Positions 1-64,000 of a DNA stretch of 64,000 nucleotides are shown piece after piece. The stretch lies in contig NVUW01000007.1 in NCBI GenBank assembly GCA_002733205.1, forward strand, positions 1 to 64,000, in the 5' to 3' direction. How positions within the stretch are numbered: position 1 is the first letter of the stretch; each line of letters begins with the position of its first letter. The notes under the pieces are model-generated. The model was not told the origin of the DNA, ran no database searches, and saw only the letters and a list, made by a program, of their open reading frames with translations. This stretch comes from Thalassobium sp. GTDB taxonomy: Bacteria; Pseudomonadota; Gammaproteobacteria; Pseudomonadales; Oceanobacteraceae. The translations under genes were made by a program, and so were the position numbers.

Positions 1-1
1 G

Positions 2-226
2 GAAAGCGGAATCATGCTGTACTCGGGGCCGGTGCACGTAAAAGAGATATTTGGTGACGACTATCCTAAAGTGTTGAAGGCCGTGTTGCTTATTGGCGAT
101 GACATGGCTGGCTATTCCATCGGTTACCGACAGACCGAGCGGGGTTGGCAATTTGTTGGTTTCGAGAGTGCCGTCGGCGACTTAGAAATAATCGAAGAAG
201 GGCTGCGTGCATACCTCAAAAGTTAA
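2..226 (+). CDS. 3' end of a small hypothetical protein, SMI1/KNR4-like (cut by window edge)
   Basis: The reading frame stays open to the left edge, so the ATG at 14 need not be the start and this is probably the C-terminal part of a longer protein. The visible 74 residues are acidic. The pattern IGDDMAGYSIGY, then W-Q-F-V-G-F, then a C-terminal helix, resembles the end of SMI1/KNR4-fold proteins, which often act as immunity or accessory proteins. That match is from memory and is weak. The stop codon lies inside an attC-like site, so the gene is most likely an integron cassette gene. Confidence 0.5.
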   Translation, partial: ESGIMLYSGPVHVKEIFGDDYPKVLKAVLLIGDDMAGYSIGYRQTERGWQFVGFESAVGDLEIIEEGLRAYLKS

Positions 227-304
227 CAAGGCCAAGCACAGCGACAGCTTTTCCGTTGCGGCCTCGCCTTCACTACAAAGCTGCGCGTTTTGGCGGCATT
301 AGTT
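221..304 (+). repeat. attC-like recombination site (integron cassette junction)
   Basis: The site starts with AGTTAAC at 221-227, one mismatch from the RYYYAAC core, overlapping the stop of the upstream gene. It ends with a degenerate right core around 298-304 (ATTAGTT, two mismatches from GTTRRRY). The arms GGCCAAGCACAGC and GCTGCGCGTTTTGGC are imperfect inverted repeats around a roughly 40-base centre. Position between two small genes on the same strand fits a cassette junction. The weak right core suggests decay. Confidence 0.6.
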
Positions 305-326
305 TTTTCAGGTCAAATCAATAAAA

Positions 327-1115
327 ATGCAGTTGGTCGATAAAATGAAAAATAAAAATGGTTATATAGGAGTCAATGATTCGGAGATTTATTACGAACT
401 TTCCGGCAATCCAGAGGGTGAACCATTATTGATGCTTCATGGCGGCCTTGGTTCGCTGAATGAGCTAAGTCCCATTCACAAATATGTAGCTGCGGACTAT
501 CAGTTGATAAGCATAGATTTTCGTGGTCACGGAAAATCACTCTTAGGCGATCGCCGACTTAATTACATGCAATATCAACAAGATGTCCAGCATGTCCTTA
601 GTTATTTGGGTGTTGAGAAATACTCAATTTTTGGTTTCAGTGACGGCGGCATCGTGGGGTATCGGTTAGCAGCACAAGATCCAGAAAGAGTGTCTTGTTT
701 GGTTACACTGGGTTCGCAGTGGCGATTAGAAGCAGATGATCCATCAATTGAATTGCTAAGTGGTTTGACGGCCGAATTTTGGGCATCAAGGTTTGAAGAT
801 GATGTTGCATTTTATGAAGCATCAAATCCTAAACCAGATTTTCCTAAGCTTGTAGAAATGGTGAAAGCAGTTTGGCTTGATACAACAGAATCTGGCTATC
901 CAAATAAGTTAGTTGAAGAAATCCGTTGTCCAACGTTGGTAATGCGAGGTGATAATGACTTCTTATTTTCGTTGGATGAGGCAGTAGCTTTAAAATCGAA
1001 AATTGCAGGTTGTAGTTTTGCCAATATTCCATTGACAGCACATTCATCCCATCAAGAATCACCAGGACTAGTGGGTGAAATGCTAAAACAGTACATGTCG
1101 CAGCACAAAAACTAA
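327..1115 (+). CDS. alpha/beta-fold hydrolase (gene cassette)
   Basis: The 262-residue protein has the alpha/beta-hydrolase pattern: oxyanion motif LMLHGGLGS near residue 40, nucleophile elbow GFSDGG near residue 105, an acid in MRGDNDF near residue 208, and a late histidine in TAHSSH near residue 240. It is probably a cytosolic esterase or lipase-like enzyme; the substrate cannot be read from sequence. There is no clear ribosome binding site; an in-frame ATG at 345 is an alternative start. The gene is visibly more AT-rich than the core genes. It lies between two attC-like sites, so it is probably a captured integron cassette. Confidence 0.85.
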   Translation: MQLVDKMKNKNGYIGVNDSEIYYELSGNPEGEPLLMLHGGLGSLNELSPIHKYVAADYQLISIDFRGHGKSLLGDRRLNYMQYQQDVQHVLSYLGVEKYSIFGFSDGGIVGYRLAAQDPERVSCLVTLGSQWRLEADDPSIELLSGLTAEFWASRFEDDVAFYEASNPKPDFPKLVEMVKAVWLDTTESGYPNKLVEEIRCPTLVMRGDNDFLFSLDEAVALKSKIAGCSFANIPLTAHSSHQESPGLVGEMLKQYMSQHKN

Positions 1116-1136
1116 CAAACGCCTCAAGAGGGACAG
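1109..1136 (+). repeat. 5' half of a VCR-like attC site, interrupted by an IS fragment
   Basis: Directly at the stop codon of the hydrolase, the sequence CTAACAAACGCCTCAAGAG, continuing GGGACAG, matches from memory the beginning of Vibrio-type attC sites (VCRs). The match ends at 1136, where an IS3-like terminus begins, so the right half of the site is displaced or lost. Confidence 0.65.
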
Positions 1137-1300
1137 TGATCTTCCCCCGCTTTAACGGACACCAAAGTCAAACTGACGAGGTGTCCAATGCCAAAATATA
1201 CTCAGCCAAGAAAGACCTGGCAGTATTCAAAAGAATTTAAAGTGAAAGCAGTTCTGCTAAGTCTGATTGAAGGGATTCAGGTTCAGGAAGTTGCCAATGT
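1137..1300 (+). mobile_element. IS3-family left-end fragment with truncated orfA
   Basis: The fragment starts TGATCTTCCCCC and carries the inverted pair GGACACC/GGTGTCC at 1158-1186, as at the left end of many IS3-family elements. An ATG at 1188 opens a frame reading KTWQYSKEFKVKAVLL, then SLIEGIQVQEVA. This is the start of an IS3-type OrfA helix-turn-helix protein. Homology stops after about 38 codons; no orfB or right end follows. The right boundary near 1300 is approximate. The frame runs on by chance into the next gene. Confidence 0.65.
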
Positions 1301-1390
1301 TAACGAAAAGAACATTCCTCTTAGTGGTCGCCAGCAGGTTGTCTGCGGTGCTGCACCGAACTACGCTCGGCTGCGGCAAGCGTTATGTAT
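1301..1390 (+). repeat. possible right part of an attC site
   Basis: Between the IS fragment and the next gene there is a GC-rich, palindrome-bearing stretch (GCGGTGCTGCACCG near 1349-1362) ending in GGCAAGCGTTATG at 1376-1388. GCGTTATG is the usual right end of Vibrio-type attC sites. This may be the right half of the attC whose left half is at 1109-1136. The long-range pairing of the arms is poor, so the call is tentative. Confidence 0.35.
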
Positions 1391-1415
1391 CATAAGCAAT
1401 CGGAGGGCAGGATTT

Positions 1416-1907
1416 GTGTCAGATAAGCGTTTAAGTACGCGGATATCCGCTTACAAGGAGGTTTTAGCGAGTGGCGAGATTCAGAAAACCTATCAGGATC
1501 TGGTTGGTATTTTTCAAAGCCTCAGAACTGAATTCTCGAAAAGGTATCAGGGTGAATTTACGGTTGCTAATGTGCTGCATGGCTACTTAGATTTTACTTA
1601 CTTTTATCTGCAAAATGATTTTTTAAAAAAGCGTCAACTGAAGCTGGCCATTGTCCTCAATCATCGGCAGGCGCATTTCGAACTTTGGCTTCTCGGTCAA
1701 ACAAAAGATGTGCAGATTCGTTATTGGGAAATGCTTAAAGGCGTGAAGTGGGTAAATCCGGAAATAATGCCTGAATATTCTGTTTTTGACCTTGTATTGC
1801 TTGCTCATCCAGACTTTGATGACGCTAAACAGCTTTCTGAATCGGTGCACCGTGCATTCGGATTATTATGGCTGGAAATTTTTAACACGCTGAAGGCATC
1901 TGGTTAG
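1416..1907 (+). CDS. DUF7000-like protein (gene cassette)
   Basis: The open frame begins at 1188 but its first part is IS3 OrfA and attC sequence. A GTG at 1416, preceded by GGAGGG at 1402-1407, is the likely start and gives 163 residues. The core (YKEVLASGEIQKTYQ, then YLDFTYFYL, then LAIVLNHRQAHFELWL, then ending helices) resembles the DUF7000 family of small cytosolic proteins, recalled from memory. No function is known to me. The gene is AT-rich and follows an attC-like end, so it is probably a third cassette. Confidence 0.7.
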   Translation: MSDKRLSTRISAYKEVLASGEIQKTYQDLVGIFQSLRTEFSKRYQGEFTVANVLHGYLDFTYFYLQNDFLKKRQLKLAIVLNHRQAHFELWLLGQTKDVQIRYWEMLKGVKWVNPEIMPEYSVFDLVLLAHPDFDDAKQLSESVHRAFGLLWLEIFNTLKASG

Positions 1908-1922
1908 AGTTATATGTAATCT

Positions 1923-2270
1923 TTACCTGCCACTTTCCCTGATCTGCTTCTTACAAGCCGCACACAGCGGCAGCGCTCCCAGCTTGCGGCGGTAGTTTCC
2001 GGATGTCCAGTCATTTCCTATTTTTCTGTAGTCAAATTTATACGGCAGCTCACGTTCCGGGTTATTGAATGCCGGGTCGGATACGCTGATACCGCATTCT
2101 GTACACTGGCTGGCGGATTGCGAAAGTACTATCTGCGGCGGAATAAGCGGAATAAGCGGAATAAGCGGAATCAGCAGTAGCAGGGCAGCAAGAGGAATCT
2201 GAGGTGTTATCAGTACCCAGATAATCAGGCCGAGGGTGCCTGTTGCTGTCAGGAGACGGAAGGGTGTCAT
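1923..2270 (-). CDS. small membrane protein with C-terminal CxxC zinc-ribbon-like pairs
   Basis: I place the start at the ATG at 2270, because the longer frame (TTG at 2369) would run through the valS terminator. The 115-residue product has a hydrophobic segment (LGLIIWVLI), then a second one built of repeated Leu-Ile-Pro triplets from a 9-bp tandem repeat, then a polar tail with two cysteine pairs (CTEC and CAAC) typical of metal binding. No family is recognised. It lies directly downstream of valS on the same strand but behind a terminator. Confidence 0.55.
   Translation of the reverse strand: MTPFRLLTATGTLGLIIWVLITPQIPLAALLLLIPLIPLIPLIPPQIVLSQSASQCTECGISVSDPAFNNPERELPYKFDYRKIGNDWTSGNYRRKLGALPLCAACKKQIRESGR
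2141..2176 (-). repeat. 9-bp tandem repeat (about four copies)
   Basis: Three copies of GAATAAGCG followed by a variant GAATCAGC lie inside the small membrane protein gene. On the coding strand they encode Leu-Ile-Pro units. Because the unit is a multiple of three, slippage would lengthen or shorten the hydrophobic segment without a frameshift. Confidence 0.85.
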
Positions 2271-2347
2271 TATTCTATCCGGCGTGTGCTTAGATTTTTC
2301 ACTGGCGACGACTTGGATGTTACTGTATTTCTGGCCGACATAAATAA

Positions 2348-2382
2348 AAAAACCGCCGACTCTTATCAAGTGGGCGGTTTTT
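2348..2382 (-). terminator. intrinsic terminator of valS
   Basis: A 10-bp inverted repeat (AAAAACCGCC and GGCGGTTTTT) with a 15-base loop lies 24 bases past the valS stop. On the minus strand the right arm is followed by a run of T. Confidence 0.85.
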
Positions 2383-2406
2383 ATTGCAGAGCAGGTAAGT
2401 CAGCGC

Positions 2407-5361
2407 TTAAAGCGCCTTAATTTTCTCGATCTGCTCTTTGAGCTTAACAATGTCGCGCTCAAAACCTGCGGCTTTTTCTTTCTCTTTTTCCAGAACCGCA
2501 GCCGGTGCTTTTTCGGTAAAGCCCGGGTTGGCGAGTTTGTTGGTTACGCGCTCCCGTTCTTTTTCCAGCTTGTCGATGGATTTGCCTAAGCGGGCGACTT
2601 CGGCGTCTTTATCGATAAAGCCGGCCATTGGAATCAGCACTTCCATATCGCCAACCAGCTGAGTGACCGACATCGGCTCTTCGTCGCCGTCGTTCAGCCA
2701 GGTGAGTTTTTCCAGCTTGGCCAGTTTCATCAGGAAGGTCTGGTTTTCTTCAGCGCGGCGGAAGTCTTCGTCGTCACCGTTTTTAAACAGCAGCTCCAGT
2801 TCTTTACCCGGTGCAATGTTCATTTCTGCACGGATATTACGTACCGCGGTGATCACGCCTTTCAGCCATTCCACGTCGGCTTCGGCTGCGGCATCCACAA
2901 AGGCATCCTGCGGTTCCGGGTAGGTGGCCAGCATGATGCTTGGTGCGGAGTCCGGGCCGCCTTTGCCTGCCAGATCTTTTACCTGCTGCCAGATCGATTC
3001 AGTGATAAACGGAATAATCGGGTGCGCCAGGCGTAAGGTGGCTTCCAGTACGCGTACCAGTGTGCCCAGAGTGCCGCGTTTTACTTCTTCGCTGGCGTTG
3101 GTATCCCACAGTACCGGTTTGGACAGTTCCAGATACCAGTCGCAGTATTCGTTCCAGATAAATTCGTACAGCGTTTGTGCGGCCATATCGAAACGATATT
3201 GGTCCATGTGGCGGCGTACTTCTTTTTCGGCGGTTTGCAGGCGCGAAATAATCCAGCGGTCGGCCAGCGATAACGCACCCGGTTCGCCGTTGGCACCACA
3301 AGCGGCTTTCATCGCGTCGGTAATGGCAATGTTGGTGCCATTGGCGGCTGCGGCTTCTACGGCCTCTTCACCGGCGATAGACAGCATGACGTAGCGTGAG
3401 GCGTTCCATAATTTATTACAGAAATTACGGTAGCCTTCGAGGCGTTTCATATCCCAGTTAATATCGCGGCCGGTTGAGGCCATGGCAGCGAGGGTAAAGC
3501 GCAAAGCATCGGTGCCGTGCGGGGCAATACCTTCCGGGAATTCTTTTTGGGTGCGCTTGCCGATTTTTTCCGCCAGTTGCGGCTGCATCATATTGCCGGT
3601 GCGTTTCTCCAGCAGATCATCCAGCGAAATACCGTCGATCATATCCAGCGGGTCGAGAACGTTGCCCTTGGATTTCGACATTTTCTGGCCGACTTCGTCA
3701 CGGATTAAACCGGTAACGTACACGGTTTTAAACGGCACCTGCGGTTTGCCATCTTCATCTTTGCAGAAGTGCATGGTCATCATGATCATGCGCGCTACCC
3801 AGAAGAAAATAATATCGAAACCGGTGACCAGCACGTCGGTCGGATGGAAATCGGCCATACGCTTGGCCACTTCCGGGTCGTCCAGATTTGGCCATCCGAG
3901 TGTACCGAACGTCCACAGGGCAGAGGAGAACCAGGTGTCGAGTACGTCGTTGTCCTGACGCAGTTCGACGTCGTCGGCCAGATGATTCTGCGCACGAACT
4001 TCGGCCTCGTCGTGGGCAACGTAGACGTTACCTTCTTCGTCGTACCAGGCCGGAATGCGGTGACCCCACCACAGCTGACGGGAAATACACCAGTCCTGAA
4101 TATCGCGCATCCAGCTGAAGTACATATTTTCGTAAGACTTAGGCACAAACTGAATGTCGCCGTTTTCGACGGCTTCAATCGCCGGTTTGGCCAGGGTTTT
4201 GGCATCCACATACCACTGGTCGGTGAGCATTGGCTCAATCACCACGCCGCCACGGTCGCCGTAAGGTACGGTTAAATCGTGGTCTTTAATTTCCTGCAGC
4301 AGGCCTGCGGCTTCAAAATCGGCAACAATGGCTTTACGCGCGGCAAAGCGTTCCATGCCACGGTATTTTTCCGGGATGCTGGCGTCGATGTCGTTATTCA
4401 CGCTGCCGTCGGTATTAAATACCTGCGCGGTTTCGCGCACGTCGGCATTAAAGGTGAAAATATTAATCATCGGCAGGCCGCAGCGCTTGCCCACTTCGTA
4501 GTCGTTAAAATCGTGCGCCGGGGTTACTTTTACCGCACCGGTGCCTTTTTCCATATCGGCGTGCTCGTCGCCTACAATCGGAATACGGCGGCCCACCAAT
4601 GGCAGAATAATGTCTTTGCCGATTAAATCTTTATAGCGCGGATCTTCCGGGTTAACCGCCACACCGGTATCACCGAGCATGGTTTCCGGACGGGTGGTGG
4701 CCACTACGATGTAGTCGTTGCCTTCTGCGGTTTTCAGGCCATCCGCCAGCGGATAGCGCAGGTGCCACATAAAGCCTTTGGATTCTTTATTTTCCACTTC
4801 CAGGTCAGAAATGGCGGTGTGCAGTTTCGGGTCCCAGTTGACCAGGCGCTTGCCACGGTAAATCAGGCCGTCTTTATGCAGGCGGATAAACACTTCCTGT
4901 ACGGCTTTGTAGAAACCGTCATCCATGGTGAAGCGTTCGGTGTCCCAGTCAACCGAGTTACCCAGACGACGCATCTGGCCCGTAATGGTACCGCCGGATT
5001 GTTCTTTCCATTCCCAGACTTTTTCGAGGAATTTTTCGCGGCCCAATTCGTGACGGTCAGGCTGGCCTTCGGCCGCCAGTTTGCGCTCAACCACCATCTG
5101 CGTGGCGATACCGGCGTGGTCGGTACCTACCTGCCACAGGGCTTTTTTACCCTGCATGCGCTTGTAGCGGGTGAGGGCATCCTGAATGGTGTGCTGGAAG
5201 GCGTGACCCATGTGCAGCGAGCCGGTGACGTTCGGCGGCGGGATCATGATGGAGTAACCTTCGCCGGTCAGTCCGTCCTGATAAGGCTTAAAGTAGCCTT
5301 TTTCTTCCCACTCTTGGTACCAGGTTTGTTCAAGGGCGCTGGGCTTGTACGTTTTATCCAT
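2407..5361 (-). CDS. valS: valyl-tRNA synthetase
   Basis: This class I aminoacyl-tRNA synthetase charges tRNA-Val in the cytoplasm. The 984-residue protein has the HIGH-type motif GSLHMGH near residues 48-53 after PPPNVTG, the KMSKS motif in QKMSKSKGN near residue 560, an editing domain between them with the [10 protein letters not shown] motif, an anticodon-binding domain, and the C-terminal coiled coil ([17 protein letters not shown]) characteristic of ValRS. Length is usual for the family. It is the last gene of a minus-strand series after holC and a hypothetical gene, an order also known in Pseudomonas. A 299-bp gap separates it from the gene upstream, so it probably has its own promoter. 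Confidence 0.98.
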
Positions 5362-5660
5362 GGTTCGCTGCTGCTCGTCTCGTCGTGATTGCAGCCAGCC
5401 CCTGCGGGGCAGAGGCTGGCTGGTTTCGGGTTCAAAAAATGGTGCCGATTATAACGGAAAGTGAGGCTTTAGGGCAGTGTTGCGGGCATTGGTACCGATA
5501 GCCGGGCTGGACAGCCTGGTGGCGGGAATGTGGGGTTAAATTTACCTGTACTGCGGCTGTTTATAGGGCGCTGATTTGGTCTGCGGATGGTCTTGATGTG
5601 GGTTACATGTAGCGGGCGGGCAGCGTATGCCACCTGTGTATTGCAGGTGGCATTCGGGGA
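5362..5660. other. intergenic region upstream of valS
   Basis: No convincing gene is present. The stretch separates valS from the hypothetical gene at 5661-6434 and should hold the valS promoter on the minus strand. I see no clear T-box, tRNA or leader hairpin. Confidence 0.4.
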
Positions 5661-6434
5661 TCAGTGATTCAGCTTTTCGCGCAGTTTTTCACGCAGACGT
5701 TCGGTCAGTTGCGGCAGCATTTCGGCAACCAGCTGGTCGATCAGGTGTTCTTTTTGCAGTTTGGTCAGCTGTTGCATGTGTTGCTGAACGGCCTGTTCAC
5801 TGGCGCGCGCCTGCTTCTGCTCCATGACTTTCTGCATGGTGCGGTGGGCTTCCTGGGCGCTGTGCTGAGCGGCTTCGCGCTCCTGGGTCAGGCGATCAAG
5901 AATGGCCTGGGGCAGGAACGGGTTGGCAGAGACTCTGGCCGGGGCGGGGGTCAGTTCGGCAGCAGCAAGCAGTGCGTCGGTTGCGGTTGGTTCCGTGTTT
6001 GTTGTTGCTGTCGCTACGGGGGAAGCTGAAACCTGTGCTCGCTGAGAGGGCTGGTCGCCGTGCGGACGCTGGATGACAACATCCGGCAGCGGTTGTGCGC
6101 GCAGCACCGGGCGGGCGCTGGCGGGCTGTGGTTTGTTGTCTGTTGTCTTATCTTCTGTTTGCTTTGCTTCTGCCGGTTTGGTTTCTGCGCGGCGGTTGTC
6201 GGCCGTTGGCTGCAGTGGCACGGCGGCGGCTTTGGCCGTTACGGCTTTTAATACCGGAATGTCATTCTCGCTGAACAGTTCGCTCAGCAAGGGAATGTCA
6301 TCGACCGGATCTAAGGTCGGAATGTTGCGTCCGTGGTCTACCTGATCGCTGGCGGCGTCATCGAGTACACGTTGCAGATTTTCCAGTTCACGCAGCAGAT
6401 TGCCGGGTTCGTCCTGGTCGTTACGTTGGTTCAT
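5661..6434 (-). CDS. hypothetical protein between holC and valS, disordered with C-terminal coiled coil
   Basis: The 257-residue product is rich in Ala, Gln, Pro and charged residues. The N-terminal third holds acidic motifs (DDIPLLSELF), the middle is low complexity, and residues from about 180 form a helical, coiled-coil-like region (LDRLTQEREAAQHSAQEA) ending in LPQLTERLREKLREKL. Its start overlaps the holC stop by one base, so the two are translationally coupled. A similarly placed gene exists between holC and valS in Pseudomonas (established synteny, recalled from memory). Function unknown. Confidence 0.8.
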   Translation of the reverse strand: MNQRNDQDEPGNLLRELENLQRVLDDAASDQVDHGRNIPTLDPVDDIPLLSELFSENDIPVLKAVTAKAAAVPLQPTADNRRAETKPAEAKQTEDKTTDNKPQPASARPVLRAQPLPDVVIQRPHGDQPSQRAQVSASPVATATTNTEPTATDALLAAAELTPAPARVSANPFLPQAILDRLTQEREAAQHSAQEAHRTMQKVMEQKQARASEQAVQQHMQQLTKLQKEHLIDQLVAEMLPQLTERLREKLREKLNH

Positions 6435-6871
6435 TAACGCAATCTCATGTCGATATTGTTGATCGGGTAGCCCCGGTCTTTGAGGAATTTGTAGTGACTA
6501 CGAGTGTAGTCCAGCACCTGATCTTCCTGTACCACCACGGCAATAAATCGCTGAAAACGACTGAAAAATGCCGGTAACTGGCTGCTGAGGTTTAACATCA
6601 CGTCGTGATGATGGCCCGGGTCAGCCTGCCAGCTGATGCTGACCGGGCAATCGGCCGGAGCGTCGCTGGCGTTCAGCAGGGTGTGCGGCACAAAGGCATC
6701 GGCGCGAAATTGCCAGAGTTGCTCGTCGAGTTGACGGGCGGTGCGTTCGTCGTCGACCTGAATCAGTACGCGGTTGCCTTTGCTGAAGGCTTTTTCCACC
6801 ACGCGGCAGGCAAACAGCATCTGCTCGGCGCGGGTCTGGGCGGCGAGGATGTAAAAATCAACCTGGGTCAT
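6434..6871 (-). CDS. holC: DNA polymerase III chi subunit
   Basis: HolC is the chi subunit of the replicative clamp loader and contacts single-strand DNA-binding protein. The 145-residue product starts MTQVDFYIL and contains the family segments RVVEKAFSKGNRVLIQ, LWQFRADAFVPH and YKFLKDRGY. Length matches the E. coli protein. The open frame extends 30 codons upstream, but the ATG at 6871 fits family N-termini. The start overlaps the end of the upstream TetR-type gene by 14 bp. The usual upstream neighbour pepA is absent here. Confidence 0.95.
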   Translation of the reverse strand: MTQVDFYILAAQTRAEQMLFACRVVEKAFSKGNRVLIQVDDERTARQLDEQLWQFRADAFVPHTLLNASDAPADCPVSISWQADPGHHHDVMLNLSSQLPAFFSRFQRFIAVVVQEDQVLDYTRSHYKFLKDRGYPINNIDMRLR

Positions 6872-7580
6872 AAGCGTTCCGGTTTGTACTGAGGCTATCA
6901 GAGTTGTCAGCGCTGTTTGGGATGTCAGAGCGGTGTTTATGGTTGGCTTTATAGCCAGCAAACAGCCAGCTCAGGTGTTGCTGCAGCGTGGCAGCAAATT
7001 CGAGCTGAAACAGCGTTAATGGCGGTTCGGCAATAGCGGCGGCCACGGTTTTGCTCGGGTGGCAGATATGCCAGCAGCCAATCATCGCTTGTTGAATATG
7101 CAGCAGCAATTCCACCCCTTCGGCTACTGAGATATTGAGCCAGCGGCTGATTAATGTGGCAAAGCGCTGCAGCAGTGGCAGCAGGCCAAGCTTAAAGTTG
7201 CGCGCTTCTTCTTCGCTCAGGTTGCGTTCCAGTACGGTATGCAGAATGGCGTTCAGGCGGCAGAACAGTGTTTCTTCGGCCAGAGCCTGAGCGCAGACGG
7301 CGGCGGCGGCGGCGGCGGCGTCATCAGCGGGGGGCAGTTGCTCGCCATGTTCAATCAGTTGTTCCATCTGCTGATGGTACAACGCCAGAAACAGCGCTTC
7401 TTTATTGCGGAAATAGCGGTACAGGGCAGCTTTGGTGATGCCGACCCGCTGAGCAATATCGTGCAGGCTCACCTGTTCAAAGGGGGCTTCGGCAAAATAG
7501 CCGGCAGCGGCATCCAGTATCTGCTGGCGGCGCAAGGCTTTCTGTTGCGGGCTTTTTGCCCGTTGGCGGATACAGGTCAT
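6858..7580 (-). CDS. TetR/AcrR family transcriptional regulator
   Basis: An N-terminal TetR helix-turn-helix is clear: RRQQILDAAAGYFAE, then VSLHDIAQRVGITKAALYRYF. It is followed by a helical ligand-binding domain; the C-terminal part holds SLHDIAQRV-distal helices ending near KANHKHRSD. I chose the ATG at 7580 because it lies just before the DNA-binding domain; ATG 7643 and TTG 7691 are upstream alternatives, none with a strong ribosome binding site. A run of GCC codons near 7297-7320 encodes seven alanines in the linker. It overlaps holC at its 3' end. The target genes are not evident. Confidence 0.85.
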   Translation of the reverse strand: MTCIRQRAKSPQQKALRRQQILDAAAGYFAEAPFEQVSLHDIAQRVGITKAALYRYFRNKEALFLALYHQQMEQLIEHGEQLPPADDAAAAAAAVCAQALAEETLFCRLNAILHTVLERNLSEEEARNFKLGLLPLLQRFATLISRWLNISVAEGVELLLHIQQAMIGCWHICHPSKTVAAAIAEPPLTLFQLEFAATLQQHLSWLFAGYKANHKHRSDIPNSADNSDSLSTNRNAYDPG

Positions 7581-7719
7581 GGATACGGGTTTGGGTCGGG
7601 GCTGGTCTGCGTGGGCAGGCACAGACCGGACAGCGGCTGCCATGTTGGTAATTGAGGCCAGAATGCTACCTCTGGCGTCGGGGCATGGCAAATGCTGCTG
7701 TCAGGCTCTTTGCGCTGCG

Positions 7720-8565
7720 TCACAGCGATTGCCCGAACTGATGCAAAACCACGTCGATGGTGACCTCCAGTTCGTTCAACGCTTCCAGGCGTTGCAGGGC
7801 TTCGTTGCGCACTTTCCAGCGGTGTGGGGTCATCATCAGCAGGTCCATAATCTGCTGATTGCTGGTCAGACTGACGCGGTATTTCAGGGTCTGCTCGCCT
7901 TTGCAGTCAAAGCCGTGTTCGGCCATGGCCGGACGCGGATCAAGGGCGGCGAGGTTGACTTCGTCGTAGATGATTTCGCGCAGTTCGACCAGATGGTGCA
8001 GGCCGGTATTGAGCAGCACAATCTGCCCTTGTGGGCGCAGTGCACGGGCAAACCCTTGCGGCATCAGGTTGGTAAACAGGCAGGTGATCAGATCCAGACT
8101 GTGCGCCGTAAAAGGTAGCTGGCCGCCGGAGGCGACCAGCCAGTCAATCTGTTTACTGCGGCGGGCGGCACGGCGGACGGCGTCTTTGGAAATATCGACG
8201 CCGTATAAACAATGCGGCAACTGATGATCATCAAGCACTTCCTGCAAACGCTGGGTGTAATAGCCTTCGCCGCAGCCCACATCGGCAATCTGCATGCCGC
8301 CGTCGTGGTTCAGGGCCAGTTCCAGCACCCATTGATTGAGCATGTCGGAGATCGGCCGGTAGACCTGGCTGTCAAGCAGACGCTGACGGGCGTCGACCAT
8401 TTCCAGGGTGTCGCCCGGCGCTTTCGATTTTTTGTGCTGAGCCAGCAGCAGGTTGAGGTAGCCCTGGCGGGCTTCATCATAGGTATGGCCGGCACTGCAG
8501 CACCAGCGCTTATCAGCCGCCAGCAGTTGCAGCCCGCAGACCGGGCAGGCAATAACTTTGTTCAC
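7720..8565 (-). CDS. rlmA: 23S rRNA (guanine-N1)-methyltransferase, RlmA family
   Basis: RlmA-type enzymes methylate N1 of a guanine in 23S rRNA helix 35 using S-adenosylmethionine. The 281-residue protein starts with a four-cysteine zinc finger (CPVCGLQLL, then WCCSAGHTYD), followed by the family block QGYLNLLLAQHKKSKAPGD, and a Rossmann SAM-binding motif IADVGCGEGYYT. The start is GTG at 8565 with GAGAGA upstream. It lies 10 bp downstream of dapE on the same strand, so the two probably share a transcript. RlmA (G745) versus the TlrB type (G748) cannot be separated for certain, but the gammaproteobacterial setting favours RlmA. Confidence 0.92.
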   Translation of the reverse strand: MNKVIACPVCGLQLLAADKRWCCSAGHTYDEARQGYLNLLLAQHKKSKAPGDTLEMVDARQRLLDSQVYRPISDMLNQWVLELALNHDGGMQIADVGCGEGYYTQRLQEVLDDHQLPHCLYGVDISKDAVRRAARRSKQIDWLVASGGQLPFTAHSLDLITCLFTNLMPQGFARALRPQGQIVLLNTGLHHLVELREIIYDEVNLAALDPRPAMAEHGFDCKGEQTLKYRVSLTSNQQIMDLLMMTPHRWKVRNEALQRLEALNELEVTIDVVLHQFGQSL

Positions 8566-8575
8566 GCGTTGTCTC

Positions 8576-9907
<1,332 letters not shown>

Positions 9908-9921
9908 TTAAGGTAGATAAC

Positions 9922-10485
9922 ATGAGCCAGCCCCTGACTCTTGAAGAACTGAACCAAGTGATGGCAGAAGCTGATCTGCTGAAATCCGAAGCGGACGTAG
10001 AAGCCGCGCTGACTCAACTGGCTGCGGATATTTCAGCACGTCTGAGCAGTAGCCTGCCGGTGGTGTACAGCATCATGAACGGTGGTCTGGTGATGGCAGG
10101 TCGTCTGCTGACCAAGCTGAACTTCCCGCTGGAGCAGGGCTATATGCATGCTACCCGTTACCGCGGTGAGACCTCCGGCCATACCGACCTGCAATGGCAG
10201 GCACCGCCATCGGTACCGATGGAAGGTCGCACCGTGCTGATCCTGGATGACATTTTTGATGAAGGAAACACCCTGGCTGAGGTGGTTAAATCCTGTCAGC
10301 AGCAGGGCGCCAAAGAAGTGCTGACCGCTGTGCTGGTGAACAAAGTTCATGACCGTAAAAATACCGATCTTCAGATTGATTTTGTCGGTATGGATGTTGA
10401 AGACCGCTACGTCTTTGGCTGTGGCATGGATTACCGTGGCTACTGGCGTAATGCGCCGGGCATTTATGCGGTGAAAGGATTGTAA
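9922..10485 (+). CDS. hypoxanthine-guanine phosphoribosyltransferase
   Basis: This purine-salvage enzyme transfers phosphoribose from PRPP to hypoxanthine or guanine. The 187-residue protein has the PRPP-binding loop VLILDDIFDEGNTL near residue 110, the flexible loop region with RYRGETSG, and the late purine-binding part DRYVFGCGMDYRGYWRN. The sequence type is the one seen in Pseudomonas relatives rather than the E. coli Hpt or Gpt type. A terminator follows within about 30 bp, so it is monocistronic. Confidence 0.93.
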   Translation: MSQPLTLEELNQVMAEADLLKSEADVEAALTQLAADISARLSSSLPVVYSIMNGGLVMAGRLLTKLNFPLEQGYMHATRYRGETSGHTDLQWQAPPSVPMEGRTVLILDDIFDEGNTLAEVVKSCQQQGAKEVLTAVLVNKVHDRKNTDLQIDFVGMDVEDRYVFGCGMDYRGYWRNAPGIYAVKGL

Positions 10486-10515
10486 TCCGCCATCGTTCGC
10501 TGAACGGTTGGTTAT

Positions 10516-10541
10516 AAAAAGCGCCTTTTGGCGCTTTTTTT
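10516..10541 (+). terminator. intrinsic terminator after the phosphoribosyltransferase gene
   Basis: The inverted repeat AAAAAGCGCC / GGCGCTTTTTT with a four-base TTTT loop, followed by T residues, lies 31 bp past the stop codon. Confidence 0.92.
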
Positions 10542-10606
10542 GTCTATGGTACTGATGGGTTTATCGGCTGGTTTCACTACACTGTGCTGTAGAGGTGAAC
10601 CTGAGT

Positions 10607-11095
10607 ATGAATGTTGAGTTTATTAATCCGTTTGTAGAAACAATCAATAACATTCTGGCCACCATGGCCTCCATGAGTTGCGAATACGGTAAGCCCTACC
10701 TGAAAGAGGGTAACCGGCCGCTGGGGGTGGTCACCGGTATTATTCCGATGTCAGGCGACAGCGTGAAAGGCTCGCTGGCGATCAGCTTTTCGGCCGGAGC
10801 CATCATCAAAATCAGCAGCAGCATGCTGGGTGAAGCCATCGACGAGGTGGATGAAACCTGCCATGACCTGACCGGCGAGCTGACCAATATGCTGTCCGGT
10901 GGTGCGCGTAAGCTGCTGTGGGAAAAAGGCTACGATTTTGAAATGGCCAAACCCGGTGTCCTCACCGGCGAGATGGATATTCCCCATGAAGCCGCCGGCC
11001 CGGTATTGGTGATTCCGTTTGAGACCAGCGCTGGGCCATTTTTTATTGAGGTGGTTCTGTCTTCCCGTTTGCAGCGGGCCGCGTTAAACGCTTGA
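10607..11095 (+). CDS. cheX: chemotaxis protein CheX-like (CheC/CheX phosphatase fold)
   Basis: CheX-type proteins dephosphorylate CheY-P. The 162-residue protein starts MNVEFINPFVETINNI, the common CheX beginning, and includes DETCHDLTGELTNMLSGGAR, matching the E-x3-N active-site helix of the family. The ATG at 10607 has AGAGGTGA upstream with good spacing; GTG 10595 is in frame but lies on that site. No other chemotaxis core genes are near, so it may act on a stand-alone CheY-like receiver elsewhere. Confidence 0.88.
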   Translation: MNVEFINPFVETINNILATMASMSCEYGKPYLKEGNRPLGVVTGIIPMSGDSVKGSLAISFSAGAIIKISSSMLGEAIDEVDETCHDLTGELTNMLSGGARKLLWEKGYDFEMAKPGVLTGEMDIPHEAAGPVLVIPFETSAGPFFIEVVLSSRLQRAALNA

Positions 11096-11141
11096 TGATG
11101 CGCCATGGCTGCTGGCCAGGGCGCTTCTGGATGCGCGTATT

Positions 11142-11215
11142 TCACCTGGCTCCCACGCTCTGCGTGGTAGCCTTTGCTGGCACAGTTGCATTCCCACGCA
11201 GAGCGTAGGAACGAG
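11142..11215 (+). repeat. dispersed palindromic intergenic repeat, copy D
   Basis: About 74 bp starting TCACCTGGCTCCCACGCTC and ending CGCAGAGCGTAGGAACGAG. The two ends carry the same ACGCTCTGCGTGG core in opposite orientation, so the element can fold. Three more copies are at 49614-49891. It resembles REP-type elements in size and intergenic placement. Confidence 0.88.
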
Positions 11216-11237
11216 AAAAATGTCAATTGGCTCTGGC

Positions 11238-11262
11238 AAACCGGCGTTACGCCGGTTTTTTT
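11238..11262 (+). terminator. intrinsic terminator after the CheX-like gene
   Basis: The stem AAACCGGCG / CGCCGGTTT with a three-base loop is followed by a T run, downstream of the palindromic repeat. Confidence 0.88.
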
Positions 11263-11313
11263 ATGCCTGCCGGATGGTTTCTGATTCTGGCCTGAAATGT
11301 CCTTAAATAGTGC

Positions 11314-11371
11314 TTGTTATTTAAGCAGAAAATAATAATATGACGGTTCGTCAATTTTCGACGGATCGTCA
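11314..11371 (+). promoter_or_regulatory. promoter and twin-palindrome operator of the TetR-type gene
   Basis: A candidate promoter (TTGTTA at 11314, 16-bp spacer, TAATAT at 11336) runs into two related palindromes, TGACGGTTCGTCA (11341-11353) and CGACGGATCGTCA (11359-11371), offset by 18 bp. The arrangement fits binding of two repressor dimers over the start point, and so autoregulation by the adjacent TetR-type protein (inference). Confidence 0.7.
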
Positions 11372-11373
11372 AA

Positions 11374-12348
11374 ATGAAATGGTTATTGAAATATTCTTTT
11401 CCTGAGTGGCTGCACAGCCTGCGGCACCAGATTGAGCAGATACTGCGTCCCGAGCGTATCCAGTCTCTGTGTCAGGCGACAAGTGCTACCGCGCCGCTGA
11501 TTGCGGATAAGTGTCTGTGGATGGCCAGCGAATCAGACTCTGAAAGCGGTAATACGCCGCTGTTCCCGTTATTTTCTGCGAAGCCGGGCAGTGGCAGCAA
11601 AACCGATTGCCCTCTGGGCCTGCGTAAAAGCAAAGCCGAAAAAATTGCCGAGCGTGAACAACAGTTTCTGGATATTGCCCACGAACTTTTGAATCGGGAT
11701 GGCTTTGCCGATTTTTCCATGGATAAACTGGTGCGTGCCAGTGGCTATTCCAAAGGCACCCTGTATAACCATTTTTCCAGTAAGGAAGACTGTCTGTCGG
11801 CGATGTGTCTGCGTGGTCTGGCCATGATGGAAGATATGTTCAGCCGTGCAGCAGCCTTTGATGGAACTTTGCGGGAAAAAATACTCGCAATGAATGTTGC
11901 TTACCATCTCTATGCCAGCCTGCAACCAACATTATCGCTGACTGTTTTGTCGGCAAAAACCCCCTCGTTTACGGAAAAAACATCGGCGGCACGCAGCCAA
12001 TTAATCGATGAATGTGATCTGCGTATTACCCTCATGGTTGATGATATTTACCGCCGTGCCATTGAGCAGGGCGACCTGCCGGATAATCCCGGATTGACCG
12101 TGGAATTAATGGGATTTATCAGCTGGTCACAGGCATTTGGTCTGAATGCACTGATGACGGCGGCCTGTGATATCACTGCGGTCAGCCGTACATCAGGAAC
12201 CAATGTTGCTCTTATCAGCAGTAATATTCTGCTCGATGGTATGGGTTTTAAACCCCTGTCCTCCGAATGGGATTATCAGGCCAGCTGGAAAAAAATTGAG
12301 AGTGACATCTTTGCAGCAGAGATGGCGCAGCTGGCGGCCAGCAAATAA
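11374..12348 (+). CDS. TetR family regulator of the downstream RND/LolA-like locus
   Basis: The 324-residue frame has an unusual N-terminal extension of about 85 residues before the TetR helix-turn-helix (REQQFLDIAHELLNRDGF, then SMDKLVRASGYSKGTLYNHF, then SSKEDCL). The rest is a helical ligand domain. The ATG at 11374 sits only 3 bp after the operator and has no ribosome binding site; an in-frame ATG at 11521 would give a more usual 275-residue protein. The MMPL pump gene starts 47 bp downstream on the same strand, so the regulator probably heads a four-gene transcript and controls it. Confidence 0.9.
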   Translation: MKWLLKYSFPEWLHSLRHQIEQILRPERIQSLCQATSATAPLIADKCLWMASESDSESGNTPLFPLFSAKPGSGSKTDCPLGLRKSKAEKIAEREQQFLDIAHELLNRDGFADFSMDKLVRASGYSKGTLYNHFSSKEDCLSAMCLRGLAMMEDMFSRAAAFDGTLREKILAMNVAYHLYASLQPTLSLTVLSAKTPSFTEKTSAARSQLIDECDLRITLMVDDIYRRAIEQGDLPDNPGLTVELMGFISWSQAFGLNALMTAACDITAVSRTSGTNVALISSNILLDGMGFKPLSSEWDYQASWKKIESDIFAAEMAQLAASK

Positions 12349-12394
12349 CGACAGATTAATTAACACATAATAATGCTCAACACAGGGAAAGCGT

Positions 12395-14767
12395 ATGAAA
12401 ACACTCTGGTTAAACACCATTCTGCGGTATCCGTGGATATTGTTGTTGTTACTGCTGGCGCTGGCATTCGGTGCTTCGGTTGGCGGCAAGAATCTGTATT
12501 TTCGCGGTGATTATAAAGTCTTCTTTTCGCAGGATTATGCACCGCTGCAGGATTTTGAAGAGATGCAGCGCATCTTCAATAAAAACGACAATATTTCGGT
12601 ATTGGTCGTGCCGCAGAATGGCGATGTATTTACCAACGAAAATCTGACTTTATTAGCAGAACTGACGAAAGAGGCCTGGCAGACGCCATTTTCCAGCCGG
12701 GTGGATTCGGTAGTGAATTTCCAGCACACCTGGTCGGAATATGACGACATGATCGTCGAAGATCTGGTGCAGAATCCGCAGGATTTAAGCGCTGCCGATT
12801 TACAGCGTATCCGCAATATTGCTTTTAATGAGCCGAATCTGAATGGTGGCCTGGTGGCTGAGGACGGCCGTGCGGCCATCGTCAATATCACGGTGCAGAT
12901 TCCGGATGCTACTGAGACCAAGGACAACACCGCCGAAGTGATTCAGGTGGTGGATTTTGTCAAAGGGCTCACCGACGAGCTGAGCAGCCGTTATCCGCAG
13001 GCGGCGTTTTACCATACCGGTGTGATTCCGATGAATTACAGCTTCGCTACCGAGGGTCAGAAAGATATGGAGACTCTGGTGCCGGCGATGCTGGGCCTGA
13101 TTGTGTTAATGCTGGCGGTCATGCTGCGCAGTGTGCTGGCGATGCTGGCCACCGTGGTGGTGCTGGTGCTGACCATCAGTGTGACCATGGGATTGGGCGG
13201 CTGGCTCGGATTTTTCTTATCCACCGGTACTATTAACGTCCCCATTGTAGTAATGACGCTGGCGGTGGCCGACTGTGTGCATCTGGTGGCCTCGGCGCAG
13301 TTTGCTATGCGTGAAGGGCGCTCTCGCAGTGAAGCCATCGGTTTTGCCCTCGACCTGAATTTAATGCCGGTGTTTATTACCAGTGCGACCACAGCGGTGG
13401 GTTTCCTGACGCTGGTGCTGTCTGAATCTCCGGTGCTGGCTGATTTTGGTATTCTAAGCGCCATTGGTGTGATGGTGGCGTTTGTTCTTTCTGTCACCTT
13501 GCTGCCGGTCTTGCTGCTGATTTTGCCAGTGCGGGTAAAAGTGTCGCCTGAGCACCATGGCGGTATGGAAAAATTCGCTGGCTGGGTGGTTCGCCATCAG
13601 CGCACGTTGTTGCCGGTTACGGCGCTGTTGATGCTGATATTCGGTTCATTTGTCACGCTGAATGTGGTGAACGATGAATCTACCAAATATTTTGCCAAGG
13701 GCACCGATTTCCGTGACTCGGTAGATATCCAGGAAGAATATTTATCCGGCACCGAGACCATCGACTGGGCGTTGTACTCCGGTGAAGCTCAGGGCGTCAA
13801 TGCGCCGGAATTTATTGCAAAAACAGAAGCCTTTGCCGAGTGGCTGCGTCAACAGCCGGAAGTGGATCATGTGACGACGCTGTCGGATACGTTTAAGCGT
13901 CTGAATAAAAATATGCACGGCGATGACGAAAGTTATTATCGTATTCCGCAGGATCGAGAACTGGCGGCGCAGTATTTACTGCTGTACGAAATGTCATTGC
14001 CTTACGGACTGGATCTGAATAACCAGCTGAACGTAGATAAGTCCTCGACCCGTCTGACCTCCACCCTGAAAAATCTGGGCAGTAAAGAAATCGTCGAACT
14101 TGAAGACCGTGCCCGTGCCTGGTTTGCTGAAAATGCGGCCGGTATCCGTCTGGCTGCGGCCAGTCCGAGTCTGATGTTCTCGCATATTGGCGAAACCAAT
14201 ATGGATAGCATGATTGTCAGTATGATTGCGGCATTAATCTTAATTTCTGCACTGCTGGTTGTGGCGTTACGTTCAGTACGTCTGGGCGCCATCAGCCTGA
14301 TTCCGAACCTCGGACCGGCGCTGGTCGGCTTTGGTATCTGGGGATTGATTTCCGGTGAGATTAATCTGGGGCTGTCGATTGTGGCATCCATGACACTGGG
14401 CATTATTGTTGATGATACCGTGCATTTTCTGGCCAAATACAAGCGCGCCCGTGATGACGGTAAAGACGCGGAAGCCGCAGTACGCTATGCCTTCTCCAGT
14501 GTTGGCCGGGCATTGCTGATCACCACGGTGGTTCTGGTGGCCGGATTCTCTATGCTGGCGTTCTCCGCGTTCCGTTTGAATTCGGATATGGGGCTGGCCA
14601 CTGCGCTGATTATCTTTATTGCGCTGCTGGTGGATTTTTTCTTCCTGCCGGCCTTTTTACTGCGCCTCGACAAAAATAATCAGGCACACTGCAACACCCC
14701 ACACAAACAACAAGAACTAAAAACTGAAACGCATCCTGCATCCACTCTCACAGGAGAAACATTATGA
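12395..14767 (+). CDS. RND superfamily (MMPL-type) exporter
   Basis: The 790-residue inner-membrane protein has the duplicated RND plan: TM1 at about residues 12-32, a large periplasmic loop, then a block of five helices (from LVPAMLGLIVLMLAVML), repeated in the second half (from MIVSMIAALILISALLVVAL). TM4-like acidic motifs are visible: VMTLAVADCVHLVASAQ in the first half and TLGIIVDDTVHFLAKYK in the second. Length and layout fit the HAE3/MMPL group that moves lipids or other hydrophobic compounds, rather than the 1000-residue drug pumps. AGGGAAAGC precedes the ATG. Its stop overlaps the next start (ATGA). Confidence 0.93.
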   Translation: MKTLWLNTILRYPWILLLLLLALAFGASVGGKNLYFRGDYKVFFSQDYAPLQDFEEMQRIFNKNDNISVLVVPQNGDVFTNENLTLLAELTKEAWQTPFSSRVDSVVNFQHTWSEYDDMIVEDLVQNPQDLSAADLQRIRNIAFNEPNLNGGLVAEDGRAAIVNITVQIPDATETKDNTAEVIQVVDFVKGLTDELSSRYPQAAFYHTGVIPMNYSFATEGQKDMETLVPAMLGLIVLMLAVMLRSVLAMLATVVVLVLTISVTMGLGGWLGFFLSTGTINVPIVVMTLAVADCVHLVASAQFAMREGRSRSEAIGFALDLNLMPVFITSATTAVGFLTLVLSESPVLADFGILSAIGVMVAFVLSVTLLPVLLLILPVRVKVSPEHHGGMEKFAGWVVRHQRTLLPVTALLMLIFGSFVTLNVVNDESTKYFAKGTDFRDSVDIQEEYLSGTETIDWALYSGEAQGVNAPEFIAKTEAFAEWLRQQPEVDHVTTLSDTFKRLNKNMHGDDESYYRIPQDRELAAQYLLLYEMSLPYGLDLNNQLNVDKSSTRLTSTLKNLGSKEIVELEDRARAWFAENAAGIRLAAASPSLMFSHIGETNMDSMIVSMIAALILISALLVVALRSVRLGAISLIPNLGPALVGFGIWGLISGEINLGLSIVASMTLGIIVDDTVHFLAKYKRARDDGKDAEAAVRYAFSSVGRALLITTVVLVAGFSMLAFSAFRLNSDMGLATALIIFIALLVDFFFLPAFLLRLDKNNQAHCNTPHKQQELKTETHPASTLTGETL

Positions 14768-15585
14768 ACATTTTTCTGAGCCTTATTACGGCATTGACTC
14801 TGGCCACGCCACTGGTGGCACAGGCCGATACCACACAACCTGCAGCAGGCAGTACAGGGCAGCAGAATGCTGCAGAAAAAGGTCTGGCCATTGCCAAAGA
14901 CCGTAAGCAACGTGATCTTGGCTGGGGCAACAGTGAAGCCAGGATGACCATGACACTGCGTAACTCTCAGGGTGAAGAAAGTGTGCGAGAGATACGTCTT
15001 AAGTCACTTGAAGTCGTCGATGACGGCGATAAAGGCCTGACCATTTTCGACGAACCACGTGATGTTAAAGGCACCGCCTTTCTGAATTTCTCGCATACCG
15101 GTAAGCCGGATGAACAGTGGTTGTATTTGCCGGCGCTGAAACGGGTTAAGCGTATTGCCTCACGTAATAAATCCGGCCCGTTTATGGGCAGTGAATTTGC
15201 CTATGAAGATATGAGTTCGTTTGAGCTGGAAAAATACAGCTTTACCTATCTGCGTGAAGAAACCCTGAACGGTGTGGTCTGTCATGTGGTTGAGCAGATA
15301 CCTACGGATGAATTCTCCGGTTACACCAAACAGATCGTTTGGCTGGATACCGAACACCTGCGTGCGCAACAGGTTGAATTTTATGACCGTAAAAAAAGCC
15401 TGCTGAAAACCCTGAGTTTTTCAGACTATAAACTGTATAAAGATAAATTCTGGCGCGCCGATGTGCTGACCATGGTGAATCATCAGAACGGCAAAAGCAC
15501 CGTACTGAATACGTCCGAGCTGCGTTTTGATACCGGCCTGACGGATGCCGATTTCAACGACGCTACGCTTTCCCGCGTACGCTGA
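14764..15585 (+). CDS. LolA-like outer-membrane lipoprotein-sorting protein
   Basis: The 273-residue protein has a signal peptide (MNIFLSLITALTLATPLVAQA) and then the LolA_like fold (established as the family annotated 'outer membrane lipoprotein-sorting protein'). Typical segments are DEQWLYLPALKRVKRI, MGSEFAYEDMSSFELEKY and QIVWLDTEHL. It should act in the periplasm, carrying a hydrophobic cargo from the MMPL pump. The gene overlaps the pump stop by 4 bp and is followed 18 bp later by the barrel gene. It is not the canonical LolA. Confidence 0.92.
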   Translation: MNIFLSLITALTLATPLVAQADTTQPAAGSTGQQNAAEKGLAIAKDRKQRDLGWGNSEARMTMTLRNSQGEESVREIRLKSLEVVDDGDKGLTIFDEPRDVKGTAFLNFSHTGKPDEQWLYLPALKRVKRIASRNKSGPFMGSEFAYEDMSSFELEKYSFTYLREETLNGVVCHVVEQIPTDEFSGYTKQIVWLDTEHLRAQQVEFYDRKKSLLKTLSFSDYKLYKDKFWRADVLTMVNHQNGKSTVLNTSELRFDTGLTDADFNDATLSRVR

Positions 15586-15603
15586 GCCGGAGGCCGAATC
15601 CGT

Positions 15604-16896
15604 ATGAAACGGCTGATAACAACCACGTTGCAGTGCAGCGCCCTGATTGCGCTGAGTGTTCATTCCAACAGCAGTGCCAGTGCCGGGTTGATGCCCGACC
15701 TGGCTTTACAGGGCGCCTTTGAGGGGCGTCAGTTTTTGCAGGAAGCGCAATTCCCGCAGCAAAAAGACAGTGTGCTGTCGGTCTGGGCTGAGCCTGAACT
15801 GGTGTGGGAATGGGGGGAAACCCAGCGCCTGACCTTCAAACCTTTTTACCGTTACGACAGCGCTGACGATGAGCGAAGCCACGGCGATATCCGCGAACTG
15901 ATGTGGCTGACCTACGGTTACAGCTGGGAAGTCCGCGCGGGTATTGGCAAAGTGTTCTGGGGCGTCACCGAGTCATTGCACCTGGTGGATGTGATTAACC
16001 AGACCGATCTGGTAGAAGCGCCGGATGGTGAAGAAAAACTCGGCCAGCCGATGGTGCACGCCACCTGGCTGCATGACGTCGGCACATTGGAGGCCTTTAT
16101 TCTGCCAGGCTTCCGCGAACGTACGTTTGCCGGAGAAAACGGTCGTCTGCGATCCGCACTGCGGGTCAGTGCTGATGGCGAATATCAGTCAGCGGAAGAA
16201 AAAGAACACCTCGACTGGGCGTTGCGCTGGAGCCGCTCGTTTGAGCTGGGTGAATCTCCGCTGGATTTAAGTGCCGCCTGGTTTCAGGGCACCGCCCGTG
16301 ATCCTTTCCTGACACCGCAGATCACGCTCACCGGCAGTGGTCCGCAGATAACCGGATTAACGCCGTATTATCCTTTGCAGCGTCAGCTCGGAATAACCGC
16401 GCAGGCAACCGTGGATGCCTGGCTGTGGAAGCTGGAAGTATTGCGCCGTGATTACGATGAACACATGGTGGATAACCTGAAAGCGCTGGGTGTTGCTGGT
16501 GTTCAGGATCACAGCGCGGCGGTCGGTGGTTTTGAATACACCCTGGTCGGCCCTTTTGCTGAGCGCTGGGACAGTGCGCTGGATGTCGGACTGTTGCTGG
16601 AATATCAGTACGATCAGCGCGGTAACGATGCGGCCATGGCTCAGAACGATGTGTTTGCTGCAACTCGTCTGGCCTTTAATGATGCCGACTCCAGTGAAAT
16701 TCTGGCCGGTATTACTCAGGATCTGGATTACAGCGGCAGCCGTGGGATTATGCTCGAGGCCAGTACGCGCCTGACCGATTTCACGACACTGAAAGTCAAT
16801 GGCTGGATATTTATGGCCGATGATAACGACGATGCGCTGGCTTATAGCCTGCGTCAGGATGATTATATTGAACTTAGCCTGAATATTTTTTACTGA
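15604..16896 (+). CDS. outer-membrane beta-barrel protein of the MMPL/LolA-like locus
   Basis: The 430-residue product has a signal peptide (MKRLITTTLQCSALIALSVH, cleavage near ASA-GLM), alternating beta strands with aromatic girdle residues, and a terminal aromatic residue after an amphipathic strand (YIELSLNIFY), as expected for an outer-membrane barrel. No lipobox is present. Its position after pump and periplasmic protein suggests the outer-membrane end of one transport route. I recognise the gene-order pattern, not a named family; DUF1302-like is a possible but unsure assignment. Confidence 0.82.
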   Translation: MKRLITTTLQCSALIALSVHSNSSASAGLMPDLALQGAFEGRQFLQEAQFPQQKDSVLSVWAEPELVWEWGETQRLTFKPFYRYDSADDERSHGDIRELMWLTYGYSWEVRAGIGKVFWGVTESLHLVDVINQTDLVEAPDGEEKLGQPMVHATWLHDVGTLEAFILPGFRERTFAGENGRLRSALRVSADGEYQSAEEKEHLDWALRWSRSFELGESPLDLSAAWFQGTARDPFLTPQITLTGSGPQITGLTPYYPLQRQLGITAQATVDAWLWKLEVLRRDYDEHMVDNLKALGVAGVQDHSAAVGGFEYTLVGPFAERWDSALDVGLLLEYQYDQRGNDAAMAQNDVFAATRLAFNDADSSEILAGITQDLDYSGSRGIMLEASTRLTDFTTLKVNGWIFMADDNDDALAYSLRQDDYIELSLNIFY

Positions 16897-16914
16897 GTCC
16901 GTACGAATGTGCCG

Positions 16915-16962
16915 GCGGGGCGGGTAAAGATGGGTAAACGCCATTTTCATCTTTCCCGCCGC
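16915..16962 (+). other. long inverted repeat between two transport operons
   Basis: GGCGGGTAAAGATGG and CCATTTTCATCTTTCCCGCC are nearly complementary across a short loop. No T run follows on the plus strand, so this may be a weak or Rho-assisted terminator of the upstream operon or a protein-binding site for the downstream one. Confidence 0.5.
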
Positions 16963-17000
16963 ACGCCTATTATGCGTATTTTTACTGCGGAGAAGTCTCT

Positions 17001-18449
17001 GTGCGCTTGATGATCAGGGTTCCGTGGCGCGGTACGGCGGCGGTGGCGGTTTTGGCACTTGCCGGCTGCGCCAGCGTGACACCGGTTGAACCTCCCGAGA
17101 CAACACTGCCTCCCGTTTTTACGAACGCGAATAACGACAGCAACAGCATTGAAGCCAACAGCAACGCTGACCGCAGCAATGCAATCAGCGCCAATCGTTG
17201 GTGGCAATCGTTTAACGACACTCAACTCGATCAGTTTATCGCGCAGGGGCTGGAGCAGAATTACAGCCTGCAGGCGGCCTGGGCACGGCTTGCTCAAAGC
17301 CGGGCGCTCTGGCGTCAGAATGCCAGTGGTCAGTACCCCGATATTAATCTTTCCCTGAGTAAATCCCGCGCCTGGCGTGAGAACACCACCAACGATCTGT
17401 GGTCGGCGGGTGTTTCTACTGAATACGAACTTGATTTCTGGGGCCGGGTATCCGCGCTGGATGACGCCGGACGCTTAAGCGCACTGGCGACCCACTCGGC
17501 GACGCGCACCCAGGCCAATACCGTAGCCGGACAAATTGCCCTGAACTGGTTTGGTCTGATTAAAGAAGGGCAGAACCTGGCGCTGCTGCAACAGCAACAG
17601 GCACGGGTCAGTGCGGCGCTGCAGGTTACTCAGGGGCGTTTTCAGCGTGGTCAGGCGGATGTCTCCGATGTCTGGCAGCAACAACAGTTACTGGAATCCA
17701 TTAACGCCGATCTGATCAGCGCTCAGGGGCAGCGCGACAGTTACCAGCAGCAGCTGGCGGTCTGGATGGGACGCAGTGAATGGCTGTCGGCGGCGGCGCT
17801 GGAAAACAGCGAATTACGCACTTATCAGACGCAAGCGTTACCGCAGCTGGATATCACACCGTTAACCGTACCGGTCAGCGCCTTACAGCAGCGTCCGGAC
17901 GTGCAGCAGGCGTTCTTTAAACTGCAAAGCGCCAATGCCAGCCTGGCGGCGGCGGCGGCGAACCGCTACCCGCGCTTTACCCTGAGCGCGTCCTATTCCG
18001 GCAGCGATGAAGACCTCAGTAAAGTATTCGATAACTGGTTGGCGAATCTGGCCGGTGGTTTGGTGCTTCCATTAATTGATGGTGGCAACCGCCGTGCCGC
18101 CGTGGCGCAACAGCGCGCCGTGGTGGATGAAAATCTGGCGGCTTATCAGCAGGCACTGCTCGATGCCGCGCAGGAAGTACAGCAGGCGCTGACCGATGAA
18201 CGTCAGAGTCAGGCGCTGGTTGTCAGCCTGGAGCGGCAACTGGTGTTGGCCAGCAAAACCGAAGCCTTCCAGAACAACCGTTACCGCAAAGGCGTGGGCG
18301 ATTTTCTTGCACTGCTCAATGCCCAGCAGGATGTTATTGGTCTGGAAAAACAGTTGCTGAATGCCCGCTGGAGTCAGCTGCAAAACCGTATTCAGTTATA
18401 TAAAGCCGTCAGTCATGGCGACTTCAGTGAAGAGGAAGCATCGTCATGA
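17001..18449 (+). CDS. outer-membrane efflux lipoprotein (TolC/NodT family)
   Basis: The 482-residue protein starts at GTG 17001, with GGAG 8 bp upstream. A lipobox ending in LAGC gives a lipid-anchored mature protein. Two OEP repeats follow, with long coiled-coil helices (LIKEGQNLALLQQQQARVSA and LLDAAQEVQQALTDERQSQA) and the strand motif LSKSRAWRE. Such proteins form the trimeric exit duct of tripartite efflux pumps. Its stop overlaps the adaptor start by 4 bp. Substrate unknown. Confidence 0.94.
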   Translation: MRLMIRVPWRGTAAVAVLALAGCASVTPVEPPETTLPPVFTNANNDSNSIEANSNADRSNAISANRWWQSFNDTQLDQFIAQGLEQNYSLQAAWARLAQSRALWRQNASGQYPDINLSLSKSRAWRENTTNDLWSAGVSTEYELDFWGRVSALDDAGRLSALATHSATRTQANTVAGQIALNWFGLIKEGQNLALLQQQQARVSAALQVTQGRFQRGQADVSDVWQQQQLLESINADLISAQGQRDSYQQQLAVWMGRSEWLSAAALENSELRTYQTQALPQLDITPLTVPVSALQQRPDVQQAFFKLQSANASLAAAAANRYPRFTLSASYSGSDEDLSKVFDNWLANLAGGLVLPLIDGGNRRAAVAQQRAVVDENLAAYQQALLDAAQEVQQALTDERQSQALVVSLERQLVLASKTEAFQNNRYRKGVGDFLALLNAQQDVIGLEKQLLNARWSQLQNRIQLYKAVSHGDFSEEEASS

Positions 18450-19621
18450 TGGATGTACACAGTCATCGTCATTCGGTTGCAGGCAATATCCTGCTGATTG
18501 CGTTGGTTTTACTGCTGGGCGGAGGTCTGGCCTGGTATGTGTTCACCTCAGCACCGAAACCGCAGCGGATAAAACCGGAAGCGCAGGCACGGCTGGTGGA
18601 AGCGGCAGCGCTGAACAGCGAATCGTCGCGGCCGTTCTGGCCTGCCGGTGGCAAGGTGATGGCGGCTGACAGCGTAACCCTGACGGCACAGGTCAGTGCG
18701 CGCGTGGCACAGATCAGCAGCGCTGCCGTACCCGGTGCGCGGCTGAGCAAAGGCAGCGTGCTGGCGACGCTGGAAAAAACCGATTTTGAGTTACAGGTGC
18801 GGCAGATGCAGGCTGCGTTGACTCAGGCACAGGCCGATCTGGATATCGAGCAAGGGCAGGCGGCGCTGGCGCGGGAAGAATACGCCCTGGCCGCCGCCAA
18901 GCTCAGTGACGAAGAGCGGGCGCTGGTGATGCGCGAACCGCAACTGGCCAAAGCCAAGGCGGCGCTGCGCACAGCCCGCGCCAACCTTGATCAGGCACAG
19001 CTGAATCTGGCACGTACGTCGGTGCGCATGCCATTTGCTGGTCAGATCATGGCGCGTCATGTCAGCACGGGCAGTCAGGTTGGCAGCAGCACTGTACTGT
19101 TTGATCTGGTCAGCACCGAACGCTTCTGGATTGAAGTTAAAGTGCCCCGAGCCTTTCTGGCCATGCTGGACACACAGGCTGAGGCAACGCTGAGCATGAG
19201 CGGCTGGCATGGCCAGACCCGTCGTGCCCGCATTCTTAATGTGCTGCCGGATGTCGACAGTACCGATCGTCAGGCCAAGGTCGTGCTGGAGCTGGATCAG
19301 CCCTTGGCGGAAGGGCAACCGGTGGTTCTGGTGAATGATTTTATTGATGTGCAGTTGCCCGGAAAATTACTGGATAAAACCGTGGTGATTGATGTGCGCC
19401 ATCTGAATGATGACGACACGGTGTGGGTGGTGAACAACAATGCGCTGTATCAGCGTAAGGTTGTGGTGTTGTATCGCGGACGTGAGCAAGCCTGGCTGGC
19501 GGTTAACGAGGGTGGGCAGGGCGACGGTCTGCAGAGTGGTGACCAGCTGCTGCTTAACCGTATCGACAGCGCTACCGATGGTATGCGGGTGCGCATTCAG
19601 ACGGCTGGAGCACGCCCATGA
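18446..19621 (+). CDS. RND efflux periplasmic adaptor (membrane fusion protein)
   Basis: The 391-residue protein has one N-terminal membrane helix (ILLIALVLLLGGGLAWYVF, about residues 12-30), then the lipoyl half-motif (ALNSESSRPFWPAGGKVMA region), a coiled-coil hairpin (LQVRQMQAALTQAQADLDIE to LARTSVRMPFAGQI) and a beta-barrel domain. GAGGAAGC upstream serves as ribosome binding site. Overlaps of 4 bp on both sides show strict co-translation with the outer-membrane factor and the pump. Confidence 0.94.
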   Translation: MMDVHSHRHSVAGNILLIALVLLLGGGLAWYVFTSAPKPQRIKPEAQARLVEAAALNSESSRPFWPAGGKVMAADSVTLTAQVSARVAQISSAAVPGARLSKGSVLATLEKTDFELQVRQMQAALTQAQADLDIEQGQAALAREEYALAAAKLSDEERALVMREPQLAKAKAALRTARANLDQAQLNLARTSVRMPFAGQIMARHVSTGSQVGSSTVLFDLVSTERFWIEVKVPRAFLAMLDTQAEATLSMSGWHGQTRRARILNVLPDVDSTDRQAKVVLELDQPLAEGQPVVLVNDFIDVQLPGKLLDKTVVIDVRHLNDDDTVWVVNNNALYQRKVVVLYRGREQAWLAVNEGGQGDGLQSGDQLLLNRIDSATDGMRVRIQTAGARP

Positions 19622-22600
19622 GTCTGCGTTATACCGGCCCGGTGGCGTGGATGGCACGCCACGGCGTGGCTCCCAATTTATTGATGGCGTTTTTGATCAT
19701 CGGCGGCTTTTTGATGTCGCTGAATATCCGTAAAGAATTTATTCCCAGCTATGAAGCCGACATGGTGATTGTGTCGGTCGGCTATGCCGGTGCGACGCCC
19801 TCGGAGATGGAGCAGGGCGTGATTCTGCCGATTGAAAATGAGCTGTCGGCGATTGATGGTCTGAAAGAAGTGGTCTCTACGGCCAGCCAGGGTTCGGCAC
19901 AGATCAGCGCCGAACTGGAAAATGGCGTTGACCGCCAGCAGGCGTATCAGGATATCCAGCAGGCGGTTAACCGCATTTCAACCTTCCCGGCGCAGATGGA
20001 ACGGCCGTTAGTGAGAATCGCCAGCCGCTCTATTGATGTGATCGAACTGGCGCTGTTTGGCCCGCTTGATCAGTTTGGGTTAAAGCGCCTGGGAGAGCAG
20101 ATTAAAGATCAGTTGCTGGAATCTCCGGACATCACAAAAGTTGAGCTGCGCGGCATTAACGATGAAGAAATTCACGTAGAAATCAGCCAGAACGACCTGC
20201 AGCGTTACGGTCTGAAACTGAGCGATGTGGCGGCCATTATCGGCAATAACGCCATTGAACAAAGTGCTGGCAGTGTGAAAACCGAAGGCGGCGATATTCT
20301 GGTAACGCTGGATGACCGCCTCTACTGGGCCGAGGAATTCCGCCAGCTGCCGCTGATCAGCGATGCCTCGGGCGTGCAATTGCGTCTGGGGGATGTGGCG
20401 AAGGTCCGCGATGGTTTCAGCGACAGTAACCGCGAAATTACCTACAACGGCAAAACGTCGATGAGTTTTAAAATTTACCGCGCCGAAAGTCAGACGCCCC
20501 TGACGGTGGTGGAAGCGGTGTATGAAAAACTCGATGAAATCCGTCCGCAATTGCCGCCGGGCATGTCGCTGATCATTACCGATGATGATGGCGAAACCTA
20601 CAAACAGCGGGTAGGACTGCTGCTGAAAAACGCGGTGGTGGGGCTGGTGCTGGTAATGGTGCTGCTCAGTCTGTTCCTCGAATATCGTTTGGCCTTCTGG
20701 GTCACCATGGGGATTCCGACCGCCTTTATGGGCGCCATGTTGCTGCTGCCGGGCTGGGATATGTCGATCAATATGATCTCCATGTTCGCCTTTATCGTAG
20801 CGCTCGGTATCGTCGTTGATGATGCGATTATTGCCGGTGAAAATATCTACGAGCACATGCAGAAAGGCATGCCGTTAATGGATGCGGCGATCTTCGGCGC
20901 CAAAGAAGTCGCCATGCCGCTGGCTTTCGCCATTCTGACCAACGTGGTGGCTTTCCTGCCGTTACTGGCGCTGCCGGGCATGATGGGCAAACTCTTTATT
21001 GCCATTCCGATCGTAGTGATCAGCTGCTTTATGATTTCCTGGCTGGAAGCGTTGTTTATTTTACCGGCGCATCTGGGGCGCATGAAAAAGCGCGACATTC
21101 AGCATAATCCGAACTGGCTGGATCGCCTGCAGCAGCGTGTGGATAAAGGCCTGCATCACTTTATTCAAAAGCGTTATCTGCCGTTGCTGGACAGCAGTTT
21201 GCGCTCGCCCGGATTCACGCTGGCGGTTGCCGTAGCCATTGCCATGATTGTATTGGCCTGGCCGCTGAGTGGACGTATGGGCTTCAGCATGTTCCCGCGC
21301 CTTGAGGGCGAGTTTGCGGTGGCTAAGGTGGAAATGCCGCCGAATGCACCGCTCAGTCAGGCGCAACAGGTGCGTGATTTGCTCGAAGCCCGGCTGAAAG
21401 AAGTGGTCGACCCTATTGAAGCGCTGGGCAAACCCTTGCTGGTCAGCGTGGAAGGCGATATTGAAAACGCCACCATCGAAATTCAGGCCAAGCTGGTGGA
21501 TACCGAGGTCAGGCCGGTGTCGTCCAACGAAGTGGTGAAGCGCTGGCGTGAAGCGATTGGTGAAATTCCGGGCATCCGCAGCCTGACCTTTGATGCTGAG
21601 CGTGGCGGCGGCCCCTCGGGCGGTGCCGGTCTGACGGTTGAATTACGCGGCAGTAATACCGAATTACTGGCAGCCGCCAGTGCCGAGCTGGGGGACTTTA
21701 TGCAGCAGCTTGGTGGCGTTAAAGATGTGGCCTCCAGTTTTACCAACGGTAAACCGCAGTGGGATGTTGAACTGAATGAGCGTGGCCGCAGCCTGGGGCT
21801 GGAAGCCGATGCCGTCGCGCAGCAGATCCGGGCGGCATTGTACGGTGCCCGTGCTTTACGCCAGCAGCGTGAGCGCAACGAAGTGACGGTGTTGGTGCGT
21901 CTGCCAAAAGAAGAGCGGGCGTTCAGCGCCGATATTGAGCGGTTAATGATCCTGACGCCGCAGGGCGGATATGTGCCGCTGGCAGACATCGCGATTTTGC
22001 ACAAAGCATTATCGCCCTCCAGTATTTCGCGCCGCGATGGCCGCCAGGTGGTCACTGTTACCGCCGAAGTGGAACCGCGTGAGCAGGTTCCGGCGGTGAT
22101 GGGGGTGCTGCGTGAAGAGGCCTTTGCGGATTTACGCGCTAAGTACCCGACGCTGGATTTCGACTTCCGTGGCCGTCAGGCGGATACCCAGGACAGCATG
22201 AGTTCGCTGCAGTTGTATGGTTTCTTTTCCATGCTGCTGATTTACGTGTTGCTGGCCATTCCGTTCCGCAGTTATAGCCAGCCGTTGCTGATTATGGTGG
22301 TGATTCCCTTTGGTGCCGTGGGGGCCGTCATCGGCCATCTGCTGCTGGGCTACAGCATGTCGATTATGTCGATTATGGGCATTGTGGCGCTGGCCGGGGT
22401 GGTGGTGAACGACAGCCTGATTCTGATCGATTACGCCAACCGTCGCCGTTTAGAAGCCGGCTTGTCGGCACTGGATGCGGTACGTGAAGCCGGTATCCGC
22501 CGTTTCCGGCCGATTCTGCTGACGACACTCACCACCTTTGGCGGTCTTTCACCCATGGTGTTTGAAACGTCCCGACAGGCGCAGTTTATTACCCCAATGG

Positions 22601-22749
22601 CGGTGTCGCTGGGCTTCGGTATTCTGTTTACGACCTTTATTTGTCTGTTGATTCTGCCAGCGCTGTACGTTTCTCTGGATCGTATCCTGACGCTGTTGGG
22701 AATCACGCCGGCACACAGCACGGCGACTGTCTCTGCTCCTGCCGCCTGA
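19618..22749 (+). CDS. RND efflux pump, inner-membrane permease
   Basis: The 1043-residue protein has the 12-helix RND layout with two large periplasmic loops. The proton-relay pair is visible in IVALGIVVDDAIIAGENIY (TM4) and the second repeat has IVALAGVVVNDSLILIDYAN (TM10). This sequence type groups with the acriflavin-resistance/HAE-like pumps and not with metal-specific CzcA, as far as can be told by eye. It completes a three-gene operon with its own outer-membrane protein, so it should work independently of a shared TolC. Confidence 0.95.
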   Translation: MSLRYTGPVAWMARHGVAPNLLMAFLIIGGFLMSLNIRKEFIPSYEADMVIVSVGYAGATPSEMEQGVILPIENELSAIDGLKEVVSTASQGSAQISAELENGVDRQQAYQDIQQAVNRISTFPAQMERPLVRIASRSIDVIELALFGPLDQFGLKRLGEQIKDQLLESPDITKVELRGINDEEIHVEISQNDLQRYGLKLSDVAAIIGNNAIEQSAGSVKTEGGDILVTLDDRLYWAEEFRQLPLISDASGVQLRLGDVAKVRDGFSDSNREITYNGKTSMSFKIYRAESQTPLTVVEAVYEKLDEIRPQLPPGMSLIITDDDGETYKQRVGLLLKNAVVGLVLVMVLLSLFLEYRLAFWVTMGIPTAFMGAMLLLPGWDMSINMISMFAFIVALGIVVDDAIIAGENIYEHMQKGMPLMDAAIFGAKEVAMPLAFAILTNVVAFLPLLALPGMMGKLFIAIPIVVISCFMISWLEALFILPAHLGRMKKRDIQHNPNWLDRLQQRVDKGLHHFIQKRYLPLLDSSLRSPGFTLAVAVAIAMIVLAWPLSGRMGFSMFPRLEGEFAVAKVEMPPNAPLSQAQQVRDLLEARLKEVVDPIEALGKPLLVSVEGDIENATIEIQAKLVDTEVRPVSSNEVVKRWREAIGEIPGIRSLTFDAERGGGPSGGAGLTVELRGSNTELLAAASAELGDFMQQLGGVKDVASSFTNGKPQWDVELNERGRSLGLEADAVAQQIRAALYGARALRQQRERNEVTVLVRLPKEERAFSADIERLMILTPQGGYVPLADIAILHKALSPSSISRRDGRQVVTVTAEVEPREQVPAVMGVLREEAFADLRAKYPTLDFDFRGRQADTQDSMSSLQLYGFFSMLLIYVLLAIPFRSYSQPLLIMVVIPFGAVGAVIGHLLLGYSMSIMSIMGIVALAGVVVNDSLILIDYANRRRLEAGLSALDAVREAGIRRFRPILLTTLTTFGGLSPMVFETSRQAQFITPMAVSLGFGILFTTFICLLILPALYVSLDRILTLLGITPAHSTATVSAPAA

Positions 22750-22901
22750 CGGTGCGGTTGTTATCTTGCCCGGTGGAATATTTGCGCCGGACAGGATAAC
22801 AAGCGCGACAATTGGGCAATTACTAAGCAAAATCCTGAAAATGTCTTCTCAGGCTGGTATAGTGCGCGGCTTTCTGAACCCAGCCCGGAGAAACCCGCAT
22901 T

Positions 22902-24479
22902 ATGTTGTTGCTGCGCGAGTTTATGCAGACCTTTTCCCCCAATATCAAAAATGACACCTTATCAGGCCTGACCGTTGCTCTGGCACTGGTGCCGGAAGCG
23001 GTGGCTTTTGCTTTCGTGGCGGGTGTTCATCCTCTGACCGGTCTGTACGCAGCCTTTATGGTGGGTTTGATTACCGCATTAATCGGTGGCCGTCCGGGCA
23101 TGATCTCCGGTGCTACCGGTGCATTGGCTGTGGTCATGGTATCGCTGGTGGCCGAAGCTGAACGCGATTTTGGTTCGGGCATGGGGCCGCAGTATCTGTT
23201 TGCCGCCGTGGTATTGATGGGGGCTATCCAGATGGCCGCCGGGGCCCTGAAACTGGGCAAATTTATCCGCATCGTGCCGTATCCGGTGATGCTGGGCTTT
23301 GTGAATGGTCTGGCGCTGGTGATCTTTCTGGCGCAGTTACCGCAGCTGCAATCCTTCACCCCGGAAGGTAAGTGGGGCTGGACTGAAGGGGTATGGCTGC
23401 AAGGTTCTGAGCTGTATGTGATGCTCGGACTGATTCTGGCCACCATGTTTATTACCCACTATCTGCCGAAAATGACCAAAGCCATACCGTCGGCGCTGGC
23501 CGGTATTCTGGTGGTGAGTCTGGCGGCCTGGGGCCTGCAGCTGGATACCAAAACCGTGGGTGACCTGGCCAGTATTGCCGGTGGATTACCGGAGTTTGCT
23601 GCACCGGCAGTGCCGATGACGCTGGAGACTCTGTGGTTTATTCTGCCGTACTCGATCATTTTTGCCGCCATCGGTCTGATTGAATCACTGCTGACCATCA
23701 CCGTGATTGATGAAATGACCAACACCCGCGGCCGTGGCAATAAAGAATGTGTGGCGCAGGGAACCGCTAACGTGGTGACCGGTTTCTTTGGTGGGATGGG
23801 CGGTTGCGCCATGATTGGCCAAAGCATGATTAACGTCAGTTCCGGTGGCCGTGGCCGTTTATCCGGTATTGCTGCGGCGCTGTTTCTGCTCAGCTTTATT
23901 CTGTTTGCCAGTCCGTTGATTGAACAGATTCCGATTGCGGCGTTAATTGGTGTGATGTTTATGGTCGTGATCGGCACCTTCGAGTGGTCGAGCTTCCGCA
24001 TTCTGCGCAAAGTGCCGAAGCACGATGCGTTCGTTTTGATTCTGGTATCGGCTGTGACGGTGGTGACCGATCTCGCCATTGCCGTGGTGGTGGGTGTGAT
24101 TGTGGCTGCGCTGGTATTTGCCTGGGAACACGCGAAACACATCAGTGCCCGTACCCGCATTCAGGAAAATGGTGCCAAGGTGTACGAATTGTTTGGCCCG
24201 TTATTTTTTGGTTCTGTGGCGAATTTCAAAGAATTATTCGAGCCGGAAAATGACCCGGACGTAGTGATTATTGAATTCCGTAATTCCCGTGTAGCCGACC
24301 ACTCAGCATTGGAAGCCATCGACAGTATCGCTGAGCGTTATCTGGCTCTTGGCAAAGAATTGCATCTGCGTCATTTAAGCGAAGACTGCCGTGGCATGCT
24401 GAAAAAAGCCGGTAATTTATGTGACGTGAACGTGATTGAAGATCCGAATTACCGCGTAGCGGTGGATGAACTGGCCTGA
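22902..24479 (+). CDS. SulP family inorganic anion transporter with STAS domain
   Basis: The 525-residue protein has the SulP transport core (from DTLSGLTVALALVPEAVAFA; 12-14 helices) with GLYAAFMVGLITALIGGRPG and GGMGGCAMIGQSMINVSSGG, and a C-terminal cytosolic STAS domain from about residue 430 (VYELFGPLFFGSVANF, ending near NVIEDPNYRVA). Likely substrates are sulfate, bicarbonate or another oxyanion; sequence alone does not decide. GGAG precedes the ATG. A terminator follows, so it stands alone. Confidence 0.95.
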   Translation: MLLLREFMQTFSPNIKNDTLSGLTVALALVPEAVAFAFVAGVHPLTGLYAAFMVGLITALIGGRPGMISGATGALAVVMVSLVAEAERDFGSGMGPQYLFAAVVLMGAIQMAAGALKLGKFIRIVPYPVMLGFVNGLALVIFLAQLPQLQSFTPEGKWGWTEGVWLQGSELYVMLGLILATMFITHYLPKMTKAIPSALAGILVVSLAAWGLQLDTKTVGDLASIAGGLPEFAAPAVPMTLETLWFILPYSIIFAAIGLIESLLTITVIDEMTNTRGRGNKECVAQGTANVVTGFFGGMGGCAMIGQSMINVSSGGRGRLSGIAAALFLLSFILFASPLIEQIPIAALIGVMFMVVIGTFEWSSFRILRKVPKHDAFVLILVSAVTVVTDLAIAVVVGVIVAALVFAWEHAKHISARTRIQENGAKVYELFGPLFFGSVANFKELFEPENDPDVVIIEFRNSRVADHSALEAIDSIAERYLALGKELHLRHLSEDCRGMLKKAGNLCDVNVIEDPNYRVAVDELA

Positions 24480-24501
24480 TATCAGGCTGGTTCAAAACCA
24501 T

Positions 24502-24529
24502 AAAAAAGCCCGCTGATGCGGGCTTTTTT
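24502..24529 (+). terminator. intrinsic terminator after the SulP gene
   Basis: AAAAAAGCCCGC / GCGGGCTTTTTT with a four-base loop lies 22 bp after the stop codon. It could also serve the convergent histidine kinase gene. Confidence 0.92.
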
Positions 24530-24562
24530 ATGTCTTTTATAAGGACGTTTATACAGGAAGCT

Positions 24563-26161
24563 TTATATCTGCGTACTGTGCTCTTCCGTTACCTTCGGAA
24601 TGACCAGCCGGAACGCTGCACCTTGCTCGCTGTCTTCAACCTGAATATCACCTTTTAAACGCTGGTTAACGATGTTGTATACCAGGTGCATACCGAGACC
24701 TGTGCCACCGTGGCCCCGTTTAGTGGTATAGAAGGGATCAAATATTTTGGTTTTGGCTTCGGCCGTCAGGCCAATACCATCGTCGCTGTAGCGGATGACA
24801 ATATTACCGCGCTCTTCGGCGGCCTGAATGCGGATGTGACCGTCTTTTTTATGCTCAAAGCCATGCAGCAGGGAGTTCATAATTAAGTTGGTTAACACCT
24901 GGCTGATGGAGCCGGCATAGGTCTGCATCCACAGTTGTTCTGAACAGTCGATTTCGACCTTATGCTGATTCTGTTTGAATTTTGGTGACAGGGTTTCAAG
25001 AATTTCGTGCAGATAATCATGCAGCGAAAATTTACGGATATGCTCACCGGTCTGATCTTCAGATACTTGCTTAAAGCTTTTAATTAAGTGCGCTGCCCGC
25101 TGCAGGTTTTTATCAAGAATGGTCAGGCTTTCATCCATCATGCCAACAAATTCGACAAAATTCTGTTTGCGCATTTCGCCTTGCTCGAAGGCTTCTTTCA
25201 TTTTCAGGTAATGATCTGAAATATAAGAGTGAATGGTGATGCAAAGACCGAGTGGGGTATTAATTTCGTGGGCGATGCCCGCCACCATGCCGCCAAGGGA
25301 TGACAGTTTTTCGGACTCGATCAGTTTGCTCTGTGTGGTATGCAGTTCTGCCAGTGTTTGATTCAGTTCATCGACGGTGCATTGCAGGTTGTTTGTCCGT
25401 TCTTTTACCCGGTCTTCGAGTTCCAGGTTAATGGTTTTCAGTTGTTGCTGTGCCTGAGTTTTTTGTTTCAGCTCATCGTTCATTTGTTCGCTTAAGGCAT
25501 TAAACGCAAGAATCAGTACATCAATTTCGTCTAGGTTGTTGCCGGGGCGGGTGGATAAGGGTTCAAAGCTGTTTTTATTCAGACGTTCGTTGACTTCTTC
25601 GGCCATCAGGCTGATGCGGCGATTGATCAGACTGTGCACCACAAAGCCCAGCAGACTGGCAAGCAGCAGCAGGCTGACCAACTGAGCGACCATGTTGGAA
25701 ATCGCCGCGCGCGAGGCCTGAGCGAAAACCGCGTCACGGTCAAAAGCGATCTCAAGAAAACCAATATCTTTGCCATTGAAGGCAATGGGCAGTTTTTCGA
25801 CATCGGTATGATGCGGACGGCGACCTTCTTCAATGTTCATATTCAGGTTGTCGGTTACCCGCACGTAGCTGATGGCATCCAGGTTCATAATGCCTTTCAC
25901 CTGACTGCGGATCTGAATCTCATCATAAAACCACAGACTGGAGCCGAGGGATTCTGAATAACCGACGCGGATGTCTTCCAGTTTGCGCTTAAAAGCGTCG
26001 GTCTGTTGCTGGTAATTCCAGACAACGATGGCAGCCGACACGCAAATAGACAGTGCAATGGATGCAACGGCAAAGTAGAGGATGACGCGCCATAAAATAG
26101 AATGCCGACGATGCTCGGTGGTGCTTGTGATTGGTCTGATAGTGCTGGTTTCCATGCTCAT
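24563..26161 (-). CDS. membrane-bound sensor histidine kinase
   Basis: The 532-residue kinase has TM1 (about residues 25-48), a periplasmic domain with SSLWFYDEIQIRSQVKGIM, TM2 (about 165-188), a HAMP-like linker, a coiled coil (QQLKTINLELEDRVKERTNN), the phosphoacceptor H-box MVAGIAHEINTPLG near residue 297, and an ATPase domain with N box NLIMNSLLHGF, G1 SDDGIGL and G2 GHGGTGLGMHLVYN. No receiver domain and no response regulator gene lie next to it, so it is an orphan kinase. An ATG two codons downstream (26155) is an alternative start. Confidence 0.95.
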   Translation of the reverse strand: MSMETSTIRPITSTTEHRRHSILWRVILYFAVASIALSICVSAAIVVWNYQQQTDAFKRKLEDIRVGYSESLGSSLWFYDEIQIRSQVKGIMNLDAISYVRVTDNLNMNIEEGRRPHHTDVEKLPIAFNGKDIGFLEIAFDRDAVFAQASRAAISNMVAQLVSLLLLASLLGFVVHSLINRRISLMAEEVNERLNKNSFEPLSTRPGNNLDEIDVLILAFNALSEQMNDELKQKTQAQQQLKTINLELEDRVKERTNNLQCTVDELNQTLAELHTTQSKLIESEKLSSLGGMVAGIAHEINTPLGLCITIHSYISDHYLKMKEAFEQGEMRKQNFVEFVGMMDESLTILDKNLQRAAHLIKSFKQVSEDQTGEHIRKFSLHDYLHEILETLSPKFKQNQHKVEIDCSEQLWMQTYAGSISQVLTNLIMNSLLHGFEHKKDGHIRIQAAEERGNIVIRYSDDGIGLTAEAKTKIFDPFYTTKRGHGGTGLGMHLVYNIVNQRLKGDIQVEDSEQGAAFRLVIPKVTEEHSTQI

Positions 26162-26265
26162 TCCGAAATAAGACCTGAGTGTCTGGAGTGTCGCTGCGGT
26201 TCGGATCTTAAGAATAACGTCAGTTTAGCAGAAGGTTATACCGGCGACGGGGGGCTGCAGGCAAT

Positions 26266-26292
26266 AAAAAAGCCTGCGCGAAGCAGGCTTTT
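26266..26292 (-). terminator. bidirectional terminator after the RND pump gene
   Basis: AAAAAGCCTGC / GCAGGCTTTT, with a short loop and A/T runs on both sides, lies 31 bp past the end of the minus-strand RND gene. Confidence 0.88.
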
Positions 26293-26322
26293 CAGTTTCA
26301 GATCAGCCGCAGTGCTAACGGC

Positions 26323-29300
26323 TTAAGGTTTGGCGCTGTAAGTTTTGCGGAACGCCGCGAAGTATAACAGCGGGATGATCACCAGAGTCAGCAGGGTGGA
26401 AACCAGAATGCCGAAGATCAGTGAGATCGCCAGACCGTTGAAGATCGGGTCGTCGAGGATAAAGAAGGCGCCAATCATGGCCGCCACCGCCGTCAGGACA
26501 ATCGGGCGCGAACGCACCGCAGCCGAGACGATAACCGCATCTTCAAAGCGCATACCCTCGGCGGTTTTCTGATTAATAAAGTCGACCAACAAAATCGAGT
26601 TGCGCACGATGATACCGGCCAGCGCGATCATGCCGATCATGGAGGTGGCGGTAAATTGTGCACCGAACAGCGCGTGTCCCGGCATGACGCCGATAATGGT
26701 CAGCGGAATCGGCGCCATAATAATCAACGGCACCAGATACGAACGGAACTGACCAACGACCAGCAGGTAAATCAGGATCATGCCGACGCCGTAAGCGATG
26801 CCCATATCGCGGAAGGTTTCATAGGTGATCTGCCATTCGCCATCCCATTTTACGCTGATGTCGTCGGTCAGTGGTGGCTGCTGAATGTACATTTGCTGCC
26901 AGTTCATTCCGGCGTCAGCCATGCCAAAGGCCATGCTGAATAAACCATAGAGTGGGCTGTCGAGATCTCCGGCCATATCGGCGGTAACAAACACCACCGG
27001 CTGCAGATTTTTATGGTAAATGGTTTTTTCAGTAATGCCTTTACGTATCTGCACCAGATCAGACAGGGCGATAAAGCGGCCATCGGCTGCACGGACTTTC
27101 ATCACCAGCAGCTGGTTCAGATTGACCTTATCGCCTTCGCTCAGCTCCAGACGGATGGGCAGCGGGTATTTGTTTTGTTCGGTATGCAGATAGCTGACGT
27201 CTTCACCACCCAACGCAGTATTAATCGCCTGCACAATGCTGCTCTGGGCAACGCCCAGCATCGTGGCGCGCTGGCGGTCGATATCGAGCAGCCACTGCTC
27301 CTGATCGGCTTCCACCCAGTCGTCGGTGTCGACGATGTCCGGCGTGCTTTCAAACAGTACGCGCAGTTGCTTGGCCGCCGCAATCTGGCGCTCGTAATCC
27401 GGGCCGTAAACCTCCGCCACAATCGGCGCCATCACCGGCGGGCCGGGTGGGACTTCGACAATTTTGACGTTGGCGTTCAGTGTTTTGCCAATTGCTTGCA
27501 ACGGTTCGCGTACTGACAGGGCAATGTCGTGGCTCTGGCGGTCGCGTTGGTGTTTATCAACCAGGTTGACCTGAATGTCGCCCTGATGCGGTAACGCGCG
27601 CAGATAATACTGACGCACCAGACCGTTGAAGTTAATGGGTGCTGCAGTACCGGCGTAGAGTTGTACATCTTTGATTTCCGGAACCGTCATCAGCTCGTCG
27701 GACAGCTCTTCCAGTACACGAAGGGTCTGCTCGACCGGCGTGCCTTCCGGCATATCGACGATGATCTGGAATTCCGACTTGTTATCAAACGGCAGCATTT
27801 TCAGCACCACCAGTTTGAACACCGGCAGTGCTACGGCGAGCATGATCAGCGCGCTGACACCGGCAAATAACAACAGACGCTTACGCCCGGCGGTGGCCCC
27901 TTCGATAAAAGGACGCATCAGGCGGTTAAAGGCATCGTACAGTTTGCCTTGCTTTGGATCGGCTTCATCATCGCCATGAGCCGCATCCGGAATATTGTTT
28001 TTCAGCAGCTTGTACGACAGCCATGGCGTAACGACAAAGGCCACGACCAGCGAGATCAGCATACCGGTGGAGGCATTGATCGGAATCGGGCTCATGTAAG
28101 GGCCCATCAGACCGGTAACAAAGGCCATCGGCATCAGGGCGGCGATCACGGTAAAGGTCGCAAGAATGGTTGGGCCGCCGACTTCATCAACCGCCGCCGG
28201 AATGACTTCCAGCAGTTTTTTACCGCCCATGTGCAGATGACGGTGGATGTTTTCTACCACCACGATGGCGTCATCGACCAGAATGCCGATGGAAAAAATC
28301 AGTGCAAACAGTGATACGCGGTTCAGGGTAAAACCCCACACCCAGCTGGCAAACAGGGTAATCGCCAGGGTGATGAAAATGGCGCCACCGACAATGATGG
28401 CTTCGCGCCAGCTCATGGCAGCCAGCACCAGCACTACAACTGCGGCGGTGGCAAACAGCAACTTGGCGATCAGTTTGTCGGATTTATCTTTGGCGGTAAC
28501 GCCGTAATCACGGGTGACTTCGGCTTTGATGTTGGCCGGAATCAGGCGGTTATGCAGATCGTCGAGGCGCTGTTCAATGGCCTGGGTGATATCAATAGCG
28601 TTCATGCCCGGTTGTTTGGCAATGGCCAGCGTAACCGCCGGGCGGGAAGCTTTTTGGCCGAGTTTGCGGGTAAAGACCGCCTGGTCGGGGATGTCCGGTT
28701 GCTGCTGAATATTGGCCACATCGGCCAGATACACCAGCCCGCTTTTATCTTTGCCGACAATCAGCTGGCCGAGTTCTTCGCGGGTTTTCAGGAAGCTGCC
28801 GGCCTGAATCTGGATCACCTGATTATTCTGCACCAGCGGCTGGTGATAGCCCCCGGCATTGGCACTGAGCAGCGCATTGCGTACATCATCGAAAGCCAGA
28901 CCGTGGCCGTTCATGCGCGCCGGGTCGAGCTCAACTTTGACCACGCTGTTGTGACCACCCAGGGTGTAAATATCACGGGTGCCGGGAATGCGTTTTAGCT
29001 CGGTTTCCAGTGCGTGGGCAACCTGGGTCAGCTGCGCGGCGGTTACCTGATCGGATTCCGACCAGAGCGTTACGCCCATTATCGGGACGTCGTCAATGCC
29101 CATCGGTTTGATCACCGGCGGCATCACGCCCAGATTTTGCGGGAACCAGTCGTTGTTGCTGTAGACCTGGTTGTACAGGTTAAGGATGGCTTCTTCGCGC
29201 GGAATACCGACTTCAAAGGCCACGGTCAGAATGGCCTGACCCGGCTGGCTGATGGAGAATATATCGTCCACGCCTTTGATTTCAGACAGCACCTGTTCAG

Positions 29301-29514
29301 CCGGGATGGACACCAGCTGCTCGACTTCACGGGCGCTGGCACCGGGAAAGCCAATGAACACGTTGGCGAATGTCACATCAATCTGCGGCTCTTCTTCTTT
29401 TGGCGTTACCATAATGGCGAAGAATCCGAGCAGCAGGCCCAATAAGGCCAGCAGCGGAGTGATCGCCGAGTTCTGGAAAGCCTGAGCGGTTTTTCCGGAA
29501 ATACCGAGCGCCAT
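26323..29514 (-). CDS. RND efflux pump, inner-membrane permease (second system)
   Basis: The 1063-residue protein follows the RND layout. TM1 includes ITPLLALLGLLLGFFAIMVT followed by the PKEEEPQIDV start of the first periplasmic domain; TM4 has SIGILVDDAIVVVENIHRHL, the usual acidic proton relay. The second half has MIGMIALAGIIVRNSILLVD. It starts 2 bp after the adaptor stop. There is no outer-membrane factor in this operon, so it probably uses a shared TolC-type duct. Substrate unknown. Confidence 0.95.
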   Translation of the reverse strand: MALGISGKTAQAFQNSAITPLLALLGLLLGFFAIMVTPKEEEPQIDVTFANVFIGFPGASAREVEQLVSIPAEQVLSEIKGVDDIFSISQPGQAILTVAFEVGIPREEAILNLYNQVYSNNDWFPQNLGVMPPVIKPMGIDDVPIMGVTLWSESDQVTAAQLTQVAHALETELKRIPGTRDIYTLGGHNSVVKVELDPARMNGHGLAFDDVRNALLSANAGGYHQPLVQNNQVIQIQAGSFLKTREELGQLIVGKDKSGLVYLADVANIQQQPDIPDQAVFTRKLGQKASRPAVTLAIAKQPGMNAIDITQAIEQRLDDLHNRLIPANIKAEVTRDYGVTAKDKSDKLIAKLLFATAAVVVLVLAAMSWREAIIVGGAIFITLAITLFASWVWGFTLNRVSLFALIFSIGILVDDAIVVVENIHRHLHMGGKKLLEVIPAAVDEVGGPTILATFTVIAALMPMAFVTGLMGPYMSPIPINASTGMLISLVVAFVVTPWLSYKLLKNNIPDAAHGDDEADPKQGKLYDAFNRLMRPFIEGATAGRKRLLLFAGVSALIMLAVALPVFKLVVLKMLPFDNKSEFQIIVDMPEGTPVEQTLRVLEELSDELMTVPEIKDVQLYAGTAAPINFNGLVRQYYLRALPHQGDIQVNLVDKHQRDRQSHDIALSVREPLQAIGKTLNANVKIVEVPPGPPVMAPIVAEVYGPDYERQIAAAKQLRVLFESTPDIVDTDDWVEADQEQWLLDIDRQRATMLGVAQSSIVQAINTALGGEDVSYLHTEQNKYPLPIRLELSEGDKVNLNQLLVMKVRAADGRFIALSDLVQIRKGITEKTIYHKNLQPVVFVTADMAGDLDSPLYGLFSMAFGMADAGMNWQQMYIQQPPLTDDISVKWDGEWQITYETFRDMGIAYGVGMILIYLLVVGQFRSYLVPLIIMAPIPLTIIGVMPGHALFGAQFTATSMIGMIALAGIIVRNSILLVDFINQKTAEGMRFEDAVIVSAAVRSRPIVLTAVAAMIGAFFILDDPIFNGLAISLIFGILVSTLLTLVIIPLLYFAAFRKTYSAKP

Positions 29515-29516
29515 GG

Positions 29517-30605
29517 TTATTCTCCCTGTGAGCCGATTGCGGCCAGCTGGGCCAGAGCGTCACTGACGATTTCATCACCGGCGCTCAGACCGGACAAAAT
29601 TTCTACCAGGCCGTCATCACGGTTGCCGGTACGCACCTGGCGTAACTCTGGCTGGCCGTTATCGAGCACGTAGACCGACGTCAGTTCAGAGCGTTGCAGC
29701 AGGGCGCTGGCTGGAATTAAAAGTGCACTGCGTTCACCGGTTTGGACGCGGATGATGCTCCACTGGCCCGGGTACAGATCACGACCCGTGGCACTCTGAC
29801 TGCCGGCCGGTAAGTTGGCACGCAGGCGCACACTGTGGTGGCTGGCATCGGCATAAGGAAAGAGCACGACGTTGTTGGGGGTAATGCTTTGCTCACCAAC
29901 GCGAACCTGAATCTGACTGGCGTCCTGATATTGGCTGGCGATGCGTTGCGGTGCATCGGCGACCGCGCGCAATTGCTCAAGGGATATGCCGGTCATCAGC
30001 GGCTGGCCTGGGCTGACCAGTTCGCCCATTTCTACATGACGGGCTTTTACCAGACCGGCATAAGGCGCTTTTACCTTGGTATAAGTCAGTTGTTCTTCCG
30101 CCTGTTTTAACGCGGCGGCGGCGGCTTTAACGCTTGCGGCGGCGCTTTTGGCGCGGGCATTACTGCTGTCGTACTCACCCTGAGACAGGGTGCCTTGCTT
30201 AAACAGACGGGCGTTACGGGTCAGTAATACCTGGGCATCTTCATTCTGTGCTTTGGCCTGGGCCAGATTGGCGCGGGCTTGTTCCAGTTGAGCCTGTTGC
30301 TGGGTATCAACGATTTCCAGCAGCAGAGCGCCTTGCTCCACCCGGTCGTTTACATCGTAGTGTACGGCTTTAATGGCACCGCTGGTCTGCGCTGAAATCG
30401 TGCTTTCGTGCACGGCTTCCAGGGTGGCTTCCAGATCAAAAAATACCGGTACGGTTGTCGGTTGCAGGGTTTGGGTTGCCAGAGTCTGTCGGGTGGTCTG
30501 GCTCTCTGCTGCCTGGGCGTTGGTGTTCAATAAAGGTAAGGCCAGCAAAGCCAGGCTCAGGGTGCGCAGCAGCAAACGATGCGACGAAGGCTGTGTGGTC
30601 GGCAT
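29517..30605 (-). CDS. RND efflux periplasmic adaptor (second system)
   Basis: The 362-residue protein has a signal-like N-terminus (LLLRTLSLALLALPLLNTNA with an AQA cleavage site), lipoyl half-motifs around a coiled-coil hairpin (QQQAQLEQARANLAQAKAQ to EEQLTYTKVKAPYAGLVKAR) and the beta-barrel domain. It is first in a two-gene operon with the pump at 26323-29514. An AT-rich palindromic site lies about 43 bp upstream of its start codon and probably controls the pair. Confidence 0.94.
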   Translation of the reverse strand: MPTTQPSSHRLLLRTLSLALLALPLLNTNAQAAESQTTRQTLATQTLQPTTVPVFFDLEATLEAVHESTISAQTSGAIKAVHYDVNDRVEQGALLLEIVDTQQQAQLEQARANLAQAKAQNEDAQVLLTRNARLFKQGTLSQGEYDSSNARAKSAAASVKAAAAALKQAEEQLTYTKVKAPYAGLVKARHVEMGELVSPGQPLMTGISLEQLRAVADAPQRIASQYQDASQIQVRVGEQSITPNNVVLFPYADASHHSVRLRANLPAGSQSATGRDLYPGQWSIIRVQTGERSALLIPASALLQRSELTSVYVLDNGQPELRQVRTGNRDDGLVEILSGLSAGDEIVSDALAQLAAIGSQGE

Positions 30606-30647
30606 GAAAAATTCCTCTCTGAATTAGACGGCAGCAGGTAATAATCA

Positions 30648-30676
30648 ATATTACTACATTAGAATATACTAATATT
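30648..30676 (-). promoter_or_regulatory. AT-rich palindromic operator upstream of the adaptor-RND operon
   Basis: AATATTA (30648-30654) and TAATATT (30670-30676) are inverted repeats, and inside them ATTAG-AATATA-CTAAT (30658-30673) forms a second dyad. This resembles operators of ArsR/SmtB-type repressors. No such regulator gene lies in the window, so the pairing is an inference from site shape. Confidence 0.55.
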
Positions 30677-30844
30677 ATAATTGCAACCTTGTCCTGACAG
30701 CCGGTGACGGGCTGGTCATCAGTATAGGGGATGCCGGGAAGTCTGATTTCTTTGGGTCTGTCTGAAGGCTCGAGAGGAGTGGACAGTGCGCCATTTTGCG
30801 GGAAGGGCTGTGGCGCTTCACGAATTGAAGAAGGTGCCCGAGGT

Positions 30845-31528
30845 TTACAGTATCTGCCAGGGCGCTTGCCAGGTTTCGGGCAGGCTGGCCCAGTGGCCAT
30901 GATCCGGCAGGCAGCTCAGCACAATGTCCTGCGCGGCACAGCCGTCGCTTTCATCACGAAAGCAGAGCATAAACGCATGCAGATAGGTACGGTCGGCATT
31001 ATCTCCGCCGTAGCGGCTGTCGCCATCAATGGCGGCCCCCAGGCTTTTCAGGGCAACGCGCAGCTGATGCGTACGGCCGGTCAGGGGTTTAAGTAAGAAC
31101 AAACGTTTTTGCGCCTGTTCATCAAAGTGGCTGATAAAGCGGGTGATGGCCGGATTGTTGCTGCTGCGTTGCAGTAACCAGCTGCCGTTGCGGCCTTTGC
31201 TCATATCGCCTTTGACCCAGCCCTGTTTCTTTTTCGGCTTCTGCGCGCTTTGTGCCAGATAATACTTCTGGATCTTATGTTCCGCGAACAGAGCGCTCAG
31301 CCGCGCTGCTGCGCTGGCATTTTTGGCCAGCAGAATAATCCCTGAGGTGACTTTATCGAGGCGGTGAACCGGCCATAACGGGAAATCAAATTGCTGTTCT
31401 GCCTGCACCACCAGACCCGCTTCGCCGTCTTCGCTGTGCATGCCAATGCCTGCTGGCTTATGGATGGCCAGCCAGTCGGCGGTTTGTCCGATAACAGCGA
31501 AGGGCTGCAGGTTTTGAGGGTGAGTCAT
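30845..31528 (-). CDS. RluA-family RNA pseudouridine synthase
   Basis: The 227-residue protein has the catalytic motif VHRLDKVTSGIILLAKN with the essential Asp, the early IHKPAGIGMHS motif and the late LKPLTGRTHQLRVAL and DSRYGG motifs of RluA-type enzymes. No S4 domain is present. It matches a short RluA subgroup seen in gammaproteobacteria; the RNA target is not known. I chose the ATG at 31528 because the frame upstream is read from the neighbouring small gene in another phase. Confidence 0.92.
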   Translation of the reverse strand: MTHPQNLQPFAVIGQTADWLAIHKPAGIGMHSEDGEAGLVVQAEQQFDFPLWPVHRLDKVTSGIILLAKNASAAARLSALFAEHKIQKYYLAQSAQKPKKKQGWVKGDMSKGRNGSWLLQRSSNNPAITRFISHFDEQAQKRLFLLKPLTGRTHQLRVALKSLGAAIDGDSRYGGDNADRTYLHAFMLCFRDESDGCAAQDIVLSCLPDHGHWASLPETWQAPWQIL

Positions 31529-31562
31529 GAATGGGGAGAATCGGGTGGCAGGAAATCCGCTA

Positions 31563-31715
31563 CTAGCGGCTTTCCTGCTCCATGATTTCCAGTAAACGAC
31601 GCACCAGAGCTTCAAACAGTTGTGCCTGTTCGTTGCTGCTGTCGGCGCTGAGGCTGTACATCAGGCGTTCGATTTCGGCGCGTGACATATAGCGTACGGT
31701 AACCGGGGTGGTCAT
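31563..31715 (-). CDS. small conserved-looking helical protein (50 residues)
   Basis: This short frame starts at ATG 31715 with AAGGA 8 bases upstream and reads MTTPVTVRYMSRAEIERLMY, then a second helix rich in Glu, Leu and Arg, ending QESR. It sits in a same-strand series between the outer-membrane protein gene (11 bp away) and the pseudouridine synthase (34 bp away), so it is probably co-transcribed. No family is recognised. A longer frame on the same strand in another phase has no ribosome binding site. Confidence 0.65.
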   Translation of the reverse strand: MTTPVTVRYMSRAEIERLMYSLSADSSNEQAQLFEALVRRLLEIMEQESR

Positions 31716-31726
31716 TTCTGAATTCC

Positions 31727-32287
31727 TTAAAAGCGATAACTGAGCAGCAAATTATGGGTCCAGACGTCACCTTTGCTGACGCCGGCCTGAAGATTTTCGC
31801 TGTTGTAATCCTTGGGGTCACGCAGGGTGGCGGCGAGGTCGAGGGTGATGGCATCAAACTGGGCGCCCACGCCAAACTGCCAGCCCCAACCGTTGAACAC
31901 CCGGTAATGATCGCCGGCGGCACGTTGTACCAGCATTTTTTCATAGTGCCAGGCCGGGCCGGTGTATATACGGAAACCGGGTTCGGCCAGTCCCCAGCCC
32001 CACATTAACTGAGTCTCGCCGCCCTGAAGTTGCACGTCATCTTCACCATTAAGGCGATAAAGAATAAAGCGCGAGGCGGTATGATTGCTCTGTGGGAATT
32101 CGGCAAACAGGCTGAAGCCCTGTTGTTCGCCGTTGGGCAGATACGAAGGGGCATTACCGATATCGGCCTGAAATACTCCGGTACCAACGCGGAAGTTGGT
32201 GGGCTCATTGCTGTCGGCGGCATAGGCAGATACTGCGCAAACAGTAAGCGCTGATATCAACAGAGAGGCGCGCAGAGCGCTATGCAT
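31727..32287 (-). CDS. small outer-membrane beta-barrel protein
   Basis: The 186-residue product starts at ATG 32287 with AAGGA upstream. It has a signal peptide (MHSALRASLLISALTVCAVS, cleavage after AYA) and about eight amphipathic strands with aromatic ends, finishing in LLLSYRF with the C-terminal Phe typical of barrel proteins. Size and layout are like OmpA/OmpX/OmpW-type 8-stranded barrels. I do not recognise a specific family. Upstream codons to 32398 are read by chance. Confidence 0.82.
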   Translation of the reverse strand: MHSALRASLLISALTVCAVSAYAADSNEPTNFRVGTGVFQADIGNAPSYLPNGEQQGFSLFAEFPQSNHTASRFILYRLNGEDDVQLQGGETQLMWGWGLAEPGFRIYTGPAWHYEKMLVQRAAGDHYRVFNGWGWQFGVGAQFDAITLDLAATLRDPKDYNSENLQAGVSKGDVWTHNLLLSYRF

Positions 32288-32467
32288 CGTATTGTCCTTA
32301 TTCGGTGTTCTGGGCTTGGTGTGGCGTGTTTTTGCACCACTGACGAAGCGTATGGTCAGGATGGCGCCAAGGCTATCCCAGCCCTTGGATGATGGCAAGC
32401 CGGACGGCGCAGCCGGGTTGCAACGGTCTATACTGATACTCTTTATAATTAAGGAGACGATGTTCCG

Positions 32468-32863
32468 ATGTACTATTTACGCCTGATGTTTCGCGGTTTG
32501 TCTGGCTGTTTGCTGCTGGCCCTTTTGGCGGTATCTGCCGCGTTTGCCGGTGACGACCAGAACCTGTTGGCGTACCCGGTGCAGGATGCCCGAGATACGT
32601 TCCGCAGCGGGCAGTATGAATTTGTCGGAATTCAGTTGGCTGATGGCGTAGAATTGCCTGGTCTTAAAGACGCAGAGGCGCAAACAGTACGACGTGATTA
32701 TCGTATCCGGCCGCTGAACAAGCGCTGGGAAACCTTTGCTAATGTTGAAGATGATCCGGCCAAACTGCTCAGACTGCGTCAATATGCGTTGCGTTTTAAT
32801 CTGACCATGTGGCGCCTGTTACAGAAAAAAGAGTTGCAGGATGCAACCCGCTATCGCTACTGA
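32468..32863 (+). CDS. exported hypothetical protein
   Basis: The 131-residue protein has a signal peptide (LSGCLLLALLAVSAAFA followed by GDDQ) and a soluble mature part of about 100 residues with many charged residues. AAGGAGA lies 12 bp upstream of the ATG at 32468; an earlier out-of-frame ATG at 32460 gives only an eight-residue peptide. No family is recognised. The YkgJ-type gene follows 43 bp later on the same strand. Confidence 0.78.
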   Translation: MYYLRLMFRGLSGCLLLALLAVSAAFAGDDQNLLAYPVQDARDTFRSGQYEFVGIQLADGVELPGLKDAEAQTVRRDYRIRPLNKRWETFANVEDDPAKLLRLRQYALRFNLTMWRLLQKKELQDATRYRY

Positions 32864-32906
32864 GGCCTGATACAGCCTCTTCCCGCTAATGACGTAAGAG
32901 GTTTCT

Positions 32907-33176
32907 GTGGATTGCCGACTCGGTTGTGGTGCCTGTTGTATTGCCCCGTCTATTTCTTCTCCTATTCCTGGTATGCCGGCGGGCAAAGCCGCCGGTGAAC
33001 GTTGCATTCAATTGGATGAGCGTAACCTTTGTCTGTTGTTTGGTGATCCGCGCCGGCCAGCGGTGTGTGGTGACTTTAAAGCGGATGAGGAAGTATGCGC
33101 TGCGGATAATCCAACGGCGCTGGAAAACCTGACCTTACTTGAGAGCTCAACTGCCATTATCGTGCGCTCGCACTGA
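32907..33176 (+). CDS. YkgJ-family cysteine-cluster protein
   Basis: The 89-residue protein starts at GTG 32907 with AGAGG upstream. It has the YkgJ/CxxCxxCC-type cysteine pattern (CRLGCGACC near residues 3-11, then C33, C42 and C54), so it probably binds zinc or an iron-sulfur cluster. The family has no assigned reaction. A terminator follows. Confidence 0.85.
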   Translation: MDCRLGCGACCIAPSISSPIPGMPAGKAAGERCIQLDERNLCLLFGDPRRPAVCGDFKADEEVCAADNPTALENLTLLESSTAIIVRSH

Positions 33177-33192
33177 CGGGAAAAATCCTCCT

Positions 33193-33218
33193 AAAAAAGC
33201 AGCCGATGGCTGCTTTTT
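33193..33218 (+). terminator. intrinsic terminator between convergent genes
   Basis: AAAAAAGCAGCC / GGCTGCTTTTT with a three-base loop, T-rich on both strands; it can serve the YkgJ-type gene and the convergent chemoreceptor gene. Confidence 0.9.
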
Positions 33219-33241
33219 CAGGGGCTGGCGTTATGCAGGGA

Positions 33242-34852
33242 TCAGAGACGGAATTTCTTCACCAGCGTACTGAGGTGGTTGGCCATATTGACCAGACGTT
33301 TGGCAATCTCGGTTGTTTGCTCGGCACTTTGTGAGGTGTTCAGCGAGTGCGTGCTGATGCTGTCGATGCCCTGACTGACATTGCGGCCAACCTCAACCTG
33401 CATGTGCATGCGTTTCAGTGTTTCGTCATTCAGGCTGCTCATCCGCTCAACGTGCTCGGTCATACTGTGCAGGGCTTTTGCGGCTTCATTCACCCGTTCC
33501 ATCCCTTCTTCGGCGGTGCTCTGTGCTTTGTGCATGGAGTCGACGGCATGGCGGGCTTCTGATTGCAGCTGCTCGATCATGCTTTCAATTTCCTGTGTTG
33601 ATTCGTGGGTGCGCTGCGACAGGGTACGCACTTCATCCGCGACAACGGCAAAGCCACGACCGGAATCACCGGCACGGGCGGCCTCAATCGCGGCGTTCAG
33701 GGCCAGCAGGTTGGTTTGTTCGGCAATGCCTTTGATCACCCCGAGAACGCCGCCAACGTTATTACTGCGCTGATCCAGAGAGGCAATGACTTCGGCGGTT
33801 GACTGAATGGCGCTGTTCATGGTGTTGATGCTGGCGGTCGCCTGATCGGTTTTAGTGACCCCGGTACGGGCGACGACTTTCGCTTCTGCGGAGGCCTGGC
33901 TGCTCTGTTCGGCGTTGGCCATCACCAGCTGAATGCTTTCGTGCAGTTCTTCGATGGCGTGCTGAATCTGGGTTGTTTCTGTTTTCTGTGACTGAGCGGC
34001 CTTTAATGATTTACTGGAAGATACATTAATGCTTTTCGCGGCATCTTCGAGTTCGCCGGAGGAATTAACCACCTGGCGCAATGAATCAGAAAAACGTTCA
34101 ATCATTTTGTTGAGCGCCATGGCTGTGCGGCCCATTTCGTCTTCACTGTCGACTTTCACCAGTTGCGTCAGATCGGAATTACGCTCCATCTGATCCAGTG
34201 TGCTGTGCATGCGACGCACCGGAGAAATAATCACTTTACGCAGCAGCAGGGACAGAATAATCAGGGCGGTGATAAACATCGTGGCCTGAGTCAAACCCAT
34301 TTTCAGCATGTTACTGAAAATATGGCTATCCAGTTCCTCCAGGGAATAGCTGATGCGGATAGCACCGAGCACATCGCCTTCTTTGGCCTGATGGCAGCCG
34401 AGACAATTGGTACCGCGGTAATTTTCATGGGCCAGTACCGGGGTGAGAAAGGTCAGGGTGTGGCCATTTTTATCGTCGTTTTCAATCAATATCTCTTCAC
34501 CGGCCAGCGCGCGGCGATCAAGATCATCCAGGGGATATTCATGCTCATACCCTTTACCATACATCGCGTCGATTTTGGGGCTGCGCAGCATACGCGCTTC
34601 AACGATATTGTTATCCGACAGCAGTTTGGTCCGCACCAGTTCACGGTTGGAAATAGCACCGGATATCATCAGCATATTCATGGTGTCGAGGTAACCGGAT
34701 GCCTTATCCCGCAGTTGAGAATGCACCATATCCGAACTCAATTTGCGCTCAGCGGAGACGGCAACACTGATGACAACAATCAGAACGAGCAAGAAGATAC
34801 TGCCCAGGGCAAAGTACACTTTATGCTGTATGGACAGGCTATTACCCTTCAT
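33242..34852 (-). CDS. methyl-accepting chemotaxis protein with a heme-c motif in the sensor domain
   Basis: The 536-residue receptor has TM1 (about residues 13-33), a periplasmic sensor (34-186), TM2 (about 187-206), a HAMP domain and a long cytoplasmic coiled coil with the hairpin tip [20 protein letters not shown] and [15 protein letters not shown]. The periplasmic domain contains C150-L-G-C-H154, a CxxCH covalent heme-attachment motif, so it probably senses redox state, oxygen or NO (inference). The receptor lacks the C-terminal CheR-tether pentapeptide. It stands alone, convergent to the YkgJ-type gene. Confidence 0.93.
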
Positions 34853-34946
34853 GAATTTTCCTTAGTTAGTGGCAGCATGACGGACGTTATATTCAAGCCT
34901 AGACCATTACTGAAAACTGGCTAACTTATTGAGAGGTAGAATATTT

Positions 34947-35258
34947 ATGTACAAATTCGTGTTCTTTGTACCGCAATCGCATGTGGAAGATGTGAAAGCC
35001 GCCGTGTTTGCTGCGGGTGGTGGAAAAATTGGGGATTATCAGGAATGCTGCTGGCAGGTAGCGGGAAGCGGACAATTCCGCCCGTCAGCGGCGGCTAATC
35101 CTTTTATTGGCAACGCCGGAGAGCTGGAGCGGGTGGATGAGTACCGGGTGGAAATGGTTTGTGCTGATGATCAGATCCGCGCCGCTGTAGCGGCACTCAA
35201 GGCGGCCCATCCTTATGAGGAGCCGGCTTATGATGTGTGGCGGCTGGCCGACTTTTGA
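34947..35258 (+). CDS. NIF3/YqfO-like stand-alone PII-fold domain protein
   Basis: The 103-residue protein resembles the central domain inserted in NIF3/YqfO proteins: MYKFVFFVPQSHVEDVKAAV, then GGGKIGDYQECCWQ, GQFRP, and AAHPYEEPAYDVW. It occurs here without the NIF3 halves, as known in many proteobacteria. It is expected to be a cytosolic trimeric protein; its role is unknown. Start at ATG 34947 with GAGAGG upstream. Confidence 0.9.
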   Translation: MYKFVFFVPQSHVEDVKAAVFAAGGGKIGDYQECCWQVAGSGQFRPSAAANPFIGNAGELERVDEYRVEMVCADDQIRAAVAALKAAHPYEEPAYDVWRLADF

Positions 35259-35288
35259 TGGAACGTCAATGTTGAAATGCGGATGTCT

Positions 35289-35840
35289 TTAATGTTCTTT
35301 GGGTAATGCCTGATGTGGCTGAATATCAAACACATGGGTGTTTTGCTGCACAGACCGATCAGCAAAATAGCGCTTGAGGGTTTGGCTGACCGTCGGGAAG
35401 GCTAACTCTTGCCAGGGAATGTCTTCTTCTTTAAACAGCGCGACTTCGAGGCTTTCCTCTCCGGCACCGAACTCGGCTTCAGGTAAAGCCGCCAGAAAGA
35501 ATATATGCACCTGATCAATGTGCGGCACGGTAATCATGCTGAACAATGATTGCAGTTCGACCGTTGCCTGGGCTTCTTCCAGAGTTTCACGCAGTGCCGC
35601 CTGCTCGGTGCTTTCACCGTTTTCCATAAAGCCGGCGGGCAGCGTCCAGAAGCCACGGCGTGGTTCGATGGCGCGGCGACAGAGTAATACCTGACCGTTA
35701 TGAACCGGCAGTGTGCCCGCGACGATGCGTGGATTCTGATAAAAAATGGTATTGCAGGCAGGGCAGACAAAACGCGGACGGTTATCACCGACAGGAGTTG
35801 TAAAATTCAGTTCGTTGGCGCAATGGCTGCAGTATTTCAT
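35289..35840 (-). CDS. Nudix hydrolase with N-terminal zinc ribbon
   Basis: The 183-residue protein begins with a zinc ribbon (CSHCANEL, then CPACNTIFYQNPR) followed by a Nudix domain whose box reads GFMENGESTEQAALRETLEE. This layout is related to NudC-type pyrophosphatases but shorter, without the N-terminal NudC domain. It probably hydrolyses a nucleotide diphosphate derivative. The convergent gene at 34947-35258 ends 30 bp away. Confidence 0.93.
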   Translation of the reverse strand: MKYCSHCANELNFTTPVGDNRPRFVCPACNTIFYQNPRIVAGTLPVHNGQVLLCRRAIEPRRGFWTLPAGFMENGESTEQAALRETLEEAQATVELQSLFSMITVPHIDQVHIFFLAALPEAEFGAGEESLEVALFKEEDIPWQELAFPTVSQTLKRYFADRSVQQNTHVFDIQPHQALPKEH

Positions 35841-35884
35841 TCCTTATCCCGGCGGCTGAAAAAGAGTCGCCGAGTATAACCGAC

Positions 35885-36238
35885 TCAGGAACCGAGCCGG
35901 AACGGGAAAGGAATAACATTATTGCCGGTTACATGGACGGGCATGGCAGTATGGTCGGCGAGTGGGATGGCTTCTGTGCTGTCTGCAAGGTTCAGACTCT
36001 CAACCATGCTGTGCAGACGCTCATGCATCATGCGCGACATGCGCAGACAGGCTGACAGTGGATTGCTGGCGCGCTGGCGCTCCATATCAATCTGAAACTG
36101 CAGGCCACGCAGACGGCGGCGGAAGTCTTCGTTGGCGTTGTTGATGGTTTTTTCAATCAGGCGCTGACGCAGCGCTTCCAGCGCATCCGGGTCATGATCG
36201 GCCAGGTTTTTCAGTTCATCAAAAGGCGGCAGTTGCAC
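35885..36238 (-). CDS. DUF3135 domain protein
   Basis: The 117-residue protein matches the DUF3135 pattern: LPPFDELKNLADHDPDALEA, then RRRLRGLQFQIDMERQRA and NPLSACLRMSRMMHE. The start is GTG 36238, with GGGGAGAG upstream. It is probably a cytosolic helical protein; function unknown. It lies 44 bp upstream of the Nudix gene on the same strand and may be co-transcribed. Confidence 0.9.
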   Translation of the reverse strand: MQLPPFDELKNLADHDPDALEALRQRLIEKTINNANEDFRRRLRGLQFQIDMERQRASNPLSACLRMSRMMHERLHSMVESLNLADSTEAIPLADHTAMPVHVTGNNVIPFPFRLGS

Positions 36239-36572
36239 AACAGACTCTCCCCGCAGGTGTTTATTTGCATTTTTCTGGATTTAGTCTACCGAATTACAAG
36301 ATGTGACAAAATCCCCCGTGAGGGTTGGTGACGCTGCCTAACTGACTGAATTACTTGATAAAAATTACCATCCTGGCGGTCTGCTTGAAGTCAAATTCGT
36401 TTAAAAACAGGATGTTAACTGAACAAGGTAAAGGTTGTTACGAGGCCAGGTAACAGATAATTGATGCGATCGTATGACTTTTTAATGACGAAAAAATATA
36501 ACAGCAGTCTTATTGGTGAGCTGACCCAGAGTGACACTGGCCCGCTTTTACTCCACAGATTACAATGACAAC
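36239..36572. other. intergenic region between divergent genes
   Basis: About 330 bp without a convincing gene. It separates the minus-strand DUF3135 gene from the plus-strand Nudix gene and should hold both promoters. A 71-codon minus-strand frame here lacks a ribosome binding site and looks random. No clear operator was found. Confidence 0.4.
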
Positions 36573-37145
36573 ATGACTTCATCTCCGCTCTTCGATTATC
36601 TGCAACTGCGGTTGCAGCAACACCAGCCACGTAAAGTGCAGCAACCCGATCTGGCCGAAGCCGGTGTTCTGGTCGCTTTGACTGACGAAGAGCGGCCGCA
36701 GGTGGTATTAACCCGCCGCGCGGTGCACCTGTCTACCCACAAGGGTGAGGTGGCATTTCCCGGTGGTAAACGCGATCCGGATGATCAGAACATCATCGTC
36801 ACGGCGTTGCGCGAGGCCGAGGAAGAAGTGGCTCTGGCGCGCAGCCGGGTAAGAGTGTTGGGCGAACTGGATCAGGTTGTGTCACGCTTTGGTTATCTGG
36901 TAACACCGGTGCTGGGATTGATTCCGGCACAGGAGCCACTGATCGCCAATCCCGGCGAGCTGGATGCGGTATTCAAAGTGCCACTCAGTCATTTTCAGTT
37001 ACCTCCCAGCCGCTATTTTGAAAGCGGCCATATCCGTATTCCCAGTTACGATTTTGACGGCTTCCACATTTGGGGGCTGACCGCCATGATGATTGCAGAG
37101 ATGATGAACCACCTCTGGGATTGCGATATTCCGTATAAAGTTTAG
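36573..37145 (+). CDS. Nudix hydrolase, CoA pyrophosphatase type
   Basis: The 190-residue protein has the CoA-specific motif before the Nudix box ([19 protein letters not shown]) and the box itself with REAEEEV, as in YeaB/NudL-type proteins that cleave coenzyme A to phosphopantetheine and 3',5'-ADP. I prefer the ATG at 36573; a GTG at 36531 is in frame. It lies 8 bp before the gamma carbonic anhydrase-like gene and probably leads an operon of that gene and the DUF1289 gene. Confidence 0.92.
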
Positions 37146-37153
37146 GAGCCATT

Positions 37154-37678
37154 ATGTTTTATCAGCTGGGCGAGCGTCGTCCGACCCGTGGACAGGATGT
37201 GTTTGTTGCCGATGGCGCGAGAGTGATCGGCAGTGTGGCTCTGGGCGACAACAGCAGCATCTGGTTTGGTGTGGTTATCCGCGGTGATAACGATCTGATC
37301 TCCATTGGTGAGCATTCCAATGTGCAGGACAATGCAGTATTGCATACCGACTCCGGTATCCCGCTGGCGCTGGGCAAGGGTGTAACTGTGGGTCATAACG
37401 CCATGCTGCATGGCTGTACGGTGGGCGATTATTCGCTGATCGGTATTAATGCGGTCGTGCTGAACGGCGCTAAAATCGGCAAGCACTGCATCATCGGGGC
37501 GAATGCTCTGGTGCCGGAAAATATGGAAATCCCGGATGGCTCGCTGGTGGTTGGCTCACCGGCCGTCATCAAGCGTCAGTTGAGTGAAATGCAATGCAAA
37601 ATGCTGGAAGGCAGTGCCGCTCATTACGTGCACAACGCTAAACGTTACCGCGAACAATTACAGGAGATTGAGCTGTGA
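37154..37678 (+). CDS. gamma carbonic anhydrase family protein (YrdA-like)
   Basis: The 174-residue protein is a left-handed beta-helix with hexapeptide repeats ([20 protein letters not shown] and [11 protein letters not shown]) and the three metal-ligand histidines expected in [14 protein letters not shown]. Typical bacterial relatives are YrdA/PaaY/CaiE-like trimers whose activity is often unproven. Its stop overlaps the next start by 4 bp. Confidence 0.93.
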
Positions 37679-37872
37679 GTACTCCGGTTCGTTCTCCGTG
37701 TGTGAATATCTGTGCTTTGGATGATAACGACCTGTGCGTTGGCTGTTATCGCAGCGGTGAAGAAATTACCCGCTGGGGTCGTTACAGTGACAATGAGCGT
37801 CGGGTCGTGCTGCAAAAAGTGGCCGAGCGTGAGCGCAATGCAATGAATTATACCCCTGTACAAGCCGACTGA
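37675..37872 (+). CDS. DUF1289 domain protein
   Basis: The 65-residue protein starts at GTG 37675 inside the stop of the upstream gene (GTGA overlap). The motif [18 protein letters not shown], with four cysteines, followed by [14 protein letters not shown] is characteristic of DUF1289, a small probable metal-binding protein of unknown role. Confidence 0.93.
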
Positions 37873-37905
37873 CCGGCTACCTCTTTCTTTCTGATGGACA
37901 ATACC

Positions 37906-39102
37906 ATGACAACACTGGGAACCCCTTTTTCTCCGACGGCCACCCGCGTGCTGCTGTGCGGCGCCGGCGAGCTGGGCAAAGAAGTTGCGATTGAATTACA
38001 GCGTCTGGGCTGCGAAGTAATTGCCGCCGACCGCTACGCCAATGCCCCCGCCATGCAAGTGGCCGATCGCAGCCACGTACTGAATATGCTGGATGGGGCG
38101 GCGCTGCGTGCGGTCATCGAACAGGAAAAGCCGCATCTGGTGGTGCCTGAAATTGAAGCCATTGCCACCGCAACTCTGGCCGAGCTGGAGCAGGAAGGTG
38201 TGCAGATTATTCCCACCGCCCGTGCGACTCAGCTGACCATGAACCGTGAAGGTATCCGTCGTCTGGCGGCGGAAACACTCAAAGTGCCGACGTCCAGTTA
38301 TCAGTTTGCCGATAACGAAACGGATTTCCTTAAAGCGGTGGAAATCATTGGTCTGCCGTGTCTGGTGAAGCCGATCATGAGCTCTTCCGGCAAAGGCCAG
38401 AGCTTTGTTCGTGAGCCAGAGCAGCTGGCTCGTGCCTGGGCTTATGCGCAGGAAGGCGGCCGTGCCGGAAAGGGCAAGGTGATTGTTGAAGGTTTTGTCG
38501 ATTTTGATTTTGAAATCACTTTGCTGACCATTCGTCATAAAGACGCGTCAGGCAATACCGTTACCAGTTTCTGCGAACCGATTGGTCATCGTCAGGAAGA
38601 CGGTGATTATCAGGAATCCTGGCAGCCTCAGGCCATGACCGCAGCGGCACTGGCCAAAGCGCAGCAGATTGCCAAAGTCGTCACTGACGATCTGGGGGGG
38701 CTGGGATTGTTTGGCGTAGAGCTGTTTGTTAAGGGGGATGAGGTTATCTTCAGTGAAGTCTCACCGCGTCCGCACGATACCGGACTGGTGACGTTGATTT
38801 CACAGGATCTGTCCGAGTTTGCACTGCATGCACGGGCGATTCTGGGGCTGCCGATTCCGAATATTCAGCAGCACGGCCCATCGGCATCTTCTGTATTACT
38901 GGTGGCGGGGGAGTCGTCTTCGATGCAGTATTCCGGCCTCGATAAAGCGCTGGCCGAAATACATACTCAGCTGCGTTTGTTTGGTAAGCCGGAGGTTTCC
39001 GGTAAGCGTCGCCTGGGCGTGGCTCTTGCCCGTGGTGAGAGTATTGATGCCGCCAAAGATAAAGCTAATCGTGTAATTGCTGCCATACAGGTGACTCTGT
39101 AA
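37906..39102 (+). CDS. purT: formate-dependent phosphoribosylglycinamide formyltransferase
   Basis: PurT makes formyl-GAR from GAR, formate and ATP in purine synthesis. The 398-residue ATP-grasp protein has [18 protein letters not shown] at the N-terminus, [10 protein letters not shown] and [14 protein letters not shown] in the ATP-grasp core, and [15 protein letters not shown] near residue 285. I chose ATG 37906, which aligns with the E. coli start; ATG 37894 is also in frame. Its last 38 bp overlap the convergent GGDEF gene. Confidence 0.96.
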
Positions 39103-40642
39103 AAGGAATATCCGGGCTGATCATCTGCAGCATATTGCAGTTGCGCCCGGATGCTTTGGCTTCATACAGGGCGGAATCTGCTGCCCTCAGCCATTCCTCT
39201 TTCGTCATATTTTCCAGCCACGGGCCAGACTCGCGGATCCAGGCAATACCAAAACTGATGGTCAGCTGTTTGCTGACGGATGAATGGTTGTGATGGATAT
39301 CCAGCGCACGGATACTTTCGCTGATTCTGTGCCTGACAGCATCCAGATTGTTGGCATCATCAATATATAAAATCAGTGCAAACTCTTCGCCGCCAAAACG
39401 TGCAGCCATTTCATCGGTACGTTTGGCACAGCCTTTTAAAGCCTGAGCAACCCGATGCAATGCATCATCACCGGCCTGATGGCCGTAGTGATCGTTAAAG
39501 CGCTTAAAGTAATCGATATCCACCAGAATTAAGGCCGCGGATTGGGTGTGACGTTGCAGGCGCCGCCAGGTGCTTTCGAGCGCCTCATCAAAGGCGCGGC
39601 GGTTAGGAATATTGGTCAGACGGTCAGTGTTCGACAGCTGCTCCAGCCGCGCCTGTTGCTGGCGAGCGGTATGCACCAGCTGATTGTATGTGTCGCGCAA
39701 CTGCCGCAGCTCGCGGATGCGGATCGGTGTGGTAAACAGTACCGGCCGCAGCATGCCGTCCCTGTTATTCAGTTGTAAAAGCTCGGTCGCCTTGCGGATG
39801 GGGGTGATCAGCAAATGCACCAGAATGAGAAAAATACCGGTTGGAATTAACGCAATCAGCAGGAATGTTGTCAGCACGGTACTGGTCAGAAAATTCGGAA
39901 TCGCTTGTTGATGATAAATGCGGAAGCAGAATACCGGTTGTTCGTCGGGGGATATCAGGCAACGGTCATTGCTGGGACTGACCTGCAGAGGAGGGGTCAG
40001 CAAGTTGATGGGATCAGACGGGACATCAATCTGTAGCAGTGGAATACGGGTAATCCGGCTCCAGGTTTCAAGTAAATCATCGTCCAGATGCTGGAAGAAA
40101 ATCAGCCAGCCCTGCTGTGGACCACTGCTATCCGAGTGCATAATCGGGCTTAACGCTAATAAATGAGGCTGGTCATTAATCCTTTGAAACAATGTTGCCG
40201 GATGATTTTGCAGATATTCATTATGACCGTTTTTCAGCCAGCGCAGTAAATGGCCGCTGTCGGCTTTAACCAGAGATTTCTGATCGTTGTATTCCAGATT
40301 AAACAGCGGCTCACGCTGTGCATTGAGCATCAGCACCCCGGATAATTTCAGTGACGTAAAGGTGGTATCGGTGAAATTGGTATCTGTGAATTTGCTGTCG
40401 GGGGCCTGGCTGTAATTCCAGGTGTCATCCCAATAGGCATAATCCACGGCAAACGCTTCCAGATTTTCTCTCTGCAAATTGAGCACGCTGTTCAGGCTCA
40501 GGATTTCGTTCCTTTGCGTCTTAAGGGCGACATCCAGCTCTGCCGGATAAAACCAAAACCAACGCACCAGCAGTAACCCAACAAACAGCAGGGCAATGAA
40601 GATGACTGAAAGGAAAAGAAACAACTGACGGATTGAAAGCAT
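39065..40642 (-). CDS. diguanylate cyclase with CHASE4-like periplasmic domain
   Basis: The 525-residue protein from ATG 40642 has TM1 (about residues 5-27), a periplasmic CHASE4-like domain with [15 protein letters not shown]2 (about 258-280), a HAMP-like linker and a C-terminal GGDEF domain with the active-site signature RFGGEEF. It should make cyclic di-GMP in response to an external signal. No clear RxxD product-inhibition site is visible (RTDE instead). The 3' end overlaps purT. Codons up to 40861 are read by chance. Confidence 0.92.
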
Positions 40643-40888
40643 AGGTTCTCTGTCTGGTTGTCCGTTCAGCGCGCTATCGCCCGGACAGTATCTTTTTCGG
40701 CATGCAAAAAGCTCAAAAGGTTGGTCTGTGGTAAACAGAACCATAGCCTTGGCTTTCTGGGTTTTCCTTATCTCAAAGCATAGCCGAAGCTGATGTATAA
40801 AAAGCGTAAATCGGCGTTTTTCCGCGCGTATTCTGATCTGTATGCGGTTATGGGGGGACAAATACCGGAAAGCGGCTGAAAACAGGAC

Positions 40889-40919
40889 TTGACCTGCGAG
40901 TAACTCGAAGGTTTAAGCT
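40889..40919 (+). promoter_or_regulatory. MerR-type promoter and operator
   Basis: TTGACC (-35, 40889-40894) is separated by 19 bp from a poor -10 (TAAGCT, 40914-40919). The spacer holds the dyad ACCT-N-CGAGT-A-ACTCG-N-AGGT at 40892-40912. The long spacer with an internal dyad is the hallmark of MerR-activated metal promoters. Confidence 0.75.
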
Positions 40920-40956
40920 GCGCTTATTGAGTCATACGCTGTGATCAGGAGGGGAT

Positions 40957-41403
40957 ATGCGGGTTCTGGAACTGGCCAGGCGCGAGCAGGTGAATGCCAA
41001 TACCATTCGCCATTACGTACGGATTGGCCTACTCAATCCGGCGAAGGATAACAGTGGCTACCATCGTTTTACCGCGGCAGAACACAAGCGTCTGCGCTTT
41101 ATTCTGCAGGCGCGGGATCTGGGGTTTACCCTCGATGATATCCACACCATGCTGCAGGCGGCAGAGCAGGGGGAATCGCCTTGTCCTACGGTGCGTCAGC
41201 TGATTGAGCCCCGCCTGTCAGAGGCCAGAGCCAAACTGGCGGCCATGCAGGCACTGGTAGAACGGATGGAGCGGGCGGTTGAGCAGTGGGCAGAGCAACC
41301 TGATTGTGTTCCCTGCGGAGAGCACATCTGTCATTTGATAGAAGGTGCTGATGTGCACCTGAGTGAACGTTGTGGAAGTCGGGGAGAATTTCAGCATGAC
41401 TGA
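40957..41403 (+). CDS. MerR family metal-responsive regulator
   Basis: The 148-residue protein has the MerR winged-helix (ANTIRHYVRIGLLNPAKD, then GYHRFTAAEHKRLRFI), a long dimerisation helix and a C-terminal metal site with C76 (ESPCPTVR), C117, C120 and C125 (DCVPCGEHIC), as in divalent-metal sensors such as ZntR. The gene lies directly after its own MerR-type promoter and overlaps the permease start by 8 bp, so it probably senses the ion that the permease handles. Confidence 0.93.
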   Translation: MRVLELARREQVNANTIRHYVRIGLLNPAKDNSGYHRFTAAEHKRLRFILQARDLGFTLDDIHTMLQAAEQGESPCPTVRQLIEPRLSEARAKLAAMQALVERMERAVEQWAEQPDCVPCGEHICHLIEGADVHLSERCGSRGEFQHD

Positions 41404-42715
41404 TACAGAACGCAAGAGCTGCTGCGGCAGTGAGAAAGAATCAAAGCAAGCTGAGCATGGCTCTTGCTGTGCAACTGAAACGAAAGAAACTGAAACGAAA
41501 GCAGCTGAGAGTTCGTGCTGCGGCAGTGCGAAAACACCCGCACCGGCAAAGCCTGCCTCATGTTGTGCTCCTGAAATAAAAGACGCTGAAGCGAAAGTAA
41601 CTGAGAATTCGTGTTGCGGCACTACGAAAACATCCACTGTAGCGGCTTCCTGTGGCACAGAAAGCGGTGAACCAGGTGGGTGTTGTCCGCCGGCAGAAAA
41701 AGGCCGCATCGACTGGATTTTATGGGGCTGCGGCAGTTTTGTGGTGCTGGGTTATATCGGCTTTTTATTGCTGGGTCATCAGCCTGACAGCAGTCTGCCC
41801 TGGCTGGGTGTGATGCTGCATACCTCCTATGAAATGGTTAACGCCATGTGGTGGGGGATTCTTACCGCGTCGTTCTTTGTCGGATTACTGGGACGGATTC
41901 CGCGCGAGCTGGTGATGTCGGTACTGGGCAAAGGCGGCACCAAACGGGGTTTATTCCGCGCAACGCTGGCCGGTTTAATGCTCGACTTGTGTAACCACGG
42001 CATCTTAATGGTGGCGATGAAGCTGTATGAGCGTGGTGCCAGTATTGGTCAGGTGATGGCTTTCCTGATTGCCAGCCCGTGGAATTCATTAACTCTGACG
42101 TTAATTCTGGTCGGCCTGATCGGTCTGAAATGGACTTTATTATTCATCGTCGCATCGTTATTAATTGCCTGGGTCAGCGGCTGGATTTTTGATCGACTGG
42201 TTGAGCGCGGCACTTTGCCAGCCAACCCGAATCAGGGCGAATTTCAGCAGGTGGCTTTTATGCCAACGCTGAAAAGTACCTGGAAAGAGAATGACTGGTC
42301 AGTACCATCGCTGTTAAAGATGTTCTGGCAGGGCTTTAAAGAATCCAAAATGGTGTTGCGCTGGGTATTTTTTGGTGTGGTATTAATTGCCCTGGTGCGC
42401 GCCTTTGTGCCGGAAGACAGTTTCGGCATCTGGTTTGGTGCCAGCTTTACCGGTCTGCTGATGACGTTACTGGTTACCACCATTATTGAAGTCTGCTCTG
42501 AAGGTTCCAGTCCGATTGCGGCCGATTTATTTAACCGCGCGGCGGCACCGGGTAATGCGTTTACTTTTCTGATGGCCGGAGCCGCCACCGATTACACTGA
42601 AATCATGGCGCTGCAAAATACCACCAGAAGCTGGAAAATCGCGCTGTTTTTACCGCTGATTACCGTGCCGCAGGTATTATTGATTGGCTGGCTGATGAAT
42701 ACTGCAGGCGTGTAA
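41396..42715 (+). CDS. ArsP-like (DUF318) permease with a cysteine-repeat N-terminus
   Basis: The start is ATG 41396 (GGGGAGA upstream), giving 439 residues. Residues 1-105 form a soluble segment with repeated Cys-Cys pairs (9-10, 24-25, 41-42, 56-57, 73-74, 96-97, and C86) in alternating SCCG and SCCA contexts. From about residue 106 the protein is the DUF318/ArsP-type permease: about eight helices with FLIASPWNSLTLTLI, TIIEVCSEGSSPIAADLFN and LMAGAATDYTEI. ArsP exports trivalent methyl-arsenicals; other members are poorly known. With the MerR regulator it makes a metal(loid) efflux or sequestration module (inference). A strong terminator follows. Confidence 0.92.
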   Translation: MTDTERKSCCGSEKESKQAEHGSCCATETKETETKAAESSCCGSAKTPAPAKPASCCAPEIKDAEAKVTENSCCGTTKTSTVAASCGTESGEPGGCCPPAEKGRIDWILWGCGSFVVLGYIGFLLLGHQPDSSLPWLGVMLHTSYEMVNAMWWGILTASFFVGLLGRIPRELVMSVLGKGGTKRGLFRATLAGLMLDLCNHGILMVAMKLYERGASIGQVMAFLIASPWNSLTLTLILVGLIGLKWTLLFIVASLLIAWVSGWIFDRLVERGTLPANPNQGEFQQVAFMPTLKSTWKENDWSVPSLLKMFWQGFKESKMVLRWVFFGVVLIALVRAFVPEDSFGIWFGASFTGLLMTLLVTTIIEVCSEGSSPIAADLFNRAAAPGNAFTFLMAGAATDYTEIMALQNTTRSWKIALFLPLITVPQVLLIGWLMNTAGV

Positions 42716-42731
42716 TTATTCTGCTGTAAAT

Positions 42732-42769
42732 AAAAACGCCGCACTAACCAGGTTAGTGCGGCGTTTTTT
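42732..42769 (+). terminator. intrinsic terminator between convergent genes
   Basis: A perfect 18-bp inverted repeat (AAAAACGCCGCACTAACC and its complement) with a one-base centre and T runs on both strands; it serves the permease gene and the convergent methyltransferase gene. Confidence 0.93.
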
Positions 42770-42785
42770 ATGCCTTGCATGGAGC

Positions 42786-43427
42786 TTACAGTTTGGTGAA
42801 ATCCAGAATCATTAACCGGCCTTCAAAACGGTTCGGCTCAAGGGCAAACCAGTGCTCGTAGGTAAAAGCCGCAGGCCAGAGTTTTTCGCAGCTACTGCTT
42901 AATTCATCGAAGGTCGAGCGTCCCGGATCGGCCAGAATAATCTGCTTAACCCCGGCTTTTTTAGCCCGTTTAAACAAGCGCAGTAAGTCTCCGACCATTT
43001 CATCCCAGAAGCAGATATCCGCACCGATAATACAATCGAATTTCGCCAGATTCTGGCCTTTCATATCGTTGAATGATGCATGCAACGGACGTACTTTGGC
43101 GTCGTTTGCCGCAGCCACCATATCCAGGTATGGAAACACGCTGTCGTCCACGTCCAGACCGGTCACTTTGGCCTGTTGCTGGCTGGCACAGTAGACCGCC
43201 GCCGGTCCCCAGCCACAGCCAAGCTCCAGCACCCGGCTGTTTTTCGCCAGCGGATTACTGCTCAGCCAGTCCATCAGCAGAAAACTGGACGACCAGGTTT
43301 TATGGCCATGGACGCTTGGCTTAGCCACTTTTTTCAGTTTGCGGACCAGAGGGTGTTTCGCGGTAAAAAGGTAAATGCCGTAGGCATACTGCATATGATC
43401 TTCGGCGAAGATTTCGAGGCGGGGCAT
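42786..43427 (-). CDS. class I SAM-dependent methyltransferase
   Basis: The 213-residue protein has a Rossmann SAM-binding motif (RVLELGCGWGPAAVYCA), an acidic end of the second strand (VTGLDVDDSVF), and a later CIIGADICFWDEM motif like the lysine-methyltransferase group (Methyltransf_16). The substrate is not known. It is monocistronic, convergent to the permease gene. Confidence 0.85.
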   Translation of the reverse strand: MPRLEIFAEDHMQYAYGIYLFTAKHPLVRKLKKVAKPSVHGHKTWSSSFLLMDWLSSNPLAKNSRVLELGCGWGPAAVYCASQQQAKVTGLDVDDSVFPYLDMVAAANDAKVRPLHASFNDMKGQNLAKFDCIIGADICFWDEMVGDLLRLFKRAKKAGVKQIILADPGRSTFDELSSSCEKLWPAAFTYEHWFALEPNRFEGRLMILDFTKL

Positions 43428-43520
43428 GATAGAAAGCGCTTTGACAGACTATGTTGAGCGCCAGTCTACTGGGTTTTTTATCAGCCGCAACAGAATTGAG
43501 CTATTGCTACCTATGCCACT

Positions 43521-43550
43521 TTGTATAATTCTGTACAATAATTTGTATAG
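43521..43550 (+). promoter_or_regulatory. repeated TGTAYA motifs in the promoter of the DUF3833 lipoprotein gene
   Basis: TTGTATA (43521), TGTACAA (43532) and TTGTATA (43543) are spaced about one helical turn apart, with a TATAAT at 43524. The layout recalls operators of CarH/LitR-type light-responsive MerR proteins, but no such regulator is in the window. Confidence 0.4.
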
Positions 43551-43566
43551 GTTTTCAGGAGGCTTT

Positions 43567-44199
43567 ATGAATTTAACGACTTTTCGCCCCGTTGCGGCCG
43601 CTCGTGGACTGTTTCCCGCCGCTCTGCTGCTGGTCGCCAGTGCGCTGTTAACAGGCTGCGCCGGTGTGCAGGTTGAGGAATACGCCGGGCGTGCTCCGGC
43701 GCTGGATCCGCGCACCTTTTTTGACGGCACCATCTGTGCCGACGGGGTGGTGCGTGACCGTTCCGGTAAGCAGATCCGCCAGTTTAATGCCCGTATTCTT
43801 GCCAGCTGGGAAGATCAGGGTAGCGGCTCTGAAACCGGCACCCTTGATGAAGTTTTTTACTTCTATGATGAACCCGGTGCCTCCGCCGTTGAGGAAACCC
43901 GCGTCTGGACGCTGACTGCCAACGGCAGCGGCGGTTATCACGCCAGCGCCACGGATGTCCCGCAGCCGACCACCATGAAGCATGCCGGTAACAGCATTCA
44001 GATGGCCTATACCCTGCGTTATGGCAAGCCCGGCGATACCCTTGACCTGGATATGGACGACTGGATGTTTCAGGTCGCCGATGGCGTGGTTATTAATGAA
44101 ACCCGCATGAGCAAATGGGGGATTCATGTCGGTCAGGTGCTGCTGGTGATGCGCAAAGTACCCGCCGGTTATGAGTGTTTGCCTGCACGGAAGGGATGA
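43567..44199 (+). CDS. DUF3833 family lipoprotein
   Basis: The start is ATG 43567 with a perfect AGGAGG upstream; the frame extends back to 43426 by chance. A lipobox (ALLTGC at residues 24-29) gives a lipid-anchored protein. The body with TFFDGTICADGVVRDRSG, FYFYDE and YTLRYGKPGDTLDLDMDDWM matches DUF3833. Function unknown; the family is often found with light- or stress-regulated lipid genes (from memory, unsure). Confidence 0.88.
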   Translation: MNLTTFRPVAAARGLFPAALLLVASALLTGCAGVQVEEYAGRAPALDPRTFFDGTICADGVVRDRSGKQIRQFNARILASWEDQGSGSETGTLDEVFYFYDEPGASAVEETRVWTLTANGSGGYHASATDVPQPTTMKHAGNSIQMAYTLRYGKPGDTLDLDMDDWMFQVADGVVINETRMSKWGIHVGQVLLVMRKVPAGYECLPARKG

Positions 44200-44282
44200 C
44201 ACTGATTAATTTATCTATTAGATAAATTCAACTTTGTATTAGAAATCATCGTTTTATCTCATGATTGAATTTGGCCAGAATG

Positions 44283-44295
44283 TGAAAATCATTCA
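44283..44295 (+). promoter_or_regulatory. MetR box upstream of metE
   Basis: TGAAAATCATTCA fits the MetR consensus TGAA-N5-TTCA exactly and lies 18-30 bp before the metE start. The flanking TGATTGAATTT at 44262 may be part of a second, weaker site. Confidence 0.75.
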
Positions 44296-44312
44296 ATCAT
44301 TGAGATATTACG

Positions 44313-46601
44313 ATGACACTTTTTCATACTCTTGGCTTTCCGCGCGTCGGTCAGCAACGCGAACTCAAATGGGCGCTGGAATCGTTCTGGGCCGGTAACA
44401 GCACACAGCAGGAACTGCTGGATGTGGCACATAGCCAGCGTCTGGCTAACTGGCAACGTCAGCTGCAGGCGGGTGCCGATTTTATTACCGCCGGTGACTT
44501 TGCCCTTTACGACCATGTGCTTAATACCAGCTATCTGTTTGGCCACCTGCCAGAGCGCGCGCGTCATGGCGACGATGCGCTGAACCAGCTGTTTCTGGCG
44601 GCCCGTGGCCGTACCCCTTGTGGCTGTACCAGCCATGCCAGCGAAATGACCAAATGGTTCGATACCAATTATCACTATCTGGTGCCGGAGTGCCGGGCAG
44701 AGGATGAATTCCGCCTGCAACCGGAATTACTGCTGGAAGAAATCCGCGCGGCGCGTGCGGTGTATCCGAAAGTAAAAGCGGTGGTACTGGGGCCTTTGAG
44801 TTATCTGTATCTGGGCAAAAGTCTGGATAACAGCAATCGCCTGAATCTGCTGCCCAAACTGCTGCCGCTGTATTCCGAATTATTTGCACTGTTAAAAGCC
44901 GAAGGCGTCGACTGGCTGCAATTGGATGAGCCGATTTTAGCCCTCGATTTACCGTCGGACTGGGCGCAGGCGTTTGAACCGGCGTACCACACCCTGCGTA
45001 ATAATGGCCTGAATCTGCTGCTCACCACCTATTTTAACGGTCTGGAAGATAACCTCAGCCTGGCGCTGAATCTGCCGGTGCAGGGTGTGCATCTGGATCT
45101 GGTCAGTGCACCGGAACAGCTGACACCGGCGCTTGATCGTATCGGGCCGTATAAAGTGCTGTCGGTCGGTGTTATTGATGGGCGCAATATCTGGCGCTCC
45201 GATTTAAACGCCATCCGTGAATCCCTGCTGGAAGCCAAGCAGCAACTGGGCGAGCGTTTGTGGCTGGGCACCTCCTGCTCATTGCTGCATGTGCCCTACG
45301 ATGCAGCCAGCGAAAGTCAGTTGCCGGATGGTGTTGGCCAGTGGCTGGCGTTTGCTCAGCAAAAACTGGAAGAGGGCGTCTTACTGCGAGATGCGTTAAA
45401 TAACAGTGACGTGCTCAGTTCTGCCACCTGGCATGCACAGGCGAATGCCATTCAGGCGCGCCGTACCTCAACGGCGGTGCATAAAGCCGCGGTGAAGCAA
45501 CGGGCTGCCGATGCCGCCGCGTTCGACTGGCAGCGGGATTTGCCTTTTAGCGAGCGCGCCGTCCTGCAACAGCAATTATTAAAATTACCGCTGTTCCCAA
45601 CCACCACTATTGGCTCTTTTCCGCAGACCAGCGGTATTCGCCAGTTACGTCGTCGTTTTAAACAGGGCGAGCTGACGCTGGCAGAATACGAAGACGGTTT
45701 AAAAGCCGAAATTGTGCATGCTATCCGCATACAGGAACAGATTGGTCTGGATGTACTGGTGCACGGTGAAGCCGAGCGTAATGACATGGTGGAATATTTT
45801 GGCGAGCAACTGGAAGGCGTTGCGGTATCGGCCAATGGCTGGGTACAGAGTTACGGCTCGCGTTGCGTTAAACCGCCGATTATTTATGGCGATATTGAGC
45901 GTCCGCAGCCAATGACCGTGCGCTGGAGCGAATTTGCCCAGAGCCAGACCGATAAACGTATGAAAGGCATGCTTACCGGGCCTGTCACCATTTTAAAATG
46001 GGCGTTTGTGCGCGATGACCAACCCTGGTCGGCCACGGCGTATCAGCTGGCGGCCGTGCTGCGTGATGAAGTGCAGGATCTGGAGCGTGCCGGTATCCGC
46101 ATAATTCAGGTGGATGAACCGGCGTTGCGTGAAGGTCTGCCACTGCGTAAAGCGGCGCATCAACAGTATCTGCAGTGGGCGGTGAACAGTTTCCGCTTCA
46201 GCGTAACCGGCGTTGCCGCCGATACGCAGATTCATACCCATATGTGTTACGCCGACTTCGACGATATTCTGCCGGCGATTCAGGGCATGGACGCTGATGT
46301 GATTACGCTGGAAACCGCGCGCTCGGCCAGTAAATTACTCGCAACACTGCAAAGCTCACCTTACAACAATGGTATTGGCCCGGGGGTTTACGATATTCAC
46401 AGTCCGAATATTCCGGCGGCTGAAGCAATGCTCGCTATTTTGCGTGACTCGCTGGCGGTGGTTGCGCCAGAAAATCTTTGGGTAAACCCGGATTGCGGTC
46501 TGAAAACCCGCCGCTGGGAAGAAGTGATTCCGGCGCTGGAAGCGATGGTGGCGGTTGCACTGGAATTGCGCGAAGAGGTAAAGGTGACGGAGCAGGCCTG
46601 A
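44313..46601 (+). CDS. metE: cobalamin-independent methionine synthase
   Basis: MetE transfers a methyl group from 5-methyl-tetrahydropteroyl-triglutamate to homocysteine. The 762-residue protein has the N-terminal LGFPRVGQQRELKWALESFW block, the central TTTIGSFPQTSGIRQLRR, and the zinc ligands in the second half (HTHMCYADF with His and Cys, EDGEAERND-like HGEAERNDMV, and NPDCGLKTRRW with the late Cys). Length fits the family. The MetR box indicates induction by MetR with homocysteine. Confidence 0.97.
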   Translation: MTLFHTLGFPRVGQQRELKWALESFWAGNSTQQELLDVAHSQRLANWQRQLQAGADFITAGDFALYDHVLNTSYLFGHLPERARHGDDALNQLFLAARGRTPCGCTSHASEMTKWFDTNYHYLVPECRAEDEFRLQPELLLEEIRAARAVYPKVKAVVLGPLSYLYLGKSLDNSNRLNLLPKLLPLYSELFALLKAEGVDWLQLDEPILALDLPSDWAQAFEPAYHTLRNNGLNLLLTTYFNGLEDNLSLALNLPVQGVHLDLVSAPEQLTPALDRIGPYKVLSVGVIDGRNIWRSDLNAIRESLLEAKQQLGERLWLGTSCSLLHVPYDAASESQLPDGVGQWLAFAQQKLEEGVLLRDALNNSDVLSSATWHAQANAIQARRTSTAVHKAAVKQRAADAAAFDWQRDLPFSERAVLQQQLLKLPLFPTTTIGSFPQTSGIRQLRRRFKQGELTLAEYEDGLKAEIVHAIRIQEQIGLDVLVHGEAERNDMVEYFGEQLEGVAVSANGWVQSYGSRCVKPPIIYGDIERPQPMTVRWSEFAQSQTDKRMKGMLTGPVTILKWAFVRDDQPWSATAYQLAAVLRDEVQDLERAGIRIIQVDEPALREGLPLRKAAHQQYLQWAVNSFRFSVTGVAADTQIHTHMCYADFDDILPAIQGMDADVITLETARSASKLLATLQSSPYNNGIGPGVYDIHSPNIPAAEAMLAILRDSLAVVAPENLWVNPDCGLKTRRWEEVIPALEAMVAVALELREEVKVTEQA

Positions 46602-46645
46602 ATGAACAGGCGGGCCCCTAGAGGTCGCAGTCAGTAAGAAGCTTT

Positions 46646-46684
46646 GAGGCAGGCATGGTTAATTCCATTTCTGCCTCTTTTTTT
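46646..46684 (+). terminator. intrinsic terminator of metE
   Basis: GAGGCAG / CTGCCTC stem, with a longer AT-rich loop, followed by a T run, 45 bp after the metE stop. Confidence 0.82.
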
Positions 46685-46695
46685 GGCTCACGCTT

Positions 46696-47235
46696 TCAGT
46701 GTGCGTAATGATCAACCGCAAAACTGAACACGACCTTAATCATAAAAAACACACTGCACAGCAGAAACCATTGTGGCATGGGCAGGAGGATTAGCAGAAA
46801 AAGACCAAAACACATAAAGGCCGCGCCGGAAAATTTCTGTAAGGCATGGTTTTTCAGCTGATTAATGACCAAGGCTGAGGCGATGGTAAACGCCCAGGTC
46901 AGCAGAGCGTATTCAAAAGGGGCATTTAACAGCCAGGCGATGGCTAAAATATGGACATGAATCAGGATAAAAATAAGCCTGCCTTTGGGGCGTTCGGCAT
47001 AAAAACGATTGGTTCCGTGCGTAAAGTTTGCAATGCAACCGGCAAACACATCCGCAACCAGTATGAGTCCCAATATTGTCTTCCAATTGAAGTCTGGATT
47101 GGCTGGCTGATACAGAAAGAAGTACATAACAGCACTGCCCGTCAGGGCAAAGGTCAGAGTCGCCATGATTTCGGCTATTGTTTGCTGTTCGCCGAATACT
47201 TCGTGCAGTGCTTGCGGCATTGTTATTATTTTCAT
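46696..47235 (-). CDS. integral membrane protein of unknown function
   Basis: The 179-residue protein has about five hydrophobic segments (for example IAEIMATLTFALTGSAVMYF, TILGLILVADVFAGCI, FILIHVHILAIAWLL, SGAAFMCFGLFLLILLP) and short loops with several histidines (HGTNRFY, HVH). AGGAATGC precedes the start. I do not recognise a family. It stands between metE and trhO without evident operon partners. Confidence 0.78.
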   Translation of the reverse strand: MKIITMPQALHEVFGEQQTIAEIMATLTFALTGSAVMYFFLYQPANPDFNWKTILGLILVADVFAGCIANFTHGTNRFYAERPKGRLIFILIHVHILAIAWLLNAPFEYALLTWAFTIASALVINQLKNHALQKFSGAAFMCFGLFLLILLPMPQWFLLCSVFFMIKVVFSFAVDHYAH

Positions 47236-47439
47236 TATGCATTCCTGGAAGCGGAGTCAGATCAGGGTGAGCGATGCATGCTGTTCCTGAATTCAGGAAA
47301 TTAACCGGGTTTCCGGACGGGCTCAATGGCTTGCCGGAGGAACAGAGTAATCCGCCGGAAATACAAATCGTTTGCTGTTTTGTGCAGGAATGCCGGGCAA
47401 TAGCAGGCAGTCGTTGAAATAGGGGCGGAGTCTGTCGTC

Positions 47440-47470
47440 AGAGCCTGTTTAACGGTATTAAACAGGCTCT
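47440..47470 (-). other. hairpin after trhO
   Basis: A perfect 13-bp inverted repeat (AGAGCCTGTTTAA and TTAAACAGGCTCT) with a five-base loop lies 11 bp past the trhO stop. No T run follows on the minus strand, so it may protect the mRNA end or act with Rho. Confidence 0.55.
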
Positions 47471-47480
47471 GTAAGAGAGG

Positions 47481-48479
47481 TTAGCTGCGTTTACGCTGCT
47501 GTTCTTTTAAGGCCAGTTTTTCCTGACGGCGCTTTTCAATGACAGACGCCAGGTCATTGCCGAGGTGGTCTTCACCACGCTGTTTGGCCAGTTGCATCTG
47601 CAGCTCACGCTGACGGAAACGCTCGCGCTGGGCTTCGTCGTACTCATCATGGCAGTGGTGGCAGCTGACACCTGCAACGTAGTGCTCGTGTTCTTTATCG
47701 GCTTCGGTGATCGGCCGACGACAGGCATGGCACTGATCGTAATCGCCTTTTTCCAGCTGATGATTCACCGTGACGCGGTTGTCGAACACAAAGCATTCGC
47801 CTTCCCACAGAGATTCTTCCTGCGGTACTTCCTCCAGATACTTCAGGATGCCGCCTTCAAGGTGGTACACCTCATCAAACCCCTGTTCTTTTAAATAGGC
47901 GGTGGATTTTTCACAGCGGATACCACCGGTACAGAACATGGCGACTTTTTTGTTTTTCGCCGGGTCGAGGTTGTCTCTTACGTATTGCGGAAATTCGCGG
48001 AAAGTTTTGGTACGCGGGTCGAGAGCGCCTTTAAAGGTACCGATTTCCACTTCGTAGTCGTTACGGGTATCGACCAGCACGACATCCGGATCAGAAATCA
48101 GAGCGTTCCAGTCGGCGGGTTTTACGTAGGTGCCCACCACACGTTTCGGATCGATGCCTTCTACGCCAAGCGTTACGATTTCTTTTTTCAGTTTGACCTT
48201 GGTGCGGTAAAACGGCATGTCATCGTCGTAGGATTCTTTATGGTCGATGTCTTTCAGGCGTTCATCGCGGCGCAGGTAATCGAGCAGGGCGTCGATGCCT
48301 TCACGCGAACCGGCAACGGTACCGTTAATGCCTTCGGCGGCCAGTAACAGGGTGCCTTTTACATCGAGACGCAGCATTTCATCCAGCAGTGGCTGGCGCA
48401 GCTCTTCGAAATTATCCAGCGTCGCAAATTTGTACATCGCACAAACGACGTAAGGGGTTGTAGCAGGAGTCGTGTTCAT
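47481..48479 (-). CDS. trhO: tRNA uridine(34) hydroxylase
   Basis: TrhO (formerly YceA) hydroxylates U34 of tRNAs on the way to 5-methoxyuridine-type modification. The 332-residue protein from ATG 48479 (GAGGA upstream) has an acylphosphatase-like N-terminal domain, a rhodanese domain with the active-site loop [16 protein letters not shown] and [19 protein letters not shown], and a C-terminal cysteine-rich segment (CHACRRPIT, then CHHCHDEY) that probably binds zinc. The frame extends upstream to 48842 without similarity. Confidence 0.95.
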
Positions 48480-48779
48480 AATGTCCTCGGCTGGCCGGAA
48501 CGTAAATCCGGTGCAGGGGTGAAAGTACAGGGTAAATCTCAAAGCCTGTTGCCGTGAGTGGCAATAAGCGGGCGGCATTATACCGGAATCGTGCGGCCTG
48601 CCCAGTACGGCGGGCTTTGCTCTGGCTGTCTGATGGTGCGTTGCTGTCAGACCGCTATTAAGCCAGCCATTAAGGGCAGGCTTAGGAATATTGGTTGAAA
48701 TTAATCGCAGCCAATAGCGACCATTGCGCAGGCAGGCTAAGTTCGGCAAAAGTGCTTCGTACCGGCAAAGGAGTGACCT
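48480..48779. other. intergenic region between divergent genes
   Basis: Three hundred bases between trhO (minus) and the exported protein gene (plus). I see no gene; both promoters should lie here. The upstream codons of the trhO frame in this stretch lack a start signal. Confidence 0.4.
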
Positions 48780-49589
48780 GTGCGATTGTTTAACGCTCAA
48801 TACTATCAGGCCGTCTGTGTTGGCTGCATGCTTCTGCTGCACTGCATGAGTGGCTTTGCCGCCAGTGTTGATGCCAGCGATGACGCTGTCACCATCGAAT
48901 TGTCCTGGCAGGGGGAAGCCGATTTAGCGTTGTGGCTGACGGCACCTTCCGGCGAAATTATCCGCCCGACGCATCCCTTTGGAGAAACCCTTCCTGTCTG
49001 GCTGGAGCAGACTAACGCCAGTGAGCACTCTGCGGTACGTCAGCGGTTGCATATCGACCATCAGCTGGCGCCGGGTGATTACCGTATTGCGCTGCAGCTT
49101 GTTGCCGAAGCGGCAGCAGAGGCTGTTGATGCTGCCGGTGTCCGTTTTCAGCTGACGATGCGCCAGTACGGCCGGGTTATACGCCAGCTGAACGGGCGGT
49201 TGCGCAACAATTCTGAGCGGCAGAATTCAGCAGAGGTTATCTGGCGTCTGAATGCGGTCGGGCACTGGAACAGTAACCTGCCGCTGGCACTCCTGCGCGA
49301 GCAGTTTCAGGGCGTCTGGCAGCTACAGAGTGCTGAACAGACCCGGGTTTATATAAGGCTTCAGGGCCAGAGCATGGATCTGCAGGTTTATGAAGACGGC
49401 GAATGCCAGTGGCTGGCGTTGCAGGATGCCGTTACCTTGCCCGGTGGTTTGCGCTGGCAGCAGGAGCAGTTGTGGCTGCATACCGCGTTTTTCAGTGATC
49501 TGTTGTATGGAGTAGTGGGTGAGGATGAATTTTTACCCATGCAGCAGGCTTCCTGGCCGGAAGGTGAGTGTGAGGGGATGTCGTTTTAA
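48780..49589 (+). CDS. exported hypothetical protein
   Basis: The 269-residue protein starts at GTG 48780 with AAAGGAG upstream. It has a signal peptide ([20 protein letters not shown]) and a mature part with beta-rich segments ([34 protein letters not shown]) that looks like a beta-sandwich in its first half. No family is recognised. It is followed by the palindromic repeat cluster. Confidence 0.78.
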
Positions 49590-49613
49590 ACAACACTGCT
49601 GTGCAGAGCACTT

Positions 49614-49891
49614 CACCTGGCTCCCACGCTCAGCGTGGTAGCCCTTGCGGGCACAGTTGCATTCCTACGCAGAGCGTAGGGAGGAGAAAGGAACGAGAAG
49701 AAAAAACACCGGCGTCACTTGGCTCCCACGCTCAGCGTGGTAGCCCTTGCTGGCACAGTTGCGTTCCCACGCAGAACGTAGGAACGAGAAAAAAACACCG
49801 GCGTCACCTGGCTCCCACGCTCTGCGTGGTAGCCCCTTGCTGGCACAGTTGCATTCCCACGCAGAGCGTAGGGAGGAGAAAGGAACGAGAA
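49614..49891 (+). repeat. three tandem copies of the dispersed palindromic repeat (copies A, B, C)
   Basis: Copies at about 49614-49698, 49715-49788 and 49804-49891 share the frame TGGCTCCCACGCTC, TGGTAGCC, TGGCACAGTTGC, then CGCAGAGCGTAGG and GAACGAGAA; copies A and C have an extra GAGGAGAAAG before the end. The single copy at 11142-11215 is closely similar. The unit ends carry inverted ACGCTCTGCGTGG cores. Confidence 0.92.
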
Positions 49892-49897
49892 AGCATA

Positions 49898-49927
49898 AAA
49901 AACACCGCCATTGCGGTATTTTTTTTA
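49898..49927 (-). terminator. terminator of the rnf operon (bidirectional)
   Basis: AACACCGCC / GGCGGTGTT-like stem (CACCGC cattg GCGGTA) with A and T runs on either side lies 30 bp past the end of rnfE. Confidence 0.75.
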
Positions 49928-49956
49928 GGTGTGCATTACTTTGCAGGCTTTCAGCC

Positions 49957-50673
49957 TCAGCTGATTTTACCAGTCACCCGCACCCGCTTACTGCCGGATT
50001 CAACCGGTGTTTTCTGCGCTTCGGCTTTTTCTTTCAGCTTATCGTCGATGATGTTTTTCAGCGCAATTAACAGCCCCATCGCCATAAAAGCACCGGGTGG
50101 CAGAATGGCGAATAAAAAGTCGGGATAGTCTTTTACCAGTTCAATTTTCCAGCTGGCGGCAGCCGGGCCGAACAGTAACTGCATATCGGAGAAAATCACG
50201 CCCTGACCGAGAATTTCGCGCATCGCGCCGAGAATAATCAGCACAATGGTAAAGCCCAGCGCCATGGTAAAACCATCAACCACCGACGGAATAATCGGGT
50301 TTTTACAGGCAAAGGCATCGGCACGGCCAAGAATCGCGCAGTTGGTAACGATCAGCGGAATAAAAATGCCCAGCACTTCGTACAGCTCGTAAGTGAATGC
50401 CTGCATCACCAGCTCTGCGACCGTGGTAAAGGAGGCAATAATCATCACAAAGGCAGGCAGGCGCACGGCATCGGGTACGTGGTTGCGGATTAATGACACA
50501 GAAAAATTCGAGCCTACCAGCACCATCATGGTCGCCAGACCCAGACCGAGGGCGTTCACCACTGAGCCGGTCACCGCCAGCAGCGGGCACAGGCCTAAAA
50601 GCTGCACCAGAGCCGGGTTGTTATGCCATAAGCCATCGAGGCTGATGTCGCGCAGGGATTTCGTTGCCATCAT
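49957..50673 (-). CDS. rnfE: Rnf electron-transport complex subunit E
   Basis: RnfE is an integral membrane subunit of the Rnf (Rsx) complex, which couples ferredoxin-NAD electron transfer to ion movement or drives SoxR reduction. The 238-residue protein has six helices and the family blocks [39 protein letters not shown] and [20 protein letters not shown]. Its start overlaps the rnfG stop by one base (TAATG). The two starting Met codons leave a one-codon ambiguity. Confidence 0.96.
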
Positions 50674-51341
50674 TATTCTCCGCTGCCTGAATGCTGGGGT
50701 TCGGTCAGGCGTTGTCCCAGCAGTTCGTTTTTATGTAATTCAAAAAATTTCAGCGCCAGTTTTACCGCTTTAACAACCGCTCTCGGGGTAATGGTCGCAC
50801 CGGTAAACTGGTCAAAATCGCCACCGTCTTTTTTTACCGCCCAGCGTTCTGCTTTCGGGTTATTCAGGCTTTTATCGTTAAAGCCCAGTACCCAGTCGGA
50901 TTTTTTACGGTCGATTTTATCGCCCAGTCCCGGTGTTTCTTTGTGCTCAATAACGCGCACACCGGCAATGCTGCCGTCGGCGTGTACGCCAACCAGTACC
51001 GCAATCTGGGTGGTGTAACCATCCGGAGCAACCACTGGCAAAATCACGGTGTTAACCTGGCCGTTGGTGCGCGCCAGATGAATCTGGGCATCGTCCGGTA
51101 AGGGGCCAAGCAACTGCTGATTAAAGCGTTTATCGACGGCGATGACATCGGTCAGCAGATCGTTGTCGTAGCTGCCGGCCGGCACAATTTCATTCAGCGC
51201 TTTGGCCTGAGCCATACGGATATTGTGCTCAATGCGCTCTTTGGTGCCGACCTGAGCCACCGCGATGGCTCCGGCGGTGACCATGGCAAACAGGCCGAGA
51301 CCAATGGCATTGCGACGGATAGATTGCAGTAAATCGTTCAT
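50673..51341 (-). CDS. rnfG: Rnf electron-transport complex subunit G
   Basis: RnfG is anchored by one N-terminal helix ([20 protein letters not shown]) with a periplasmic FMN domain. The covalent FMN threonine lies in [15 protein letters not shown] near residue 183. Length (222) is normal for the family. It follows rnfD after 9 bp and overlaps rnfE. Confidence 0.96.
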
Positions 51342-51350
51342 GGCCGCTCC

Positions 51351-52403
51351 TCAGCGTTGTTTTGGCGGCAGGCCGCGTTTGGCTTTGGCGTGACCATAGG
51401 TCCGCGGCTGGGTGTAGGCATCAATAAAGGGGGCTGCAAAGTTCATCAGCAGCACGGCAAAGGCCACGGCATCCGGATAAGCCCCCCAGGTGCGGATTAC
51501 GTACAGCAGAATACCGATACCGGCACCGTAAATCAGTTTGCCACGTGGTGTGGTAGAGGCTGATACCGGGTCGGTGGCAATAAAGAAGGCACCCAGCATG
51601 GTGGCACCGCTGAGCAAATGTAACGACAGCGGAGTGTACATATCTTCATCCCAGCCCAGCATCAGCGAGCACAGGCTGAGCGATACCAGCATCGCCAGCG
51701 GAATATGCCAGCTGATAATGCGGCGCCAGATCAGCACCAGACCACCGGCGAGAAATGCCAGGTTGACCCATTCCCAGCCGCCGTTCAGCCAGCCGTTAAA
51801 GGTGGCTTCGCCCAGCACGCTGTCGGCGGTGCCTTTGGCAATCAGGTGTTTGTAAGCATCCAGCGGCGTAGCGCCACTGAAACCATCGGCCAGACTGGCG
51901 GAACCGGCAAAAATCACCTGCAGGGTGTCGGCAAAGCCCAGTGTCGCCTGACCGGACATCTGCGTTGAAAGCGCCCAGCTGGTGGTCATCTGTACCGGGA
52001 ACGACACCAGCACCAGCGCATAACCGACCATCGCCGGATTAAACGGATTATTGCCCATGCCGCCGTACAGCTGCTTGGCAAAGACGATGGCAAAAGCGGT
52101 GGCAACCAGCGTAATCCAGAAGGGGGCAAAAGGCGGCAGGGCCAGACCAATCAGCACACCGGTTAACAGTGCGGTGTTGTCTTTCAGGAAAAACGCCAGC
52201 GGGCGCTTACGGATACTGAGAATGGCCGCTTCGCTCGCAACCGCGGTGGCACTGGCGAGCAGCACATTAATAAAGGTGCCCCAGCCAAACAGGGCGGTAA
52301 TCACCGCCAGACCCGGCAGGGTGGCAAGAATCACCGTCGCCATCACCTTGCTGGTGCTGTTCGGGCCGTGGGTGTGGGGTGAAGATAAGGTCAGCAAACC
52401 CAT
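51351..52403 (-). CDS. rnfD: Rnf electron-transport complex subunit D
   Basis: The 350-residue inner-membrane protein starts [20 protein letters not shown] and has the family FMN-attachment site [20 protein letters not shown] and the [18 protein letters not shown]-like helix pair. It lies 2 bp downstream of rnfC. Confidence 0.96.
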
Positions 52404-52405
52404 GG

Positions 52406-54694
52406 TCAGGACGCCTCGTTCGATGTTGTGCCGGCCGGCGCAAGGGCGGCCAGCTCCTGTTGCAGTTGCAAAAGTTTATCCTGCTGTTTCTGTACGCCGA
52501 GGGTCAGGGCATCCACGGTGTCCAGCCCTTCGGCTTTGGCCATATCGAGACGCTCCTGCATTTTTGCCACCCGGTCTTGCTGGGCAAGGATCTTCTTGTT
52601 CAGCGCTTCAATATTGGCGGCCTGATCGGCGGCGCTATTGTCAGCAGTCTGAGCGCCTGTTGCCTGTGAAGTAGAACTTCCACCGACAGTTGCACCGGCC
52701 GCAGCGCCATCAGCGACAGACGCATCGTAAGCCGCTTTGGCTTCATTCACCCGTTCCTGCTGCTTATCAACGCCGGTCTGCAGCGCATCAACGGTATCGA
52801 GCCCCTGTTCTTTGGCTTCGGCCAGACGCTTGAGTGCGGTATCCAGTCGTGCCTGGGCGGTTTCCCATTTACGCTTTAAGCGCTCCGGCGAATTCGGGTC
52901 ACCTTTGTCGGTGTCGGTCGCAGCAGCTGCGGGTGCGGCTTTGGCGGCTTTTTTCGCAGCTGCAAGCTGTTTGGCCAGGTCTTTGATTTTGTCCTGGGTC
53001 TTGTTCAGCGCGCTTTCAAATAACGGCACTTTGTCGGCCATGCTTTCATCGGCACGGGCGGCTTCGAGTTTTTCTTTGGTTTTCGCCAGTGCGCTTTGTG
53101 CGGCATCGAACTGCTTCTGCAGTTTTTCCAGCTCGGCGTTGCCGTCAGCTGCATTTGTAGCGGCCGCGCTGTTTGGAGCTGCTGCGCTGTCTGCGGCGAC
53201 GGCAGGCTTGGCGGCCTGAGCTTTAGCCGCTGCTTCAGCACGGGCTTTGCGCTTGGCTTCTTTCTCTGCGACTTCGCGTTCCTGACGGGCCAGACGCTCT
53301 TCAAAGCGCAGGCGCGCGCGTTCGGCCTTGGCCTGGGCGGCACGCTCTTCGCGGATCGCGCCTTTGGCGTAGCGGTAATACTGCACCAGCGGAATATGGC
53401 TCGGGCACACGTAAGAGCAGGCGCCGCATTCGATGCAGTCAAAAATATTGTGCTGTTCGGCTTTGTCGAACTCCTGACTCTTGCTGAACCAGTACAGCTG
53501 TTGAGGAAGCAGGTCCGCCGGACAGGCATCGGCGCACATGCCACAGCGGATACAGGCCATGGCGATATCGTTGGGCGGTAATTCTTTTTCGGTCGGTGCC
53601 AGCAGACAGTTGCTGGTTTTGGTGATCGGCAGATCCAGACCGGGCAGGGCAAAGCCCATCATCGGCCCACCCATAATCACGCGTTCGCGCTTTTGTGGCT
53701 GGTAGCCGGCCAGTTGCAGCAGGTGGCTGACCGGGGTGCCGATTAAGACTTCCCAGTTGCCGGGCTGCTGCATCGTATCGCCGGTTAAAGTGGTGATGCG
53801 CGAAATCAGTGGTTCGCCAAAGGCGACGGCGCGGTAAATGGCGGCCGCGGTACCGACGTTCTGACACACCAGACCGAGGTCGGCAGGAATGCCACCGGCC
53901 GGAACTTCTTCGCCGGTTAAAATTTTAATCAGCTGTTTTTCACCACCGGACGGGTATTTGGTGGGAATGGTCACCACGTCGATATGATGTTCTTCGCCCA
54001 GCTCAATCAGCGCGCTGTTCAGGGCGGCAATGGCTTGCGGTTTGTTGTCTTCAACGCCAATCATGCAGCCTTTGGCGCCAAGAATATGCAGCAGAATCTG
54101 TGCGCCCTGAATGACTTCAGCCGCGCGTTCGCGCATCAGCATGTCATCGGCGGTGATGTAAGGCTCACACTCGGCGCCGTTCAGAATCAGGGTGTGAATC
54201 TCGCGCTGGCCGGTGCTCAGTTTAACGGCGGTGGGGAAACCGGCGCCGCCCATACCGGCAATACCGCACTGGCGGATATGCTCGGTCAGCTGACGCGGGC
54301 TGATATCGCTCAGATGCTCAAGGCCCAGTTGCTGATACAGGCTCTGGTGTTCAGTCCAGCGCTCGTCACCATCGGGAATAATCACAATGCAGTCTTCCTG
54401 CAGGCCGGAAGCGTGCGGCACGGCGCGCGGTTCAACGGCGGCGACGGTGCCTGAGGTCGGCGCGTGCAGCGGCACCGAGACAAAACCATCGGCGGCGGCA
54501 ATCAGCTGGCCTTTTAATACCAGGTCGCCGGCTTTCACAAGAGGCTTGGCGGCGGCACCGATATGCTGGTGCAGCGGCAGTACCAGCTCGGCTGGCAGGC
54601 TGGCCTGTTGTATTGGCGTGGCGGTGGACTGGGCTTTGTTTTCTGCCGGATGAATACCGCCATCAAAATTGTGCAGGCGAATCAGGTTGGTCAT
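52406..54694 (-). CDS. rnfC: Rnf electron-transport complex subunit C with long C-terminal extension
   Basis: RnfC carries NAD and FMN binding and two 4Fe-4S clusters. The 762-residue protein has [11 protein letters not shown] near residue 150, the [13 protein letters not shown] motif, and cluster motifs [12 protein letters not shown] and [12 protein letters not shown] near residues 375-425. Residues beyond about 450 form an Ala/Lys/Glu-rich coiled coil with two copies of GLDTVDAL-x2-GV-x-KQQ. Such extensions are common in gammaproteobacterial RnfC but vary in length. The start overlaps the rnfB stop by 4 bp. Confidence 0.96.
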
Positions 54695-55299
54695 GCGGCG
54701 TCTCCGGCCAGGTGGTGATGACGGTCGGTGGCAATCAGTTCAACGCCTGAGGTCGGGGCCTGCCAGTACCAGTTGGATTTATCGACGCTGACCGGAATCA
54801 TATCGATGCAGTCGACCGGGCAGGGCTCCACACACAGGTCACAGCCGGTGCATTCATCGGCGATGACGGTATGCATCTGCTTGGCGGCGCCGAGAATGGC
54901 ATCGACCGGGCAGGCCTGAATGCACTTGGTGCAGCCAATGCACTCGTCTTCACGGATAAAGGCAACGGTGGGCACGGCTTTTTCGGCGCCGTGTTCGGCG
55001 TCCAGCGGCTCAGGTTCTACGCCGAGCAGGTCGGCCAGAGTTTGGATGGTGCCTTCGCCGCCGGGCGGACATTTGTTGATTTTTTCACCACCGGCAATGG
55101 CTTCGGCGTAAGGCTTACAGCCCGGATAGCCGCACTGACCACACTGGGTCTGCGGCAGCAGGTTGTTGATCTGATCGACAATCGGGTTGCCTTCTACTTT
55201 AAAGCGGATGGCGGCAAAACCCAGAACGGCACCAAAAATAACCGCCAGAACGGCCAGCAGGCCGACCGCAATAACAATGGTCCAGAGTGCAGCTGACAT
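54691..55299 (-). CDS. rnfB: Rnf electron-transport complex subunit B
   Basis: The 202-residue ferredoxin-like subunit has one N-terminal helix (about residues 5-28), a cysteine motif [16 protein letters not shown], and two 4Fe-4S motifs [16 protein letters not shown] and [16 protein letters not shown]. It overlaps rnfC by 4 bp and lies 8 bp after rnfA. Confidence 0.97.
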
Positions 55300-55307
55300 G
55301 AAAACTC

Positions 55308-55889
55308 CTAAATACTGACCAGACCGGTAAAGCCTAAGAACGCCAGCGACATTAATCCGGCAGTGAGCATAGCGATGGCCGAGCCCTGAAAAGGCTTGGG
55401 TACGTCGGCGACCGCCACACGTTCACGCAGGGCGGCGAACAGTACCATCACCAGCGAGAAACCCACGGCGGCACCAAAGCCATAAAGAATGGATTCGACC
55501 AGGCTGTTGTCGCGCTTGATATTCAGCAGGGCTACACCCAGTACCGCGCAGTTGGTGGTGATCAGCGGTAAGAAGATACCCAGCACGCGGTACAGCAGCG
55601 GGCTGGTTTTGCGGATGGCCATCTCGGTAAAGCCCACCACCACGGCAATCACCATGATAAAACTGATGGTTTTCAGATAGGCCAGATCCAGCGGAATCAG
55701 CAAGTAGGTGTACACCAGATAGCTGCACACCGACGCCAGCGTCAGCACGAAGGTGGTAGCCGCGCCCATGCCGATGGCGGTTTCCAGCTTGTTGGATACA
55801 CCCATAAAAGGGCAGAGACCGAGGAATTGCACCAGCACGAAGTTGTTGACCAGAATGGTGCTTACCAGAATCAGCAGATAGTCAGTCAT
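55308..55889 (-). CDS. rnfA: Rnf electron-transport complex subunit A
   Basis: The 193-residue protein, from ATG 55889 (GGAG upstream), has six helices and the family blocks [20 protein letters not shown] and [18 protein letters not shown]. It is paralogous to RnfE. As first gene it marks the operon promoter in the 55890-56000 stretch. The gene order rnfABCDGE is complete; nth does not follow. Confidence 0.97.
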
Positions 55890-56787
55890 CAATGGCTCCG
55901 CAGCACATGTGTACCGTCGATATTAAAAAATGGGCGCGCATTATCCCAAAACTGTGTTATTTCGGACAAGAAGGTTTTTTTCGATTCTAAGCACCGTTTG
56001 GAATAAGCTTAGTGGTTGTTACGTCTATGGCTTGTAACGGCCGCCTTATTGGCATGCCAGCAGGGGATGATAGCGGTCTGCAGAGAGACGGTACTGATGC
56101 GGGTCAAGGATATAACCGGATGGTTATTTTGAGGCAGAAGGCAGGAGCGGATCTTATCCGCGATAAAATCAGGAAACTCAACTCACCCGGCAAGCACTCT
56201 GTGGGAGTGGCTTTCAGCCGCGATATCTGCAATGGAGGTTGTATTCGACTATCCGCGACCCCGCATACTAAATCAGGTGGAATTTACAGGAGCGGATCTT
56301 ATCCGCGACAAAACCAGAAGACTCATCTCACCCGGCAAGCACAGTGTGGGAGTGGCTTTCAGCCGCGATATCTGCAATGGATGTTGTATTCGACTGCCTG
56401 CAACCCCGCATATTAAATCAGGTGACGTTCGTAGGAGCGGATCTTATCCGCGACAAAATCAGAAGATTCAATTTACCTGGCAAGCACAGTGTGGGAGCGG
56501 CTTTCAGCCGCGATATTTGCACGCTTTGCATTCGTGCTTGCCCGTTTTGCCAGAGGGTAGTAACGTAAATGCCAAATGAATCAATAGATTGCGCTTCGGT
56601 TTACAAGCTGGAGTGTAAAGTTGGCTGCACAGAAAGCTGGAATTAACAGGCGTGCGCGTTTTTCTGGAAGGGATTTTTGAGTTATGGACGATTTCTCAGC
56701 TTGGTCAATAAGTTATGCGGGGTTTCTCGAAGGAGTTGCCCGGAATGAATGCGCACGCGCACTAATAAGCTGTTAAATTTCACCAAG
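55890..56787. other. gene-poor region with REP array upstream of rnfA
   Basis: No supported gene over about 900 bp. It contains the rnf promoter side (55890-56000), the 145-bp tandem repeat array (56143-56524) and a short frame (ATG 56684, 30 codons) without a recognisable product. Long frames through the array on the plus strand are made of repeat sequence. Confidence 0.5.
56143..56524 (+). repeat. tandem array of a 145-bp unit built of two REP-like palindromes
   Basis: AGGAGCGGATCTTATCCGCG occurs at 56143, 56288 and 56433, and GTGGGAGYGGCTTTCAGCCG at 56201, 56346 and 56491, each exactly 145 bp apart. Both are Pseudomonas-type REP palindromes (GGAGCGG...CCGCG). The intervening DNA (CACCCGGCAAGCAC, then ATATCTGCAATGGA) is also repeated. 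The third unit breaks off at about 56525. Confidence 0.95.
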
Positions 56788-57099
56788 ATGAAAGAAATAT
56801 ACCTTGAGCAAGCAAAGGATGAAGATTTAGCCAAGCTAGTTGGGAAGAAGATCTCTTGTATCAAAACAGATGGTAATAACTCTTCTTTAACCGATGAAGG
56901 TCTAAAATTCATTCCTGAAATAATCGGGCTAAGTGAACTTGATCTTGAATGGGCAACACAAATAACTGATAAAGGCATTGAGGCTCTGGCAGATGCTACA
57001 TCGCTCACCTATATAGATTTGTCCTTTTGTAGCAATATCTCAGAGGGTGCAATATCTAAAATTAAGGCAGCAATCAGTGGAATTACAATCGAGCGCTAA
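56788..57099 (+). CDS. leucine-rich-repeat-like small protein (gene cassette)
   Basis: The 103-residue protein has two LRR-like units: LTDEGLKFIPEIIGLSELDL and ITDKGIEALADATSLTYIDL, the second followed by SFCSNISEGAISKIK. It is probably cytosolic. ATG 56788 is chosen; an in-frame ATG-like start at 56749 is weaker, and neither has a ribosome binding site. It is AT-rich. An attC follows 3 bp after the stop, so it is an integron cassette gene. Confidence 0.75.
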   Translation: MKEIYLEQAKDEDLAKLVGKKISCIKTDGNNSSLTDEGLKFIPEIIGLSELDLEWATQITDKGIEALADATSLTYIDLSFCSNISEGAISKIKAAISGITIER

Positions 57100-57101
57100 A
57101 A

Positions 57102-57176
57102 ATTTAACAAGACCAGCCAGAGGGGCCAAAAACCAGAGCGAAGCGACGGTTTTTGGCCCCTCTGGCTGCGTTATGT
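57102..57176 (+). repeat. attC site with a perfect 20-bp stem
   Basis: ATTTAAC (57102-57108) is an exact RYYYAAC core; GTTATGT (57170-57176) is one mismatch from GTTRRRY. The arms 57115-57134 (AGCCAGAGGGGCCAAAAACC) and 57148-57167 are perfectly complementary, with a 13-base centre. Size (75 bp) and layout match integron attC sites. Confidence 0.85.
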
Positions 57177-57180
57177 GTAA

Positions 57181-57567
57181 GTGAGTATGAGCATGGAGTG
57201 GTCTCAAATCGAAATATTCAAAGGTATTGATCTCAATGATTCATTTGTTCTGAATTGGCATCACGAGAATGATCATTTGTCTTTCGAGTTAGAGGCAAGC
57301 ATCTGGCCCGAGTCAGAGCATTACACTGCCTCCAAGAACTATGAGTATACATGTTACCGGAAAGCGACTCTTGAATTTGTGGGCGTAAAGAATATAAGTG
57401 GCTTAAAATCAAAAGAGTCCGTCCAGTCAACCACAGATCCAGATGGCTCTATTGACTACGGAAACATTGATGACCTTAAGGAGCTAGGTGATTCATTTCT
57501 TGTAGTAGGTGATTTTGGATCGGTCTCAATCCAAGGCGGAGAGCTCCGATTTGAAATCCACACATAA
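57181..57567 (+). CDS. hypothetical protein (gene cassette)
   Basis: The 128-residue acidic protein contains VLNWHHENDHLSFELEASIW, LEFVGVKNISGL and, near the end, SFLVVGDFGSVSIQGGELRF, an overall beta-rich pattern. GTG 57181, ATG 57187 and ATG 57193 are possible starts. It begins right after the attC right core, as a second cassette should. No attC is recognisable after its stop, so the array is broken there. No family is recognised. Confidence 0.72.
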   Translation: MSMSMEWSQIEIFKGIDLNDSFVLNWHHENDHLSFELEASIWPESEHYTASKNYEYTCYRKATLEFVGVKNISGLKSKESVQSTTDPDGSIDYGNIDDLKELGDSFLVVGDFGSVSIQGGELRFEIHT

Positions 57568-57677
57568 AATGAATTAGTTTATGAACGCTACTGCGGGGCT
57601 GGGGTAGTTGAAATTCGTTCGTTCCTCGCTATGTTTCGCCGCTCCACAACAAAGCATCATAGTTCTTAGAATATACA

Positions 57678-57747
57678 AGGACGCCTGTGCTGATAATGCG
57701 CCTGATCTCCGTTATGCAGTCTGCAACAGAGTCTGTAGTGGTGGCCT
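57678..57747 (-). pseudogene. degenerate fragment of the zinc-ribbon gene at 60908-61417
   Basis: The plus-strand sequence here (CTCCGTTATGCAGTCTGCA and flanks) is about four-fifths similar to 61237-61300. On the minus strand both read RLC-x-RLHNG-x-QA, but the copy here has lost several cysteines (Tyr and His in their place) and has no complete frame. Confidence 0.6.
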
Positions 57748-57766
57748 TTATGGTGAGAGTGCATAT

Positions 57767-58093
57767 ATGCAGAAATATGTTGTTTTTACATGCGTCAGAT
57801 GTAAGAAATCACTTGGAAAGTTGACGCCAAAAGGAATCTTTCAGATTTTGGATAGTAGGGGGATGGTCTACAAATGTTGCAACTGCGGACGTAGATATCA
57901 GACGACTGCATTCGCCTTTTTTATTCATCTGGCTGTCGCTGGTAGTCTTTTGATTTCAGGATTGATTTTTTCGGGATATTGTTCGGGGTCTTTGTATATA
58001 TCATTGCTGGTATTTGCATTGTTCTTGATTTACTACGCTGCTTTTATGCCTTTGAAGCCTGTTGTATTAAAAATGAACAATGATATTAAGTGA
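57767..58093 (+). CDS. zinc-ribbon two-helix membrane protein, copy 1
   Basis: The 108-residue protein, from ATG 57767, has CVRC at residues 10-13 and CCNC (residues 38-41), a zinc-ribbon pattern, then two membrane helices (FFIHLAVAGSLLISGLIFSG and LYISLLVFALFLIYYAAF) and a cytosolic tail PLKPVVLKMNN. The same protein is encoded at 59587-59913 with four residue differences or so. A longer frame starts at 57608 but the upstream part is not shared. No named family; small membrane proteins of this kind are frequent as immunity proteins (inference). Confidence 0.82.
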   Translation: MQKYVVFTCVRCKKSLGKLTPKGIFQILDSRGMVYKCCNCGRRYQTTAFAFFIHLAVAGSLLISGLIFSGYCSGSLYISLLVFALFLIYYAAFMPLKPVVLKMNNDIK

Positions 58094-58205
58094 GTCGCCT
58101 GCGCATTGTAAGCTTTTCAGATGAAGTTAAGACTGTGTGTGGATGAGTGTTGACGTGGGTAGCTTATGTCATATGCCGGGTTTGAACTATATTTCGAGAG
58201 TCCGG
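57767..58205 (+). repeat. duplicated segment, copy 1
   Basis: From the start codon of the zinc-ribbon gene to about 110 bp past its stop, the sequence is nearly identical to 59587-60025 (offset 1820 bp), then diverges gradually. The left edge is sharp at the ATG. Confidence 0.9.
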
Positions 58206-58307
58206 GTAGTGTGGAACGATGCAGTAAATAAATAGGCCCCCATCTTGGTGGTTGCTTATCTGAAATGAGTAATCAGACCTTTTGAATAAGATTGTTAAGG
58301 AACGAGA

Positions 58308-58617
58308 ATGCCGATAAATATAGATGTCTTGTTGTCTATTTTGGTTGGTGGATTATATGGTTCTATATTCTCTTTTGTGCTTGTCCCACTGTATTCTTGG
58401 GCGCTAAGCAAGAAGGATAGTATTCGAATTTCAGTTATCTTGTTTGTTTCATTTTTGGGGCCATTGTTTATGATTTTACACAAGAAAACAGTTATTTTTT
58501 GGTCTGGAAGAAACTGAGAATTTTAGCGGATTGGTGTTTGCGATTGTATGTATTTTGGTTTTTATTATATATGGGATGAAACTGAAAATATTTTCCCGAA
58601 AACCGGGAAAATATTAA
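58308..58617 (+). pseudogene. small multi-helix membrane protein, probably frameshifted
   Basis: ATG 58308, with AAGGA upstream, opens a 69-residue frame with two helices (LLSILVGGLYGSIFSFVLV and RISVILFVSFLGPLFMIL), ending at 58517. After a six-T run at 58495-58500 the next frame continues with FGLEETENFSGLVFAIVCIL and a further helix up to 58617. One T fewer would join them into about 103 residues with four helices. Whether this is a real frameshift, programmed slippage or a sequencing error is open. Confidence 0.55.
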
Positions 58618-59000
58618 ATTATCTAAGGGGTACCTATGATGTATTCAGTGTTTGCCTCGGTTTGCTGAAAAGTTCAGGTCAAGATGCCAATTTAAAGGAT
58701 GCTGTGGGAGTTGTACTGTCTGCTGCTGTCGGGACTTATCTAGATGGTGGTAGCTATGTCGATGCTGCAAAAGCTGCTTCAATATCATTTCTCGCGAATA
58801 CTTTCGGAGGGAAGGTAGGTACGAATATTCAGCGGAGAATTGGTCAAGGGATTGATGCCCCTGCAAAGATTCTACATGAGGTTGCGTCATCATTGTCGGC
58901 AGCACAGAAAGTACTCTTAGCGCAAATTCTGTCCTCTGCTTTAAATATCACTGTAGAAGAAGCTGAGAGAATATTGAATGAGGTTTTGAATGGCTGTTAA
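58548..59000 (+). CDS. hypothetical protein, possible C-terminal remnant of a polymorphic toxin-like protein
   Basis: The 150-residue frame has no ribosome binding site at ATG 58548, which overlaps the previous frame. The useful part, from about residue 28, contains DAVGVVLSAAVGTYLDGGSY and AAKAASISFLANTFGGKVG, an Ala/Gly-rich helical region, then a helical tail (LSAAQKVLLAQILSSALNIT). It looks like the end of a larger protein whose N-terminus is gone. No catalytic motif is visible, so toxin origin is only a guess. The next gene starts 11 bp before its stop. Confidence 0.55.
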   Translation: MYFGFYYIWDETENIFPKTGKILNYLRGTYDVFSVCLGLLKSSGQDANLKDAVGVVLSAAVGTYLDGGSYVDAAKAASISFLANTFGGKVGTNIQRRIGQGIDAPAKILHEVASSLSAAQKVLLAQILSSALNITVEEAERILNEVLNGC

Positions 59001-59352
59001 TAAAAAAGTGGTTGTATTTCATTGTGCTCGATGTGGTAGTTCAATGAAACGTTTATACCTGACTAATGCATTTGGTGCGCTTGGGTACATAGGTGGACGT
59101 TTCAAATGTCCTTGCTGCGGACTGCTGTATTCGTCGTCTGGTTGGGTGGGTGGGGTTTACAGCTTGGTTTTTTATTTGTTAGCAGCTTTTTGCTTTTTAG
59201 GTATTGCCTTTTTCGGGGGGGATGAAAAATTTGATCTTTTAGGTGTGGGAATATTTCTTTCAATGACTCTTATGTTTTTATATATGTATGGAGCGTTTCG
59301 GCCTTTAACTCCTGTTTTGCATAAATTTAAATCACCAAATGGTCGGGATTAA
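58990..59352 (+). CDS. zinc-ribbon two-helix membrane protein, divergent paralog
   Basis: The 120-residue protein overlaps the upstream frame by 11 bp (translational coupling). It has the same plan as the 57767 and 59587 proteins: KVVVFHCARCG, then FKCPCCGLLY, two helices (YSLVFYLLAAFCFLGIAFF and LLGVGIFLSMTLMFLYMY) and the tail AFRPLTPVLHKF, compared with AFMPLKPVVLKM. It is therefore a diverged member of the same family. Confidence 0.8.
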   Translation: MAVNKKVVVFHCARCGSSMKRLYLTNAFGALGYIGGRFKCPCCGLLYSSSGWVGGVYSLVFYLLAAFCFLGIAFFGGDEKFDLLGVGIFLSMTLMFLYMYGAFRPLTPVLHKFKSPNGRD

Positions 59353-59586
59353 CAGGAGTCTGCTTGCTGGTGCATCTCTGAATAATCAGTGCTCACTTCG
59401 GTTTGCTTTATGTGTTCAGATAAAAACGCTATGCTTAAGGTATAAAAGGTTGCGTTAAATAGTGTCAATAAAGTTGTTTTTCAGGAAGTCCGGCAAGGCG
59501 TCGACTCAATACCAATGGTATAAATTATGAAGGAGTCATGATCTATATAGAATACAATGGTTGTTGATTATAATGAGGGCGTGTGT

Positions 59587-59913
59587 ATGCAGAAATATGT
59601 TGTTTTTACATGTGTCAGATGTAAGAAATCACTTGGAAAGTTGACGCCAAAAGGAATCTTTCATATTTTGGATAGTAGGGGGATGGTCTACAAATGTTGC
59701 AACTGCGGACGTAGATATCAGACGACTGCATTCACCTTTTTTATTCATCTGGCTGTCGCTGGTAGTCTTTTGATTTCAGGATTGATTTTTTCGGGATATT
59801 GTTCGGGGTCTTTGTATATATCATTGCTGGTATTTGCATTATTCTTGATTTACTACGCTGCTTTTATGCCGTTGAAGCCTGTTGTATTAAAAATGAACAA
59901 TATTATTAAGTAA
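59587..59913 (+). CDS. zinc-ribbon two-helix membrane protein, copy 2
   Basis: The 108-residue product from ATG 59587 (GAGGGC upstream) is almost the same as that of 57767-58093: the visible residue changes are Q to H, A to T and D to I. CxxC pairs, two helices and the PLKPVV tail are all kept, so both copies may be functional. Confidence 0.82.
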   Translation: MQKYVVFTCVRCKKSLGKLTPKGIFHILDSRGMVYKCCNCGRRYQTTAFTFFIHLAVAGSLLISGLIFSGYCSGSLYISLLVFALFLIYYAAFMPLKPVVLKMNNIIK

Positions 59914-60025
59914 GTCGCCTGCGCATTGTAAGCTTTTCAGATGAAGTCAGGAGTGTGTGGTGGATGAGTGCTTAAGTAGGGGGCTGATGTCATATACCGG
60001 GTTTGAGCTATATTTCGAGTTGCCG
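59587..60025 (+). repeat. duplicated segment, copy 2
   Basis: This is the partner of 57767-58205. Homology extends past the gene into the start of the next frame (MSYTGFELYFE), which is intact here but ends early in copy 1 (MSYAGFELYFESPGSVERCS followed by a stop). Confidence 0.9.
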
Positions 60026-60148
60026 AGTAGAGTGAAACGACGCTATCTTGAACAAACAGGTCAGTCTGGTTTTGATTTGGCAGAGTCTATAGGTGGGAAG
60101 AAAACTCGCAGTCCGCAGCTTCCTAAAACGGTACCATTTTGTGATTGA
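59987..60148 (+). CDS. small hypothetical protein, probably a remnant
   Basis: ATG 59987, with AGGGGG upstream, gives 53 residues: MSYTGFELYFELPSRVKRRY, then LEQTGQSGFDLAESIGG and a short tail. The first 14 residues are duplicated in truncated form at about 58168-58232. The 3' end overlaps the next frame by 56 bp. It may be the N-terminal remainder of a larger gene. No family is recognised. Confidence 0.4.
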   Translation: MSYTGFELYFELPSRVKRRYLEQTGQSGFDLAESIGGKKTRSPQLPKTVPFCD

Positions 60149-60626
60149 GAATAAAGTGCTTAGAGTTGTATGTCGTTCAGTTCTGATTATTGCGGCTCTT
60201 TGGCTGGTTTACGTTGTGTGGAAAGCTATTGTGTCATCGCCTTATTACCATCTCTTTGAACGGCGCTTTGATGGTGGTGAACATTATAATCTGAAAACTG
60301 ATTGCAGTGGCTTTGGTGTTTTTAATCATTTGGTCTCCACGGATAATGATCAATTTCTGATTTCGTATGTCTCAAATGAACATTTGAGATGGTTTTCGTT
60401 AGTGAAGCGAGACTCCATTGATGATGAGGTGATTTACATTCAGCCAGAAAAGTATCCGGATTTTTTATTAATTGAGAGAGCGGGGTTTGATTCTGGTATG
60501 TTGGTTTTTCTTTATTCTCAAAAGTATGGGGTTTTAATTGGTGTGGATAAATACCAGCTGGAAGATGATTTTTTCCAGAACTTTATGCGAAGTTACGGTT
60601 GCTGTTTGAAGGAAAGTTTCAAGTAA
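60093..60626 (+). CDS. single-helix membrane protein of unknown function
   Basis: The 177-residue frame starts at GTG 60093; GTG 60141 is an alternative. One membrane helix (VCRSVLIIAALWLVYVVWKA, about residues 27-46) is followed by a 130-residue domain with FERRFDGGEHYNLKTDCSGF, FLISYVSNEHLRWFSLVKRD and YGVLIGVDKYQLEDDFFQNF, a beta-rich soluble domain probably outside the membrane. AT-rich. No family is recognised; an immunity-type role is possible from context. Confidence 0.7.
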   Translation: MGRKLAVRSFLKRYHFVIENKVLRVVCRSVLIIAALWLVYVVWKAIVSSPYYHLFERRFDGGEHYNLKTDCSGFGVFNHLVSTDNDQFLISYVSNEHLRWFSLVKRDSIDDEVIYIQPEKYPDFLLIERAGFDSGMLVFLYSQKYGVLIGVDKYQLEDDFFQNFMRSYGCCLKESFK

Positions 60627-60692
60627 GGTTCGGTGATGGATTGAAAAGGTAGCTGAACTAAAATGTGTCCAATAAACTGAAGTGGGTGGTGT

Positions 60693-61082
60693 GTGAAACG
60701 TACTGTTTTTAACCGGATTTTAGTTCTGGCTATGCTGATATACAGTGTTTTTGTGTTCTTGCCATATTTTTATGGTTCGTTGTATTCTGAGGAAGAGCTG
60801 AACTTTCTGTTTTACATGCCAGTCAAGCCATTGTTTGAAATCCCTTACTGGTTTGGCTGGATCATATATGCGCTGTCGATGTTTTGTTATCTGAGTATCT
60901 ACTTTGGCTATACAATAGTTCGGTATCTGTATGTCGCGGTTCTGTTTTTTAATGTGCTGTTTAGTATTCTGTCTGGAGTGGCGGCGTACACAGGGTTTGA
61001 AATCTCTGTAATCGTAATTCTCTCAACGATTGATGGCATTGTTCTGAGTTTTTTGTTTTTGAATAAACAAAATTCTGGTTGA
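60693..61082 (+). CDS. four-helix membrane protein of unknown function
   Basis: The 129-residue protein from GTG 60693 has four hydrophobic segments (ILVLAMLIYSVFVFLPYF, WFGWIIYALSMFCYLSIYF, LYVAVLFFNVLFSILSGVAA, VIVILSTIDGIVLSFLFL) and hardly any soluble part. It is AT-rich like its neighbours. No family is recognised. Its 3' half is overlapped by a minus-strand zinc-ribbon frame. Confidence 0.72.
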   Translation: MKRTVFNRILVLAMLIYSVFVFLPYFYGSLYSEEELNFLFYMPVKPLFEIPYWFGWIIYALSMFCYLSIYFGYTIVRYLYVAVLFFNVLFSILSGVAAYTGFEISVIVILSTIDGIVLSFLFLNKQNSG

Positions 61083-61417
61083 TTACTTGGCTGCGTGAGG
61101 GCCTTGTTGGTTATCGTGTTACTTGATTTCGTACTGGCCGTTGTTTTGTGCTGCTGTTGACACGTGTCAGCTGGATTGCAGAATAACAGCAGGAATACAG
61201 CCATCTCATCCGGAGGATGGGCGTTAATCCGGCAATCCCTGCACTGATCAGGTGCCTGATTACCGTTATGCAGTCTGTAGCAGAGCCTGCAACGGGAGCC
61301 TGATTGCGCCTGCTGTTCAAAATATAACCACCAGAGCATCCGACACTGCGGACACTGACATATCCTGAATGAGGAAAGCTTGCACCGGCGGGAAATGTTG
61401 GCACACTCTGCTGTCAT
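60908..61417 (-). CDS. zinc-ribbon protein, minus strand (end uncertain)
   Basis: ATG 61417, with AGAGG 11 bp upstream, opens a frame whose first 75 residues hold cysteine pairs CQCPQC, CRLC and CRDC, as in a multi-zinc ribbon, followed by a hydrophobic stretch (MAVFLLLFC). The last 70 residues are antisense to the four-helix gene and may not be native. A decayed relative of the ribbon lies at 57678-57747, which supports that the first part is or was a gene. Confidence 0.45.
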   Translation of the reverse strand: MTAECANISRRCKLSSFRICQCPQCRMLWWLYFEQQAQSGSRCRLCYRLHNGNQAPDQCRDCRINAHPPDEMAVFLLLFCNPADTCQQQHKTTASTKSSNTITNKALTQPSNQPEFCLFKNKKLRTMPSIVERITITEISNPVYAATPDRILNSTLKNRTATYRYRTIV

Positions 61418-61569
61418 ATCAGTCTGCCTCTGAGGTGGTTGGGCAGGCAAACACAATAATAAATCTCTGCATCGGACTGGCGTTGTGCCAGCTGCTCTCA
61501 GGTCGCCTTCGTAGTAAAAGGGGGCCGCAGTGAGGGGCTGACTGCCGGAGTTGTAATGGATAGCTGCTG

Positions 61570-63894
61570 ATGAACACTGTTGTTTTGGGGAAGATGCGCT
61601 GCGGCGGGTTTACTGGTCGTCTGCAGACTGGTTTGAAAAAGTCTGGCTGGCTGAAGGCTGTAAGCGCAGTTACCGGGCGCTTTGGCGGCGCAGGGCTATG
61701 GCTGGCAGGCACGCTGTTGCTTGTGGGGTGCAGCGATCAGGCCTGGAATAATCCGCATCCGGAATCCGAAGCCAGTGCCAATATTCTCTATTCCAGTTTT
61801 TCAGAACGTCCCAAATTCCTTGATCCGGCCCGCTCTTACAGTGCCGATGAATCACGCTTTATTGACCAGATTTACGAGCCGCCTCTGGCTTACGACTACC
61901 TTAAACGTCCTTACGAGCTGATCCCCAATACCCTGACGGCGATGCCGGATATCCGTTACAGCGATGCCGATGGCAATGAGGTGGATGCCAACAGCGAAAA
62001 CATTGCCTTTTCTACCTACCATTTTCAGTTACAACCCGGAATTCGCTATCAGCCGCATCCGGCCTTTGCCCTGAATGAAAACGGTGAATCACGCTATCTG
62101 TTTGCCTCGGCCGCCGAATCAGAGCAATACCGCAGTCTCGACGATTTTACTGAGCAGGGCAGCCGTGAACTGGTGGCCGAAGATTATGTGTATCAGGTTA
62201 AACGCCTGGCCGACCCTAAACTGCTGTCGCCGGTACGTGCACTGCTCAGCGATTATATTGTCGGCATGACAGAGTTCAGCCAGATTGCGAGTGATACGCG
62301 TAAAGCACTGGAAGAAAAAGCAGGCAAGCAGGCCTGGCTGGATTTACGCGAGCTCAGTATGGCCGGTGTTGAAGCCCAGAGCCGTTACGATTTTACCATC
62401 CGCTTAAAAGGCAAATATCCGCAGTTTAAATACTGGCTGGCCTTTCACTTTTTTGCTCCCATCCCCTGGGAGGTCGATCGTTTTTACCATCAGCCTGGGC
62501 TGGCCGACCGTAATATTGTGCTGAACTGGCACCCGGTGGGCACCGGTCCATTTATGATGACGCGCAATAATCCCAACGAAGTCATTATTCTGGAAAAGAA
62601 CCCGAATTACCGCGCCGATTATTATCCTGCTGAAGGTTCGCCTGAGGATGTTGCAGCCGGTTTACTGGATGACGCCGGAAAGCAATTGCCATTACTGGAT
62701 AAAGTGGTTTACCGGTTGGAAAAAGAAGCCATTCCGCTGTGGACCAAGTTTATGCAGGGCTATTACGACCGCTCTGGTATTGCCAGTGACAGTTTTGATC
62801 AGGCGATCCGCGTCAGCAGCGATGGCATTGGCCTGAGCCCGGAAATGACGGCCAAAGGCGTAACGCTGGAAAAAGAAGTGGTGCTGGGCAGTTATTATCT
62901 TGCCTTTAATATGCTCGACCCAGTTGTCGGCGATAAAGGGGATGCCAAAAGCCGCGAACGTGCACGCAAGCTGCGTCAGGCAATCGCCATTGTTTACGAT
63001 CAGCAGGAAATGATTTCGATTTTTGCCAACGGCCGTGGCGAAGTCGCGATGAGCCCGATACCGCCGGGTATTTTCGGTTATCAGAGTGGCGAAGAGGGCA
63101 TTAACCCTTATGTGTTTGACTGGGTGGATGGCAAGCCACAGCGTAAATCGCTGGAAGAGGCCAAACGGTTATTGGCCGAAGCCGGTTACCCGGGCGGCCG
63201 CCATGCCAAAACCGGTGAGCCGCTGGTGCTGAATCTGGATACCCCGACCGGTGGCAGTGGCGGCAGCGCCATGCAGAACTGGATGATCAAACAATTTAAA
63301 AAGCTGAATATTCAGCTCAATATCCGTGGTACAGACTACAACCGCTTTAAAGAAAAAATGCAGACCGGTAATGCCCAGTTATTCCAGTGGGGCTGGCTGG
63401 CCGATTATCCGGATGCCGAAAACTTCCTGTTTTTACAGTACGGTAATAACGGTCAGGTGATCAGCGGTGGCAGTGGGGTAAATTCCACTAATTACAATAA
63501 TGCCGAATACAACCGTTTATTCGACCAGATGCAGCTGATGGAAGACTCACCGCAGCGCATGGAGATTATCCGCCGTATGATTGCCATTCTGCAGCGCGAT
63601 GCGGTGTGGGCATCCGGCTGGCATCCGCATTCCTATGTGCTGAATAATCATTGGGTACGTAATGTTAAGGCCCACGGCATCAGTAAAAGTGTGGTGAAGT
63701 ATTTTGCCGTGGATACTGAACAACGCAGCCAGGCACAGGCGGCCTGGAATGCTCCGGTGTTATGGCCCATTTTTGTCGTCGTTGGAATTCTGCTGATTGC
63801 GTTGCTGCCGGGTTATCGTGGCTTCCGCCGTCGCCAGCAGCGTCGTATTCAAACGGCGCTGACAAATACTACACCTGCAGAAAAGGAGGGCTGA
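61570..63894 (+). CDS. oligopeptide-type ABC transporter substrate-binding lipoprotein with C-terminal helix
   Basis: The 774-residue protein belongs to the family 5 (peptide/nickel) binding proteins: ILYSSFSERPKFLDPARSYS near the mature N-terminus, LNWHPVGTGPFMMTRNNPNE near residue 318, and FQWGWLADYPDAENFLFLQY near residue 605. A lipobox (LLLVGC, Cys54) follows a long basic leader; the true start may be downstream of ATG 61570. Unusually, the end has a membrane helix (LWPIFVVVGILLIALLPGY) and a basic tail RRRQQRRIQ. It precedes a permease gene by 1 bp. The substrate is probably a peptide. Confidence 0.93.
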   Translation: MNTVVLGKMRCGGFTGRLQTGLKKSGWLKAVSAVTGRFGGAGLWLAGTLLLVGCSDQAWNNPHPESEASANILYSSFSERPKFLDPARSYSADESRFIDQIYEPPLAYDYLKRPYELIPNTLTAMPDIRYSDADGNEVDANSENIAFSTYHFQLQPGIRYQPHPAFALNENGESRYLFASAAESEQYRSLDDFTEQGSRELVAEDYVYQVKRLADPKLLSPVRALLSDYIVGMTEFSQIASDTRKALEEKAGKQAWLDLRELSMAGVEAQSRYDFTIRLKGKYPQFKYWLAFHFFAPIPWEVDRFYHQPGLADRNIVLNWHPVGTGPFMMTRNNPNEVIILEKNPNYRADYYPAEGSPEDVAAGLLDDAGKQLPLLDKVVYRLEKEAIPLWTKFMQGYYDRSGIASDSFDQAIRVSSDGIGLSPEMTAKGVTLEKEVVLGSYYLAFNMLDPVVGDKGDAKSRERARKLRQAIAIVYDQQEMISIFANGRGEVAMSPIPPGIFGYQSGEEGINPYVFDWVDGKPQRKSLEEAKRLLAEAGYPGGRHAKTGEPLVLNLDTPTGGSGGSAMQNWMIKQFKKLNIQLNIRGTDYNRFKEKMQTGNAQLFQWGWLADYPDAENFLFLQYGNNGQVISGGSGVNSTNYNNAEYNRLFDQMQLMEDSPQRMEIIRRMIAILQRDAVWASGWHPHSYVLNNHWVRNVKAHGISKSVVKYFAVDTEQRSQAQAAWNAPVLWPIFVVVGILLIALLPGYRGFRRRQQRRIQTALTNTTPAEKEG

Positions 63895-63895
63895 C

Positions 63896-64000
63896 ATGCT
63901 GGCTTATATTATCCGTCGTTTAGCCTACGCCCTGCCGATTCTTCTCGGTGTAAACCTGCTGACCTTTGCCCTGTTTTTTATGGTGAATACACCGGATCAG
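63896..64000 (+). CDS. ABC transporter permease, oligopeptide type (5' end only)
   Basis: ATG 63896 is preceded by AAGGAGG and opens MLAYIIRRLAYALPILLGVN, then LLTFALFFMVNTPDQ, the classic beginning of DppB/OppB-type permeases. The gene runs out of the window. It forms an operon with the binding protein gene, one base after its stop. Confidence 0.9.
   Translation, partial: MLAYIIRRLAYALPILLGVNLLTFALFFMVNTPDQ

Follow-up and report, generated by a model that had tools for sequence, protein, structure and literature searches.

The cassette locus around positions 56773-57656 of the window, that is, of the 64,000-nucleotide stretch of Thalassobium sp. DNA analysed here, is probably a node of a distributed integron in which one integrase serves many attI platforms devoid of intI. 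To judge from the sequences alone, the full integron lies elsewhere in this genome and the attI backbone without intI recurs at about a dozen other places; cassettes follow the attI copies in cassette orientation from the crossover, and their content is species-specific. In the mechanism that we propose, the integrase of the main locus would insert circular cassettes at the dispersed attI sites in trans (attI × attC), cassettes would be removed from the platforms by attC × attC recombination, and one integrase would in this way manage many short arrays. At the node in the window, it would have inserted a cassette that carries a leucine-rich-repeat (LRR) gene and is terminated by the attC at 57102-57176. 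As to the platform copies, integron segments were probably duplicated and their intI lost or truncated, which is the least certain step of the proposal.

The window attC and its cassettes

The attC (57102-57176, plus strand) consists of an R'' box (57102-57108), an L'' arm (57114-57134), a loop (57135-57147), an L' arm (57148-57168) and an R' box (57170-57176). An earlier note on this DNA had described an exact RYYYAAC core with two perfectly complementary 20-bp arms; the R'' box, ATTTAAC, is exact and the arms are 100% complementary, but they measure 21 nt each, 13 nt apart, and the R' box, GTTATGT, has one mismatch to GTTRRRY. The bottom strand folds into a hairpin. When both strands of the 64-kb window were scored for RYYYAAC...GTTRRRY boxes with complementary arms, the site reached 20 versus 9.4 for the runner-up. 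It received 20.9 bits (E 0.063 in 578 kb) from a first attC covariance model (R1) and was not reported by the retrained model R2 (E ≤ 3, 915 kb), probably because its stem is free of bulges. The uninterrupted helix is 22 bp long, whereas among 100 other attC sites it reaches 17 bp at most and is most often 7, and in this comparison no extrahelical bases were seen in its L arm, so that the remark in the earlier note that a fully paired stem is odd was well taken. The loop motif GCTTCGC is found on the top strand in 16 of 101 attC sites and in reverse in one, the window attC, whose arms may have been homogenised by hairpin template switching with inversion of the loop. Its spacer is asymmetric (5 versus 1 base). 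According to the portion of PMC2727003 available to us, an attC from which the extrahelical bases were deleted by mutagenesis still recombines with attI and loses part of its strand specificity, some of which can then still be provided by the unpaired spacer. Since an attC without extrahelical bases still recombines in that partly available report, these bases would be a lost rather than an essential feature here, and we regard the site as an atypical yet real attC. A further attC from this sequence family is present in an unannotated intergenic gap of Shewanella phage MZ568829.1 (L274, 1501-1556), with R boxes and with arms that are, by eye, imperfectly complementary; the exact pattern of the window stem had no match in viral contigs.

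The first gene cassette (56773-57170, plus strand) spans 398 bp from crossover to crossover. It is delimited in this way because the bases at its left junction, GTTAAATTT (56772-56780), match, as an exact reverse complement, AAATTTAAC (57100-57108) at the left end of the attC that it carries, as for a circle opened at G^TT. Its gene (56788-57099, plus strand) encodes a small leucine-rich-repeat protein of 103 aa, for which a longer reading of the same frame, from 56749, matched Pfam LRR_6 (E 7.6e-7); no PADLOC match was obtained for this protein, and no match in plasmids. The second cassette (57171-57656, plus strand), delimited by comparison of right junctions, carries a gene (57181-57567, plus strand) for a 128-aa protein of no family and without Pfam match. 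It ends in a decayed attC, whose R' box reads ATCATAG (57656-57662) versus GTTATAG in genomes G003 and G007 and which had no covariance-model match. The locus holds one intact and one decayed attC; three are present at the same locus in G003. Both neighbours of the intact site are as the earlier note had described them, and its view of an isolated cassette locus with a near-ideal attC was right.

The left neighbour of the platform is a gene (55308-55892, minus strand) that we take from its sequence to be rnfA, and the right neighbour is a solute-binding protein gene (SBP_bac_5; 61570-63894, plus strand); both are common to the sister genomes. The right flank of the platform (57657-57735) is conserved in Thalassolituus alkanivorans (locus L027, genome G001), in a Saccharospirillaceae MAG (locus L028, genome G007) and in G003. 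To its right, a 3.5-kb stretch (57735-61240) that is absent from L027, L028 and L159 is bracketed by 64-nt repeats (57684-57747 and 61238-61301; 77%) and contains a duplicated small ORF (300 nt, 96%). Three tandem 145-bp repeats with a REP-like palindrome, the copy number of which seems to vary among sister genomes, occupy 56142-56576, directly left of the attI unit.

The attI copy left of the cassettes and the same locus in relatives

Adjoining the first cassette on its left is a dispersed attI unit of type B without intI (56483-56775, plus strand; conserved core 56636-56775), the crossover G^TT falling between 56772 and 56773. The unit was matched by nhmmer over 56483-56775 with an E value of 4.3e-82, using a profile that includes the window copy, and it obtained 127.9 bits with attI profile R3. 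The 216 bases left of the junction form a dispersed repeat with four copies in this genome and up to nine in others, and of 38 listed matches, 35 terminate between query bases 208 and 231, around the junction at base 216. In G003, G004 and G005 a copy adjoins intI and there constitutes the intI-attI intergenic region, at the far end of which stands what we take to be a LexA-box-like palindrome. Thirty-four aligned copies have a common right half ending ...CACACTAATAAGCTGTTA, after which each continues into different sequence. The core of the window unit is 84-88% identical to the intI-adjacent attI of G003 and G004, and 50% identical to the main attI of its own genome; at least two attI types therefore occur with an integrase (A and B). 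A further dispersed type, C, is nearer to A. Going by these alignments, the left flank of the cassette is a second attI copy, one of about a dozen dispersed in this genome, and not an arbitrary secondary site; the insertion at secondary sites that the earlier note had considered is not supported in that form.

No IntI match was found left of the window unit, the only IntI over the cut-off in this genome being on contig C1, and no sigma-70 or Pc promoter was recognised within the unit. For many B-type copies, the starting point is the LexA-box-like sequence some 300 nt from the crossover, and others are shorter or longer; in G023, a genome from another genus, the left divergence points of the copies lie at -362, -379, -574, -1035 and beyond. 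No fixed left end, terminal repeat or target duplication could be established for the attI unit, and no clean empty site was found at the two loci examined.

Both L027 and L028 have their flanks in common with the window, the left one with rnfA and the right one with the solute-binding protein gene. Homology to the window breaks off at 56775 and is found again beyond the insert, and the first cassette of the window is missing from the site in both. In L028 the insert holds a DUF5677 gene beside a gene that was not assigned, and the covariance model detected an attC there; in L027 it holds a DUF2971 gene and a second gene whose HEAT match is below threshold, and here no attC was found by the covariance model and an attC-like site was seen by eye only. 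G003 carries a further cassette set at the same locus. On the evidence of these alignments, three relatives hold other cassettes at the same rnfA/SBP locus, starting from the same crossover. Conserved outer flanks, in some cases judged by the left flank only, identify 35 cross-genome pairs of dispersed loci; in 34 of them homology ends no more than 12 nt from the crossover, the pair L215/L226 being the sole one still sharing its first cassette; a sharp homology edge is likewise present in 138 of 141 same-genome copy pairs. The attI type itself differs between genomes at three loci (L156/L161 versus L207; L165/L171 versus L213; L170 versus L223), pointing to recombination between platforms or to insertions repeated at one place. 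Cassette genes at L005 (370-1380, 2406-4091 and 4078-4932) and L027 (8018-8905) matched the PADLOC candidate defence families PDC-S21, PDC-M01A, PDC-M01B and PDC-S31, and L165 contains two matches to the TwoAYGGAY RNA family above gathering score (2232-2358, plus strand; 10857-10964, minus strand).

A terminator or REP-like palindrome without any link to integrons could account for the long perfect stem, for the weak or absent attC-model score and for the presence of REP-like tandem repeats about 0.2-0.6 kb left of the cassette. A 121-base query, however, matched the site alone in the 4.15-Mb genome (on both strands, being palindromic), so that the site is not a REP copy; it has R'' and R' boxes, the start of the cassette complements R'', the insert is species-specific between conserved flanks, and the phage attC of the same family combines R boxes with imperfect arms. 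A terminator scan of the stem yielded two 5-6-pair matches inside it, on opposite strands, with 0.6 expected in shuffled sequences, and no T tract follows the stem. The ordinary terminator or REP copies against which the earlier note had guarded did not turn up, and we give this reading next to no weight. A cassette that had gone off target into a genomic attG site beside rnfA would suit an intergenic locus far from intI, and insertion at attG is reported for integron integrases (Loot et al. 2024, as cited in the available portions of PMC12444791 and PMC12901181). Yet 140-290 bp of the flank are homologous to attI, the flank is repeated in the genome, cassettes follow many of its copies, and exactly the same crossover is used in three relatives, all of which makes an attG event very improbable; random attG insertion was rejected once the left flank had proved to be attI. 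The splitting of one large array, also raised in the earlier note, was rejected because in relatives the main array stands apart from this site, which has cassettes of its own.

attI units, attC sites and integrases in the genus

With the core profile R3, at least 90 attI units were found in the nine genomes of the genus (at least 13, 16, 5, 16, 10, 10, 4, 10 and 6 in G000 to G008; at least 13 in this genome), although the weakest of them (about 19-25 bits) may include false ones and one in this genome (C2:129700) is doubtful. IntI proteins over the family cut-off number nine in the same genomes, with two in G004, none in G006 and one in each of the others; the integrase counts cover these nine genomes and, outside the genus, the fetched stretches. 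At least 127 attC sites were found in the nine genomes with R2. Among the matches listed, a unit precedes 111 of 127 attC sites within 16 kb on the same strand, and one attC has a unit on its downstream side alone; for the other 15, of which several are close to contig ends, there is no unit in that range. Seen from the units, an attC is present within 6 kb downstream on the same strand at 48 of the 90 listed, upstream at one and on the opposite strand at none. When R2 was run on the fetched loci, which cover 87 of the 90 units, 59 units had an attC within 6 kb downstream on the same strand and 160 of 162 attC sites were downstream of a unit; R2 was built from attC sites of these very loci, which favours its sensitivity and not the orientation. 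No attC was found by the model within 6 kb of 28 of the 87 units, including the window unit and L157 and L158 of this genome, and some of the platforms without attC may be dead. Under stricter filters, and among the matches listed, at least 38 of 44 genomes of the family, in eight of eight genera, carry an attI unit.

A single integron integrase passes the curated cut-off in this genome; it is encoded on contig C1, about 5 kb from the contig end, and is followed by cassettes with attC sites. The window corresponds to contig C4 from its base 1 and starts inside a cassette array, which then reaches valS. The arrays headed by intI in G003 and G001 terminate next to that same sequence. Because the C1 array, the window start and the G003 and G001 arrays agree, the sequence at 1-1430 (plus strand; attC at 224-301; right end approximate) is the end of the valS-linked main integron that lies away from intI, from which the assembly has cut it. 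What the earlier note had called the first relic, about 55 kb from the window attC, is thus the remote part of the main array, truncated by the contig end. A full valS stands at the far end of the main array, and a small ORF with the C-terminal arm of valyl-tRNA synthetase (E 1.4e-14) was noticed left of the main intI (L004 18289-18651). A sequence GATCTT..CCCCGCTTTAACGGACACC..., presumably an IS3-type element, interrupts cassettes or attC-like sequence in the window (about 1139-1230) and in L161, L207, L219, L222, L224 and L231.

Within 2.2 kb left of the junction, a full IntI was found at 8 of the 87 units and the first 41 or 28 residues of intI alone at two, while at 76 no trace of intI was detected with a single query, the IntI of this genome, which very diverged remnants could escape. 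In this count, a lone IntI match with an E value of 0.94 at L178 was taken as none, the genome's own IntI falls outside the fetched piece, and several loci near contig ends offer less than 2.2 kb of left flank. Further to the left, 27 units carry sequence homologous to the stretch just past the intI stop codon of five main integrons, including that of this genome (E 3.4e-10 to 2.4e-4); many platforms therefore look like integron backbone from which intI has been removed. That the module left of these 27 units might be an RNA gene was discarded, as it had no Rfam match at four loci and is homologous instead to sequence 3' of intI. In the L255 and L256 arrays of G023, fragments of the backbone left flank turn up again at the right end, about 4.6-4.9 kb to the right of the crossover, and these may hold a clue to how platforms are copied.

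Proposed cassette gain in trans and the place among known integrons

G023 is a single-contig complete genome with at least 10 attI units, in which attI differs from that of Oceanobacter (L033) at one base in 70. Seven of its units, one of them with a complete IntI, were compared. The attI regions of six are 98-99.7% identical to one another and that of L260 is 90-96% identical, and no relationship is seen among the seven in the 600 bases that follow the junction, bar one 80-base match. Three units (L258, L259 and L260) have a common intI truncation breakpoint and 1.3-1.9 kb of backbone at 95-98% identity, followed by different first cassettes. If these three are duplicates, their cassettes changed after intI had been broken and were thus exchanged by an integrase encoded elsewhere; gene conversion of the backbone could be the main alternative to recent duplication.

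The number of attC sites per unit also varies with attI type. In the three genomes with IntI-A, 2.29 attC sites per A/C-type unit were counted within 6 kb versus 0.71 per B-type unit (17 units of each; p by permutation 0.002 for limits of 4-6 kb, 0.006 for 2 kb and 0.03 for 1 kb), and in G003, which has IntI-B, the order is reversed, with 0.67 (6 A/C-type units) versus 1.25 (8 B-type units) within 6 kb, in a comparison that leaves out the main attI sites and L214 (at a contig start), includes some loci cut by contig ends, and treats units of orthologous loci as independent although they are not.

The platforms might instead be fossil integrons that were once complete, gained their cassettes with intI in cis and are now only decaying. 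The homology of the left sequence of 27 platforms to what lies just 3' of intI in five main integrons, the two units that keep the first 41 or 28 residues and the truncated intI of several G023 copies are all in keeping with such a history. Three G023 copies with the same intI breakpoint and different first cassettes speak against it, as do the dependence of attC number on the match between attI type and resident IntI, and the 76 of 87 units that have no intI trace on their left; we consider this history unlikely. Continued service of the platforms by a distant integrase is the reading that we prefer, and we hold at about even the wider proposition that one integrase runs a chromosome-wide attI network, that platforms multiply as non-autonomous elements which keep attI and shed intI, and that the type of the resident integrase decides which docks are in use.

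An integron is usually described as one attI beside intI, heading one array of which the first cassettes are expressed. The system described here resembles a sedentary chromosomal integron in its attI, cassettes, attC sites and TIGR02249-family IntI, and in that cassettes start at the attI crossover, and differs from it in having many attI platforms across the chromosome, nearly all without intI in cis. Like a CALIN, the window node has attC cassettes and no intI nearby; unlike a CALIN, it is headed by a recognisable attI copy, and with one intact and one decayed attC it falls below the usual CALIN threshold of two attC sites. It shares with attG insertion a cassette far from the main array, except that the target is here an attI copy and not a divergent genomic site. 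In Delta-attI cassettes of class 1 and 2 integrons, attI is likewise found outside its usual place, but there an attI piece replaces the attC of a cassette within an array, whereas here attI heads separate chromosomal loci. In the portions of the literature available to us, Delta-attI gene cassettes are shown to recombine (PMC12901181), CALINs are defined as arrays without intI and proposed to be degraded integrons (PMC9024848), and they are said to be mobilisable in trans and, in Xanthomonas, to occupy conserved chromosomal positions (PMC12444791). The available part of PMC9024848 also states that standard software does not detect attI outside class 1, so that dispersed attI sites could go unseen. 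No mention of attI at CALINs was found in the accessible portions of PMC9024848 and PMC12444791, no report of dispersed attI platforms in the partly accessible open-licence literature on integrons, multiple attI, CALIN and attG, and no open-licence paper on integrons in Thalassolituus.

With many attI sites and one integrase, we place the system within the integron/CALIN kind. If one integrase does serve many attI sites, many cassettes could stand in first position at once, in different chromosomal contexts. Arrays without intI would then not need to be dead, and would have a way to keep fixed positions while their genes turn over. The trans-acting activity of an integrase would become testable by genome comparison, and the integron of these bacteria would work through many loading docks instead of a single array.
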